Source: Lachnospiraceae bacterium (GTDB lineage Bacteria > Bacillota > Clostridia > Lachnospirales > Lachnospiraceae). From it: DNA of 36,223 bases. Below are positions 1 through 36,223 of the stretch, piece by piece. Every line of letters begins with the position of its first letter. Position 1 is the first letter of the stretch. The stretch spans positions 1 to 36,223 of the forward strand of contig JAFUGL010000048.1 of the NCBI GenBank assembly GCA_017469405.1. Reading direction: 5' to 3'. The notes under the pieces are model-generated. The model was not told the DNA's origin. It saw only the letters and a list, made by a program, of their open reading frames with translations, and ran no database searches. Position numbers and translations under genes: made by a program.

Positions 1-104
1 CTTACATTAGTTATTGATAATTTAAAACCAATTTACCCTACTCATACTTTCAATTCTAAATCCATGCATAAATTTTATCGATATACACAGATTTTATCGC
101 ATGA

Positions 105-875
105 TTACCTTAATAACAATTCCTTTTTATCTACAAGTTTTGCCTGAACAAGATATCTTTTTATATCAATACTCGTACAGGTCGAAAGCGTTATTATTCT
201 ATCATCGGTCGTAAGCTTTTCTACATCACGGAAATAACCGCTACCATAATTTTTTAGCATATCGATATATTCCTGATATCCTTTTACATTGGAAAAGTCA
301 TAAGCATATAAAATGTGGTCATCACTAAATTCATATGCTGCAAATATCTCATACGTTAAAAGCTCATCCGGTGTATAAATATACACATATTTATTGTTGT
401 CAAAAAAATCCTTTTCACTGAACTTATGCAGGTCTCGGAAGCCCTCACCATTTTTCATATTGTGACCATAAAGGATGGTGTTGTAATCATCAAAATCCTT
501 ACTGTTAAGTCTCTGCGTATAGATGCATCCCGGATATCCCGTACTTCCGTCAAGATTATGATCCAGATAATAATCCTCCGGCTGTTCATCATCGCTTTGT
601 AAAACAGGATATGAAATGCGTGTATCCGGTATATCTATATAAGCATAAACATTTTTATCAATCTCCCAGTAAGCCTTAAAATCTATCGGATTTTCTTCTT
701 TCGGCTCTTCGGTAGTTGCCTCATTGACTGTAGTTTGAGTTTGTTCTGTGGTTATGCTTTCTGTTGTATCATGCTCGGTTTCTGAAGTATCTTGCGTGAC
801 CGACTTTTTACCACATGAAGATAAAACCAATATTGAGATTAACAAAAAATATGTTAAACGTCTTTTTAGTTTCAT
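105..875 (-). CDS. Class B-like sortase with lipoprotein signal
   Basis: Sortases are cysteine transpeptidases that act at the cell surface, attaching proteins to the wall or to pilins. The catalytic set is visible: His138 in LYGHNMKNGEGF, Cys233 in TLSTCT and Arg240 in KRYLVQAKL. The layout and spacing fit class B. The N-terminus is a lipoprotein signal peptide ending in LVLSSC (Cys21), followed by a Thr/Glu-rich linker of about 40 residues, so the enzyme is probably lipid-anchored rather than held by the usual N-terminal membrane helix. I chose the ATG at 873-875 because AGGA lies just upstream of it and a good promoter at 923-950 would make any longer start untranscribed. No sortase substrate is recognisable nearby. 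Class assignment is inference; sortase identity is confident. Confidence 0.88.
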   Translation of the reverse strand: MKLKRRLTYFLLISILVLSSCGKKSVTQDTSETEHDTTESITTEQTQTTVNEATTEEPKEENPIDFKAYWEIDKNVYAYIDIPDTRISYPVLQSDDEQPEDYYLDHNLDGSTGYPGCIYTQRLNSKDFDDYNTILYGHNMKNGEGFRDLHKFSEKDFFDNNKYVYIYTPDELLTYEIFAAYEFSDDHILYAYDFSNVKGYQEYIDMLKNYGSGYFRDVEKLTTDDRIITLSTCTSIDIKRYLVQAKLVDKKELLLR

Positions 876-922
876 TTGTATTTTCCTGCTCCGTTTCAAA
901 AAATAAAACTTTTCTTCATAAG

Positions 923-950
923 AGTATACTTTATTTAGAGATTTTATCAA
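923..950 (-). promoter_or_regulatory. Promoter of the sortase gene
   Basis: On the minus strand TTGATA (945-950) is followed after 16 bases by TATACT (923-928). This matches the vegetative sigma consensus well and lies about 50 bases ahead of the chosen sortase start. Confidence 0.6.
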
Positions 951-967
951 GAGATAAATTCACAAAG

Positions 968-1382
968 TTACCTATAAAAACTATTTTTCTGATCTCTTTT
1001 ATAGGTAAAATTGGCGATCAACGCAATGGCAAAAATCTTAAATTACCTATAAATCCTTTCATCTTATTTAGTCTTATAGGTAAAACGACTTTGCGAAAAG
1101 ATAATTAAGGTCTATATTTACCTATAAGCCCTATAACATCATTCAATCTTATAGGTAAAACGGCCAACCAGAAGAAGAATCAAGACATAAATTTACCTAT
1201 AAGCTCTATAACATCATTCAATCTTATAGGTAAAATGGCCAAGCAGAAGAAGAATCAAGACATAAATTTACCTATAAGCCCTATAACATCATTCAATCTT
1301 ATAGGTAAAACAACTCTGCGAAAGGATAATTCAGATCTCATTTTACCTATAAGTCTATCGCCTCATATAATCTTATAGGTAA
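968..1382. repeat. Six 75-bp tandem repeats, each with a palindrome
   Basis: TTACCTATAA begins at 968, 1043, 1118, 1193, 1268 and 1343, exactly 75 bases apart. Each copy is matched by TTATAGGTAA about 31 bases later, so every unit carries a hairpin of 10-13 bp with an 18-21-base loop. Units three to five are nearly identical, including the 34 bases between palindromes; the outer units have drifted. In unit one the inner stem bases changed together on both arms (TATAAAA against TTTTATA), which suggests the stem is maintained. Read on the plus strand, 75 bases equal 25 codons and give LPI(8)LIGK in every unit. The array fills most of the 720-bp gap between the sortase and DUF4179 genes. Function unknown. 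Confidence 0.9.
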
Positions 1383-1443
1383 AACAGCCAAACAACCGAC
1401 TTATATACTCTTTAAAAGCTTATTCCAACTATAATATCACTTT

Positions 1444-1469
1444 CAACCGGTGAATTTTTGTCACCGATT
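1444..1469. other. Short hairpin with GGTGA/TCACC arms
   Basis: CGGTGA (1448-1453) and TCACCG (1461-1466) pair around a T-rich loop, with a CAA/TTG extension outside one mismatch. It lies beyond the DUF4179 gene. The arms resemble the GTGAC-type palindromes on the other side of the same operon. Confidence 0.45.
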
Positions 1470-1484
1470 GAACATAAACAAAAA

Positions 1485-1564
1485 TCAGGTCCGGTTTAAA
1501 GCTCACTTCATTAGCTATATTTATTAGCTCACTTCACTAGTTTGCTTTAAAACCAAACCTGATT
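1485..1564 (-). terminator. Long hairpin after the sigma/anti-sigma operon
   Basis: TCAGGTCCGGTTTAAAGC on the left pairs with GCTTTAAAACCAAACCTGA on the right, with one internal mismatch region, around a loop of about 40 bases. The loop contains two direct copies of GCTCACTTCA(T/C)TAG (1501-1514 and 1527-1540). It lies about 30 bases beyond the DUF4179 stop and probably ends or stabilises that transcript, but no clear T-tract follows. Confidence 0.45.
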
Positions 1565-1595
1565 ACAAAGGTTATTAAGTTTTTAAATTATGAGG

Positions 1596-2780
1596 TTATC
1601 TCAATGTATATGTCGTCTCATTTACTGTGATTGACTCTATATTATCTACATCACAGAGACGATTAAATGCTATTTTAAACTCATTATCAAAGCCACAAAC
1701 ATATTGATAATTTGCATGTTCAACATCGCAGCTGTGACTTATGCCTAATTCTTTATTATCACAATTGCTTTCTCTGACAAGATATTCGGTTCCATTCTTA
1801 TACTTTATATTTACATAGTAGATATAATATGGATCATAAAAATCAAGTCCAAGTCCCACACTCTCATCAATACTCATGGATATAGGTGAAACCTTAACGA
1901 CACCGCCGTCTGCATTGACATATTCCTTCATCTCTATCTTCTCTTTAGTATTAAGCGGAATATCCATCTCAACGATTTGATCTAGTATTTTGTTAAATTC
2001 TTCCGGATCATTGGTAGTCGCATATTCTTCAATTGTACAAGGTAATATTTGTACATGAATCGTTGGTGTTTCATTTACCTGATATTCGGAACCCAGAACA
2101 GCATATGAGTAGCAATACATTTTTTCTTCAGTAGATTTATCCAAATCTATGTAAACCTTGCCGAAATTAAAGCTTACATTTTGATCAAGTTCAGGAGAAT
2201 TACCCTTTGCCTCATTGCTATGTCCGGCATGGTCAAGATTATATATTTTGACTCCACCCTCACGCTCTAAGGTATACTCAACCACCATACAATTTCCGTC
2301 ACTTACTGTAGAAAGAATGGTCATCTTTGTTCCGTCCAAGTCATATTCTTCATTCATCTCAAGAATATTGTCGCCAACCAGCTTTTCGGCTTTTTCAGGG
2401 TCCGTATCTTCATAATCTATAGCCGGCATCTCGACTTCAAAATGCTTTGTCTCATCTCCCCAGTCTTCATCCCATTCATACATATGGGATTCTATGTCTT
2501 CCTTACCCTTGCTGCCCCAGATACGGTCAAACAAATCTCCTCCCGTTGCTGCATTTACTGCTATCGGTGCTGCTATTACAAATGTCATTATAGCCGCTGC
2601 CACCTTAACACCTGTATATTTCTTTGTTGTAAGATGCTTCTTTCTATAGTTTTTAAGCAACTCCTTTTTATTCTTTTTATACTCCTCCGAAAACTCATGA
2701 TAATCATCTATTTCGTCGAATTCTTCAAGACTTATCTCGAAATCTTCAAGCATTTCGTTCTCTGTAATGTTCCTGCTCAT
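1596..2780 (-). CDS. DUF4179-type membrane protein, likely anti-sigma factor
   Basis: The first 50 residues or so are acidic and cytoplasmic-looking. A single membrane helix follows (about residues 60-80, VAAAIMTFVIAAPIAVNA), then a roughly 300-residue outer domain. This layout, directly downstream of and overlapping an ECF sigma gene, is typical of DUF4179 proteins, which are presumed to hold their partner sigma factor at the membrane. The start is the ATG at 2778-2780, nine bases after AAGGAG; an in-frame GTG two codons earlier sits too close to that site. The gene overlaps the sigma gene by 35 bases, implying coupled translation and fixed stoichiometry. The signal sensed by the outer domain is not visible. 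The family call is from memory of the architecture, not a search. Confidence 0.75.
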   Translation of the reverse strand: MSRNITENEMLEDFEISLEEFDEIDDYHEFSEEYKKNKKELLKNYRKKHLTTKKYTGVKVAAAIMTFVIAAPIAVNAATGGDLFDRIWGSKGKEDIESHMYEWDEDWGDETKHFEVEMPAIDYEDTDPEKAEKLVGDNILEMNEEYDLDGTKMTILSTVSDGNCMVVEYTLEREGGVKIYNLDHAGHSNEAKGNSPELDQNVSFNFGKVYIDLDKSTEEKMYCYSYAVLGSEYQVNETPTIHVQILPCTIEEYATTNDPEEFNKILDQIVEMDIPLNTKEKIEMKEYVNADGGVVKVSPISMSIDESVGLGLDFYDPYYIYYVNIKYKNGTEYLVRESNCDNKELGISHSCDVEHANYQYVCGFDNEFKIAFNRLCDVDNIESITVNETTYTLR

Positions 2781-3381
2781 ATTCACACTCTCCTTTCACT
2801 CTGTTCCTAAGCATCGCCTTCGCACGTTCAAATCTCTTTCTCACATTTACCTCGGATATATTAAGATACTTTGCTGTCTCCTTTACCGAAAGATTCTTAT
2901 ATATCAGGCAGTCTATCACATCATAATATTTATCAGGAAGATACGAAATGTATTCCTCAAGCTCCATATTTCCGATTATACTTGCCGGATCATATAAGGA
3001 TGAAACATGCTCATTTATGTCGTAAATATTATCAGTATTATCGCTTTCCTCATAGTAATTCCGTCCGTTTCTTTTACCACTATATGTATCTTCTTTGTCC
3101 GACAGGTAGATAAGCTCCTGTTCTCTCTTATTTTTATTGTAAATGTTAATCGACACATTTTTGATAACCTTAATTATGTATCTCTTGCAATCATCTGACT
3201 TAGCATCCTCAAAGAACACGTCTTTTTTCATCATCCTTATGAAAGCTTCCGAAACCGCATCCTCCGCCTGTCCTTCGTCATTTAATACACGATAAGCAAC
3301 CCGGTACATCTTTTGTTCATACAGGCGGTAGCATTCTTCGATAAAGCCAACCTGCGGAGCAATATTTTTCTTTTTAGACAC
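2746..3381 (-). CDS. ECF-type RNA polymerase sigma factor
   Basis: A 211-residue sigma-70 family protein with only regions 2 and 4. Region 2 includes DEGQAEDAVSEAFIRMMKK (about residues 31-49). Region 4 ends in the helix-turn-helix LSVKETAKYLNISEVNVRKR (about 160-180). Such factors redirect RNA polymerase to a small regulon. The GTG start at 3379-3381 follows GGGAGG by seven bases. It is co-transcribed with the overlapping DUF4179 protein, its probable inhibitor. A Lys/Asp/Asn-rich linker of about 50 residues separates the two domains. A 10-bp palindrome TTCGTACGAA (3415-3424) lies just ahead of the ribosome binding site. Targets other than possible autoregulation cannot be inferred. Confidence 0.9.
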   Translation of the reverse strand: MSKKKNIAPQVGFIEECYRLYEQKMYRVAYRVLNDEGQAEDAVSEAFIRMMKKDVFFEDAKSDDCKRYIIKVIKNVSINIYNKNKREQELIYLSDKEDTYSGKRNGRNYYEESDNTDNIYDINEHVSSLYDPASIIGNMELEEYISYLPDKYYDVIDCLIYKNLSVKETAKYLNISEVNVRKRFERAKAMLRNRVKGECEYEQEHYRERNA

Positions 3382-3460
3382 CTTCGTCCCTCCCTTCGTA
3401 TGATTTGTAATTAGTTCGTACGAATTATCCTTACACTATATATAACAGATTTTAAATGGA

Positions 3461-3473
3461 ATTTGTGACAAAT
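3461..3473. promoter_or_regulatory. 13-bp palindrome upstream of the sigma gene
   Basis: ATTTGTGACAAAT is a perfect palindrome around a single central base, about 80 bases before the sigma start. Its core GTGACAAAT recurs in the larger palindrome at 3514-3538. A protein-binding site is a guess. Confidence 0.35.
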
Positions 3474-3513
3474 GAATAAAATTATCTTGCTAATGTAATC
3501 ATACGCACAAAAA

Positions 3514-3538
3514 AGTTGGTGACAAATTGTCACCAACT
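3514..3538. terminator. Bidirectional terminator
   Basis: Arms AGTTGGTGACAA and TTGTCACCAACT are exact complements around one base. On the minus strand the stem is followed by six T; on the plus strand GC and six T follow. It separates the sigma operon from the gene ending at 3782. The 240 bases between it and that gene show nothing I can identify. Confidence 0.75.
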
Positions 3539-3781
3539 GCTTTTTTATCTTTTCTTTTAACGGAGCATATATAACCGTACTTCCATGCTCCCATCACCCA
3601 ACAGGCAACAAGTTTTTAGCAGTTTTCTTCAAAATATGTAGGCGTTCAACCGCATCCATAAACAATAAACACTAACGTTATAAAAAATAACGAAATAACT
3701 TGAAACCCAAACCATAAACTTTAAATTGATAACTCAACCGGAGTATCAAAAAACGAATATTAACTGCACGGAAAAATCCTC

Positions 3782-4297
3782 TTATAAATCAACCTCAAAT
3801 TCCACTGTCTGATTATACTTATCAAGTGCTATCTGCATATCGGAAATTTTCGCATCAATTTCCTCGTATTCCTTTTTGATTAAATCCAAATCATAGTTGA
3901 TATACTCATACTCCGGTGCAGTCTTTCTTGCAGAAAATAATCCGGAATTAATTCTAGACTTTGGCTCTTTTTTACGCATACGGTCGAGAATAACCTTACG
4001 ATTATTCATCTGTGCCATGCTGACAAGAATAGCGTCAATTGTCATCAAAGTGTCTCCGACCTTTATCTCGTTATTACAATTAGCAACATTTATAGCATGC
4101 TTGATTTTTACAATCTTATCATCAATTTCGGAAATCTTTTTTGCAACCTCTTCATAATTGTAATCAGGTATTACAGGCTCTTCATCAAGTGCCGCAACGT
4201 AAGTAAAACCTTCTTCCTCCTTTGCTCTCCAAAAGTTTTTGTCTTCGTTTAGCTTTTTAAGCTGCTTGTTCGCAACTGCGGATGTCATTTTCACCAT
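3782..4297 (-). CDS. Uncharacterised helical protein
   Basis: I do not recognise this 171-residue protein with confidence. It is charged and has no signal peptide or membrane segment, so it is probably cytoplasmic. Two stretches look like long helices or coiled coil: about residues 50-75 (EEVAKKISEIDDKIVKIKHAINVAN) and 135-160. Between them lies a conserved-looking IKVGDTLMTIDAILVSMAQM segment. The pattern of a helix ending in an INxxN-like sequence followed by a GDTL-like sequence weakly recalls DIP1984-type proteins, but this is only an impression. ATG at 4295-4297 follows GGGAGG by nine bases. It appears to be a single-gene unit. Confidence 0.7.
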   Translation of the reverse strand: MVKMTSAVANKQLKKLNEDKNFWRAKEEEGFTYVAALDEEPVIPDYNYEEVAKKISEIDDKIVKIKHAINVANCNNEIKVGDTLMTIDAILVSMAQMNNRKVILDRMRKKEPKSRINSGLFSARKTAPEYEYINYDLDLIKKEYEEIDAKISDMQIALDKYNQTVEFEVDL

Positions 4298-4398
4298 ATT
4301 TTTCTTCCTCCCGATTTGTAAATAGTTTTATTATCTGATAATAATATATCACAGCATTAGGCTTATGTCATTTAACTTGTAGTACATATTATAAAAAA

Positions 4399-4431
4399 TC
4401 GACTAATCTGTATTTTTTACACATTAGCCGA
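4399..4431. repeat. Palindromic element, copy 1
   Basis: TCGACTAATCTGTA and TACACATTAGCCGA form an imperfect hairpin around five T. The same element, in the same orientation, recurs at 6465-6499 and 6525-6561. This copy lies about 70 bases beyond the deoC stop. Confidence 0.75.
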
Positions 4432-4500
4432 TCTAAATCATTAGATATATTCCCTGTCAGGCTTTTCTCATCTTCTCTTCTTTTAGTAAAGAAATTTTCG

Positions 4501-5154
4501 TCATATCAATCCCTTAACTATCTTTACAATCCTGCTTGTACCGAGTCTGTCGGCACCAAGCTCCATAAAATGCTCTGCATCCTCCATAGATGAGATTCCT
4601 CCCGCGGCTTTAATTTTTACATTCGAACCGACATATTTTTTGAACAGTTCAATATCTTCAAAGGTTGCACCTGCTGTTGAAAAACCGGTGGAAGTCTTGA
4701 TATAATCCGCACCCGATTCAGTCACTATCTCACACATCTTGATTTTTTCTTCTTCAGTCAAAAGACAGGTTTCTATAATTACCTTTAAAATGTGATCTCC
4801 ACAAGCCTCTTTTATCTCTTTAATCTCCGATAAGACGTAATCATATTCCTTTGCCTTAAGCATTCCAATATTGATTACCATATCTATCTCATCTGCTCCG
4901 TTTGAAAGAGCGTCCTTTGTTTCAAAAACCTTTGTCGCAGTAGTCATATTTCCGTTAGGAAAACCGATTACCGTGCATACAGCGATTTCTCCGTTTAGAT
5001 ATTCTGCTGCCCTTTTGACATAGCATGGCGGAATACAAACTGAAGCTGTTTTGTATTTTTTTGCATCGTCGCAAATAACTTTTATCTCATCCCAGGTTGC
5101 ACCCTGAAGTAAAAGCGTGTGATCGCAAGCGGCAAGTATTTTTTGTTGATCCAT
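4501..5154 (-). CDS. deoC: Deoxyribose-phosphate aldolase
   Basis: Cleaves 2-deoxyribose 5-phosphate to glyceraldehyde 3-phosphate and acetaldehyde (EC 4.1.2.4), the last step of deoxynucleoside breakdown, in the cytoplasm. At 217 residues it has the usual bacterial length. The TIM-barrel landmarks are present: EIDMVINIG (catalytic Asp), YIKTSTGFS (Schiff-base lysine) and [10 protein letters not shown] (second lysine). ATG follows AAGGAGG by about six bases. It ends in TGA. No other nucleoside genes are adjacent; it follows the DUF4143 ATPase on the same strand, and one palindromic element lies on each side of this pair. Confident assignment. Confidence 0.95.
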
Positions 5155-5230
5155 ATATATCCTCCTTATTTTCTATACTTATAAATATAATATTCATAAT
5201 ATTTATTCCTCTATATTTTTTAGTTAATTC

Positions 5231-6454
5231 TTATATCATCCAAATCGGAACAATAAAGTTATCCTTATCAATAGCAGTTAATTCCGGTTTCATGCAAAGT
5301 ATTGCACCTTTTGAACGTGGTGTCGAGGATTTATCCAAAAGTTTAAAAACTTTGACTAATTCCGAACCCGGATTAGCAGATTTTTTTATTTCAATTGGAT
5401 TAAGGACACCATCATGCTCCAATATTATATCAATTTCCCTGGAATCCTTATCACGATAATAGTATACAAATGGGTCTATTCCGGAATTTAAATAAGCTTT
5501 CATTATCTCGCTTACAACATAATTTTCCAAAACAGCTCCATTCATAGCACCACTTTCCAGTGTTTCAGCACTGCTCCATTTTGTCAGATAACACACTAAC
5601 CCTGTATCATAAAAATAAAGCTTCGGTGTCTTAACCAATCGTTTCAAAAGATTATTGGAATATGGATGCAAATAGAAAATAATTCCAAGTGTTTCCAATA
5701 TTCCAAGCCAGTCCTTAACAAGCTTTTGATTTACATCTGCATCCTGTGCAATATCTGCAATATTTAGCATTTGTCCGCATCTCGCTGCAACTGATGTTAT
5801 AAAACGTAAAAACTTTAATGAGTCAATTGCATCGGACAATCCCTTTACATCTCTTTCAATATATGTGGAAAGATAACTGCTGTAAAAAATCTGACTGTTA
5901 CTATTTTGACCACTTACTACCGCCGGCATGGAGCCCTTAAAAATCCGGTCAAAAATCTCCATAGTATCAGCCGGTTTTCTCTCTTTGCCTCTTTCCTTAA
6001 GTTCCTCCAAATCAATAGTAAACGGTTTCATTTCGCCTTTGCATATTTCTGCCTGTGATAATGCTGTCAAGGATAGTACAGCAACCCTTCCTGCCAAGGA
6101 TTCACTAACACCTTGCATAAGTTTAAAGACTTGTGAACCAGTCAACCAAAAATCTCCCGGGTTATGATTTTTATCAACAATAATTTTTATATAAGTAAAT
6201 AATTCCGGTGCATATTGTACTTCATCGATCAAAACCGGTGGTTTATGAATCTGCAAGAACATCTCCGGATCGGTTTTGGCAAGGCTTCTTTCATTTAAAT
6301 CATCCAAGGACACATAGCTTCTGTCTGTTCCTTCCATAAGTTTTTGAAGCATAGTTGTTTTACCAACCTGTCTTGGTCCTGTAACCAAAACAACCGGATA
6401 CTCTTTTGTCACTTCAGCTACAACTTTTTCCAAGCTTCTAGGTATATAATCCAT
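5231..6454 (-). CDS. AAA-type ATPase with DUF4143 domain
   Basis: A 407-residue protein with an N-terminal P-loop ATPase (Walker A GPRQVGKTTML near residue 27, Walker B VLIDEVQ near residue 75) and a C-terminal DUF4143 region with the nuclease-like signature EIDIILEHDG...PIEIKKS. Families of this design are common, often patchily distributed, and have no settled function; links to toxin-antitoxin or mobile DNA have been suggested. ATG at 6452-6454 lies six bases after GAGGTG; the alternative upstream GTG would fall inside that site. The 5' leader contains palindromic element copy 2, whose end merges with the ribosome binding site, so it could affect translation. Confidence 0.9.
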   Translation of the reverse strand: MDYIPRSLEKVVAEVTKEYPVVLVTGPRQVGKTTMLQKLMEGTDRSYVSLDDLNERSLAKTDPEMFLQIHKPPVLIDEVQYAPELFTYIKIIVDKNHNPGDFWLTGSQVFKLMQGVSESLAGRVAVLSLTALSQAEICKGEMKPFTIDLEELKERGKERKPADTMEIFDRIFKGSMPAVVSGQNSNSQIFYSSYLSTYIERDVKGLSDAIDSLKFLRFITSVAARCGQMLNIADIAQDADVNQKLVKDWLGILETLGIIFYLHPYSNNLLKRLVKTPKLYFYDTGLVCYLTKWSSAETLESGAMNGAVLENYVVSEIMKAYLNSGIDPFVYYYRDKDSREIDIILEHDGVLNPIEIKKSANPGSELVKVFKLLDKSSTPRSKGAILCMKPELTAIDKDNFIVPIWMI

Positions 6455-6464
6455 ATAAATCACC

Positions 6465-6499
6465 TCGGCTAATCTGTATTATATATACATAATAGCCGA
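6465..6499. repeat. Palindromic element, copy 2
   Basis: TCGGCTAATCTGTA and TACATAATAGCCGA around ATTATATA-like loop sequence. The left arm matches copy 3 exactly and copy 1 with one change. It overlaps the ribosome binding site of the DUF4143 ATPase. Confidence 0.75.
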
Positions 6500-6524
6500 T
6501 ATAATCATTAAATGCAACAAAAAA

Positions 6525-6561
6525 TTCGGCTAATCTGTAATTCTTTTACATATTAGCCGAA
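6525..6561. repeat. Palindromic element, copy 3
   Basis: TTCGGCTAATCTGTA pairs with TACATATTAGCCGAA with a single mismatch, around a short T-rich loop. It starts six bases beyond the metallophosphatase stop and may double as that gene's terminator. Confidence 0.75.
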
Positions 6562-6566
6562 TTTAA

Positions 6567-7274
6567 TCAATCAACATATTCCCAATCAAGCTCTTCGGTA
6601 TCTATACATACAAATTTCTCATTTCCTATAGGTCCTCCGTCACTGTATGTTGAAAAATTATCAAGTGTAAGAATATTTCCGGTTTTAAGCGGTTTGGTTA
6701 CGGGTGTATGTCCAACCACCTGAAACATGGAAGACGGATACATTCTTATGTCTCTATATTGCGGTCTGACCCATATAGGCGAATCATCATCCCAAATTTC
6801 ATACTTTCCCATTTTATTTACCTTCTCAAGCAAATAATCTAAATCCGGTTTTTCACCGTGTCCAAAATGCTTCATGACGAACTTCTCGGAAAGACCTGCA
6901 TGGCTGAACAAAACATCATCTATGCGATGGATGAAAGCAACATTTTCTTTTGGCAAAGTGTATATAATTTTATTTATACCTGCAACAACCGTATCTCTTG
7001 CATAGGCTGAATACCCCGATTCAAATGCCTGCCACAGATAACTGACATCATGGTTTCCCAAACAGTATAATGTATCAGGATATTTCTCTATGAATTGTAG
7101 TATAGCATCCAATGTTTCTTTATACAAATCAAGATTTAATTCCTGATTCCAGTCATCAACAAAATCGCCAAGCATAACTATCCTGTCAAATTGGTTTTTT
7201 TCTATTAGTTCTGTTGCTTTTTCAAACATCCATGGTTTAAGATGAACATCAGGAATTACAAAAACTTTACTCAT
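6567..7274 (-). CDS. Calcineurin-like metallophosphoesterase
   Basis: A 235-residue cytoplasmic phosphoesterase of the Ser/Thr protein phosphatase-like superfamily. All metal-binding blocks are visible in order: PDVHLKP (near residue 8), GDFVDDW, GNHDVSY, FSHAGL and VGHTPVT. These bind two metal ions that hydrolyse phosphoesters; the physiological substrate cannot be told from sequence. The start is ATG at 7272-7274, eight bases after AGGAGG; the earlier in-frame ATG is only two bases from that site. It is the last gene before the repeat block that follows the rpsI terminator, and probably has its own promoter within or near that block. Confidence 0.88.
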   Translation of the reverse strand: MSKVFVIPDVHLKPWMFEKATELIEKNQFDRIVMLGDFVDDWNQELNLDLYKETLDAILQFIEKYPDTLYCLGNHDVSYLWQAFESGYSAYARDTVVAGINKIIYTLPKENVAFIHRIDDVLFSHAGLSEKFVMKHFGHGEKPDLDYLLEKVNKMGKYEIWDDDSPIWVRPQYRDIRMYPSSMFQVVGHTPVTKPLKTGNILTLDNFSTYSDGGPIGNEKFVCIDTEELDWEYVD

Positions 7275-7301
7275 GGGCATTACCTCCTATAAAAATATTA
7301 C

Positions 7302-7690
7302 GTCATATCTGCGATGCCTGCCGCTGCCTCACCTTCGCTTCGCTTCGGTTCGGTCGCTTCAGCCATCCTATGATTTTTTTAAGGATTACTGCAAATGCAA
7401 GAGAATCTCCTCTTCGCTTCGAGTCGAGCCGACCATCTCTTGTCTTTCTTTTGTCATATCTGCGATGCCTGCTGCTGCCTCACCTTCGCTCCGCTTCGGT
7501 TCGGTCGCTTCAGCCATCCTATGATGTACTTCGGTTTGTTGCGAATCCAAGAGAATCTCACCTTCGCTCCGCTTCGGTTCGACCATCTCTTGTCTTTCTT
7601 TTGTCATATCTGCGATACCTGCTGCTGCCTCACCTTCGCTTCGCTTCGGTACGGTCGCTTCAGCCATCCTATGATGTCTGCGTATACAAA
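7302..7690. repeat. Two and a half 150-bp tandem repeats
   Basis: GTCATATCTGCGAT begins units at 7302, 7453 and 7603 (spacing 151 and 150). Each unit carries the CTTCGCTTCG(G)-rich core and the segment GTCGCTTCAGCCATCCTATGAT; the last unit is truncated. An inverted copy of GTCATATCTGCGATG ends at 7755, on the last base of the rpsI stop codon, so the whole block is bounded by 15-bp inverted repeats. GC content is clearly higher than in the flanks. Apart from the repeats and the rpsI terminator I see nothing else in this 480-bp gap. Confidence 0.85.
7386..7667 (-). CDS. Possible repeat peptide (PKRSEGE), doubtful
   Basis: A 93-residue reading frame through the tandem repeats. It reads MAEATxPKRSEGEAAAGIADM, TKERQEMVEPKRSEGEILLD, then again MAEATEPKRSEGE. 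Some differences between the units are silent (GGT/GGC, CGA/CGG), but one unit is 151 bases long, which breaks the frame. The ATG has only AGG directly touching it, with no spaced ribosome binding site, and it lies just beyond the rpsI terminator. It may be a small charged protein or simply an open frame across a non-coding repeat; I favour the latter. Confidence 0.2.
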   Translation of the reverse strand: MAEATVPKRSEGEAAAGIADMTKERQEMVEPKRSEGEILLDSQQTEVHHRMAEATEPKRSEGEAAAGIADMTKERQEMVGSTRSEEEILLHLQ

Positions 7691-7691
7691 A

Positions 7692-7730
7692 AAGAGTGCT
7701 TGGAATACAAGTATTCCAGCACTCTTTTTG
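7692..7730 (-). terminator. Terminator of the rplM-rpsI operon
   Basis: AAGAGTGCTTGGAATAC and GTATTCCAGCACTCTT form a long stem with one bulge around a two-base gap, followed on the minus strand by CTTTTTT. The other side also has five T, so it may work in both directions. It lies about 30 bases past the rpsI stop. Confidence 0.85.
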
Positions 7731-7754
7731 TACACTCCGACATCGCAGATATGA

Positions 7755-8150
7755 CTATCTTTTCGAAAACTGTGGTGCACGTCTTGCAGCCTTTAAGCCG
7801 TACTTCTTTCTTTCCTTCATACGAGGATCTCTTGTTAAGAAGCCTGCCTTCTTTAATACAGGTCTGAACTCTGGGTCAGCCTGAAGCAATGCTCTTGAGA
7901 TACCATGTCTGATGGCGCCTGCCTGACCTGTGAATCCACCACCATGTACATTTACAAGTACATCATACTTACCTGTTGTACCTGTTGCTGCAAATGGCTG
8001 ATTTACTATAACCTTAAGAGTATTTAATCCAAAATACTCCTCCATATCCTTCTTATTGATAGTTACCTTTCCTGTACCAGATACAAGGTAAACTCTTGCT
8101 ATACTGCTCTTTCTTCTTCCTGTTCCGTAAAATCTTGAACTCTTAGCCAC
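7755..8150 (-). CDS. rpsI: 30S ribosomal protein S9
   Basis: A 131-residue small-subunit protein of the 30S head, whose C-terminal tail reaches the P-site tRNA. The start [18 protein letters not shown], the NQPFAATG and [20 protein letters not shown] segments and the ending RRAPQFSKR are all family hallmarks, and the essential C-terminal SKR is intact. It lies 16 bases after rplM and ends in a strong terminator. Its TAG stop touches an inverted copy of the repeat that fills the next 450 bases. Confidence 0.98.
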
Positions 8151-8166
8151 GAATATTCCCTCCTTA

Positions 8167-8601
8167 CTAATACTTAATCTCTAAGGTCTCAGGCTTCTGT
8201 GCCTGCTGCTTGTGATCAGGACCTGCATAAACATGAAGCTTCTTAATCATCTGTCTTCCGAGAGGTCCCTTTGGAAGCATTCCCTTAACTGCAAGGTAAA
8301 GAACGTCCTCAGGCTTCTTGTCGAGCTTCTCTCTAAGAGTCTGCTCCTTCATACCACCTACATAATCTGAGTGATGGTAATAAACCTTCTGGTCTAACTT
8401 CTTACCGGTTACTTTAATCTTATCTGCATTTACAACTACTACATAATCACCTGTATCGATATGAGGAGTGAATGTTGGCTTATTCTTTCCTCTTAATATA
8501 CTTGCAATCTCAGATGATAAACGACCTAATGTATGTCCTGTAGCATCAACTACATACCACTTTCTTTCAATGTTTGATGGGCTTGCCATAAAGCTCTTCA
8601 T
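8167..8601 (-). CDS. rplM: 50S ribosomal protein L13
   Basis: A 144-residue early-assembly large-subunit protein. [20 protein letters not shown] (residues 14-33), the [16 protein letters not shown] region and the [12 protein letters not shown] motif identify it. ATG follows AAGGAGG by nine bases. It is the first gene of the rplM-rpsI operon, with a strong promoter about 210 bases upstream and a structured leader between. In many Firmicutes this pair follows truA directly; here about 10 kb of other genes intervene. Confidence 0.98.
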
Positions 8602-8705
8602 TGTGGTTTTCCTCCTTAAATATTCGATTATTAACCAAAATATTAATTACCTTCACCGAAATGTCCGAAACAGCTTTTCATCAATACCTTTGGTCGATGT
8701 ATACG

Positions 8706-8742
8706 GCATCCTTTGATTATTGGGAAAGATAATCAAAAATGC
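8706..8742 (-). promoter_or_regulatory. Hairpin in the rplM leader
   Basis: Within the roughly 205-base leader, TTTGATTAT and ATAATCAAA pair perfectly around an eight-base loop, and GCAT/ATGC extends the stem below a small bulge. Ribosomal protein L13 leaders are known in low-GC Gram-positives as autoregulatory structures; whether this belongs to that family is inference. Confidence 0.45.
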
Positions 8743-8812
8743 TCTTGTCTAAACCTGCAACAACCGGGGCTATTGGCTGTTTACAGAGTTCTTTCAAATT
8801 ACATGCTAAATT

Positions 8813-8841
8813 AGTATAATACAAGGTTTCTCGTATGTCAA
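8813..8841 (-). promoter_or_regulatory. Strong promoter of rplM-rpsI
   Basis: On the minus strand a perfect TTGACA (8836-8841) lies 17 bases from TATACT (8813-8818). Transcription should begin near 8806, giving a leader of about 205 bases. Confidence 0.85.
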
Positions 8842-8892
8842 CCAAATTTTTCAAAAAAATCCAAAAACGAGTAACACATACACGCGAAGCGT

Positions 8893-9020
8893 GTCGGTTA
8901 TATTGCGGTGTAAATAATAAGAGGTATCGAAAAGGTGCTAAGCAAATCGTGAGTGACAACGAGATTTGCGTGTACCTATTTCGAGACCTCTTATTATTTA
9001 TATCATGCAATATAACCGAC
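8893..9020. repeat. 128-bp palindromic element
   Basis: A long inverted repeat with several paired blocks: GTCGGTTATATTGC/GCAATATAACCGAC (14 of 14), AAATAATAAGAGGT/ACCTCTTATTATTT (14 of 14), TCGAAA/TTTCGA, GGT/ACC and GCAAATC/GATTTGC, around a 14-base loop. Unpaired internal segments are short. It begins two bases past the alpha-galactosidase stop and ends about 50 bases before the rplM -35 box. A smaller hairpin, ACACGC/GCGTGT with a GAA loop (8880-8894), abuts it. It codes for nothing convincing; it could be a mobile miniature element, a terminator or a processed RNA. Confidence 0.85.
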
Positions 9021-9021
9021 C

Positions 9022-11406
9022 TTACTCATTTTCCTCCATAAAGTATAGTCTTGATGAAAAGTCCTGGAAGTATCTGACCTCACCGTTGTATCCGGTGCCG
9101 CTGAAGGCCTGTTTAAGCTTTACGCCGCCATACATCATGGCATCGCCGTAGGCTTTCATATCTTCAACTTCCCCATCCATCTTGACAAACTTTGCAACTA
9201 TATCATGCATAAGTGAGTCCTGCTTGATATGGAATGGTGCCGCAGTATTAACAAGGTCGCCGAAGTTCTTTACGTTATATTTCAAAACTCTGTTATAGAA
9301 ATGGTATTCCTTATCCGGATCAAGTCCCGAAGGCTTATAGTATGCATACTGATTATTTGGAACAACTAGCTTTTGCATAATCATGCCTACTGCCTTTTTC
9401 TTATCCTTGGAAACGCAGGTCCATTCGCATATATTGGTCTGACCGCTTTCTAAGATATCGCCTGCATGTACTCCGCCAGTCGCAAGAAATGTTCTGCCAC
9501 GATAGAAGCTTCCGGTCTGCAGGACCTCTCTCCACTCTTTATATAACTCAACCTGTGCCTTTACGGCTGCAAGTTCTTCCTTGTTCATATCGGCAAGGTT
9601 ACATTCATAACCGCATATTCCAAAGCTTGCCACGTTGAAACGTGTTTCAAGTGGTGTGATACGTAAAGTCTGATGATTAGGACATGAGGATACATGCGCA
9701 CTTACCGTGGAAAGCGGATAGCCGTAGCTATAGCCCGTCTGAATATTAGCCCTGCACAAAGCATCCGTATCATCGCTTCCCCATATCTGTGGGAAATAGC
9801 AAAGTATGCCAAGGTCAAATCTGTTTCCTCCGGCTGCACAGCCCTCAAATAATATCTGTGGGAATTTTTCAGTCAATGTCTTCATACATCTGTAAAGTCC
9901 AAGCATATACCTGTGTGCTACCTCGCCCTGTCTGTCCGGTGAAAGATTGCTTGAATAATAATCCGTAAATGTTCTGTTCATATCCCATTTTACGTATTTA
10001 ATATTGGCACTTGAAAAGACCTTACTCATAGACTCAATTATATAGTCCTGCACCTCGGTTCTTCCAAGGTCAAGTATTCTTTGATTACGTCCCTCCGAAT
10101 GAGGCTTATCAGGTATCTGCAGTACCCAGTCAGGATGGGCTTCGTAAAGCTTGCTCTTTACATTTACCATCTCCGGCTCAACCCAGATTCCAAAATCAAG
10201 ATCTAACGCATTTATCTTCTTGCATATTCCCTCGAGTCCGTGAGGAAGCTTTTTCTTATTGACCTCCCAGTCGCCAAGAGACTGTGTATCATCATCTCTT
10301 GTGCCAAACCAGCCGTCGTCCATTACAAAAAGCTCGATCCCGACATCTGCCGCCGCTTTGGCAAGCTTAAGCAGCTTATTCTCATTTATATCAAAATACG
10401 ATGCCTCCCAGCTGTTTAAAAGCACAGGACGGATTCGATTTTTCCACTCACCTCTTACTATATGTTCACGCACAAAGGCGTGCATGTGCTGACTCATCCC
10501 GTTAAAGCCATCATCCGAAAATGTCATTACTACCTCAGGTGCCTCAAACACCTCTCCCGGCGCAAGTGTAACAGAAAATGATTGCGGATTTATACCTGAT
10601 ACAAACCTTGTCTTTCCGTATCCGCTTACTTCAACCGCCTCATAATGATTACCGCTGTAGATAAGGTTAAAGCCGTAGCAACAGCCACTGTTTTCATTTG
10701 TATCTGCCTTCGAAAGCATTACGAAAGGATTAGCCCTGCTTGACGAGCTTCCCGTATAAGAGGAATTAACATGCTTTCCCGCAAGCATCCTTGTATCGAT
10801 TCGTTTCATCTCCCTTGTCCATGCGCCCGAAAAGGTTGTGAAAATATAATCAGGAGTATCAAAATCTATGCTCATACTAAGGATTCGTCTTACATCTATC
10901 GGCTCATCGCTGTCATTGATGAGTCTGACATTTCTTGTAATCACATCTTCCTTTTCATATACATAGTAGTTCATTTCAAGGGTAAGGTTATACTGCTCAT
11001 CCTTTAAGATAATTGTAAGAGTTTCCACCTCATCGTCTGCACCGTATGAACCGGGCAGCGTGTCAAACTCTGCTTTGCCCTCTCTTTGCCTTGCTTCCTT
11101 ATATACGAAGTCAGAGGTGTAGCTTCCGTCTGCATGAATAATCTCAACCATCGGCTCACGTATATCACCCTTTCCGTAAGCAGACATTTCAAGACGCATA
11201 TCTTCAAGCGAGTATTTCATATGCTCCTTATCGTACTGATTGGTATTGCCCAAAGGAAATTCATGCTTTTCCTCTAAAGCTGCTCTGGAAAAATGTATCT
11301 TCTTTCCGTAATAATAATGTTCAAGCTGACCTGTCTCCAATATTCCAAAAGCATATGTGGTGTTTTTAGTATTTAAAACAAAGCTGTTATTAATCTGTTT
11401 AATCAT
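9022..11406 (-). CDS. Alpha-galactosidase, GH36
   Basis: Hydrolyses terminal alpha-1,6-galactosyl groups from raffinose-family sugars, melibiose or galactomannan fragments (EC 3.2.1.22). The 794-residue length, N-terminal beta-rich domain and central barrel match clan D family GH36. Visible landmarks are VMDDGWFG, WVEPEMVN, the nucleophile in YVKWDMNR and the acid/base in IWGSDDTDA. No signal peptide is seen, so it is probably cytoplasmic and acts on sugar imported by the adjacent GPH symporter. The start is the ATG at 11404-11406; the upstream in-frame ATG overlaps the GAGGG site. It is the last gene of the galactoside cluster, directly followed by the 128-bp palindrome. Confidence 0.95.
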   Translation of the reverse strand: MIKQINNSFVLNTKNTTYAFGILETGQLEHYYYGKKIHFSRAALEEKHEFPLGNTNQYDKEHMKYSLEDMRLEMSAYGKGDIREPMVEIIHADGSYTSDFVYKEARQREGKAEFDTLPGSYGADDEVETLTIILKDEQYNLTLEMNYYVYEKEDVITRNVRLINDSDEPIDVRRILSMSIDFDTPDYIFTTFSGAWTREMKRIDTRMLAGKHVNSSYTGSSSSRANPFVMLSKADTNENSGCCYGFNLIYSGNHYEAVEVSGYGKTRFVSGINPQSFSVTLAPGEVFEAPEVVMTFSDDGFNGMSQHMHAFVREHIVRGEWKNRIRPVLLNSWEASYFDINENKLLKLAKAAADVGIELFVMDDGWFGTRDDDTQSLGDWEVNKKKLPHGLEGICKKINALDLDFGIWVEPEMVNVKSKLYEAHPDWVLQIPDKPHSEGRNQRILDLGRTEVQDYIIESMSKVFSSANIKYVKWDMNRTFTDYYSSNLSPDRQGEVAHRYMLGLYRCMKTLTEKFPQILFEGCAAGGNRFDLGILCYFPQIWGSDDTDALCRANIQTGYSYGYPLSTVSAHVSSCPNHQTLRITPLETRFNVASFGICGYECNLADMNKEELAAVKAQVELYKEWREVLQTGSFYRGRTFLATGGVHAGDILESGQTNICEWTCVSKDKKKAVGMIMQKLVVPNNQYAYYKPSGLDPDKEYHFYNRVLKYNVKNFGDLVNTAAPFHIKQDSLMHDIVAKFVKMDGEVEDMKAYGDAMMYGGVKLKQAFSGTGYNGEVRYFQDFSSRLYFMEENE

Positions 11407-11487
11407 AAGCATCCCTCATACATTATTAACTATTTTAATTAAACGAAAAATTATATCATCAAATTATATAATACAAGGAAAAGCATC

Positions 11488-11560
11488 ATCCCATATGTCA
11501 CATATAATCGAGTATAAGAACAACACTATCCCATAAGTCACATATAAGTGAGTATGAAAG
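11488..11560. repeat. Two 33-bp direct repeats, 40-bp period
   Basis: ATCCCATATGTCACATATAA (from 11488) recurs as ATCCCATAAGTCACATATAA (from 11528), and each is followed by a similar GAGTAT(A/G)A ending. They lie between the symporter and alpha-galactosidase genes. Confidence 0.7.
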
Positions 11561-11584
11561 CACATAGCCTTCACACCCACTTAT
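11544..11584 (-). other. Hairpin after the GPH symporter gene
   Basis: ATAAGTGAGTATGAAAGC faces GCCTTCACACCCACTTAT across five bases. The three non-identical positions become G-U pairs only in minus-strand RNA, the strand that is transcribed, so an RNA role such as partial termination or 3'-end protection between the two genes is likely. No T-tract follows. Confidence 0.55.
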
Positions 11585-11593
11585 ACTTATTAT

Positions 11594-13381
11594 TTATTGC
11601 TTATTCTTCAAAGTATCTGTTATCTCCTCAAGCTTTCTCTCATCAAGGATATACTTCTTTCTGAAAAGTATGATTGCGATAATCATCCCAAATATCGGAA
11701 GAAGTGTCATGGTAAGCCTTAAGATAAGAAGTGAGCTTCCGCCTACTGCAGTCTTTGCAGCACCTACAGTAGTTGTGTCGTTGCTTAAGTTACTTATACT
11801 AAGGCAGATAGAAGCAACAAGTGCAGCTATACCTGACGCAAGCTTAACCACGAAGGTTTGCATTGAGAAAATTACGCTCTCATCACGTCTGCCGTTTTTA
11901 AGCTCACCGTAATCAACGGTATTAGCCAGGAAGATTGTAACAAGTACGTTAAGTATACCAACTGCCGCCATTATGAAAAATCCCGGTATAAGGAACGGAT
12001 ATACACTGCTTGTGCCCGAAAGTGCCATAACAAGAAGCACTACATAACCGGATATCGAAGCGATAACAGCTATATTAAATATCTTAATTGTAGTAAAGAA
12101 TTTACGAAGAAGCGGGAACATAATCATCATCGCAAGTATCTGTATGGCACCCGCAAATGTATTGAATAATGTATAATTTCCCTGCCAGTTCGAACCTGCA
12201 AGGTCATACTTAAAGAAGTAAATCAAAAGGTTCGAGGTAATGTAAGTTGCAACATTTATAAGAACTATGGTTATAACTATTGTCATAGCCTGGTCGTTTT
12301 GGATAAGTGCCTTAAACATCTCGCCTATACCTGCTGTCTGCATATCTGCTGTTGATTTTTCCTTGATACCAAGGCAGGTAATAACTATAAATACCACAAA
12401 GATTATAGCTACTATAAGTGAGAAGTATTTGAAACCGTATCTCTCAACCTCTTTGGTTGAAGTAAACTCGCCGGTAAGACTTGAAAGTCCACCATCCTTA
12501 TCAAGCTTTGCATACAGTTCAGAATCTACATAAACCTTAAGCTCTGTGAAAGTTGAACCATCTTTAAGTCCAGTTTCAAGAATTGATGTTGAATTATCAG
12601 CATCAAGCTTTACATCATCAAAATTAAGCTCATACTTTGAATTGCTTCCGGTATATTTTAAAGTTTTATCTTCAGTACTCTCAAATAAATCCTTAAACTC
12701 GTCACTGTTTGCGGTTACGGAAATAACGATGCCGTCTGTAATACTTATTTCATTTCCGGTTGCAGCATCCTGGTCATCTATCTCGATTATATTTACAGCT
12801 ACGCCGCCAACCTCTGAGCTATACTGCACAGTCATCTTATCTGTATTTTTATCGGACACTGCGGTACCGATTGCAGTTACTGCCATAACTGTGATTATGG
12901 TAATAATTGCCGAACCCACACCGGCACAGCTTCTTGCAAGTGCGGAAAGACCTTCACGTTCCTTACCACCCTCTGTAAATGCAGGGATCATAGACCAATA
13001 AGGTATATCCATCATAGTATAGGTAACACCCCAGAGGATATAGGTAACTGCCGCATATGCTACAAGTCCGCTTCCGTTAAGTGATGGTGGTGCGGAAAAC
13101 ATCAGAAACAGGATTACTGCGTTAGTAATTGTACCGATCAAGAGCCATGGTCTGAACTTGCCCCATCTTGTCTTTGTCTTTGCAACAACTATACCCATAA
13201 TCGGATCATTAAATGCATCAAATATTCTTGCTACCAGGAGGATAACACCCATCGCAATCGCACTTACTCCGAGGATATCCTGATAATAATACAGTATATA
13301 GCTTGCAGAAAGCATATAGACCATATCCTTTCCTACGGCACCAAGACCGTAAGCAACTTTTTCCTTAGCTGTTAATCTCAT
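11594..13381 (-). CDS. GPH-family sugar:cation symporter with extra domain
   Basis: A melibiose-type transporter (glycoside-pentoside-hexuronide family, MFS fold). RIFDAFNDPIMG (residues 52-63) carries the cation-binding Asp pair, and TRWGKFRPW is the typical first cytoplasmic loop. The last half shows the expected remaining membrane helices. At 595 residues it is much longer than the usual 440-480, because about 138 hydrophilic, Asp/Thr/Ser-rich residues (about 176-313) are inserted between predicted helices 5 and 6, on the outer face if the N-terminus is inside. Between GH2 and GH36 genes it most likely imports galactosides. Start ATG follows AAGGAAG by seven bases. Substrate and the role of the insert are inference. 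Confidence 0.9.
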   Translation of the reverse strand: MRLTAKEKVAYGLGAVGKDMVYMLSASYILYYYQDILGVSAIAMGVILLVARIFDAFNDPIMGIVVAKTKTRWGKFRPWLLIGTITNAVILFLMFSAPPSLNGSGLVAYAAVTYILWGVTYTMMDIPYWSMIPAFTEGGKEREGLSALARSCAGVGSAIITIITVMAVTAIGTAVSDKNTDKMTVQYSSEVGGVAVNIIEIDDQDAATGNEISITDGIVISVTANSDEFKDLFESTEDKTLKYTGSNSKYELNFDDVKLDADNSTSILETGLKDGSTFTELKVYVDSELYAKLDKDGGLSSLTGEFTSTKEVERYGFKYFSLIVAIIFVVFIVITCLGIKEKSTADMQTAGIGEMFKALIQNDQAMTIVITIVLINVATYITSNLLIYFFKYDLAGSNWQGNYTLFNTFAGAIQILAMMIMFPLLRKFFTTIKIFNIAVIASISGYVVLLVMALSGTSSVYPFLIPGFFIMAAVGILNVLVTIFLANTVDYGELKNGRRDESVIFSMQTFVVKLASGIAALVASICLSISNLSNDTTTVGAAKTAVGGSSLLILRLTMTLLPIFGMIIAIILFRKKYILDERKLEEITDTLKNKQ

Positions 13382-13409
13382 CTTATCTCTTCCTTTCTTC
13401 CTTTACTCC

Positions 13410-13496
13410 GGTTCTTATATACACATTTTCAAGTACACGCATGGCACGCTGCCGCTTAACGCCATGCTTAGCACTTAAAATGTGTATACAAGAACC
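13410..13496. repeat. 87-bp inverted repeat between GH2 and symporter genes
   Basis: GGTTCTTATATACACATTTT and AAAATGTGTATACAAGAACC pair with one mismatch, which is a G-U pair in minus-strand RNA. Inside, GCATGGC/GCCATGC form a second stem. A partial direct copy of the right arm (CACTTAAAAT...ATACAAGAAA) lies at 13549-13572. The hairpin sits in the 242-bp gap before the symporter, in the transcribed leader if the cluster is an operon. Confidence 0.8.
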
Positions 13497-13623
13497 TCCT
13501 CGATATAATATACTTAAATGATTCTCTATCACATAACACTATACTTATCACTTAAAATTAATATACAAGAAACTAAATTTTTTATTAATAAACATATATA
13601 AAATAACAATCTAAATCGCTAAT

Positions 13624-16053
13624 CTAAATATTAATTGTGAATTCTATGTCAACTGTTTTAGCCTGTGGTGACTTAACCTTAAGCTTTGCCTTACCTGCTT
13701 TGCCGAGAGTCTTTATATATGTTCCTCCCATACCGCCGGAAAGCGCTACCGTCTTTGGTCCGATTATCTCTGCATCGCCCTTAACATCAAAGGTTACAAC
13801 ATCATTGAAGTAAGGTAAGATATTGCCAAATTCATCTACTGCCTTAACTCTTACGGCAGCTACATCATAGCTATGCTCCTCACATAAATCTGTGTGGTCA
13901 CAGGTAACCTCAAGTGCGACCTTGGTCATAGCCTTTCTTTCGATTGTCTTGACAATCTCGCCATCCTTTATTGCCTCAAATTTGTAAACTGTCGACTCTC
14001 CACCCCAGTTACCGATGTACTTTCCGTAGAGGTCTACTGCCTGCTGCTGGGTCATATGGTATTTGAGCATAAGCTTTCCTGCCTTAAGGTACATGGCCTT
14101 GGTAAGTCCGTAAAGTCCAACCTTTGCAGTTGCATTTAAAAGTGCCTTAACATCCTCGGCCTGCTTATGAGGCATACCGGTTTCTTCCTCCAAAGCACTG
14201 CCGATAAAATCATCTATGCGGATAGGCACATGCTTTAAATTCTTATATGGAGAATTCTCCGAAGTATATTCCTTTATAAATTTATCATTTTTATACATCT
14301 TAACACTGTCAGCGTTTGTGAAAATGTATATATCACCCATATTTCCGCCCGGATGCTCACCTATATCCATGGTTGAGCTAACCTCAAGTACAGGTGTTAC
14401 ATCCTGCTGGCTTGCATAAACTGCCGATGCAAGCTTTGGATTACGGAACATATCCATAACACCATGATAGCAGATTCTGTCACCGCTTCCGAAATCCTTG
14501 TGGGTATTGTAATCAAACATACACCATCCGAAGCTTCCTGTTATATCCTCCTGACCTGCTACCTCATCAAGAACATTTGCATGTCTTAATGCATGCTCAA
14601 GTCTGTGCTCCTCCCAGTCAAAAGGCTTTGTCGGATACATATGTCCGTTATACTCACTTATAAGATAAGGCTTGCTCATATCGGAGGTTACATCCTTCTT
14701 TGCATCACAGCCCTTGTGCTTGCCATCATGCAAGAAATCATTGTAGGTAAATACATCCTCCTGAAAGATTCCCTTCTTGTAGCATCGAACACCGCCTGTC
14801 TGTCTGGTAGAATCGAGCTTATGTGCCTCCTCATTGGTTCTTGCATAAAACTCCTCATCGTCCTTGGACTCATTTATTCTTACACCCCAGATAATGATTG
14901 AGGTATGATTTCTGTACTGCTTAATCATGTCCTTAACATTTTCCACAGCCTGATTCTTCCACTCTTCATCTCCTATATGCTGCCAGCCCGGGAACTCCGT
15001 AAATACCATAAGTCCTATCTCATCGCATCTGTCAAGGAAATAATGTGACTGCGGATAATGTGAGGTACGAACCGCATTTACTCCAAGCTCATTTTTAAGA
15101 ATATCCGCATCATTTACCTGCATGGACTTAGGCATCGCATATCCGACATAAGGATAGCACTGATGTCTGTTAAGTCCCCTTATCTTAATCTTTCTGCCGT
15201 TTAAATAAAATCCGTCATTCTTAAATATTGCCTTTCTATATCCAAATGTTACAAGCTTTTCATCAATTACTTCACCATTTTCAGTAAGCTCGGTCTTAAG
15301 CTCATAAAGCGCCGGATTGTTAATATCCCAAAGGCAAACCTCACCGGTCTGGTAAGCTGTTTCTTCTACATTTTCTATATCTGTTATTATGAGCTCTCCG
15401 ACTTCTTTAAATTCTGTCTCACCCTTTTTTCTGATAGACTGCTTAAGCCTTTGTCCTGCCTTTGCATTTACAATTGTATAATCTGAACAAACTGCTGATT
15501 TCTTGGTAATATCTGCTGCAAGCTCCTCTGAGTAGCTCGGTGTAGCAATCTTAGTTGTAACAAATATATCCTCTATATAACTATTATTCTTTATATCAAT
15601 ATATACATCTCTGTAGATGCCGCCATAGGTCATGTAATCAACCACATATCCAAACGGAGGTACATTTAAGGTTTCATTGCTGTCAACCTTTACCACAAGC
15701 TTATTGGTCTTACCATATATAAGCTCCTTACTTATATCCAGTGTAAATGCTGTGTATCCGCAGCTGTGCTTTCCTATCTCCTTACCATTGAGATAAACCG
15801 TACTCTCATGTGCCGCACCGTCTATGGTAAGTAATACTGTCTTTCCTTCCCATGCCTTATCTGCCTCAAGTTCCTTCACATATCCGCTTACCATCTGGTA
15901 AATGTGTTCATCGAAATAATGAAACGGTGTCTCCTTGCAAGTGTGTGGAAGACGTACTGTCTCAAGCTTTGCCACGTCATAATCCTCTGCAAGCAGGTCC
16001 TCCTTAAAATCACCGGTAAATTTCCAATCATCATTGATATAAATTCTTGACAT
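13624..16053 (-). CDS. Beta-galactosidase-like GH2 glycosidase
   Basis: An 809-residue glycoside hydrolase family 2 enzyme. It has the N-terminal jelly-roll (with FGYVVDYMTYGGIYRDVYI), an Ig-like domain, and a TIM barrel with acid/base Glu in IIIWGVRINES and the likely nucleophile Glu in LISEYNGHMY. Beyond the barrel come about 250 residues of beta-rich domains like those of DUF4982-containing GH2 enzymes. There is no signal peptide, so it is intracellular. Beta-galactosidase activity (EC 3.2.1.23) is the best guess given the adjacent alpha-galactosidase, but GH2 also includes glucuronidases and others. ATG follows TAGGAGG by about eight bases. It lies 55 bases after the TetR gene. Confidence 0.9.
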   Translation of the reverse strand: MSRIYINDDWKFTGDFKEDLLAEDYDVAKLETVRLPHTCKETPFHYFDEHIYQMVSGYVKELEADKAWEGKTVLLTIDGAAHESTVYLNGKEIGKHSCGYTAFTLDISKELIYGKTNKLVVKVDSNETLNVPPFGYVVDYMTYGGIYRDVYIDIKNNSYIEDIFVTTKIATPSYSEELAADITKKSAVCSDYTIVNAKAGQRLKQSIRKKGETEFKEVGELIITDIENVEETAYQTGEVCLWDINNPALYELKTELTENGEVIDEKLVTFGYRKAIFKNDGFYLNGRKIKIRGLNRHQCYPYVGYAMPKSMQVNDADILKNELGVNAVRTSHYPQSHYFLDRCDEIGLMVFTEFPGWQHIGDEEWKNQAVENVKDMIKQYRNHTSIIIWGVRINESKDDEEFYARTNEEAHKLDSTRQTGGVRCYKKGIFQEDVFTYNDFLHDGKHKGCDAKKDVTSDMSKPYLISEYNGHMYPTKPFDWEEHRLEHALRHANVLDEVAGQEDITGSFGWCMFDYNTHKDFGSGDRICYHGVMDMFRNPKLASAVYASQQDVTPVLEVSSTMDIGEHPGGNMGDIYIFTNADSVKMYKNDKFIKEYTSENSPYKNLKHVPIRIDDFIGSALEEETGMPHKQAEDVKALLNATAKVGLYGLTKAMYLKAGKLMLKYHMTQQQAVDLYGKYIGNWGGESTVYKFEAIKDGEIVKTIERKAMTKVALEVTCDHTDLCEEHSYDVAAVRVKAVDEFGNILPYFNDVVTFDVKGDAEIIGPKTVALSGGMGGTYIKTLGKAGKAKLKVKSPQAKTVDIEFTINI

Positions 16054-16108
16054 TCTGTAAACCTCCTAATTTTTTGATATTATTCCTTGTAATTCATTGT
16101 AGTTGCTT

Positions 16109-16666
16109 TTATTTTTCTATACCCTTCATAATAATATCCACAACCTCATTTAATGCATCCTGATAGGTTATCTTATTTTTAAGTAACACATCCCGGTTGT
16201 AAAACTGCTCCCATGATGCCTCAAGCATCATCTTAACTATGCTTATATTTACCTGTCTTATGCTTCCTTCTTTAATTCCTCTTTCAATCAGCTCTATCGT
16301 ACTTTCCCATCCGGTTTCAAGCCTATGTGCCACATGCCTGTATATATTTGGATATTTATCTCTAAGCTGATATAAGTTTTCGTAATTTACATCCTTATAC
16401 CCATCCGGCATAACCGTCAGCACCGCTCTAAGCTTATCTACGGTTCCCAGTGACATATCCCTAAGAATTCTCTCCTCGCCCTCCTTTGCCGCATCAAATA
16501 AATAATCAACTGCTGCAAGCGAAAGCTCTTCCTTATCCTTAAAGATTGTATAAATGGTTTTTTTGCTCATCGAAAGCTCTTTTGCAATATCGTCCATGGT
16601 AAACTTCAGTCCTTTTTGGTTAAATGCCTTTATCGCGGCCTCCAAAACAGCCTCTCTTACCTCCAT
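16109..16666 (-). CDS. TetR/AcrR-family transcriptional regulator
   Basis: A 185-residue repressor-type protein. The N-terminal helix-turn-helix is clear: AAIKAFNQKGLKFTMDDIAK followed by ELSMSKKTIYTIFKDKEEL (residues 10-48). The C-terminal part is a helical ligand-binding and dimer domain without recognisable ligand residues. The start is ATG at 16664-16666, nine bases after GAGGTG; the GTG inside that site is unlikely. It is first in the run TetR-GH2-GPH-GH36, all on the same strand, and two similar inverted repeats flank its promoter, which argues for autoregulation and control of the galactoside genes. The inducing sugar or ligand is unknown. Confidence 0.9.
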   Translation of the reverse strand: MEVREAVLEAAIKAFNQKGLKFTMDDIAKELSMSKKTIYTIFKDKEELSLAAVDYLFDAAKEGEERILRDMSLGTVDKLRAVLTVMPDGYKDVNYENLYQLRDKYPNIYRHVAHRLETGWESTIELIERGIKEGSIRQVNISIVKMMLEASWEQFYNRDVLLKNKITYQDALNEVVDIIMKGIEK

Positions 16667-16739
16667 AACCGCTATCACCTCAATTCTTTTGGGAAATTCT
16701 TCTTTGTGTGTAATTATTTATATTTTCTTATACGCCTTC

Positions 16740-16767
16740 GGAAACTAATTTTATTTTTTCAGTTTCC
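16740..16767. promoter_or_regulatory. Candidate TetR operator 1
   Basis: GGAAACTAATTTT...CAGTTTCC: GGAAACT and AGTTTCC arms 28 bases end to end, just downstream of the -10 box of the TetR promoter. The half-sites match those of operator 2. Confidence 0.65.
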
Positions 16768-16770
16768 TCA

Positions 16771-16799
16771 ATTGTAACATCTATATGGTTGTAGCACAA
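16771..16799 (-). promoter_or_regulatory. Promoter of the TetR gene and galactoside cluster
   Basis: Minus-strand TTGTGC (16794-16799) and TACAAT (16771-16776), 17 bases apart. It lies exactly between the two GAAACT/AGTTTC inverted repeats, which supports regulation by steric blocking. Confidence 0.6.
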
Positions 16800-16826
16800 G
16801 AAACTAATTTCACAAAAAAAGTTTCC
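16800..16826. promoter_or_regulatory. Candidate TetR operator 2
   Basis: GAAACTAATTTC...AAGTTTCC directly upstream of the -35 box. It shares GAAACTAATTT with operator 1, 60 bases away. Confidence 0.65.
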
Positions 16827-16910
16827 AATCGTTGTGCAATTTGACGAAGAATTTTGATTTTAGAGATGAAAATTTGTTTTATTGTACAATGTTAGTCATA
16901 AAATAAGACA

Positions 16911-16934
16911 AGGGACAGGCAAATGCCTGTCCCT
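16911..16934 (-). terminator. Terminator of the tautomerase gene
   Basis: AGGGACAGGCA and TGCCTGTCCCT pair perfectly around two bases, followed on the minus strand by the T-rich TTGTCTTATTTT. With the operators and promoter it accounts for the 304-bp gap between the tautomerase and TetR genes. Confidence 0.7.
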
Positions 16935-16970
16935 CTAACGCAATTTGAAAAGACACTACAACTTAGGATT

Positions 16971-17312
16971 TTAGAAGTTTCCGCCGTTCCAGCCCCAATC
17001 CTTTGTGCCTATGTAAGAAACGTACACATTTCTTGCCGGTATATCCAGCTCTTCCTCAAATATATTGCATATCGCAGCTGTCAATCTGTCATACGCATCC
17101 GAAGAAGCATTTCCGAAAATTCTCACAGCAACATAAGCTCCCTTTTCAAGCTTATTTCCTGCCATGTACAAGCTATACTCATCCTCAAATCCAACCATTA
17201 GAAAGCTTTCCGGCTTTCCGATGATAGATATTTCTTTTCCCAATCTTGATTTGATAATCTCTCTTTTTTCTTCTGATACCTTAAGTGTTATTTTCGAATC
17301 AATAAATGGCAT
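16971..17312 (-). CDS. MIF/phenylpyruvate tautomerase-like protein
   Basis: A 113-residue protein of the tautomerase superfamily. It starts MPFIDSKITL, so Pro becomes the catalytic N-terminal residue once Met is removed. The body ends with the NVYVSYIGTKDWGWNGGNF type of C-terminus usual in bacterial MIF homologues. Natural substrates of these proteins are mostly unknown, and enol-keto tautomerisation is the family activity. ATG at 17310-17312 follows AAAGGAGGG. A well-formed promoter and a palindrome overlap ahead of it, so expression is probably repressible. It has its own terminator and is not part of the galactoside operon. Confidence 0.88.
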   Translation of the reverse strand: MPFIDSKITLKVSEEKREIIKSRLGKEISIIGKPESFLMVGFEDEYSLYMAGNKLEKGAYVAVRIFGNASSDAYDRLTAAICNIFEEELDIPARNVYVSYIGTKDWGWNGGNF

Positions 17313-17332
17313 GGTTTTGCCCTCCTTTCTAT

Positions 17333-17348
17333 ATGAACACATGTTCAT
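17333..17348. promoter_or_regulatory. Palindromic operator candidate
   Basis: ATGAACA CA TGTTCAT, 7-bp arms, overlapping the edge of the tautomerase -10 box and the start of transcription. The regulator is unknown. Confidence 0.5.
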
Positions 17349-17375
17349 TATATATTTATTTTATATTAATTTCAA
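17347..17375 (-). promoter_or_regulatory. Promoter of the tautomerase gene
   Basis: Minus-strand TTGAAA (17370-17375), 17-base spacer, perfect TATAAT (17347-17352). Confidence 0.7.
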
Positions 17376-17429
17376 TATATAAGAAAATTTTTTTCATATT
17401 TATAGTTATACTTTTTATTTTTCATTTAA

Positions 17430-17458
17430 TTGCCTTAACCTAACATTTATTATATAAT
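17430..17458 (+). promoter_or_regulatory. Promoter of the 7-TM protein gene
   Basis: TTGCCT (17430-17435), 17-base spacer, perfect TATAAT (17453-17458), about 45 bases before the gene. Confidence 0.65.
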
Positions 17459-17507
17459 GAAATAGATAAACACAGTTTTAATGCTATCATTTTTGAAAGG
17501 AAAAACT

Positions 17508-18230
17508 ATGAGCACATCCAATACAAACGAAAGCACAAAACCCCTCGGTGCAAGACTTGGCGAAGGCTTTTTCTGCATCTTTTATCTTATATTTGTTTTT
17601 ATGGCTGCTATCATCCTAAAAAATAAAGGAATAAATGCATCCTCCGATACAGCCAAATACAGATACGGGCTCGGAATGATGATGGCACTGATTCTCGGCT
17701 GCGGAGATGCCTTTCATCTTATCCCAAGAATTATAGTTAATTTTAAAGGCAGCTTAAAGCATCAGGAAATATTTTTAGGTGCTGGCAATCTTATCTCATC
17801 AATCTCTATGACAATATACTATCTTGTTATGGTAGTCATGTGCGATACAATCGTTACGGGTGATTCCAATTATGAAATTAATCATGAAATCGAGCTGGCT
17901 ATAATAATTCTTGCAATAATCAGAATTTTCCTCTGCCTCTTTCCTCAAAATAAATGGTTCAAAAAAGAAGGCAGTAAATTATGGGCGATTATACGAAATG
18001 TACCCTTTGCCATAATCGGAATTCTGATGATTATACTTTTAATCAAGGCTGCCGGTATAACAACTATATATTCTAAAGCATTTTACATCCAATTAGCTAT
18101 AAGTGTCTTACTTAGCTTCGCCTTTTATCTTCCTGTAGCCATATGGGGAAGGGAAAAGCCAAAGCTTGGTATGCTTATGATACCTAAAACCATATGCTAT
18201 ATATGGATGCTGCTTGTGATACTAATTTGA
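17508..18230 (+). CDS. Seven-helix membrane protein of unknown function
   Basis: I do not recognise this 240-residue protein. It shows about seven hydrophobic segments (near residues 19-37, 53-72, 92-115, 130-148, 165-185, 195-215 and 222-240) and no signal peptide. Charged or functional-looking residues lie within or next to the helices, for example GCGDAFHLIPR at the second and third segments. The start is ATG at 17508-17510, seven bases after GAAAGG; an in-frame ATG nine codons earlier has no such site. It is transcribed opposite to all surrounding genes and stands next to the acidic protein gene, with which it may form a unit. Confidence 0.75.
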   Translation: MSTSNTNESTKPLGARLGEGFFCIFYLIFVFMAAIILKNKGINASSDTAKYRYGLGMMMALILGCGDAFHLIPRIIVNFKGSLKHQEIFLGAGNLISSISMTIYYLVMVVMCDTIVTGDSNYEINHEIELAIIILAIIRIFLCLFPQNKWFKKEGSKLWAIIRNVPFAIIGILMIILLIKAAGITTIYSKAFYIQLAISVLLSFAFYLPVAIWGREKPKLGMLMIPKTICYIWMLLVILI

Positions 18231-18242
18231 TTATGATATAAT
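18214..18242 (+). promoter_or_regulatory. Promoter of the acidic protein gene
   Basis: TTGTGA (18214-18219), 17 bases, perfect TATAAT (18237-18242). It overlaps the end of the preceding gene. Confidence 0.6.
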
Positions 18243-18293
18243 TTTTACCATACAGCCAACAAAGAAAATCACATATACATAAGGAGGTTAATT

Positions 18294-18857
18294 ATGGGAT
18301 TTAATTACGAAGATGAAGATGATGATTGGGATTTTGATTTAGATGGTATCGATGACATAATTAAAAAAGACGATGATTCTATTAAGGATGATTCTATTAA
18401 GGATGACGAAGAAGATGATTGGGATTTTAGCAACGTAGACGAAAATGGTAACATTATCGACGAACCGGAAAATGATTGGGTCTTTGAAGATGATGATGAG
18501 GAAGCCGGTATTTTCACCACAAGTCCACTTGTAGATGATGATGATTTAGAGGATATAGATGAGGCAACTCCTTCTATTGTTCCTGACGATATCCATGACG
18601 TAAGCATCGTGGCCTTATCGCTTGATGATATAATAATTGCCTACAGATTCAATACAAGCGCCGGCAAATTTGACATATCAAAGGTTAAAGCATACGAGTA
18701 TGGTTTAAGCAGTATAAAGATAGAAAAAATGATCAGATTAGAGAGAAAGAACGGTTTAATACTTTCAAAAAGTGAAATAAAAGCAAAACATATAGTTCCT
18801 AATGTCTCCGACTGTGAGACAGACTGTCGAAAGCTTATTAATGCACTATTTGAATAA
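18294..18857 (+). CDS. Highly acidic protein of unknown function
   Basis: Of 187 residues, the first 100 or so are dominated by Asp and Glu with recurring DDWDF and DSIKDD units and several Trp/Phe set in acidic runs. The last 85 residues form a more ordinary, mixed-charge domain (from about VSIVALSLDDIIIAYRF) with two Cys near the end. It has no signal peptide or membrane helix. Such a tail suggests a DNA-mimic, a chaperone-like partner or a low-complexity linker, but none of these can be shown. AAGGAGG lies six bases before the ATG. A strong terminator follows. No family is recognised. Confidence 0.75.
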   Translation: MGFNYEDEDDDWDFDLDGIDDIIKKDDDSIKDDSIKDDEEDDWDFSNVDENGNIIDEPENDWVFEDDDEEAGIFTTSPLVDDDDLEDIDEATPSIVPDDIHDVSIVALSLDDIIIAYRFNTSAGKFDISKVKAYEYGLSSIKIEKMIRLERKNGLILSKSEIKAKHIVPNVSDCETDCRKLINALFE

Positions 18858-18870
18858 TAAAATATAAACA

Positions 18871-18911
18871 AAGCAGCTTTGATAATGCAGATTGCATTAC
18901 AGAAGCTGCTT
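18871..18911. terminator. Bidirectional terminator, acidic gene and truA
   Basis: AAGCAGCTT/AAGCTGCTT outer stem and TAATGCA/TGCATTA inner stem, with TTTT after it on the plus strand and A-rich sequence before it. It lies between convergent genes. Confidence 0.75.
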
Positions 18912-18926
18912 TTATAATAATATTTA

Positions 18927-19664
18927 TTATAAATATTCTATCCCTACAAGAGTTAGGCCACAGGCCTCGGACTTAGGTCCTGCTTTAGCTCTGTCACAGG
19001 CTTCAAGAATCTCTTTTACATGCTCAGGTTCATACATTCCCATACCGCACTTTAAAAGCGTTCCCATGATTATACGTACCATATTGTACAAAAAACCTGT
19101 TCCTTTTATAGTCATGGTAATCATATTGCCTTCTTTGGAAAAATGTATATCTGTTACAGTTCTTACTGTAGTTTCAACCTGTGTTCGCGGCGTACAGAAC
19201 GATTTAAAATCATGCTCGCCAATCAGATAATTTGCAGCCTCCTGCATCTTATCAATGTCTATATTATAATAGACAAATTTGGAATAAAGTCTGACCATGG
19301 GATTTGGAAATCTGTCATTCCAAATCTTATATTCATAGGTCTTTATAGTATCACAAAATCTCGGATGAAAATCATCTGCAACCTGACAAGAATTTCTTAT
19401 TCTTATATCATCCGGAAGTCTCTGATTTAGTGCAAATGAGATTTTTTCTGCAGGTATCCTTGTATTGGTATCAAATACCGCTACATTTCCCAAAGCATGT
19501 ACACCTGAATCAGTACGGCTTGCACCTATTACCTTTATATCCTCTCCAAGAAGTTCTGAAAGCTTTTTATTAAGAATCTCTTCTATAGTTATTCCATTGT
19601 CCTGTATCTGCCAACCACAGTAGTTCGTACCGTCGTAGGCTATAATCAATTTTACTCTTATCAT
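18927..19664 (-). CDS. truA: tRNA pseudouridine(38-40) synthase TruA
   Basis: Converts uridines 38-40 in the anticodon stem of tRNAs to pseudouridine. At 245 residues it has the usual length. It begins IAYDGTNYCGWQIQ and carries the catalytic Asp in GASRTDSGVHALG, with KTYEYKIWND and MVRIIMGTLL segments typical of the family. GAGGAATT directly precedes the ATG. It ends the ecfA-ecfT-truA unit. In many Firmicutes the next genes would be rplM-rpsI; here transcription stops at 18911 and unrelated genes follow. Confidence 0.97.
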   Translation of the reverse strand: MIRVKLIIAYDGTNYCGWQIQDNGITIEEILNKKLSELLGEDIKVIGASRTDSGVHALGNVAVFDTNTRIPAEKISFALNQRLPDDIRIRNSCQVADDFHPRFCDTIKTYEYKIWNDRFPNPMVRLYSKFVYYNIDIDKMQEAANYLIGEHDFKSFCTPRTQVETTVRTVTDIHFSKEGNMITMTIKGTGFLYNMVRIIMGTLLKCGMGMYEPEHVKEILEACDRAKAGPKSEACGLTLVGIEYL

Positions 19665-19685
19665 AATTCCTCAAAATAATAGTTA

Positions 19686-20465
19686 TTAGAATTTTATTAT
19701 AAAATATATCCCAAATATAAGCAACAACAACAAAGTAACATAAACAATATGATCCTTTGTTTTATACTTAAGCGGTCTTAATTTGGTTCTGTTCTTTCCA
19801 CCTTTATAACATCTTGAATCCATGGCATCAGCCAGGCACTTTGCTCTGTCTATGGAATTTTGAAAAAGCGGTATAATAACCGTCCTTAAATTTTTTATCC
19901 TCTTAATTGGTCCCCCTTTATCAAACTGTGCTCCACGCATCTCCTGTGCTTTCATAATTCTGTCAAGTTCCTCCATAAGCACAGGTATAAACCTTAAAGC
20001 AATAGTTATGCCCATTGCAACATTTCCTTTAATTGCAAAGCACTTCTCAAGTCCATCCGTAAGCTCCGTCGGGGTAGTTGTGTACATCAAAAGCGAAGAC
20101 ATGAATATAATCAATATCATCCTCCAAAATACATATACAGCCTTAAGAATTCCCTCACTTGTTATAGTTAGGCCACCAATTCTTAAAAGAGTTTCTCCAT
20201 AGACAGTAAATATATTAATCATGGAGCAAAGCAGTATAAAAAGAACAATTCCACGCATACCTTTAAACATATGCCTTATAGGTACATTTGACATAATAAG
20301 TGCAGTCATAAAAACAATTGTCAAAAGTCCAAACAAATAGATATTTTTATCCAATAAAGAAAGTATAATAAATATTATCACAAACCTTATCTTTACTCTG
20401 GGATCAAGCTCATGAATCGGAGATTTAACACTGTAAAATTGTCCTATAGTTATATCTCTTAGCAT
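19686..20465 (-). CDS. ecfT: ECF transporter transmembrane protein EcfT
   Basis: The membrane-coupling subunit of energy-coupling-factor vitamin transporters. It links the ATPases to interchangeable substrate-binding (S) subunits. It has several membrane helices, SPIHELDPRVK near the N-terminus, and the two cytoplasmic coupling motifs containing ARG-like signatures: MRGAQFDKGG and DAMDSRCYKGGK. I chose ATG at 20463-20465 because family members begin close to it, but the only ribosome binding candidate (AAAAGG) is about 15 bases away; the in-frame GTG at 20502-20504 is the alternative. It is 107 bases from the fused ecfA gene and 21 from truA. The group I ECF module serves many vitamins. Confidence 0.93.
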   Translation of the reverse strand: MLRDITIGQFYSVKSPIHELDPRVKIRFVIIFIILSLLDKNIYLFGLLTIVFMTALIMSNVPIRHMFKGMRGIVLFILLCSMINIFTVYGETLLRIGGLTITSEGILKAVYVFWRMILIIFMSSLLMYTTTPTELTDGLEKCFAIKGNVAMGITIALRFIPVLMEELDRIMKAQEMRGAQFDKGGPIKRIKNLRTVIIPLFQNSIDRAKCLADAMDSRCYKGGKNRTKLRPLKYKTKDHIVYVTLLLLLIFGIYFIIKF

Positions 20466-20572
20466 TTTCCAAATAATTATCCTTTTCAAAATATATATTT
20501 GCACTGATTTTATCTGTCATAGATATAGATATTTTCAATGCAACATCACCTACTACCAAATATTCCGGATTT

Positions 20573-22342
20573 TCAGTCAATATTAAGTGCTTTTTTAATG
20601 TTATTTACACCTTCATCTATGTCTTTTACAAGGCAGGATACCTCAAGTCCCTCTCTCCTTAAACTTATCAAAAGCTGCATTATAACCGGAAGATTATAAA
20701 GCTCCCTTTCCTTTTCATCCGCCTCAAGGTACATCTCATAAAAAACATTTTCCGGAATTCCATCAGCAAGTACCTCACCATCTTCTATAGCTATAAGCCT
20801 GTCTGCATATTTTACAACACTTTCCATATCATGGCTTACCATGACAATCGTTATACCTGCTTCCTTATGTAATGCTTCTATTATATCAAGCATATTTTGC
20901 TTACCTTCAGGATCAAGTCCCGAAAGCGGCTCGTCCAATATAAGATACTCCGGCTGCATTGCAAGTACCCCTGCCAAAGCAACTCGCCTTTTCTCACCGC
21001 CTGAAAGTTTATTTATAGGCATATCATAGATTTCATCTGAGAGACCAACAACTTCAATAGCTTCATATGCTCTTTTTTCTGCCTCAACCTCAGTGATTCC
21101 TGTATTTCTTGGTCCAAATACTACATCTTCATATACATTTTTTGCAAAAAGCTGCTGTTCCGGATATTGAAATACAAATCCAAGTTTTTTTCTAAGATTG
21201 CTTAAATCTGTAGATTTATCCATAACGTCCACACCATCGACGTAAATCATATCTGTATCGGTTTTAACAAGACCGGGGATAAGTTTTAGAAGTGTCGACT
21301 TACCTGCGCCTGTTCCTCCGATTATAACAACATATTCATCTTTTCCTATACTTAAAGAAATATCCTTTAGGACAGATTCTTTATTATATGAATATTTTGC
21401 ATGATTAAAAAGTATGGCATTTACTGGATTGATTTTCGGTTTAACAATATGATTTTTTTCAAGCTTTGTATCAAGAAAAAAAGAATTAGGATGTTCGTAT
21501 TTTATTCTTTTAACCATAGCTTCAACGGAAAAAATTCTTCCATCGTGTATAATGCCTGACCTAACCAAATCATTCTTAATATCAATAATAGCCGGGCACT
21601 CAAGCCCCGCTTGTTTAAGCATCTCTTTATTGGCAAAGATGCTTTCTTTTTTGCCACGAAGAAAAATTCTTCCTTTGTCCATTATATATATATAATCTGC
21701 GATAAGAAGCTCGTCCATATTGTGCGTTATCATAATTATTGTTATTCCAAGCTTTTCATTTATTTCTTTAATGCTTTTTAGAATCTCCCATCTTGACTTA
21801 TTATCAAGCATGCTTGTCGCTTCATCCAGGACTATACAAGCGGGTTTCATTGCGAGTACTCCGGCTATAGCTACCTTTTGCTTTTCTCCTCCGCTTAACT
21901 CATCTATTTTGATATCAGCCATCCTTGCACCAAGTCCCGAATCAGAAAGTGCCTCAAAAACTCTTTCCCATAATTCATCTGAGGATATACCTATATTTTC
22001 CGCACCAAATGCTATATCCTCTGCTACAACGCTTCCGATAATCTGATTATCCGGATTTTGAAAGACCATACCAACTTTTTTTCTTATTTTAAAAATATCT
22101 TCATCAGTTCCATTGATAGCATCTATACCACCTATCAAAACAGTCCCGTCGATCGGAGTTATGAGACAGTTGAGAATCTTGGCAAATGTACTCTTTCCTG
22201 AGCCATTTCTGCCTGCAACAGCTATAAAATCCCCCTTACCTGCATCAAAATTAATCCCACGTATAGCATTGATCATATCCGTGAGATTTTCCTCTTCATC
22301 ACGCTCGTAATATTCAAATTCAAGGTCCTTTATCCTGATCAT
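20573..22342 (-). CDS. Fused EcfA1-EcfA2 double ATPase
   Basis: A 589-residue protein with two complete ABC ATPase domains. The first has Walker A GRNGSGKST (44-52), signature LSGGEKQKVAIAG and D-loop DEATSMLD. The second has GGTGAGKST, LSGGEKRRVALAG and DEPLSGLD. About 60 residues join them. In most Firmicutes the ECF module uses two separate genes, ecfA1 and ecfA2; here both halves are one chain, followed by ecfT. The first half ends STMLD-type and the second SGLD-type, so the two sites remain distinct. Start ATG follows AGGA by eight bases. Role: energising vitamin uptake together with EcfT. Both ATP sites look intact. Confidence 0.93.
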   Translation of the reverse strand: MIRIKDLEFEYYERDEEENLTDMINAIRGINFDAGKGDFIAVAGRNGSGKSTFAKILNCLITPIDGTVLIGGIDAINGTDEDIFKIRKKVGMVFQNPDNQIIGSVVAEDIAFGAENIGISSDELWERVFEALSDSGLGARMADIKIDELSGGEKQKVAIAGVLAMKPACIVLDEATSMLDNKSRWEILKSIKEINEKLGITIIMITHNMDELLIADYIYIMDKGRIFLRGKKESIFANKEMLKQAGLECPAIIDIKNDLVRSGIIHDGRIFSVEAMVKRIKYEHPNSFFLDTKLEKNHIVKPKINPVNAILFNHAKYSYNKESVLKDISLSIGKDEYVVIIGGTGAGKSTLLKLIPGLVKTDTDMIYVDGVDVMDKSTDLSNLRKKLGFVFQYPEQQLFAKNVYEDVVFGPRNTGITEVEAEKRAYEAIEVVGLSDEIYDMPINKLSGGEKRRVALAGVLAMQPEYLILDEPLSGLDPEGKQNMLDIIEALHKEAGITIVMVSHDMESVVKYADRLIAIEDGEVLADGIPENVFYEMYLEADEKERELYNLPVIMQLLISLRREGLEVSCLVKDIDEGVNNIKKALNID

Positions 22343-22379
22343 ATATCATTTCCTGCCTAATCAAATATCCACAAAGGAC

Positions 22380-22388
22380 ATTATATCA
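22380..22388 (-). promoter_or_regulatory. Extended -10 promoter of ecfA-ecfT-truA
   Basis: Minus-strand TGATATAAT, a perfect -10 with the TG extension, about 40 bases before the fused ecfA. No good -35 is seen. It follows the lipoprotein terminator directly. Confidence 0.5.
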
Positions 22389-22414
22389 TATATAAACGCT
22401 TTTTTATACAAAAA

Positions 22415-22438
22415 AGAAGCAGACCAAAGCCTGCTTCT
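22415..22438 (-). terminator. Terminator of the lipoprotein gene
   Basis: AGAAGCAG and CTGCTTCT pair around eight bases, followed on the minus strand by TTTTTT. Confidence 0.8.
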
Positions 22439-22460
22439 CCTTAATAAAACTGATTAAAAA

Positions 22461-22832
22461 CTACTTCTTTTCAAAAACCATTTCCTCATTACCTGATCCG
22501 ATAGTTAAGGTACCACTTTTAAGAGTTCCTTCTTCCGTATCACCATTAATTGTAAGAGAAATCTTTTCTCCATCAAGTTTATATGTTCCACTCTGAGAAT
22601 CGGAATCACTCTTCATTGTAAAAGTATCATCAGACTTAAGTTCAATTACCATCATGTCTTCAACCTTTATGTCGATTCCCATATCATCATACTGCTTCTG
22701 TAAATCAGCAACACTCATACCTGCTAATGATTTGAGTTTGTAAGTTCCTGAAACATCCTTACCCTTACCACAGCCAACGCATAAAATCATAAGTGTAGCA
22801 ATCATTAAAATAGTTGTAATAATTCTTTTCAT
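22461..22832 (-). CDS. Small lipoprotein
   Basis: A 123-residue exported lipoprotein. The signal peptide ends in the lipobox LCVGC (Cys21). The mature part is a small beta-rich domain with two similar stretches, SGTYKLKSL (residues 28-36) and SGTYKLDGEKISLTI (about 82-96), the pattern of lipocalin-like domains of unknown role. AAGGAG lies six bases before the ATG. It stands between rplQ and the ecfA gene, which are usually neighbours, yet has its own promoter and terminator, so it behaves as an inserted independent unit. Function unknown. Confidence 0.85.
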   Translation of the reverse strand: MKRIITTILMIATLMILCVGCGKGKDVSGTYKLKSLAGMSVADLQKQYDDMGIDIKVEDMMVIELKSDDTFTMKSDSDSQSGTYKLDGEKISLTINGDTEEGTLKSGTLTIGSGNEEMVFEKK

Positions 22833-22866
22833 ATTTTTCTCCTTTTTTCTTAAAAATTACTACATA

Positions 22867-22895
22867 TTTATATCATATTATCAGCTTTATATCAA
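22867..22895 (-). promoter_or_regulatory. Promoter of the lipoprotein gene
   Basis: Minus-strand TTGATA (22890-22895), 17 bases, TATAAA (22867-22872), about 35 bases ahead of the gene. Confidence 0.6.
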
Positions 22896-22990
22896 GCATT
22901 TATTTTATTTCTGATTTTTCTTATCTTTATAATATTTATCTACAAACTATTTTATTATTATTTCAATTTGTAATCAACAACATAAAAAGA

Positions 22991-23010
22991 GAGCCACAGC
23001 CCTGTGACTC
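22991..23010 (-). terminator. Terminator after rplQ
   Basis: GAGCCACAG and CTGTGACTC pair with one mismatch around two bases; T-rich sequence lies on both sides (CTTTTTATG on the minus strand). It closes the ribosomal protein operon. Confidence 0.75.
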
Positions 23011-23051
23011 CCTTTTTTAACCTTTATCATATATAATGCAGACCAATCAGA

Positions 23052-23600
23052 TTATACAAGTTCAAGTATAACCTTCATAGCACCGTCACCACGACGCTCA
23101 CCAATCTTAACAATTCTGGTGTAACCACCGTTGCGACCTGCATACTTTGTACCATACTCGTCAAATAACTTTGCAGTTAAATCAACCTTCTTAGTACCTG
23201 CTTTCTTACCTGCAGCATCAGTAGGTACCTCAACAACAGGATATAAAACCTTAAGCATCTGTCTTCTTGCATGAAGTCTTGATGGCTGATCCTTCTTGAT
23301 GGTCTTCTCAACTTCATCATACTGAGTTACTTTCTTTTTCTTACCATCAACCTCGATAGTCTCTTTGATTCTCTTGCCATCCTTATCCTTCTTAGCAACC
23401 TTAGCAGTTACGGTAACTTCATCATAGTTATCCTTTTCCTTAACAGCTAAAGTGATAAGATGCTCAGCAATCTTTCTAACTTCCTTAGCTCTTGCCTCAG
23501 TAGTCTCAATCTTGCCATGATATATTAACTGTGTTACCTGATTACGAAGTAAAGCCATTCTCTGATCAGCTTTCTTACCAAGTTTTCTATACATTGCCAT
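23052..23600 (-). CDS. rplQ: 50S ribosomal protein L17, enlarged
   Basis: Large-subunit protein near the exit tunnel. The start MAMYRKLGKKADQR and the ending GGYTRIVKIGERRGDGAMKV are typical. At 182 residues it is about 60 longer than the Bacillus or E. coli protein: roughly 50 charged residues (about 53-105, Lys/Asp/Glu-rich) are inserted between ITLA and the conserved LHARRQ. I recall longer L17 proteins in Lachnospiraceae, so this is likely a lineage trait. ATG at 23598-23600 follows AAGGAGG by nine bases. Confidence 0.97.
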   Translation of the reverse strand: MAMYRKLGKKADQRMALLRNQVTQLIYHGKIETTEARAKEVRKIAEHLITLAVKEKDNYDEVTVTAKVAKKDKDGKRIKETIEVDGKKKKVTQYDEVEKTIKKDQPSRLHARRQMLKVLYPVVEVPTDAAGKKAGTKKVDLTAKLFDEYGTKYAGRNGGYTRIVKIGERRGDGAMKVILELV

Positions 23601-23678
23601 TTTAAATATCCTCCTTACCCATGACAGGGTCTTCACTGTGCTTACTATTATTCAGCGTGAGTGGTAATTAGATGAGTT

Positions 23679-24635
23679 TTACTCATCATCTGACTTAAGG
23701 GATAAACCTAACTCCTTAAGCTTTGCTAAAACCTCTTCAAGAGACTTACGACCAAGGTTACGAACCTTCATCATATCCTCTGTGGTCTTATGTGTTAATT
23801 CTTCTACAGTATTAATTCCTGCTCTCTTAAGACAATTATATGAACGAACTGTAAGCTCAAGCTCATCAATGTTCATCTCGAGAACCTTTTCCTTCTCATC
23901 ATCAGTCTTTTCAACCATAACATCAACTGTCTTGGCATTTTCAGATAAGTCAATGAAAAGATTTAAGTGCTCACTTAATACCTTGGCAGCAAGACTTACA
24001 GCCTCATCCGGTGCAAGTGTACCGTTAGTAAATACGTCAAGTGTAAGCTTGTCATAATCAGTGATCTGACCTACACGGGTATTTTCTACTGTAAGGTTAA
24101 CACGCTCAACAGGAGTATAGATAGAATCTACTGCGATTGCATCGATAGATGAATCAATACCCTTATTCTTATCTGCACCTACATATCCTCTGCCGTTAGT
24201 AATTGTAAGCTCCATCTCGAGCTTTGCGTCTGCACCGCTAAGATTAGCGATTACAAGCTCAGGATTAAGTATTTCTATGTCACCGTCAACCTGGATATCT
24301 CCGGCTGTAACAACAGTATCACCTACTGCGTCGATATAAGCAGTCTTAACCTCATTTAAAGAACCATTGTTCTTTATGCAGAGATTCTTGATGTTCATAA
24401 CGATTTCAGTTACATCTTCCTTAACTCCCGGAATTGATGAAAACTCGTGTAAAACACCTTTAATCTTGATCATGCTTACAGCAGTACCAGGTAATGAAGA
24501 TAACATAATTCTTCTTAATGAATTACCAAGTGTTGTACCATAGCCTCTCTCCAAAGGCTCTACTACAAACCTTCCGAATTTGTTGTCCTCAGAAATTTCT
24601 GCAATTTCAATTCTTGGTTTTTCAAATTCAAACAC
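23679..24635 (-). CDS. rpoA: RNA polymerase alpha subunit
   Basis: A 318-residue alpha subunit. The N-terminal domain, with [20 protein letters not shown] (residues 29-48), dimerises to start polymerase assembly. The C-terminal domain (about 250-310, [22 protein letters not shown] and [11 protein letters not shown]) binds promoter UP elements and activators. Length and motifs are complete. It lies between rpsD and rplQ, the standard alpha-operon order, and follows GGAGGG about nine bases upstream. Confidence 0.98.
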
Positions 24636-24684
24636 TATATAACCCTCCTTTTAAATAACCGGTGTACTAAGTTACTTCTTATTT

Positions 24685-25278
24685 TTACTTTGAATATAAC
24701 TCGACGATAAGGGTTTCATTTACAGGAACATCAATCTGCTCTCTTAAAGGCTTCTCAACTACTGTTCCGCTCAATGTCTCAAGATCTGACTCAAGCCAGC
24801 CCGGAACTGTATGTCCTGCATTTGCCTCAACGATATCCTTATATCTCTGTAAAGACTTACTCTTTTCTCTTATCTCAATCTTATCACCGGCATTTACTCT
24901 GTATGAAGGTATATTTACGCACTTGCCGTTTACTAAAACATGCTTGTGGTCAACTATCTGTCTTGCCTCACGTCTTGTTCTGGCAAATCCCATACGGAAT
25001 ACGATATTGTCAAGTCTTGACTCAAGTAAAATCATAAGATTTGGACCTGTAAGACCCGGCATTCTCTCTGCCTTGTTATATAAGTTACGGAAAGGCTTCT
25101 CAAGCATACCATAGATAAACTTAGCCTTCTGCTTCTCACGAAGCTGCATACCGTACTCACTTACTTTTCTATTTGCTCTTGTTAACTTTCTCTTTGACTT
25201 CTTATTTACACCGAGATACATTGGCTCCATACCCAAAGATCTGCATCTCTTAAGAACTGGGGTTCTATCTACTGCCAT
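24685..25278 (-). CDS. rpsD: 30S ribosomal protein S4
   Basis: A 197-residue primary 16S rRNA-binding protein, which in many bacteria also represses its own operon. The S4 RNA-binding domain is clear ([20 protein letters not shown], then [13 protein letters not shown]). The start is [12 protein letters not shown] at 25276-25278, nine bases after AGGAGG; the frame extends 16 codons further up into rpsK but without support. Length matches Bacillus. No zinc-knuckle cysteines are visible at the N-terminus beyond one Cys, so it is probably the zinc-free form. Confidence 0.97.
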
Positions 25279-25295
25279 TTCCTTGTACCTCCTTA

Positions 25296-25694
25296 TTAGA
25301 CTCTTCTTCTTTTTGGTGGACGACATCCGTTATGTGGAACAGGTGTAACATCCTTGATACTTACAACTTCAAGTCCGCTTGCTGAAAGCGCACGAATAGC
25401 AGCCTCTCTACCTGAACCCGGACCCTTAACCATAACGTCAATAGTCTTTAATCCATATGGTAAAGCTGCCTTTGCAGCAGTCTCTGCTGCCATCTGTGCA
25501 GCATAAGGAGTAGACTTTCTTGAACCTCTGAAACCTAATCCACCTGCACTTGCCCAAGATAATGCATTACCTTCGGCATCTGTTAATGTAACAATTGTAT
25601 TATTGAAAGATGACTGAATATGAGCCTGTCCACGTTCAACGTTCTTTCTGACACGCTTCTTAGCCACCTTTTTAGTAGTAACTTTCTTAGCCAT
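25296..25694 (-). CDS. rpsK: 30S ribosomal protein S11
   Basis: A 132-residue platform protein next to the mRNA exit. The family signatures are complete: [30 protein letters not shown] and the ending [18 protein letters not shown]. It lies between rpsM and rpsD with short gaps, and rpsD follows 17 bases later. Nothing unusual. Confidence 0.98.
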
Positions 25695-25752
25695 TAACCT
25701 AAACCTCCCTGGTTATTCTATAACTTCCGCGACGTTTTATCGTGGACTACAA

Positions 25753-26121
25753 TTATTTCTTCTTATTAGCTACTGTCTTCTTAGGACCCTTACGAGTTCT
25801 TGCATTTGTCTTAGTCTTCTGACCACGAACAGGAAGTCCCTTTCTGTGACGGATACCACGATAGCATCCAATCTCCTGTAAACGCTTAATATTAAGAGCT
25901 ATTTCTCTACGTAAATCACCCTCTACAACCTGAGTCTCGTTGATAACCTCACTGATTCTCTTAACCTCATCATCAGTTAAATCACGAACTCTGGTATCAG
26001 GATTAACTTTTGCTTCTGTAAGAATTCTTGTAGCTGAAGCTCTACCTATACCATAGATATAAGTAAGTCCAATCTCGATTCGCTTGTCTCTTGGTAAATC
26101 AACACCTGAAATACGAGCCAT
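25753..26121 (-). CDS. rpsM: 30S ribosomal protein S13
   Basis: A 122-residue head protein that contacts tRNA and forms the bridge to the large subunit. [31 protein letters not shown] and the basic tail [16 protein letters not shown] are typical. A gap of 287 bases separates it from rpmJ, large for this operon, and holds several potential hairpins. Confidence 0.98.
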
Positions 26122-26122
26122 T

Positions 26123-26408
26123 CTAAATTACCTCCGTAAAATTTAACTTCTCTTACCTGTTGATATCAAAATCAACCTACATACCTTCCATGCCCCAAAG
26201 TATCTCTTATATAAATAAGAGGTGAAATGCATACCCGACACATAAAAGATATAACTACATATTATAATTAATTAGCATTTAAAAAATGCTACAGCCGCTT
26301 TAAATGTTAGAATATAATACCTAAAGTATTACACGCACAAAGACAAGGTATAATTATAGATGGGCTATCATCCTAGATACCTTGTTCTAACCATACATGC
26401 CGTTTAAA
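26123..26408 (-). other. rpmJ-rpsM spacer with several hairpins
   Basis: No gene fits here. Reading from rpmJ, hairpins are possible at 26343-26385 (ACAAGGTAT/ATACCTTGT), 26273-26291 (AGCATTT/AATGCT), 26203-26220 (CTCTTAT/ATAAGAG) and 26161-26176 (GTTGAT/ATCAAC). A TATAAT lies at 26261-26266 on the minus strand, without a good -35. The region could be a regulatory leader for rpsM-rpsK-rpsD-rpoA-rplQ; this is inference. Confidence 0.4.
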
Positions 26409-26522
26409 TTAACCCTGGCGCTGTTTGTGCTTTGGATTTTCGCAGATTATTCTAATACTGCCTTTTCTTTTAATGACTTTGCACTTATCGCAAATTGGTT
26501 TTACTGATGCTCTAACCTTCAT
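26409..26522 (-). CDS. rpmJ: 50S ribosomal protein L36
   Basis: A 37-residue protein read directly from the sequence: it begins [18 protein letters not shown] and ends HKQRQG. The zinc ligands CDKC, Cys27 and His32 are all present, so it is the zinc-binding form. AAGGAG lies nine bases before the ATG. It lies in the usual place between infA and rpsM. Confidence 0.97.
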
Positions 26523-26672
26523 TAAAATGCACTCCTTTCAAAAAAGTCCGCTACAAATTGATATTCTATCATCCTTTTGACCAATTTGCAAGCATTATTT
26601 TTACAAATTTTTTCCTTATTAATAATACCTATATTAAAATATGAAATATTACATATCTTATACAGAAAGATA

Positions 26673-26697
26673 ATGCCGGCTCTTAACAAGCCGGCAT
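26673..26697 (-). terminator. Hairpin between infA and rpmJ
   Basis: ATGCCGGCT and AGCCGGCAT form a GC-rich perfect stem with a seven-base loop, 14 bases beyond the infA stop. The following sequence on the minus strand (TATCTTTCTG) is only mildly T-rich, so this may be a partial terminator or an RNA-processing site. Confidence 0.55.
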
Positions 26698-26710
26698 ATA
26701 ACCAACTATC

Positions 26711-26929
26711 TTATTTTGCTCTCCATGTGATACGACCTTTGGTCAAATCATAAGGAGAAAGAACAACCGTTACCTTATCTCCCGGAAGAATCTTAATGTA
26801 GTTCATTCTGAGTTTTCCACTTATGTGTGCTAATACCTTAAGTCCATTCTCAAGTTCTACCTGAAACATAGCATTTGGAAGCTTTTCAAGAACAGTTCCT
26901 TCCATTTCAATTTCATCTGCCTTTGGCAT
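26711..26929 (-). CDS. infA: Translation initiation factor IF-1
   Basis: A 72-residue OB-fold protein that occupies the ribosomal A site during initiation. [31 protein letters not shown] and the ending [14 protein letters not shown] are typical. The second residue is Pro rather than the usual Ser or Ala. AGGAGG lies ahead of the ATG. It follows map by 21 bases; no KOW-domain gene lies between them, as is found in some Clostridia. Confidence 0.98.
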
Positions 26930-26950
26930 AAAATAAACCCTCCTATAATT

Positions 26951-27718
26951 CTACAAATCAATTCCTTCTGCTCTGGATAAAATCTCAGGCTCGCCTTCTG
27001 TTATTAGAATTGTGTTCTCATAATGTGCCGAAAGCTCACCGTCAGCAGTAACTACTGTCCAATCATCATCAAGCCATTCTACTTCATGAGTTCCTATGTT
27101 AATCATAGGTTCAATCGCTATAGTCATTCCGGCTTTAAGCTTAGGTCCTTTTCTTCCTCGTGGGAAGTTTGGAACCTCCGGTGCCTCATGAAGATTTGCT
27201 CCGACACCGTGTCCAACCAAATCCTCTACTGCCGTATAACCTCTTGCTGTTATATAATCATATACCGCCATGGATATATCATTTATATGATTGCCTTCCT
27301 TACAAACCTTAAGTGCTTCAAAGAAGCTCTCCTTGGTTGTCTTAATCAGATCTGCAGCCTTGTCGCTTATCTTACCTACCGGATAAGTTCTGGCCGAATC
27401 CGAATTATATCCTTCATATATTACTCCGGCATCAAGACTGACTATATCGCCTTCCTGAAGGATTCTGTGCTTTGAAGGTATTCCGTGAACGACCTCATCA
27501 TTTACGGATATACATATCGAAGCAGGATAACCATTGTAATCAAGGAATGAAGGTATACATCCGTAACTTCTTATCACATCCTCACCTATTTTATTAAGCT
27601 CATAGGTAGAAATGCCGGGTCTTACCGCCTTCTTCATCTCCTCATGTGTTATAGCAAGAATTCTTCCTGCTTCTCTCATTAAGTCTATCTCTCTGTGTGA
27701 TTTAATTATTATAGCCAT
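26951..27718 (-). CDS. map: Methionine aminopeptidase, type I
   Basis: Removes the initiator Met from new proteins. The pita-bread fold metal ligands are visible: the two Asp in VSLDAGVIYEGYNSDSAR, His in LVGHGVGANLHE, and two Glu in AIEPMINIG and HYENTILI. At 255 residues it has no N-terminal zinc extension. The ribosome binding site GGGAGAG lies inside the end of adk, four bases separating that stop from this ATG, so translation of the two is probably coupled. Confidence 0.97.
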   Translation of the reverse strand: MAIIIKSHREIDLMREAGRILAITHEEMKKAVRPGISTYELNKIGEDVIRSYGCIPSFLDYNGYPASICISVNDEVVHGIPSKHRILQEGDIVSLDAGVIYEGYNSDSARTYPVGKISDKAADLIKTTKESFFEALKVCKEGNHINDISMAVYDYITARGYTAVEDLVGHGVGANLHEAPEVPNFPRGRKGPKLKAGMTIAIEPMINIGTHEVEWLDDDWTVVTADGELSAHYENTILITEGEPEILSRAEGIDL

Positions 27719-27722
27719 GTCA

Positions 27723-28436
<714 letters not shown>

Positions 28437-28461
28437 TTAATCAAATTTATATGCAAATATT

Positions 28462-28490
28462 AATATACAACAAACTTAATTTTTTATCAA
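28462..28490 (-). promoter_or_regulatory. Internal promoter ahead of adk
   Basis: Minus-strand TTGATA (28485-28490), 17 bases, TATATT (28462-28467). It lies in the 193-bp gap after secY and would drive adk-map-infA independently. Confidence 0.6.
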
Positions 28491-28508
28491 GAAAATAAAA
28501 TGGTCTAT

Positions 28509-28553
28509 AATTAGGAATAGGAATGTATCCAAAGATACACTCCTTATTTCCTA
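28509..28553 (-). terminator. Hairpin between secY and adk
   Basis: AGGAATGTATC and GATACACTCCT pair around four bases with one position that pairs as G-U in minus-strand RNA; an outer AGGAAT/ATTTCCT adds to it. No T-tract follows, so it is at most a partial terminator. Confidence 0.45.
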
Positions 28554-28560
28554 TATTATA

Positions 28561-29874
28561 TTAATTTGATAAGAAACCTGAATAGTTTCTTACTATCATC
28601 TTTGATTCAATCTGCTTAATTGTTTCTATGATAACACCTACGATGATGATGAGCGATGTACCACCAAATGATACATTTGCACCAAACATTCCATTGAAGA
28701 ATATAGGTATTATTGCAACAATTATAAGTCCGACTGCGCCGATGAAAACTATATAGTTCAGTATTTTATTAAGATAATCCTGTGTTGGCTTGCCCGGTCT
28801 TATACCAGGTATAAAACCGCCGCCCTTCTTCATATTGTTTGCAACCTCCATCGGGTTAAATGTAACCGATGTATAGAAGTATGCAAAGAAGAATACCAAA
28901 AGGATATACACTATAAGTCCTATACTAGCCCAAGGATATGACTTGTTAAACCAATAGTTTGAATTCATTCCCTGCATTATCTTAGCCCATGTACTTGATG
29001 TCTTTATGTTAAATAAATTAACTATAACTGCAGGTACTGATAAAAGTGATGATGCAAAGATAATCGGGATAACGCCTGCGGTATTAACCTTGAGCGGTAT
29101 ATGACTACCTCTTCCACCAACCATACGTCTACCCTGAACCTTTTGGGCATATTGTACCGGTATTTTTCTCTCTCCATCCTGCAAAAGTACAACAAGAGCA
29201 ACAGTTACGATAATTACTGCAGCAACAATAGCTATTGCAATTACCATATTGACTATATCCTTGCCCTTAACGAACTTAAGATAAAGATCATAGAAATCAC
29301 TTGGCATTCTGGATACAATATTGATAAGAAGTATAATTGAAATACCATTACCAACGCCAAAGTCTGTAACTTTTTCACCAAGCCACATTACAAAAGTACT
29401 TCCTGTGGTTAGCGTTATTATAATTACAAGATAGCCAAGTACTCCATTTATTGTAAGATAGTTTCCTCTGTCGAAACCTATGCAAAGTCCCAAGCTCTCA
29501 ATAACTGCAAGAAGAATAGTTAAATATCTTGTGATTGCAGTCATTTTCTTACGACCATCCTCACCATCCTTCTGCATCTCCTCCAAAGCAGGAATTGCAA
29601 TGGTAAGAAGCTGTATTATGATAGATGATGTAATGTAAGGTGTAACATTAAGAGCAAATATTGACATCTGCGTAAATGATCCACCTGTAAATGAACTAAG
29701 GAAACTATTTGCATCTCCGAGAGCGCCCTCTAAATATTCCTTAACAGCCTGAGTATTAAGTCCCGGTACAGGTATAAGACAACCAAGTCTTATTACTACA
29801 AGAATAAGCAGAGTGAATAATAATCCATTTCGTATTTCTTTAACTTTAAGTGCATTACTTAAGGTCTTGAACAT
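28561..29874 (-). CDS. secY: Protein translocase subunit SecY
   Basis: The ten-helix channel of the Sec pathway, working with SecE, SecG and the SecA motor. At 437 residues it has the usual length. PVPGLNTQAV near the N-terminus, the GERKIPVQYAQ loop and NMKKGGGFIPGIRPGKPTQ before the last helices are hallmarks. Only one base separates it from the rplO stop, and its ribosome binding site GAGGTG lies within rplO. Confidence 0.98.
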   Translation of the reverse strand: MFKTLSNALKVKEIRNGLLFTLLILVVIRLGCLIPVPGLNTQAVKEYLEGALGDANSFLSSFTGGSFTQMSIFALNVTPYITSSIIIQLLTIAIPALEEMQKDGEDGRKKMTAITRYLTILLAVIESLGLCIGFDRGNYLTINGVLGYLVIIITLTTGSTFVMWLGEKVTDFGVGNGISIILLINIVSRMPSDFYDLYLKFVKGKDIVNMVIAIAIVAAVIIVTVALVVLLQDGERKIPVQYAQKVQGRRMVGGRGSHIPLKVNTAGVIPIIFASSLLSVPAVIVNLFNIKTSSTWAKIMQGMNSNYWFNKSYPWASIGLIVYILLVFFFAYFYTSVTFNPMEVANNMKKGGGFIPGIRPGKPTQDYLNKILNYIVFIGAVGLIIVAIIPIFFNGMFGANVSFGGTSLIIIVGVIIETIKQIESKMIVRNYSGFLSN

Positions 29875-29875
29875 A

Positions 29876-30316
29876 CTAAATCACCTCAACTTTTCCGCCA
29901 AGAGCTGTAATCTTCTCCTCAGCCGCCTTACTGCATGCATTAACCTTAACAGTAAGCTTCTTAGTTAACTCTCCATTTCCTAATATCTTAACGCCATCTC
30001 TTGCATTTTTAACGATACCAGCCTCGATAAGAGATGCTACTGTTACCTCAGCACCATCATCAAATCTCTCAAGAGCTGAAATGTTGATTGCTACGATTTC
30101 CTTGTGGTTTCTGCACTTGAAACCTCTCTTAGGAATTCTTCTATAGAGTGGCATCTGGCCACCTTCAAAACCAGGTCTTGGTGCGCCTGAACGCGCCTTC
30201 TGACCTTTATGTCCCTTACCTGCGGTCTTGCCATTTCCTGAACCATGTCCACGGCCTCTTCTGAAGCTGTCACTCTTAGTTGCACCTTCAGCCGGCTTTA
30301 AACTTGATAAATCCAT
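29876..30316 (-). CDS. rplO: 50S ribosomal protein L15
   Basis: A 146-residue large-subunit protein. The basic, Gly-rich N-terminal extension ([20 protein letters not shown], residues 20-39) and the [18 protein letters not shown] signature are clear. Ends in TAG directly before secY, whose ribosome binding site it contains. Confidence 0.98.
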
Positions 30317-30345
30317 GACTTTACCTCCTTTTTCAATATAATTTC

Positions 30346-30528
30346 TTAAGCCTCTTCAACTTTTACTAAATGTCTAACCTGTTTAACCATTCCCTGAGTT
30401 GCTGCATTGTTAGGTAACTCAACTGTCTTATGCATCTTGTTAAGACCTAATGCCTTTACAGTAGCTCTATGCTTAGGAATAGCACCAATAGGTGATTTAA
30501 CCAATGTTACTTTAACCTTATCTGCCAT
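30346..30528 (-). CDS. rpmD: 50S ribosomal protein L30
   Basis: A 60-residue protein: [20 protein letters not shown], then [14 protein letters not shown] and [11 protein letters not shown]. Standard length and place between rpsE and rplO; 13 bases after rpsE. Confidence 0.97.
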
Positions 30529-30541
30529 TTCAATTACCTCC

Positions 30542-31051
30542 TTAGCCCATGATCTCGTCTAAAGACTTACCACGGAGTTTAGCTACTTCCTCAGGTGATT
30601 TAATCTTTGAAAGGCCTTCGATTGTAGCAAGAACAACGTTCTGCTTATTATTTGAACCTAAGGACTTTGTACGGATGTTCTTGTATCCGGCAAGCTCAAG
30701 TACTGAACGAGCAGGACCACCTGCGATGATACCTGTACCTTCAGGAGATGACTTAAGTAATACTCTTGCACTACCGAATTCTCCTGTCCAGTCATAAGGT
30801 ATACTTCCGTTTTCGTTTATATTTACCTTAACTAACTTCTTGATAGCATCTTCTTTTCCCTTACGGATTGCTTCAGGAATTTCAGTTGCCTTACCAACAC
30901 CTGCACCGATGTGGCCGTTCTTATCACCAACAACTACGAGAGCAGCAAATCTCATGTTACGTCCACCTTTAACAACCTTAGTAACACGCTTGATATTAAC
31001 AACCTGCTCTTCTAATTCTAACTTGCTGGCATCTATAATTTCATGCTTCAT
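30542..31051 (-). CDS. rpsE: 30S ribosomal protein S5
   Basis: A 169-residue protein at the mRNA entry, important for decoding accuracy. The double-stranded RNA-binding segment [18 protein letters not shown] and the fold-2 signature [20 protein letters not shown] are complete. AGGAGG lies ahead of the ATG; the gap after rplR is 18 bases. Confidence 0.98.
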
Positions 31052-31069
31052 AGAAAATTTCCTCCTTTA

Positions 31070-31438
31070 TTAGAATTCCAGGCCTGCTTCTCTTGCTGCA
31101 TCTGCCAAAGCCTTAATCTTACCCTGATATATAAAGCCGCCTCTGTCAAAGACAACTTCCTTGATACCTGCATCAAGCGCCTTCTTAGCGATTACCTGTC
31201 CTAAGTAAGCTGCTGCTGCAACATCATTTGTCTTCTCTAACTGATCCTTAACTGCTTTCTGAACTGTTGAAGCTGACACTAAAGTCTTTCCTACTGTATC
31301 ATCAATAATTTGGGCGTACATATGATTATTACTTCTGAATACAGCAAGACGAGGTCTTTCCGCAGTGCCGCTAAAACGGTTACGAATCTTTAAATGTTTT
31401 TTAGTACGTATAGCACTTCTTGATTCTTTCTTAATCAT
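31070..31438 (-). CDS. rplR: 50S ribosomal protein L18
   Basis: A 122-residue 5S rRNA-binding protein. [19 protein letters not shown] and [20 protein letters not shown] identify it. The start is ATG at 31436-31438, eight bases after GGGAG; the GTG three codons earlier overlaps that site. Confidence 0.97.
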
Positions 31439-31455
31439 CTTTTTCACTCCCTTAA

Positions 31456-31995
31456 TTATTTCTTACCAGTCTTACCAACTTTACGTCTTATAACCTCATC
31501 AGCATACTTGATACCCTTGCCCTTATATGGCTCAGGTGCTCTCTTTTCTCTGATTTCGGCAGCATATTGGCCAACTTTTTCTTTATCTATACCACTTACT
31601 ATAATCTTGTTACCGTCAACTGTTGTAGTGATTCCCTCAGGATCTGTCATATCAACAGGATGTGAATATCCAAGTGCAAGGTTTAACTTATTTCCCTGCT
31701 TAGCTGCTCTGTAACCTACACCGTTTACCTCGAGCACCTTCTGATATCCTTCGGTAACACCGATTACCATGTTATTAATAAGAGTTCTTGTAAGTCCGTG
31801 TAATGATTTCATCTTCTTTAAATCATTTGGTCTCTTTACAACAATCTCTTCGCCCTCTTTGCTAATCTCCATCTCAGCAGGAAGTACTCTCTCAAGAGTT
31901 CCCTTAGGGCCTTTTACAGTCACCTTGTTATTTTCTGCTATATCTACTGTAACGCCTGCAGGTATAGCGATAGGCATTCTTCCGATACGTGACAT
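31456..31995 (-). CDS. rplF: 50S ribosomal protein L6
   Basis: A 179-residue two-domain protein near the factor-binding centre. Begins [15 protein letters not shown] and ends with the signature [26 protein letters not shown] precedes the ATG by seven bases. Confidence 0.98.
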
Positions 31996-32034
31996 TTCGC
32001 CGTCCTCCTTAATATTTATCCGAAGTTGTACTTA

Positions 32035-32436
32035 CTACCATATAAATGCAAGTACCTCTCCACCAACATTTTCTTTTCTTGCTTCCTTATCAGTTAATAC
32101 GCCCTTGTTAGTTGAAATAATTGCAACTCCAAGACCGCCAAGAACCTTAGGAAGATTATCCTTTGATGCATATACACGAAGTCCCGGTTTTGAGATTCTC
32201 TTAAGGTCTGTAAGGATCTTTTCGTTTTTGTCTGCACCATACTTAAGTGTAATCTTAATAGTTTTAAAGTTACCCTCTTCTATAACGTCAACTGCCTTTA
32301 CATATCCCTCTTTAAGAAGAATATCCGCAATCGCCAGCTTCATCTTAGATGCCGGTATATCTACTGTATCATGTTTTGCAGTATTTGCATTACGAATTCT
32401 TGTAAGCATATCTGCAATTGGATCGCTCATTGACAT
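32035..32436 (-). CDS. rpsH: 30S ribosomal protein S8
   Basis: A 133-residue central-domain rRNA-binding protein, in some bacteria also the repressor of the spc operon. [15 protein letters not shown] near the start and the C-terminal [18 protein letters not shown] are typical. A second in-frame ATG lies two codons inside; the first, ten bases after GGAGG, is used here. Confidence 0.97.
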
Positions 32437-32461
32437 AATTTACTTGCCTCCTTAATTAATC

Positions 32462-32647
32462 TTACCAGCTGGACTTCTTCACGCCTGGTATCTGTCCCTT
32501 ATATGCTAACTCTCTGAAGCATACTCTGCATATTCCGTACTTTCTTAATACTGAATGTGGACGTCCGCATATTTTACAACGAGTATATTCTCTGGTTGAA
32601 AACTTCTGCTTGCGCTGCTGTTTTACCTTCATTGCTGTTTTTGCCAT
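32462..32647 (-). CDS. rpsN: 30S ribosomal protein S14, zinc type
   Basis: A 61-residue short S14 with two CxxC pairs ([20 protein letters not shown]), the zinc-binding type. It is often annotated rpsZ or rpsN1. It has its normal place between rplE and rpsH. Confidence 0.97.
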
Positions 32648-32661
32648 TATAATTCCTCCTC

Positions 32662-33201
32662 TTACTTCTTAAACGGCATACCGAAAAGTGTCAATAATTC
32701 ACGAGCTTCCTCGTCTGTCTCGGCAGTAGTTACAAATATAACGTCCATACCTCTTACCTTATCAACCTTATCATACTCGATTTCCGGGAAAATAAGCTGC
32801 TCTTTAATTCCTAATGCATAATTGCCTCTACCATCAAATGCATCAGGGTTAACACCTCTGAAGTCACGTACACGTGGCAATGCAAGGTTTACAAGTCTGT
32901 CTGTAAACTCATACATCTTCTCGCCTCTAAGTGTTACCTTACAGCCAATTGGCATACCTTCTCTTAACTTGAAGTTTGCTACTGACTTCTTAGCACGTGT
33001 TATAACAGCCTTCTGACCTGTGATAATCTCCAAATCCTTAACAGCTGCATCTAATACTTTGGCATTTTCTCTTGCTTCACCAACGCCCATGTTGATAACA
33101 ATCTTCTCAAGCTTTGGTATCTGCATAACGTTTTTATATCCGAACTTCTTCATCATAGCATCTTTAATTTCGTTGCTATACATTTCTTTAAGTCTGCTCA
33201 A
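32662..33201 (-). CDS. rplE: 50S ribosomal protein L5
   Basis: A 179-residue 5S rRNA-binding protein of the central protuberance. [15 protein letters not shown] (residues 29-43), [18 protein letters not shown] and [20 protein letters not shown] are typical. The gap after rplX is 27 bases. Confidence 0.98.
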
Positions 33202-33228
33202 AATCCTGTGCCTCCTTTCCTATGCTTC

Positions 33229-33546
33229 CTAATCGATAACTTCTAACTTACCATTAACCTTAGCTACTCTGACCTTATCCTTCTTTTCACCTTGGAAGCC
33301 AACTCTAACTGTCTTTCCCTTATAAAGGTACATAACATTAGATATATCAATAGGAGCTTCCTTATCTATAATTCCGCCCTGCTGATTCTGCATACTAGGC
33401 TTACTATGCTTGTGAACTATATTAACACCTTCAACTAAAACTGTATTATTCTTAGTATCAACTGCTAATACTTTACCTTCTTTGCCTTTATCCTTGCCGG
33501 CAATTACTTTAACAAGATCGTCTTTTTTGATTTTTGTTGTTGCCAC
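33229..33546 (-). CDS. rplX: 50S ribosomal protein L24
   Basis: A 105-residue assembly-initiating protein with an N-terminal KOW motif (KKDDLVKVIAGKDKGKEGKV). The GIIDKEAPIDISNVM segment is typical. It lies 12 bases after rplN. Confidence 0.97.
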   Translation of the reverse strand: MATTKIKKDDLVKVIAGKDKGKEGKVLAVDTKNNTVLVEGVNIVHKHSKPSMQNQQGGIIDKEAPIDISNVMYLYKGKTVRVGFQGEKKDKVRVAKVNGKLEVID

Positions 33547-33558
33547 AGTCTCTACCTC

Positions 33559-33927
33559 CTATAATACTTCCGGTGCCAAAGAAACTATCTTCATGAACTT
33601 CTTGTCTCTTAACTCTCTTGCGACAGGTCCAAATATACGAGTTCCTCTTGGATTACCATCATCCTTTATAATTACTGCTGCATTCTCGTCAAACTTGATG
33701 TAAGAACCGTCCTTACGACGTGCTCCCTTCTTTGTACGAACTACAACAGCCTTAACAACGTCACCCTTCTTAACAACTCCGCCTGGTGTTGCATCTTTAA
33801 CTGAGGCAACGATGATATCACCAATATTTGCATATCTTCTTGTAGAACCGCCTAATACTCTGATGCAAAGGATTTCCTTAGCACCTGTATTGTCAGCAAC
33901 TCTAAGTCTTGTTTCCTGCTGAACCAT
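33559..33927 (-). CDS. rplN: 50S ribosomal protein L14
   Basis: A 122-residue protein at the subunit interface. It begins [20 protein letters not shown] and contains [20 protein letters not shown] and [12 protein letters not shown], all strongly conserved. It follows rpsQ by 13 bases. Confidence 0.98.
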
Positions 33928-33940
33928 TGTCTTTGCCTCC

Positions 33941-34195
33941 TTACTTTGCTTTCTCGATTATCTCAACAAGTCTCCATCTCTTATCCTTTGATAAAGGTCT
34001 TGTCTCCATAACTCTTACTCTATCACCAATCTTACACTCATTGTTCTCATCATGAGCCTTGAGCTTGTAAGTTCTCTTTACAATCTTACCGTAAAGAGGA
34101 TGCTTTACATTATCAACGATTGATACAACAATTGTCTTATCCATCTTATCACTTGTAACTAAACCTACACGTGTTTTTCTCAGATTTCTGTCCAC
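33941..34195 (-). CDS. rpsQ: 30S ribosomal protein S17
   Basis: An 84-residue OB-fold protein binding the 5' domain of 16S r[42 protein letters not shown] and the ending [16 protein letters not shown] are typical. Confidence 0.97.
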
Positions 34196-34218
34196 AATAT
34201 TTCCTCCTTTACGATATC

Positions 34219-34422
34219 TTAAGCTTTAGCCTTCTGGGCTATAACTGTCTGTATTCTTGCAATATTCTTTCTAACATCCTTGATTCTGCTTGTATTCTCA
34301 AGCTGATTAGTGGCATTCTGGAATCTTAAGTTAAATAATTCCTTCTTAGCAGCTACTAAATCGCTCTGTAACTCATCAAGTGATTTTGCATTTAATTCTT
34401 CTTTATATTCCTTAAGCTTCAC
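34219..34422 (-). CDS. rpmC: 50S ribosomal protein L29
   Basis: A 67-residue helical hairpin protein at the tunnel exit, near the docking site for nascent-chain factors. The start is a GTG (34420-34422), eight bases after AAGGAGG; an ATG further up lies deep in rplP and is not supported. It overlaps the end of rplP by 11 bases, so the two are translationally coupled. [20 protein letters not shown] is the family signature. Confidence 0.95.
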
Positions 34423-34858
34423 TGCTAGTACCTCCTTCTTCAACTTCCAAATCTGCCTTTGATACAATCTTACACTTTACAGGTAACTTGTGTGTTGCAA
34501 GACGAAGAGCCTCCTTTGCTGTATCCTCAGGAACACCTGCGATTTCAAACATAACTCTTCCCGGCTTAACAACTGCTACCCAGTATTCAAGAGATCCTTT
34601 ACCGGAACCCATACGAGTTTCAGCCGGCTTAGCTGTAACAGGCTTGTCTGGGAAAATCTTAATCCAAACCTTACCATTACGCTTTACGTAACGTGTCATA
34701 GCAATTCTGGCTGCCTCTATCTGATTTGACTTGATCCATGCAGGCTCAAGTGCAACTATACCATACTCACCATTAGTGATTTTATTTCCTCTAAGCGCCT
34801 TGCCCTTCATACTTCCTCTGAACTGCTTACGGTGCTTAACTCTTTTAGGCATTAACAT
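34412..34858 (-). CDS. rplP: 50S ribosomal protein L16
   Basis: A 148-residue protein near the A-site tRNA elbow. It begins [15 protein letters not shown], as is usual, and contains [20 protein letters not shown]. Its ATG overlaps the rpsC TAA by one base (TAATG), and it overlaps rpmC by 11 bases. Translation therefore normally depends on ribosomes finishing rpsC, which matters because rpsC has an internal stop. Confidence 0.97.
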
Positions 34859-35094
34859 TATTTATCGCTCCCTTCCTTATTTCCCTTAGTTGGGAGTACT
34901 TCGCCATGGTAAATCCATGTCTTAACACCAACCTTACCATATGTTGTATCTGCTTCAGCAAAACCATAGTCGATATCAGCACGAAGTGTCTGAAGAGGAA
35001 TAGTTCCCTCACTGTAGAACTCAGTTCTTGCCATATCAGCACCACCAAGTCTTCCTGAACATGCAGTCTTGATACCAAGTGCACCGGCATTCAT
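34858..35094 (-). CDS. Ribosomal protein S3, C-terminal part
   Basis: A 78-residue frame beginning [20 protein letters not shown] and containing [20 protein letters not shown], the S3 C-terminal domain. Its first ATG (35092-35094) lies two codons after the TGA, and GAAGAG upstream is a weak ribosome binding candidate, so stop-restart translation is conceivable. The TAA overlaps the rplP start. Confidence 0.6.
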
Positions 35095-35100
35095 AGCTCT

Positions 35101-35523
35101 TCACATGCAAGACTTCATAGCCTTTCTGAAAGAGATACGGTTCTCTAACTGTGCAGCGATGTTTTCTGCAACAAGCTGTGCATCTAAATCAGGCTTCTTA
35201 ATTTCCTTGATTTCGATATTAAGCTTCTTGTCAGTAAGCTTCTGAACGTTTGCCTTAACCTTCTCGATTCCTGCTCCGCCCTTACCGATTACGATACCAG
35301 GCTTAGCTGTATATACAAATACTCTGACTCTATCAGCCTTTCTTTCGATTTCAATCTTAGAAACATTTGCTGAATAAAGCTCTTTCTTTAAAAACTCTCT
35401 GATTTTATAATCTTCAACAAGGTTATTTGAAAATTCGCCATCCTTAGTATCAGCATACCACTTAGAATCCCAATCCTTGATGACGCCGACTCTTAAACCA
35501 TGTGGATTAACCTTCTGTCCCAT
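35101..35523 (-). CDS. rpsC: Ribosomal protein S3, N-terminal and KH part
   Basis: Residues 1-140 up to the TGA. It contains the N-terminal region and the type II KH RNA-binding domain with [13 protein letters not shown] (about residues 84-96), then [15 protein letters not shown]. The break falls in the stretch joining the KH domain to the C-terminal domain, so each piece could in principle fold alone. ATG follows AGGAGG. Confidence 0.75.
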
Positions 35524-35533
35524 TGCTTACCTC

Positions 35534-35920
35534 CTATCTTTCATCAAGCACAATTGTGATGTGACTTGTTCTCTTCTCGATTCTATAAGCTCTACCCTGT
35601 GCTCTTGGTTGAATTCTCTTCATTGTTGGTCCCTTATTTGCATAACACTCAGCAATGTAAAGGTCTTCAGCCTTCATACCATTGTTATTCTCTGCGTTAG
35701 CAATTGCTGACTTTAATAACTTCTCTATAACCTTTGATGCATATCTGTTGTTATAAGCAAGAATACCAAGCGCTGAAGTTACATCCTTACCTCTTATCGC
35801 ATCCAATACGAAACATGCCTTAGTTACTGAAACTCTTGCATATGACACAGTAGCCTTAGGTCTTGTATCTTTATTCTCATTTCTAAGTCTCTTAACTTGA
35901 GATCTATGTCCCTTTGCCAT
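35534..35920 (-). CDS. rplV: 50S ribosomal protein L22
   Basis: A 128-residue protein whose loop lines the exit tunnel. VTKACFVLDAIRGKDVTSAL, AIANAENNNGMKAEDLYIAE and PRAQGRAYRIEKRTSHITIV are typical. It lies 10 bases before rpsC. No erythromycin-type loop deletions or insertions are apparent. Confidence 0.97.
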   Translation of the reverse strand: MAKGHRSQVKRLRNENKDTRPKATVSYARVSVTKACFVLDAIRGKDVTSALGILAYNNRYASKVIEKLLKSAIANAENNNGMKAEDLYIAECYANKGPTMKRIQPRAQGRAYRIEKRTSHITIVLDER

Positions 35921-35940
35921 TTGATGTATCCTCCTTTCGC

Positions 35941-36222
35941 TTAACCTCTCTTACCCTTCTTTTCATCCTTACCATGTCCTCTGTAGGTTCTGGTTGCAAC
36001 AAACTCACCAAGCTTGTGTCCAACCATATCCTCTGTAACATATACAGGAACATGCTTTCTTCCATCATAAACTGCTATTGTATGACCTACAAATGAAGGG
36101 AAAATAGTTGAACGACGTGACCAGGTCTTAATAACCTGCTTGTCATTGGCTGCATTTAATGCATCTATCTTCTTTAATAAATAATCATCTGCAAATGGTC
36201 CTTTTTTTAATGAACGAGCCAT
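35941..36222 (-). CDS. rpsS: 30S ribosomal protein S19
   Basis: A 93-residue head protein. [20 protein letters not shown] at the start and [19 protein letters not shown] identify it. The ATG is at 36220-36222, one base from the window edge, so the gene is complete but its ribosome binding site and the upstream genes (normally rplB) lie outside. Confidence 0.97.
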
Positions 36223-36223
36223 A

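Follow-up and report, generated by a model that had tools for sequence, protein, structure and literature searches.

An in-frame TGA in rpsC of a Lachnospiraceae draft genome, very probably a wrong base in the assembly

The rpsC gene and its in-frame stop

The window, i.e. the whole stretch of 36,223 nucleotides analysed here (positions 1 to 36,223 of the forward strand of contig JAFUGL010000048.1, C103 in our numbering; assembly GCA_017469405.1, Lachnospiraceae bacterium), carries the gene for ribosomal protein S3, rpsC, on its minus strand at 34858..35523. Its S10-type operon place, with rplV, rpsS and rplP as neighbours, and two Pfam domains above their curated cut-offs (KH_2, 76 bits; Ribosomal_S3_C, 122.1 bits) assign it to the S3 family. 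Translation of minus strand 34858-35523 gave a single frame, 221 codons long and closed by TAA, that has no frameshift and one in-frame stop, and a Pfam-model search recovered the same frame (222 codons, one TGA). The frame is thus interrupted in the assembly by a TGA at codon 141 (35101..35103, minus strand, read 35103-35101), and the preliminary description of a full-length, single-frame gene free of frameshifts was correct on these points. It had, however, placed the TGA between the KH domain and the C-terminal domain, which is wrong, as KH_2 covers residues 40-113 and Ribosomal_S3_C residues 122-204, so that codon 141 lies inside the latter at about position 20 of 83. The codons before the TGA (1-140; 35104..35523, minus strand) encode the KH domain and the first part of the C-terminal domain, and those after it (142-221; 34861..35100, minus strand) are still selected as protein. 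In a structure model of low confidence (mean pLDDT 58.6), taken as a hint only, the TGA falls in a predicted helix of residues 129-145. The position inside the C-terminal domain makes this a poor place to split S3.

An ATG shortly after the stop, preceded by a weak GAAGAG site, had been proposed as a restart of translation. The ATG is present as codon 144 (35092..35094, minus strand, read 35094-35092), but it follows GAAGAG at a spacing of 2 nt, which is too short for a good ribosome-binding site. Both Met144 and Arg142 are invariant in the 80 relatives compared below, so the GAAGAG and ATG letters are ordinary coding sequence, and restart at Met144 was rejected because no adaptation beyond these coding letters is visible at the site. 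That S3 is made as two pieces, starting anew at Met144 and assembling in the ribosome, may draw on ciliate mitochondria, where the N-terminal and the C-terminal domain of S3 each have a gene of their own according to an excerpt of PMC2779199. With a stop inside the C-terminal domain and in a predicted helix, and with the restart site just described, we consider such a two-piece S3 extremely unlikely here.

The start of rplP (34412..34858, minus strand) had been reported to overlap the rpsC stop, from which it followed that translation has to reach this point. The overlap holds for the mechanical ORF start at 34858; the conserved start, however, is probably the ATG of MPKRVKHRK at 34852, two codons past the ATG at 34858, so that translational coupling of rpsC and rplP is not forced. 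Elsewhere in the window two tandem repeats were seen, one of 4.2 copies of a 75-bp unit upstream of a sortase gene (1072-1385) and one of 2.5 copies of a 150-bp unit adjoining the rpsI stop (7302-7677). Rfam gave no match above its cut-offs anywhere in the window.

Comparison with related genomes

The nearest relative is the rpsC locus L032 of the metagenome-assembled genome RUG13380 (G061 in our set), which has the same operon and the same 221-codon protein (95% identical; 92.9% DNA identity over rpsC), with a glycine codon at 141 where the window has TGA. Codon differences between the two genes amount to 18 synonymous and 9 non-synonymous before the TGA and to 12 synonymous and 1 non-synonymous after it, the latter indicating that the second half evolved within a working S3. 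As previously suggested, the gene is therefore unlikely to be an old pseudogene, whereas selection on the second half says nothing against an error in the base. The only residue differing from L032 after the TGA is that of codon 145 (35089..35091, minus strand), Asn in the window and Lys (75) or Arg (5) in the 80 relatives. Codons 141 and 145 are each one G-to-T change away from L032, lie 14 bases apart, and have a state found in none of the 80 relatives.

Over 13 operon genes, five residues of the window were seen in no relative, namely rpsC 62, 92, 141 and 145 and rpsH 77; that rpsC holds a cluster of them was recognised only post hoc. The corresponding means of the relatives sum to about 18.7, above the window's five, so the window is not noisy overall, and a stricter odd-residue test picked out rpsH codon 77 but no residue of rpsC; both results were counted against a wrong base at codon 141. 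At rpsH codon 77 (window 32206-32208) the window has Asp and 70 of 70 relatives have Gly, perhaps reflecting another base error in the contig.

The preliminary description had proposed that close relatives and the remainder of the genome be inspected, and the stop was absent from all relatives examined. When the genome of the window and those of 60 relatives, 61 in all, were searched with the 83-residue S3 C-terminal domain, 48 matched, and no stop was found in the match of any of the 47 others, 25 of which belong to the same genus as the window's genome. A search of the genome collection confirmed at least 569 loci in named genomes, of which the best 80 were compared: codon 141 is a sense codon in all 80 (Gly 46, Ser 25, Gln 8, Thr 1), and no in-frame stop was seen in the aligned S3 of these best 80. 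Finally, 351 of 397 genomes drawn from the family matched the full-length S3 model, and among the 150 matches listed only that of the window's own genome has a stop in S3, and the 149 others have none. In the genomes examined, a stop common to related species, as would characterise conserved readthrough, was not found. A scan of viral contigs for the rpsC TGA site gave nothing, although records of this genome may be absent from that scan.

A second look was taken at nine genomes of the family that had shown odd scores or additional matches, alongside G061 and the genome of the window. G318 and G341 have S3 genes truncated by contig ends. G066, with a listed contamination of 6%, has an intact S3 on one contig and S3 pieces with stops on another, so that broken S3 occurs in other drafts too; the pieces lie as two sets, some interrupted by stops, on the single contig C3. 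A longer S3 with apparent extra residues was observed in G104 (C7:38271-39197), where the model matches 1-70 and 25-215 in one 347-codon frame.

The copy seen could also be a young pseudogene, with an intact rpsC in the unassembled part of the genome. Completeness of the genome is 91.5%, leaving room for such a copy, and rpsC holds four of the five unseen residues of the 13 genes. In the assembly itself, as had been proposed for inspection, a Pfam-model search revealed no second rpsC or other S3 match, and a DNA search with 34400-36223 found neither a second copy nor a second allele in the window's genome. Exactly one S3 match was present in each of the 48 matching genomes, and the interrupted gene stands in its usual operon place with rplB on the abutting contig, both of which make a hidden second copy very improbable.

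As a measure of general soundness, 1.37 Mb of the window's genome (19,320 bases masked) was compared with 0.8 Mb of G061. In a loose set (188 of 677 G061 ORFs with a match of at least 55%), ten in-frame stops and one frameshift-like case were flagged. On reading the alignments we took two of the ten to be real, those in rpsC and in an integrase; the other eight come from antisense frames, from the edges of alignments or from weak matches. With the comparison reversed, 187 ORFs gave 4 flagged stops, each read as an edge or a weak match. The strict set (144 ORFs, 44,901 aligned codon positions, median identity 93.75%) gave five flags, read as two antisense, one edge, rpsC and the integrase, and its reverse direction one in 145, read as an edge. 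The integrase-like gene (L173:887-2089, minus strand, contig C50; 401 codons) contains an in-frame TAA, is 98.5% identical to the G061 copy and is probably a mobile-element pseudogene. For a single interrupted core gene over these 44,901 codons, a base error rate of only some 1.6e-4 (range 4e-6 to 9e-4) would suffice, which was counted in favour of a wrong base. A high error rate is excluded by the otherwise clean sequence of the comparison, and this was counted against a wrong base.

Use of TGA in the genome

If the TGA were real and fixed, full-length S3 might still be obtained by decoding of UGA through near-cognate readthrough, a suppressor tRNA or selenocysteine, as would suit the selection on both halves of rpsC. 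UGA is leaky in some bacteria, and a reporter readthrough of 6% in Bacillus subtilis is quoted in an excerpt of PMC7918605. In the stretches of the genome examined, TGA terminates 123 of 803 mechanical ORFs of at least 200 aa, as expected for a normal stop. Among 21 gene stops checked in the window, 13 are TAA, 8 TAG and none TGA, which was counted against a wrong base. Release factor 2 is encoded (510 bits; cut-off 370): as we read locus L132, a leader frame of 25 codons runs from 1461 to the TGA of CTTTGAC (1536-1538) and the body continues in the +1 frame, which is the usual RF2 frameshift arrangement. The lone TGA counted in the RF2 profile search sits slightly upstream, in the other frame. 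Reassignment of UGA was rejected, as TGA is used as a stop and, by our reading of the alignments, no other in-frame TGA besides that of rpsC occurs in the 144 strict ORFs.

No tRNA-Sec scored above the 47-bit cut-off in the 91.5% complete genome, the best match (40.7 bits) being a serine tRNA, and no stable hairpin follows the UGA, since the 67 nt from the TGA, the single stretch tested, fold worse than 198 of 200 shuffles. On these grounds selenocysteine was rejected. Of 22 tRNA matches, anticodons could be assigned to 20; another is a Glu tRNA, probably cut by a contig end, and the last is a tRNA-like element without an anticodon. No UCA anticodon, i.e. no tRNA reading UGA, is among the tRNAs found; those for Ala, Asn, Asp, Ile, Met, Phe and Val are also missing from the set, and a suppressor could hide among these seven. 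With the stop private to one genome, RF2 encoded and TGA a normal stop, with a tRNA-Sec candidate under the cut-off, a poor fold and no further TGA in the strict ORFs, decoding of UGA at codon 141 is nevertheless very unlikely.

The tRNA-like element is a 110-nt RNA outside the window (L280:1501-1610, minus strand, corresponding to C67:34673-34782), with an Rfam tRNA score of 49.9 bits and a fold z-score of -5.2. Its acceptor, D and T stems look perfect, a standard anticodon arm is lacking, and ARAGORN made no call. It lies 138 nt upstream of a same-strand gene whose product matches DUF2828, DUF7788 and, weakly, vWA, an arrangement that recalls that of Y RNAs beside Ro60-like vWA proteins. The Rfam YrlA model did not match the element (12.1 bits; cut-off 69). 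Of 36 relatives searched, two have long matches to the element (98% and 93%), and one more matches it over 21 nt.

Origin of the stop and comparison with known systems

The window's genome is a 2.75 Mb draft in 138 contigs with 1.36% contamination. The best named relatives, among the top 80 of the at least 569 loci, belong to Lachnospiraceae and Eubacterium, and several of their titles mention ruminants; this kinship together with the fragmentation suggests a metagenome assembly. The final 34 bases of the contig (36190..36223) recur identically as the final 34 bases of C94, the contig with rplB, which abuts the window's contig by this overlap, unjoined. The operon is thus broken at a contig end 1.1 kb from the TGA. 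Overlaps of 27, 34, 35, 66 and 141 bases were found among the fetched contig ends (fully masked pairs excluded), and such short overlaps may be explained by gaps in coverage. Thin read support near the contig end may then have caused a wrong base. As 83 of the 220 sense codons of rpsC are one-base neighbours of a stop, a single wrong base readily yields a stop of this kind.

The assembly does contain the TGA, no relative examined shares it, TGA is used as a stop in this genome, and both flanks of the codon look selected as one protein. The preliminary description had left the choice between a sequence error and readthrough or splitting of an essential protein. From the TGA being private to this draft, its function as a stop, the lack of visible suppressor or selenocysteine machinery in an incomplete tRNA set, surroundings that show no adaptation to restart or recoding, and its place inside a domain, the error is favoured and readthrough or splitting disfavoured: the TGA is, with high probability, a wrong consensus base in a draft metagenome-type assembly and not recoding. 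The organism would then very probably have a sense codon at 141 and make one ordinary S3, and reads would be expected to show that codon. That a living bacterium has a fixed UGA in its sole rpsC and obtains enough S3 by efficient UGA decoding or two-piece assembly appears decidedly improbable.

The consensus might instead have caught a real nonsense allele carried by some cells, of a dying or recently mutated lineage, while most cells have an intact rpsC. Against this stands that alleles abolishing an essential gene are expected at very low frequency and should seldom reach a consensus; nor was a second-allele contig present in this genome. On the other side, most in-frame stops of bacteria were judged to last only about as long as population polymorphisms in the excerpts of Belinky et al. 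(2021; PMC7918605). Overall, we regard a nonsense allele as quite improbable.

If real, the stop would be a rare case of an interrupted gene for an essential and abundant bacterial ribosomal protein. As it stands, the case calls for caution, since a single wrong base in a draft can mimic recoding, and it illustrates cheap checks that separate the two: uniqueness among relatives, stop usage, tRNAs, position in the domain and position relative to the contig end. No paper joining rpsC, ribosomal protein S3 and a premature stop codon was found in the literature searched. According to the same excerpts of Belinky et al., bacterial genes contain many in-frame stops, a considerable part of the raw hits is expected to be artefactual, and stops common to at least two species were retained in order to limit artefacts (PMC7918605). 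The rpsC stop resembles those stops in being single in an otherwise selected frame, and differs from them in occurring in one genome only. Systems with selenocysteine or reassigned UGA likewise have an in-frame UGA, whereas the window's genome has no tRNA-Sec over the cut-off and uses TGA as a stop. The split rps3 of ciliate mitochondria, as far as the excerpt of PMC2779199 describes it, would be similar if the stop were real, in that S3 comes from two coding pieces, and indicates that a two-piece S3 is possible in principle; there, however, the separate genes divide the protein by domain into N- and C-terminal parts, whereas the stop in the window lies inside the C-terminal domain.
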